Assembly (NCBI GenBank): GCA_031278855.1
Contig: JAITJR010000082.1
Span: 1 to 10,051, forward strand
Source: Mycoplasmataceae bacterium
Lineage (GTDB): Bacteria > Bacillota_I > Bacilli_A > Mycoplasmatales > Mycoplasmoidaceae
Length of the DNA stretch: 10,051 nucleotides
Reading direction: 5' to 3'
The first letter of the stretch is position 1. Each line of letters begins with the position of its first letter. This document shows positions 1 to 10,051 of the stretch, piece after piece. Made by a program: the position numbers and the translations under genes. The notes under the pieces are model-generated. The model saw only the letters and a program-made list of their open reading frames with translations, was not told where the DNA came from and ran no database searches.

Positions 1-69
1 AGAGCAGGATTTTGGAAGATCAAGGTAAGTAATTTATTAGCCAATAGTTACCCAAAATCCCAAAAAAAG

Positions 70-137
70 TACCTACATTGCTTAAATTAGAATAAATTCT
101 AGGTAATTTAATTTTTTTGTAGGTATTTAAGTACCTA
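70..137 (+). promoter_or_regulatory. Mutually exclusive hairpins
   Basis: TGTAGGTA at 118-125 can pair with TACCTACA at 70-77, or its TAGGTA part (120-125) can pair with TACCTA at 132-137. Only one of these helices can form at a time, the geometry seen in attenuators and riboswitches. A further small palindrome (TAGAAT-AA-ATTCTA, 88-101) lies inside the larger loop. I do not recognise a known riboswitch class, and the direction of transcription is uncertain. Confidence 0.25.
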
Positions 138-164
138 AATTTTAGCGTAAAATTTCTAACTTTT

Positions 165-196
165 AAAAAAATTACATATTACAAAGTAATATGTAA
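165..196 (-). terminator. AT-only hairpin, minus-strand terminator candidate
   Basis: TTACATATTAC (172-182) and GTAATATGTAA (186-196) form a perfect 11-bp stem with an AAA loop. Read on the minus strand the stem is followed by seven T residues (171-165), the form of an intrinsic terminator. No minus-strand gene is visible immediately upstream, so what it would terminate is unclear. Confidence 0.35.
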
Positions 197-216
197 AAAA
201 TAATTTAAATTATTTT
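197..216. repeat. 20-bp perfect palindrome
   Basis: An entirely A/T self-complementary sequence, centred on the TTTAAA at 204-209, sits directly after the preceding hairpin. In DNA this AT-rich, short palindromes arise easily by chance, so biological meaning is doubtful. Confidence 0.4.
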
Positions 217-303
217 ATGGTGATTATTCGGGATTTTGGGCAGCAAGAGATTGCGGTAGGAATAGTTTCTGAGCACCATGCCTTCAGCCGAAAGTTTAAG
301 TAA
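217..303 (+). CDS. Possible 28-aa ORF, unknown
   Basis: An ATG at 217 opens a 28-codon frame beginning MVIIRDFGQQEIAVG and ending at a TAA (301-303) that touches the terminator at 302-330. Its composition looks protein-like and less AT-biased than its surroundings. No Shine-Dalgarno sequence precedes the ATG, and the region is full of inverted repeats. It could be a short peptide, the remnant of a larger gene, or part of a non-coding RNA. I do not recognise the sequence. Confidence 0.2.
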   Translation: MVIIRDFGQQEIAVGIVSEHHAFSRKFK

Positions 304-330
304 AACGGTTCCTGTATAGGCACCGTTTTT
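302..330 (+). terminator. Intrinsic terminator
   Basis: AAAACGGT (302-309) pairs with ACCGTTTT (322-329). An inner CCT/AGG helix closes a GTAT loop, and the 3' arm runs into a T-tract. This is a strong plus-strand rho-independent terminator. It implies that something upstream (between 1 and 300, or left of the window) is transcribed rightward. The nearest plus-strand candidate is the 28-codon ORF or a small RNA. Confidence 0.75.
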
Positions 331-418
331 ATTTTACGCTAAACGAAAATATAAATATTCTTATACATGGCATAAATTAAATTGTCACTATTCTATTAAT
401 AAGAAATTAGAAAAAAAA

Positions 419-424
419 TATAAT
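419..424 (+). promoter_or_regulatory. -10 element of antitoxin-toxin pair
   Basis: TATAAT at 419-424 lies about 50 bases upstream of the ATG at 476 and matches the consensus -10. No good -35 hexamer sits at the usual distance, which is common in Mycoplasma promoters. Confidence 0.45.
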
Positions 425-475
425 AGAAGTTAGAACCAAGACTATCTAAAACATAAATGATTAGGAGAAAACAAA

Positions 476-652
476 ATGAAAAAAGGTAAATGAACTTTGA
501 ATGAAAAAACATTACGGGCTTTAAATGACATAGAAAATAATAATGTTGGGTGTGCAGATTCTTTTGAAGAAATTTTGGAAAGCATAGGCATTTCTCTTAC
601 ACCAGTCAAAAAGCTATTCGACAAAAATGAGCATGAAAAAATTAAATTTTAG
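476..652 (+). CDS. RelB/DinJ-type antitoxin, toxin-binding part only
   Basis: A 58-residue protein with one TGA-encoded Trp at position 6. Residues 12-39 (TLRALNDIENNNVGCADSFE, then EILESIGI) resemble the C-terminal toxin-embracing segment of RelB/DinJ antitoxins, where a TL-A---A/E-N-G----FDS-EEL pattern is typical. Full antitoxins carry an N-terminal ribbon-helix-helix DNA-binding domain, which is absent here. The start is supported by AGGAG at 463-467. The last 20 bases overlap the toxin reading frame that begins at 633, the usual antitoxin-toxin arrangement. It is either a remnant of a decaying module or a short antidote that no longer binds DNA. The family call rests on pattern and on the neighbouring toxin. 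Confidence 0.6.
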
Positions 653-853
653 TCCTGATTTTACGGAAGATTTGACTAAATGTGAAAAAATATTTGGTCT
701 GTACGGTCTAGAACATTTAACTTATGTAATTGATATTCTACGAAAAGGCCACAAACTTCATCCTAAGTATAAAGATCGTCTTCTAGATTAAGTACAAGGA
801 ACTTAAAAATACACATTGCATATCGTTTTAAAGAAACAAGACATCCTGATTAA
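633..853 (+). pseudogene. yafQ: YafQ-type RNase toxin, broken
   Basis: The ATG at 633 opens a 52-residue frame (stop TAA at 789-791) that matches the first half of YafQ/RelE-superfamily mRNA interferases: MKKLNFSPDFTEDLTK, then LEHLTYVIDILRKGHKLHP, then KYKDRLL aligned with E. coli YafQ YKDHPL. The homology continues in another frame from 788: L-S-T-R-N-L-K-I-H-I-A-Y-R, then RHPD and a TAA at 851-853. In YafQ the HI--PDW motif supplies His63, Asp67 and Trp68. Here a Trp codon (TGA in this code) would be expected exactly where TAA stands. The first frame also has Arg in place of catalytic His50. The C-terminal His87 region is not recognisable. One frameshift plus one nonsense change make this a probable pseudogene. 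Its antitoxin partner overlaps it upstream. Confidence 0.72.
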
Positions 854-926
854 ACGATAGTGGTGGAACACCAAAATTGATAAGAAATTATTAACAAACA
901 AATAATTAACGTTATTTTCCACCATT

Positions 927-986
927 TGACTAGCTTTCATAGGGAGTACTTTTTGTGAACATATCCTAGTCATATTTTTATTTTTT
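927..986 (+). terminator. Hairpin plus T-rich tract before recU
   Basis: TGACTAG (927-933) pairs with CTAGTCA (966-972) and is followed by a T-rich stretch (973-986). The intervening loop is long (32 nt). It may terminate the toxin-antitoxin transcript or act in the recU leader. The weak stem-to-loop ratio keeps confidence low. Confidence 0.35.
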
Positions 987-987
987 G

Positions 988-993
988 TATATT
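988..993 (+). promoter_or_regulatory. Possible -10 element of recU
   Basis: TATATT at 988-993, about 20 bases before the recU start, is a reasonable -10. It would give a very short leader containing the AGGG Shine-Dalgarno at 1002-1005. No clear -35 is visible. Confidence 0.3.
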
Positions 994-1012
994 AATATCA
1001 TAGGGAAATGTT

Positions 1013-1492
1013 ATGTACGCCAATCGCGGAATGTACACAGAGGAAATAATCAATCGTACGATTGATTATTTGCAAAGTGTTGATTGCATAATCGAGAAAA
1101 GAAATATTCCGATTAAAATAGTTAAAAATATCAGTGCAAGCCTCATTATGGGTAAACTATTAAGCAAATCAACCGTTGATTATTGTGGTTTTGTTAACCA
1201 TAAACACATCGAGTTTGAAGCAAAACAAACGAATCAAACTAACTTTAGTGTGGAAATGATTAAACCACATCAATATGCTTACTTACTAAAAGCCGAAAAA
1301 GTTGGCAGTATTGCCTTTGTAATTGTTCATTTTTCGATTCATGATGAATTTTATTTACTACCAATAAATTGAATTGAAACATATCGCCAAACACATCAAA
1401 AGAAGACCATTAAATATGAAGACATTAAAAAAGAATGCTCGCTACTTTCAATAATTTATCCTGGCATTCTTAATTTAATGGAAAAAATTTAA
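1013..1492 (+). CDS. recU: Holliday junction resolvase RecU
   Basis: A 159-residue cytoplasmic nuclease that cuts four-way DNA junctions during recombinational repair and chromosome segregation. It has the RecU signature: an N-terminal NRGMYTEEIIN, then STVDYCG (Asp56), then IEFEAKQT (Glu69 and Lys71), matching the PD-(D/E)XK metal site of Gram-positive RecU (Asp88, Glu101 and Lys103 in Bacillus). The later HQYAYL and FVIVHFS--DEFYLLP blocks are also typical. An in-frame TGA at 1370 encodes Trp120, so under the standard code the gene would appear cut at residue 119. AGGG at 1002-1005 supports the ATG. The protein is slightly shorter than Bacillus RecU, mainly at the N-terminus, as usual for mollicutes. 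The first codons contain a 28-bp palindrome. Confidence 0.95.
1044..1071. repeat. 28-bp perfect palindrome inside recU
   Basis: Fourteen bases (1044-1057) are followed exactly by their reverse complement (1058-1071), centred on CGTACG (1055-1060). It lies 31 bases after the recU ATG and encodes residues around E11-L20. As DNA it could extrude a cruciform or serve as a dyad binding site. As RNA it would fold into a 12-bp hairpin with a GTAC loop near the start of translation. Confidence 0.85.
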
Positions 1493-1611
1493 TTTGTCTG
1501 ACATTACTTGATCATATTTTATTCACGAAAAAAAGATACCAATCAAATCTATTCCTGTATGATACATGCCTTCTAGAGAAGCTTTGATTCATTTCTTAGG
1601 GAAAAAACATT

Positions 1612-1740
1612 ATGAAAATTAAAAATAAAATCGAAAAATATCGAAATGATCCTAACAAATTTTGGCACTATATCTTCCTGTTACTTGGGGCGATATCATT
1701 TGTAGTTATTATTCTTTTGGTTTGTTTCTTTGCTGTTTAA
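1612..1740 (+). CDS. Small single-span membrane protein
   Basis: A 42-residue protein with a charged N-terminal half (MKIKNKIEKYRNDPNKFWHY) and one hydrophobic segment at about residues 21-42, ending with the chain (...VVIILLVCFFAV). TTAGGG about 10 bases upstream supports the start. It lies 119 bases after recU on the same strand. Its stop codon (1738-1740) overlaps the stop of the convergent minus-strand gene (1737-1739). A weak ATCC/GGAT hairpin with seven T residues follows at 1742-1759. No family is recognised; an inner-membrane microprotein is the plain reading. Confidence 0.55.
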   Translation: MKIKNKIEKYRNDPNKFWHYIFLLLGAISFVVIILLVCFFAV

Positions 1741-1970
1741 CATCCGTTTGGATTTTTTTCTCGCTCTTCTTTTTCAATATAGCAAAGAGTCAGATTCTTA
1801 CAAAATATGTTAATAGATACGCCTTCTTTTTGTGCCATTCTATGTAGATATTCTAAATCGATTCCAGATATTTTAAAAGATACCGTTATTGAATTTGTAC
1901 GGGATTTACTCATATTTTTGTATTTTAAATTTGCAACCTTATCTGTTAAATTTATTCTTTGATTGTTCAT
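1737..1970 (-). CDS. Ribbon-helix-helix DNA-binding protein
   Basis: A 77-residue basic protein. Residues about 26-66 fit the MetJ/Arc/CopG fold: a short strand (NSITVSFKI), helix A (GIDLEYLHRMAQKEG) and helix B after VSIN (IFCKNLTLCYI). Such proteins bind paired short DNA boxes as dimers and often serve as antitoxins or repressors. Its ATG (1970-1968) shares one base with the TAA ending the upstream Fic-like frame, and GAGG lies at a proper distance inside that gene, so translation is probably coupled. It is the last gene of the operon and a natural candidate to bind the GTNNAC boxes at the operon promoter. The DNA-binding role is inferred from fold pattern only. Confidence 0.65.
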   Translation of the reverse strand: MNNQRINLTDKVANLKYKNMSKSRTNSITVSFKISGIDLEYLHRMAQKEGVSINIFCKNLTLCYIEKEEREKNPNGC

Positions 1971-2703
1971 TATTGGCCTCTTTCATATTCTTTCTGTTTT
2001 TGTAAAGTTTGTTTTTCTTCATGATTGTGCCGAAGACATTCTTTTCTATCTAAATGAACATCAGATTGCTCTCTAACTAACTTTAATAATGCAGGATATT
2101 TCGCACTATCTTCATAAAAATCAATTAACTTATTGATATATTCAACATTATCGGTAATTTGAATAATTGAAATATTTTTTTCATTAAACAAAGGTTTGCA
2201 AAACACAGTGCAGTTCTCTTATTTCCGTTTGGAAATAATTGCTGCTTACATAAATCAGATAACATTTTCACTCCATCATCAAATGAATTAACACTATTCA
2301 TTCTTTTTAAAACGAAAGATTCAGAATCTTTAATCTCTAATACTTTAGGTTTATGAAAAGAACCCTTAATGTATGCTTGATTAGTTCTTCACTTCCCAGC
2401 CTCATCTTCTTCGTAACCATCTAATAGTTTATTAATCTGCTTAATGTCGTATAGATAAACATCTTGATCGTCATTAGCTCTATTAATAATATATTGATAC
2501 GCTCTTTTTAAACCAACAATAATTTGTGTTTTATCAAAATCTATTTTATTTTTAGATTGCTCATAATTATTGACAATGTTATAAGTTTCAGCAAAAGTAA
2601 TCCCTTTATCTTCAATTTTTGCTGCTTGGAAAATCATTTCCACAAAATACTTGTGAGCAACTTTTATTTGTTCATTTTTATATTTTTTTGCTTTATTATT
2701 CAT
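1970..2703 (-). pseudogene. fic: Fic-domain protein split at an A7 tract
   Basis: Read through one TGA (Trp105) and one frameshift this gives about 244 residues of a Fic-type fold. Fic enzymes usually move AMP or a related group from a nucleotide onto a target protein. Evidence is the helical block LKRAYQYIIN (65-74), AGKWRTN--YI-GS-HKP (102-119), and the core LFPNGNKRTALCFANL (156-171). In the core the catalytic His of HPFxxGN(G/K)R is Gln155 and the acidic position is Asn159. After Met174 lies a run of seven A residues (plus-strand T run 2175-2181). The opening frame then ends at a TAA at 2127-2125 (192 aa). One extra A, or a -1 slip, joins a second frame ISIIQITDNVEYINKLIDF that runs to the TAA at 1972-1970. 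GGAGAG precedes the ATG. Decay, phase variation, slippage and sequencing error are all possible. Confidence 0.75.
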
Positions 2704-2705
2704 AT

Positions 2706-3098
2706 TTATCTCTCCAAATGAATTCTAATAAACTCGTCAATTAATCATTCATGACTAATTTCTCTCAATTGTCCGTGATGCCCGACTATTACTAATTTAT
2801 CATTCACAAAAGATAATTGCTGTAAAACTCCTCTAACCCAGACATTTTGTCTATCTTTTTTTGAAACGTTGTCGTAATACGAAATGATGTATCACCCCAG
2901 CCCTACTGAATAACCGTTTCCATTATCTCTAAATCCTCTAACTGCTGGGTATCTAACACCATGATTAGATAACTCTTTATAGATTATATTTTCGTTTAAG
3001 GCAACAAGTGCATTGTTGTATTCGTTCATCCACAGCTTGCCGATTTTGTCTTTTCACTTTGTTATTTTATCATTTAATTTTTGTTCTAATATTTTCAT
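2706..3098 (-). CDS. Unknown 130-aa protein, first gene of Fic operon
   Basis: A 130-residue soluble protein with several Trp, some encoded by TGA and some by TGG. It starts MKILEQKLNDKITKWKDKIG, has a glycine/arginine-rich centre (HGVRYPAVRGFRDNGNGYSV, 46-65), an aromatic stretch (GWYIISYYDN, 68-77) and ends HEWLIDEFIRIHLER. No signal peptide or membrane segment is seen. AAGGAA about 7 bases upstream supports the start. Only 2 bases separate its stop (2706-2708) from the start of the Fic-like gene (2703), so the two are surely co-transcribed. I do not recognise the family. Its position suggests a partner, target mimic or inhibitor of the Fic-like protein, which is inference. Confidence 0.8.
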
Positions 3099-3132
3099 AT
3101 TTATTCCTTGTTCTAGATGAACATAACATAAA

Positions 3133-3160
3133 AGTATACTTTTAAGTAAACTTTTGTCTA
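3133..3160 (-). promoter_or_regulatory. Promoter of the Fic operon
   Basis: On the minus strand TAGACA (3160-3155) and TATACT (3138-3133) are separated by 16 bases, each one base from the -35 and -10 consensus. Transcription would start near 3126, leaving a short leader before the ATG at 3098. Confidence 0.65.
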
Positions 3161-3173
3161 CTTTTTTGTATAC
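3134..3173. promoter_or_regulatory. Four GTNNAC operator boxes
   Basis: GTATAC (3134-3139), GTAAAC (3146-3151), GTCTAC (3156-3161) and GTATAC (3168-3173) occur at 12-, 10- and 12-base steps, roughly one helical turn each. The first sits in a perfect 14-bp palindrome (3130-3143). Boxes 1 and 3 cover the -10 and -35 hexamers and box 2 lies in the spacer. Ribbon-helix-helix repressors typically bind arrays like this, and the operon's last gene encodes such a protein, so self-repression is likely. Confidence 0.6.
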
Positions 3174-3214
3174 CTTATCTATTTCCCTATTTTCCTTATC
3201 TATTTCCCTATTTT
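3173..3214. repeat. 21-bp tandem direct repeat, two copies
   Basis: The unit CCTTATCTATTTCCCTATTT plus one T occurs at 3173-3193 and again, identical and adjacent, at 3194-3214. It lies just upstream of the Fic-operon promoter and joins the last GTNNAC box. It may hold further regulator sites or be a slippage-prone repeat. Confidence 0.8.
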
Positions 3215-3322
3215 ATAAATGTTTGATTTTTAATAACTCTTGTCGTTTGCGAATGAAGATATTTACACACTCTTTAAATTTGTTTTTCAACCCAATTAGC
3301 GTGGATAGCAACTTTATCAAAA

Positions 3323-4888
3323 TTAACGTTTGTGTGCAGAACGTACTTTAGTGATTCATGAAGGGATAAAGATAACCCCAATATAAACTAGCAACATTCC
3401 AGCTGATAAGAATGTAGTTGATAGTGTTGTTTGCTTCACATCAGAACTATATAAACCTTCAGCAGCATAATGCACAGATAACCCCACATCGGCAAACACA
3501 CTAACTACTAAATATAGGACACTCACCCCTAATAAAATTAAAGCTACTCAAGCAGCTGGCTTAAAAATACCTGTTTTTTGAACATTAACTTTATGAGTTT
3601 TACGATTAATCAAACATCCTAAAATAGCCACACCAATAAATGTGAATACGAATAAAATATCTCAGTTAGACACAATATCCACGAACGAGAAGATGCCTTG
3701 GGACTCTTTGTCAAAGAACGCAGGTAAACCACCAGTATTAGCAAAGAATAAACCAACAACAGTACAAAGTGCAAAGAAAATGAAAGTTAGAATTGTTCCG
3801 TATACCACTCCACCGATTGGTCTACCATTATATTTTTTATTTAAAGCATCAAATTTGTGACTTAAAAAAATTTCGTGTTTCACAATTAACTCTTCGTAGA
3901 CCTTAACACCAGTAACAACAGTTCCGTTAATAACACTCATGATACCAGCGGCGATCAAAATATAGATTACTGAATATAACCAACTAAGATTATGACTGCT
4001 TAATCAGCCTTGTAATCCTTCAACTTTCCCACCAGGAGATGCTATCAATATAGAGACACTAATACCAACATAAATTATGGTAACAATGATTAGCCCCAAC
4101 GTCATAGTAAGCGGTAATTTTTTTGGTTCTTTCATATCACTAGTTAAGTTGGCAGGGAAAGTAAAACCGTTGAAAGCAAAGAAAATAGCAGGAATGGAAG
4201 CAATCACACCAAATGCTGGTGACAATTGACTAAATAACGGCGTATTAGCGGAAGGACCTGTTGGTGGTTCGGGTAACAATGGGTTAGCTATGGCATTCCC
4301 AGTACCAAGATATATGTAGCCAATAATAAAAGCAAATATGATTGGAATAAATTTAACGGACATAATAATTCAGTTTTGAATGTTAAAAAATCTCACTGAC
4401 AAACCAGAAGTAAAAAAGAATCAAAGTAAAACACCCAAAGCAATAAGCATAATAATTCATCATTGTGGAGCTTGGGCGGGATTTATGCCTTGAAACAAGG
4501 CTTGGACAAAGTAGTAGGCTAACGAAATCAAGATGATGGGGGTATATATATAAGCCACAAAATTTTTACAAGAGTTATACAAATATTTAGCATTAAATGT
4601 TTTAACTCACGCCGCAATCCCTAAGTTAGACTGACTTTTTTGCCCTGAAACAATTTCAGCAAGACATAAGGCCATTGCAATAACACCAGCCGCCGCCACA
4701 AGTCAACAGACAATTGATAAAATAATGCTATTTTGGGTATTGGCTAGAATGCTACCATTCTTGAAAAATATTCCCGCTCCAACGCAAGCTCCAATAACAA
4801 CAAAGATACAAGACATAAAGCCTAGTTGCTTTTTCTTTGATAGATCACTTACACTCTTTTTTTTATTTACAACACTAGTATGTTTCAT
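3323..4888 (-). CDS. APC-superfamily amino-acid permease
   Basis: A 521-residue integral membrane transporter with about twelve hydrophobic spans. After a basic N-terminal tail (MKHTSVVNKKKSVSDLSKKK) the first span carries GACVGAGIFFKNGSIL (33-48), the Gx(G/A)GIF substrate/ion site of APC permeases. A later span has FAFNGFTFPANL, the helix-6-like unwound region. Several Trp are encoded by TGA, so the standard code breaks it into fragments. The ATG at 4888 cannot be extended because an in-frame TAA lies just upstream. The Shine-Dalgarno is weak and sits within the end of ridA, 15 bases before the start, which suggests coupling. It probably imports or exchanges an amino acid; the substrate cannot be told from sequence. 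Confidence 0.93.
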
Positions 4889-4903
4889 ATGTTCAAATTA
4901 AAA

Positions 4904-5284
4904 TTACTTCCTTAAATTTACAATTGCTTCAATTTCTACCAATACGTCTTTAGGTAATCTTGCTACTTCCACGGCACTACGGGCTGGTTTCCATTCACTA
5001 AAATATTCAGCATATATTTCATTCATGGCAGTAAAATCATCCATATTTTTTAAGAACACTCCACAACGTATTACATCTTTCAATGTCGCGCCAGCACTTT
5101 CAACAATTGCTTTAACATTTTCCAATGATTGACGAGTTTGATCTTTAATGTTCTCGCTCACTTTTTGCATGGTAAGAGGATCAAAAGGAATTTGCCCTGA
5201 AACAAACAAAAAATCATTGACAATAATACCTTGTGAATATGGGCCTAAGGCTTTAGGTGCTTTTTCAGTATTAACGACTTTCAT
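4904..5284 (-). CDS. ridA: RidA enamine/imine deaminase
   Basis: A 126-residue cytoplasmic protein of the YjgF/YER057c/UK114 family, which hydrolyses reactive enamine/imine intermediates made by PLP enzymes such as threonine or serine dehydratases, releasing ammonia. Full-length signatures are present: [12 protein letters not shown] (9-20), [10 protein letters not shown] (27-36), [11 protein letters not shown] (52-62) and [15 protein letters not shown] (100-114). Arg102 matches the substrate-carboxylate-binding Arg105 of E. coli RidA, and Glu117 matches Glu120. GAGG five bases upstream supports the ATG. It is followed after 15 bases by the permease, so amino-acid uptake and clean-up of amino-acid breakdown intermediates may be co-expressed. 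Confidence 0.97.
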
Positions 5285-5310
5285 GTAACCTCATTCTTTT
5301 TTGAATGCTA

Positions 5311-5340
5311 AGTATATTACACTCTTTGTTATTTTGCTAA
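5311..5340 (-). promoter_or_regulatory. Promoter of ridA-permease
   Basis: Minus-strand TTAGCA (5340-5335) and TATACT (5316-5311) are 18 bases apart, about 30 bases before the ridA ATG. The -10 is one base from consensus and the -35 is weaker. Its -35 overlaps the -35 of the divergent promoter. Confidence 0.5.
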
Positions 5341-5363
5341 AATAGATTAAATTACGATATAAT
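5334..5363 (+). promoter_or_regulatory. Promoter of the surface-protein operon
   Basis: TTGCTA (5334-5339) and a perfect TATAAT (5358-5363) are 18 bases apart. Transcription would start near 5370, almost on the ATG of the mini-ORF at 5372. It is the only convincing promoter before the first lipoprotein gene. A TATAAA at 5428-5433 lacks a correctly spaced -35 and would start transcription inside the terminator. Confidence 0.6.
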
Positions 5364-5371
5364 GCAATTTT

Positions 5372-5419
5372 ATGGTTAACGCCACACACACACACACACA
5401 CCGAGTGAACTTGGATTAG
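5372..5419 (+). CDS. Candidate leader peptide over the CA repeat
   Basis: The ATG at 5372 lies 8 bases downstream of the -10 element, so the mRNA would be nearly leaderless. It opens a 15-codon frame, MVNATHTHTHRVNLD, stopping at TAG 5417-5419, 20 bases before the terminator stem. The (CA)9 tract supplies the alternating Thr-His codons, so a change in CA number would shift the frame. No Shine-Dalgarno is possible. It may be translated as an attenuator peptide or be a chance frame. Confidence 0.25.
   Translation: MVNATHTHTHRVNLD
5383..5400. repeat. (CA)9 microsatellite
   Basis: Nine uninterrupted CA units sit between the operon promoter and the leader terminator. Dinucleotide tracts of this kind are prone to slipped-strand change and are used in Mycoplasmas for phase variation of surface proteins. 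Here it could alter the leader RNA or the mini-ORF frame, not promoter spacing. Confidence 0.95.
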
Positions 5420-5438
5420 TTACTATTTATAAATACAT

Positions 5439-5468
5439 AAAAAAGGAACATGGCATTGTTCCTTTTTT
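5439..5468 (+). terminator. Strong terminator in the surface-operon leader
   Basis: AAAAAAGGAACA (5439-5450) pairs perfectly with TGTTCCTTTTTT (5457-5468) across a six-base loop, with the 3' arm forming the T-tract. No plus-strand gene ends here and only 28 bases separate it from the lipoprotein ATG, with no promoter between. The surface operon must therefore be read through this terminator, which suggests attenuation. Being symmetrical, it could also act on the minus strand. Confidence 0.85.
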
Positions 5469-5496
5469 ACGTGTGAATGGGAATTAGGGGAACAAT

Positions 5497-6729
5497 ATGA
5501 AGAAAAATAAAAAGATTTATTGCACATTAGGATTAATTATGACACCATTACTTACTGTTGGTGTTGCTGGACCAATAATTGCTTGTCATTTGAATAATAC
5601 CGCTGTAAAATCAACCACTACCATCAGTATCAATACTGTAATACCTGCAAACACTAGTATTGGGGAAATTCAAATTGTTGATGGTCTTACTGCTCCTACA
5701 GAAAAACAAATATTAGGCACAATCAATGTTTGAATTGCAAGTCAATCAGCTGAAACAAAAGCAAAATGACACATTAATCAAGTTTATTGCAACGATATCC
5801 AAACTGGAGGTTGTAAGATTCTTGTACAATCATGGTCGCCAGATTATGATACATCATCATATACTAACGTAGTCTATTCTACGAAAACACCGACACAAAA
5901 AAAGTCTTTAAGGGAAGCACTAACTGGTAGTTCGACTGGAACAGATGCTGTAATTTTAAACAATATTAGTAGCGGTAGCGGAGGTGGAACGTTTGATACT
6001 TGATTAAAGACACAAAATGCTACTAACATAAGTTCTCTTAAAGGAGACAACAAAAAAACAGCACTTTTACGTTGGTTGGATAATAGCAATTTATATAATA
6101 ATGGCTTACACATTAACCAAATTGATGTAACTACTCCATTAAGTTGAGACGCCACCAATAATCAATATTCTTTTGTCATCAATGCTAAAAGTGGATCAAA
6201 TATTTATACAAATGATTCACTAACAGTAGCTTTTAAAGTTGGTCGAATTAATATAAATGGCATCTCAGATTTAACTAAAAGATTATCTTTTGTAATTACT
6301 CCTAGTACACAAGAAATTTATAGTCAATTTACTTATGTAAACAGTACTAAAATAACATCAACTAATTTACCATTTGAGAATTTTGATTTTACAAGCCTTA
6401 CAAAAGATGGTGTAACTTTTACTGTTAATGGTAACGAATATTATGAAACTAGTACAGGTGTAACACTATCATGATCTGCTACTGAACCTGTTGCATTATC
6501 AACTGTAATAAGCAGTACTGATTTAGGTGCTTTACCTGAAGATCCACGTGATCATGATGACATTAAGTATTTAGTAGGACAAGCAAATTCAAGCTACCCA
6601 ATTGAATGAAACGATATTACAATCGGAGAAATCAATGCTACTAATCATATGGTAGTTTTAACACCAAAAGCTGGTTCGATTTACTATACATCTAATGCAG
6701 TTACTATTACATGGTCATTGCTATCTTAA
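5497..6729 (+). CDS. Surface lipoprotein 1
   Basis: A 410-residue protein with a lipoprotein signal peptide: basic start MKKNKKIYCT, hydrophobic core to residue 29, and lipobox IIA-C with Cys30 as the lipidation site. The mature chain is rich in Ser, Thr and Asn with predicted beta strands. The segment LSTVISSTDLGALPEDP (about 341-357) opens a domain whose TDLGA motif recurs in the next gene. Such domains, with T-LG-L followed by an Ile/Leu-rich helix and VT--I strands, are common in mollicute surface lipoproteins. Trp is encoded by TGA at several places. AGGGG at 5486-5490 supports the ATG. It is likely displayed on the membrane and antigenic; adhesion or nutrient binding is speculation. First gene of a three-gene operon. 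Confidence 0.88.
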
Positions 6730-6754
6730 ACATTAACAATTTGAAAACACACTG

Positions 6755-7711
6755 ATGCTTAAGAATCCATGCGCAAAAAAATTATTTAACATTTTATTTA
6801 TTATCACTGGTTTAATAACAGGATATGTTTTTTGAGGGTTTTTGTTTGGTTGCAGTTCTACTCCCAAAATTATACCTAGTATTGTATTGAGTATTGATCG
6901 TAACCCAACCATTAGTTTTAATTCCACTGCTCATCGTGATGCCACAATTAAATTACAATTTCAAAAAATTAAATTTAGTGAAATATCTATGGTTTACCGT
7001 GATGACATCAAATCCCAATCTGGTTTGACATATAGAAATTTTTTAGAAATAACTATTCCTTCCAATACCGACGATACTGCCGTTATTAATATTTCATTTA
7101 AGAACGATATTCCCGAGTGTGACTTTACTAGTTTTCATTTATATCTACAGGCAGTAAGCAACGACATTAAAAGTAATGAAATTTTCATCAGTGTATTTTT
7201 GGTTCAACAAAATCTAAGTGATATTTTTACCCAAACTGATTTAGGTGCTTTTATCATTTCTCCAACTGAACCCGAAATTTTAAATAAAGCCATCGCCTTG
7301 AATCCTAAATATAATCCCAATGAATTTGATAACGAATCATTAAGTATCATATTGATTAGTAATCAGTCAGCAAAACTATCATGTAGTGATCAAGATTTAT
7401 GAATTGGCGAAGTAACATTGACTTGAACAATCTCAAACACCGAAGATGTGAATGACATAATTAAAGTTACAGATTTATCAGAAGGCGGTACTCATGCTTT
7501 TGTTGAATGGCCATCATTTAGCGATATTATTTGACGTGTCACAGTCTTAAATCCTGAACATACTGAAGCTTGATACAACACTAGTTTTTGGCCTTATGTA
7601 AATTTACAAATTAATGCTGTCGGAACTACACCGCAGGCTACTGTCACTGGCTTGATTCCTCATTGAAAAAATAGCGTTACATTAAGTTTTCTGGTCGAGA
7701 ACGGAGCATAG
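6755..7711 (+). CDS. Surface lipoprotein 2
   Basis: A 318-residue protein. The ATG at 6755 gives a signal peptide with basic start MLKNPCAKK, a hydrophobic core containing a TGA-coded Trp27, and lipobox LFG-C (Cys33). The standard code breaks at that TGA and would wrongly suggest a start at TTG 6842, next to the lipidation Cys. Residues about 155-168 (LSDIFTQTDLGAFI) repeat the TDLGA motif of the preceding lipoprotein. An exact 17-base match (6517-6533 and 7235-7251) points to a related domain. The C-terminal half is rich in Trp and Thr with strand-like alternation. No Shine-Dalgarno is seen in the 25-base gap after the first gene, so it may rely on coupling. Function unknown beyond a surface lipoprotein. 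Confidence 0.85.
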
Positions 7712-7713
7712 TT

Positions 7714-9933
7714 ATGAGAAAAAAGAAAACATGATTATCGTTAGTTATGATTGGTTCCATTGCTGTTTTTCCAATTGTGAATGAAATAGTAAGATCAGAT
7801 GATTCCATTAATAAAACATTAATGACAAGTTCTAGTGATAATGTTAAATTTGATTTAAGTACCTTAACTGGTAATAGTTTAAATGAAACATTTACAAGTC
7901 AACCAAGTAACAATACGTTATTACGTGCTTTTTTTAATCAGTACAAAGACCAAATAGGCGGGACTTATTACAACCAAGTTTTTATTACTAACGATACAGT
8001 AAATAAAGAATTTAGCATAACTGCTTATGATTGAGCTCCCAATGTATCTGGCACTAAGACAAATATTAGTTACATCGTAAACATTACCCCAATTGAGGAT
8101 TTAACCACAATATTTGGAGGTGCCAGTTATACGTTGTATAGCGATCCAACCGAATCTCCTTGGAAAAAAACACCTGCCAAAATGGACTTTATTAACGCCA
8201 TTAAAAGCAAAGCCGAATCATTTGCCGCTATCGACTTCAATCAAATCACTGTTAATCCAGAAAATATGGAATACGACACAAGCAATGAATTGTATTACAT
8301 CACCATAGCTGCTGCTCCAAATTCTAATAAATACGCGGGAAGTGTAAATATTTATTTTGCACTTTATCAAGTTACAATTAATTTTTTAGGGTTAAATTTT
8401 AAATTCGATGCCGACATTAGTGATCAATATTATCCCACTGTCGAAGGGAATGTTATCACCTTAAATTATGATGGCGAATATAATGTGACAGACGATGGTA
8501 CAAATGTAAGCGATCGTAGTATTAACGTTCCTGATAACTATACAAATACGGTAATCAATTTGGTTGGAAATACCATCAATATCAATCCAACTAGTGATGC
8601 AAGTTCAATCACATTGGGTGAGAATACCAATGTAAATATTAGAATTAATGCTCCTTCATTAAATTTCAAAGGGGCTGCTGGATATGCTGGAATAAGAGTC
8701 CCATATTCATCAACATTAACATTAGATGGTAGTTCCAACATTACTTGCACGGGCGGTGCCACTACGACAAGATGTGGAGCAGGGATCGGCGGAGTGGTAA
8801 CAACAGATTCTGGTCCTGGTGGTGATGATTCGATTTTAAACTGTGGAACCGTTAACATCTTGGGAACTGTTTCAGTCACTGCTACTGGTAACGTATCAAC
8901 TGCTTATGACAAAGGTGGTGCATCAACTGGCATCGGTGGGGCTGGATGTTCTTATGGATATGGTGGTAAATGTAAAAAAGTTTATATTGATACAACTGGA
9001 ACGATAACCGCTAAAGGTGGTGGTTATGGTATTAGTACTTATACCTATGGAGGTAGTGCGCCAGGTATAGGTGGTGGTAATGTTGGTAGTTATGATAATA
9101 ACCCAAAATACGGAGGCGATTTAGAAAGTATTGAAATTCATAATGGAACTGTATATGTACAGAACGGAGATTCCAACAAATCTTCAATTGGTTCTGGTTC
9201 AGTAATTGGTGGCGGATCAGTCGCAACTGGAACAGCCACAGCGATGCAAAATACAATGATAGCTGGCTCTTTAAGAAATTTTCTGATGACCGGAGGTACT
9301 TTGATTTGTAAGGAAACTACGACAGCATTTTATAGTTATTGTGGTATTGGAGCAATCATTGGTGGCGGCGGAGTTGTTAAAACTCAATCTGGGAAACCAA
9401 CAGATGCTTCAAATTTCACTAGTGGCGGACTTGATCACATCAATATTTCTGGTGGCAGTATCTATCTGATCAAAAATTTAAATCTTGATGCAACAAAAAA
9501 TGTTAAAGCCACATTGCAAACAGTCGGTAGAGGTTCAATTAATTTTCTAGTGGATAATGCTGTACCATCAGATGCTACATGTCATGGTGGAAGTATTGGT
9601 ACTTTTAAAGTTTCGAATGCTTCGATTTTGATGAATAAATATGTTGTCGACAAACAACCAGTTGACGAAGCTGGACATACGCTTTATCCATGTTATGTCC
9701 CTAATGCTATCAACGGAAATGTTACATCTGGACACACATTAACAATCCCAAGTATTCAGTACACATCAAATCTTGTTAATTTTACCACTTACGATCCCAA
9801 CGCTCAATATAGTGGTGTAATTTATTTACCAATTGGTTCTTATAACGACATCATGATTAACGGTACTACATATCATGCTGAAGTAACTGACATTACCACT
9901 CCAACTGCAACTCATAACATTGTTTTAGCTTAA
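7714..9933 (+). CDS. Secreted glycine-rich solenoid-like surface protein
   Basis: A 739-residue protein starting 2 bases after the previous stop, with GGAG at 7703-7706. MRKKKTWLSLVMIGSIAVFP is a Sec signal or uncleaved anchor and no lipobox follows. Residues about 40-240 resemble the beta-rich modules of mollicute surface lipoproteins. From about 245 to 620 the chain is Gly-, Thr- and Ser-rich with repeated strand-turn units. IGG/IGGG motifs recur at residues 358, 407, 452, 498 and 549, spaced 45-51 residues, with flanking units such as GTVNILGTVSVTATG and GTITAKGGGYGIS. This pattern recalls right-handed beta-helix carbohydrate-binding or adhesin domains of gut Firmicutes and Bacteroidetes. 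Around ten Cys occur in the repeat region. The internal ATG at 8134 is not the start. The stop codon touches 16S rRNA sequence, so the true C-terminus may be altered. Confidence 0.85.
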
Positions 9934-10051
9934 GTTCTCGTAGGGGTACCTTGTTACGACTTAACTCCAATCACCACTCCTACCCTAGACGTTCGCCTCC
10001 TTGCGGTTAGCAAAACGGTTTTAGGTATTAGCGGCTCTCATAGTTTGACGG
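9934..10051 (-). rRNA. rrs: 16S rRNA 3' region, lacking the extreme 3' end
   Basis: The reverse complement reads as the end of a mycoplasmal 16S rRNA: CCGTCAAACTATGAGAG, later GTGATTGGAGTTAAGTCGTA, then ACAAGGTACCCCTACGAGAAC. The universal 1492R site is intact (TACCTTGTTACGACTT, 9947-9962). A normal mollicute gene continues with about 24 more bases, including the 3' strand of helix 45 and GGATCACCTCC. Here the match stops at 9934, right after the AGAA loop of helix 45, and the next bases are the stop codon of the surface protein. No spacer or 23S gene follows to the left. The gene runs out of the window on the right. It is a truncated copy or an assembly junction. Confidence 0.93.

Follow-up and report, generated by a model that had tools for sequence, protein, structure and literature searches.

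Stray 16S rRNA pieces beside accessory genes in Mycoplasmataceae, and their possible origin in gene capture at the rRNA operon

The window analysed here, a stretch of 10,051 bp, is the whole of contig C24 of a draft Mycoplasmataceae genome (G000; 895,118 bp in 111 contigs, 78.9% complete), and it ends in part of a 16S rRNA gene that abuts the stop codon of a putative surface-protein gene. We interpret this part as a genuine, non-functional 16S duplicate, left behind as the rRNA operon repeatedly took up foreign or mobile genes, an explanation to which, taken in full, we assign a probability of roughly 0.64. On the best reading of the comparisons below, the 16S-23S spacer is a hot spot of gene capture, captured genes carry pieces of 16S with them, and the window piece is one such. 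Genomes called close to G000 are close by 16S identity; they form a group that we take to be MAGs of termite-gut Mycoplasmataceae. The recurring pattern is of more interest than the single junction in the window.

The 16S fragment and its neighbours in the window

The fragment, delimited by cmscan and alignment, occupies 9934..10051 on the minus strand and comprises helix 44 with the 5' arm and loop of helix 45. The bacterial SSU rRNA model matches the minus strand at the right end of the window with 79 bits (E = 1.9e-21), and its alignment reaches 9913, the part beyond 9934 being without clear identity. When 9901-10051 served as query, same-genus matches to intact 16S all started at query base 34, which is window position 9934; the last base of the TAA of the open reading frame 7714-9933 is 9933, so the initial annotation had correctly placed the start of 16S identity at the base after the stop codon. 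The 118 nt correspond to positions 1361-1478 of the 1500-nt 16S of genome G006, with 117 of 118 bases identical and the single mismatch at position 1386. At the junction the window reads GAGAAC-TTAAGC, compared with GAGAAC-GTGGGGGTGGATCACCTCCTTT in intact relatives. Judged by features of a functional 16S, the piece has GAGAAC-TTAAGC in place of GAGAAC-GTGGGGGTGGATCACCTCC and lacks a complete helix 45 and the anti-Shine-Dalgarno; the loss of the latter and of the helix 45 3' strand had been noted from the sequence, and it is complete except for the first base of the 3' arm. The helix 45 hairpin forms in the fold of an intact 16S end and is absent from the fold of the window fragment, which still folds at -32 kcal/mol. 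As it stands, the piece cannot work as 16S, and it is probably a genuine, incomplete copy of the 16S 3' part. The contig end at 10051 cuts its 5' side, and the assembly holds 118 nt only.

Sequences resembling Shine-Dalgarno motifs, whose use in the window had been pointed out earlier, precede six of the eight genes inspected by eye, and a normal 16S is therefore expected in the cell. We agree with the initial annotation that an intact copy must exist elsewhere, and infer as much; none is present in the MAG. A second, complete 16S-23S locus did not emerge, since full-model searches of this 79% complete assembly returned neither 16S nor 23S, and a DNA search yielded two further short 16S stretches, on contigs C91 and C95. 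Contig C91 carries a DUF4143 gene, an Mrr gene and then 16S from position 1242 to the contig end, overlapping a stop codon; C24 carries 16S up to 1478 followed by the surface gene; C95 carries a 16S end, spacer, a small ORF, HsdR and HsdM. The stretches on C91 and C24 may belong to a single piece, 1242-1478, of which each is one end, lying between convergent genes with 51 nt unassembled.

The surface-protein gene (7714..9933, plus strand) encodes 739 residues under translation table 4, TGA being read through as Trp in genes of G000, and matches no Pfam family. Truncation of this gene by the 16S piece was rejected on the evidence of homologs that reach the same C-terminus: one on G024:C4 is 69% identical over residues 1-738 and ends in TATDNIVLS, and four others align to residues 736-737. 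Upstream lie two further putative surface or lipoprotein genes of 410 and 318 residues (5497..7711, plus strand), assigned this character by eye, whose homologous DNA lies beside dnaA in G024. There the surface cluster precedes a short ORF, dnaA and dnaN (by Pfam); the next ORF follows the surface gene after 9 bases, and 16S is absent from the place. The earlier wording that a surface locus was inserted into an rRNA operon is accordingly not right; because the G024 cluster adjoins dnaA without 16S, the end of the surface cluster in G000 was reached by a 16S piece or by rearrangement between such pieces. Other window genes (RidA, a permease, RecU), like the surface cluster, form no obvious defence island, which speaks against the capture reading; a Fic/DOC-like gene (2125..2703, minus strand; PADLOC PDC-S04) has a counterpart of the same families beside a 16S piece on G024:C10.

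Two origins of the junction at 9933..9934 had been offered, a fragment made by recombination or a contig chimera, the latter rated a serious possibility. An assembly or library chimera would join a surface contig and a 16S contig artificially at this point, as might happen in a MAG of 111 contigs and 79% completeness when 16S is repeated within a community; the searches made gave no second instance of the junction, and its pattern had 0 matches in the genome contig collection. In the plasmid collection, the sequence from 9934 on gave only rRNA-wide matches of 60-80% identity, and viral contigs gave 0 matches to one 16S 3' pattern, hence no sign of a phage carrier by that single pattern. The 16S stretch, however, is exactly 118 nt long, as expected of a de Bruijn graph at a real, unique junction that leads into a repeated 16S. 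Contig ends of the sister assembly G024 share exactly 119 nt (C7 with C3, C10 with C3, C11 with C10, and C11 with its own start), and the assembly graph therefore had k = 119. If G000 was assembled with the same k, as we infer from the sister MAGs, 118 nt is k-1, the junction 119-mers are therefore probably in the reads, and the stop at k-1 implies that another 16S copy shares sequence up to position 1478. Two contigs with 23S pieces (in G018 and G006) end 119 nt in, which fits one base of chance identity. Other 16S ends of G000 stop 68 nt (C91) and 32 nt (C95) into 16S; these are not explained by k = 119 alone and must have some further origin, for instance strain variation. Pieces of 16S comparable to that in the window, a good many of them diverged, adjoin genes in five other genomes, and one gene-16S junction, with a Fic gene, is common to G022 and G024. 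On the k-1 length and this recurrence, recombination is judged the better of the two options; a chimera is less well supported, and we regard it as quite unlikely.

Recurrence of 16S pieces and the genes beside them

The genus set of 36 genomes, G000 included, was searched with a 1500-nt 16S query, the best 10 candidates per genome being scored, so that the count of pieces is a lower bound. At least 47 places were found: 20 full-length genes, nine 16S starts interrupted by a contig end or no more than a few bases short of one, 16 pieces, a possibly intact 3' end at the edge of contig C95 in G000, and one match of 29 nt at chance level. The pieces, at least 16 with at least one internal junction, come from six of the 36 genomes (seven in G024, four in G006, two in G000, and one each in G022, G021 and G027); two in G024, C10 1181-1405 and C3 1287-1464, are probably one. 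All 16 lie within 16S positions 1136-1500 and measure 56 to 365 nt, often without the 16S 3' end, and some are diverged, at 80-87% identity. Their 5' breakpoints fall at 1136, 1181, 1193-1204, 1242, 1296-1297, 1330, 1348 and 1441, with 1242 recurring beside three different neighbours, and the 3'-truncated pieces, the one in the window among them, end at 1318-1478.

As a control, a tuf query of 1185 nt gave one near-full-length match in 33 of the 36 genomes and nothing comparable to the 16S pieces; the seven remaining matches measured 88 nt (close to a contig start), 105 nt (at 69% identity) and, in the other five cases, 27-35 nt. For 23S, with the best 8 candidates per genome, at least four short stray matches were seen, on G006:C25, on G006:C18 and twice on G018:C23; of the last two, the match at the contig start may belong to an intact 23S that the contig truncates. 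We considered 23S as an equal source and did not retain it, its short stray pieces being fewer; longer partial matches on G011:C6, G030:C7, G034:C3 and G021:C3 were left out of this count. In a survey of 198 genomes of the order, the matches listed outside the genus, the best three per genome, were near-full-length. The best 10 candidates per genome included no stray 16S piece in G009, G028 or G002; in these genomes the 16S processing stem is followed by a sequence that by eye resembles a hairpin with a T-run, and then by other DNA.

Ten of the 20 16S and 23S pieces lie within 500 nt of a DUF4143 ORF, compared with 0.27 expected (Poisson P about 4e-13, a guide only, pieces of one cluster not being independent). 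Split by rRNA, this holds for 7 of 16 16S pieces and 3 of 4 23S pieces; for 16S alone the 7 compare with 0.21 expected (P about 3e-9). DUF4143 matches over the cut-off number 5 in G000, 7 in G006, 6 in G024, 0 in G022, 3 in G021, 2 in G027 and 2 in G018, the expectation having been computed with 3 for G018. Against this stand G033, whose 12 DUF4143 genes are accompanied by no stray 16S piece, and G024, in which only one of six DUF4143 genes adjoins a piece. The flanking families include AAA_14-DUF4143 ATPases, type I restriction and modification proteins (HsdR, HsdM), Mrr, bSEFIR, KAP (PDC-S49), Fic (PDC-S04), a PIF1-like helicase and a helicase-MTES nuclease (PDC-S37), together with a MIP channel, a HATPase protein and several genes without a family. 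Among the genes scanned next to pieces none matched a recombinase family, and the varying 5' breakpoints show no fixed attachment core at the RNA 3' end.

A use for the pieces, with helix 44 acting as a hairpin spacer or putative terminator between convergent genes, is suggested by their placement directly after a stop codon in the window and on G000:C91, by opposite-strand stop codons at 9-105 nt from the pieces of G024:C3, G024:C10, G022:C10 and G006:C7, and by the stable fold of the window fragment. We hold this to be very improbable, given breakpoints that differ from piece to piece and a short gene spacing that is normal in such genomes, as in the 9 nt of the G024 counterpart.

The interrupted spacer and a proposed route of capture

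Nine relatives (G003, G010, G011, G012, G014, G020, G023, G025 and G026) have a plain 16S-23S spacer of 239-347 nt, the 23S of G011 running off its contig, and none of them supplies an empty site at strain level; where the 16S is most similar to that of G000, the genomes have an interrupted spacer. In G033 a RelB-type antitoxin and PIN protein pair lies between 16S and 23S (L055, 10469-11199). G022 has, in order, an intact 16S, a helicase-nuclease gene, a 16S piece and a Fic-like ORF, with its 23S on another contig. On G006:C22 a 16S end and spacer remnant are followed by two DUF4143 genes and a 23S start, and on G006:C28 (L036, 11545-11890) two 16S spacer ends enclose a partial gene for a ribosome-type GTPase (MMR_HSR1; EngB by eye), so that captured DNA includes pieces of ordinary genes. 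When the 567 nt that follow the 16S of G006, the GTPase part included, were scanned with Rfam, only the 16S end matched and no other RNA gene. Promoter-like sequence (TTGACA-17-TATTAT in G024) occurs upstream of the split 23S in G024 and G006, at a count not above chance. The 23S genes themselves carry an insertion of about 0.76-0.82 kb at 23S position 1944/1945 in G033 (L055, 13620-14378) and G024 (L101, 8661-9480), that of G033 encoding a LAGLIDADG endonuclease and thus being an intron-like element; on G021:C3 (27545-29982) the 23S looks patchy, 93% identical in its 3' part and 76-78% in separate upstream stretches.

The most extended arrangement is found in G024. Contig C10 holds, in 5.4 kb, four 16S pieces that overlap in 16S coordinates and share one orientation, and it leads by contig overlap into C3, where bSEFIR, a 16S piece, KAP, methylases and an AAA gene precede the 23S in which the contig ends. 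The start of C10 is a spacer end, reached either from C11 or from the intact 16S on C7, the step from C7 presumably passing through a short missing 16S end. Contig C11 (L040, 1-9886), of 9.9 kb, has AbiH as its first gene and carries a PIF1-like helicase before 16S 1242-1500 and spacer. An identical 119 nt of spacer stands at either end of it; 16S 1242-1500 precedes the right copy, and a correspondingly longer copy presumably exists on the left. A single contig order for G024 was dropped, C11 overlapping itself as well as C10. C11 may be a circular or tandem cassette; it lies either between 16S and C10, for about 25 kb in all, or apart as a circle or tandem, for about 15 kb in the operon. The overlaps thus place 15-25 kb of defence and accessory genes, with interspersed 16S pieces, between 16S and 23S.

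The edge of the spacer looks sharp. Ten spacer ends were compared (two on G006:C28, the second shared with C29, and those of G006:C30, G033, G019, G022, G000:C95, G024:C11, G024:C10 and G024:C3); all run to ACTT(G) and then differ, nine sharing GAGNGNACTT(G) and G024:C3 having AATAGGACTTG. What they share is the outermost part of the long stem in which 16S leader and spacer pair, at -41 to -46 kcal/mol in the three genomes folded, and insertions at this boundary therefore leave 16S maturation untouched. The sharpness could reflect selection preserving the processing stem in intact copies. The best evidence for the boundary is the pair of G024 copies that are identical over 119 nt up to it and have different genes beyond. 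In two 3'-complete pieces, on G006:C22 and G021:C11, the spacer is lost ahead of the stem; the piece on G006:C7 is without spacer.

Comparison of all 16 pieces with intact 16S genes, site by site for 8 of the 16, shows that two resemble the 16S of another species more than their own. The piece on G006:C30 has the G022 state at 10 of 12 sites derived in G022 and the G006 state at none, although nine of the ten fall within 20 alignment columns and may be one event. The piece on G022:C10, a contig that also carries the resident 16S of G022, agrees with G006 at 5 of 6 sites derived in G006, and at 15 informative sites it has the G006 state 12 times and the G022 state twice. G006:C30 could be misbinned; G022:C10 could not be so explained in that simple way. 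Of the remaining six pieces compared, four are closest to the 16S of their own genome, and G021 and G027 are without a 16S of their own. Separately, 23S 5' matches ending at 254-256 adjoin related DUF4143 ATPases on G018:C23 (L104) and G006:C25 (L103), with 95% identical DNA over 1452 nt of the ATPases, and the longer 23S match on G018:C23 is identical to the G024 23S at 250 of 251 positions and to G018's own at 212 of 253. G018:C23 was set aside as proof of transfer between species, G018 and G021 sharing a sample label and misbinning being possible.

These arrangements suggest the following route. New genes (DUF4143 ATPases, restriction-modification, Mrr, SEFIR, KAP, Fic and toxin-antitoxin genes) would join the 16S-23S spacer at one end, immediately beyond the pre-16S processing stem, and at the other end a point in the last quarter of 16S, so that the sequence from that point to the spacer becomes duplicated. 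Repeated insertion would build an array of 16S, spacer, genes, 16S piece, genes, 16S piece and so on to 23S. Homologous recombination between the shared 16S pieces could then move genes within a genome and between species and would strand pieces elsewhere, in the window at the stop codon of the surface gene. Insertion with a long, variable target duplication is a plausible initiating event that fits the 5' breakpoints and the repeated spacer; the window shows one side of such a duplication. Homologous recombination is a likely dispersal step because the pieces form direct repeats and some carry foreign 16S states. The 3'-truncated pieces, the window's included, would need a second event, whether a deletion, a second insertion into the piece, or recombination between pieces. 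The window piece would have arisen by this route as well, and its present locus may lie within or outside the rRNA operon.

Passive decay offers a simpler account, in which ordinary insertions and deletions broke up an extra rRNA operon, or several, and left remnants with no role in gene movement. It finds support in the 80-87% identity of some pieces, in G010 and G012, where a complete 16S is accompanied by a second 16S start at a contig end, and in the capture of ordinary gene pieces. We nevertheless think it unlikely: the four overlapping pieces of G024:C10 in one orientation point to several duplicates rather than one broken gene, the 16 pieces represent the 3' quarter of 16S only, the enrichment beside DUF4143 genes is strong, and two pieces carry 16S states of another species. 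Within the capture reading, a bolder and rather doubtful proposal is that the rRNA operon serves as an open platform, where defence or selfish genes insert with 16S (and 23S) tags whose conservation would allow a cassette to enter the rRNA loci of another species by recombination, with no dedicated integrase; the cassettes would circulate, perhaps in circular form, for which G024:C11, whose two ends coincide over 119 nt, is a candidate, and the tag in the window would have landed outside the array.

Relation to known systems

If gene capture at the rRNA operon is the right reading, rRNA sequence itself acts as the tag by which accessory genes are mobilised, and a bacterium can live with 15-25 kb of such genes and defence genes separating its 16S from its 23S. 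Short 16S pieces, which one might readily put down to contamination or chimerism when they turn up in a genome or MAG, can then be real and can derive from other species, with consequences for 16S-based quality control, copy counts and strain assignment. A literature search over titles and the starts of abstracts returned no description of 16S pieces flanking accessory genes, nor any paper on defence islands at an rRNA-operon integration hotspot.

Genomic islands at RNA genes, for example those at tRNA sites, place accessory genes beside a structured RNA gene of which the 3' part is repeated. Here too, accessory genes adjoin an RNA gene with repeated pieces of its 3' part; unlike such islands, the present arrangement shows no recombinase among the genes scanned, and its pieces vary from 56 to 365 nt with no fixed attachment core. 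A further parallel comes from restriction-modification systems, for which the work of Nobusato and colleagues reportedly concerns Helicobacter. Insertion of such a system with a long, variable target duplication was inferred from genome comparison (Nobusato et al. 2000, as cited in PMC3031569). As described in the relevant part of PMC3031569, the restriction-modification genes come to lie between long, variable direct target duplications and are amplifiable by recombination between the repeats, which the pattern reported here resembles; it differs in that the target is the 16S 3' end with the spacer, modules stack in an array, and genes other than restriction-modification genes are common. The unlinked rRNA genes of symbionts (PMC7761764) are similar in that 16S and 23S are no longer adjacent in host-associated bacteria. 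That source gave no match for "inserted", "truncated" or "Mycoplasma"; relative to the symbionts it describes, the separation seen here holds accessory genes with repeated 16S pieces.
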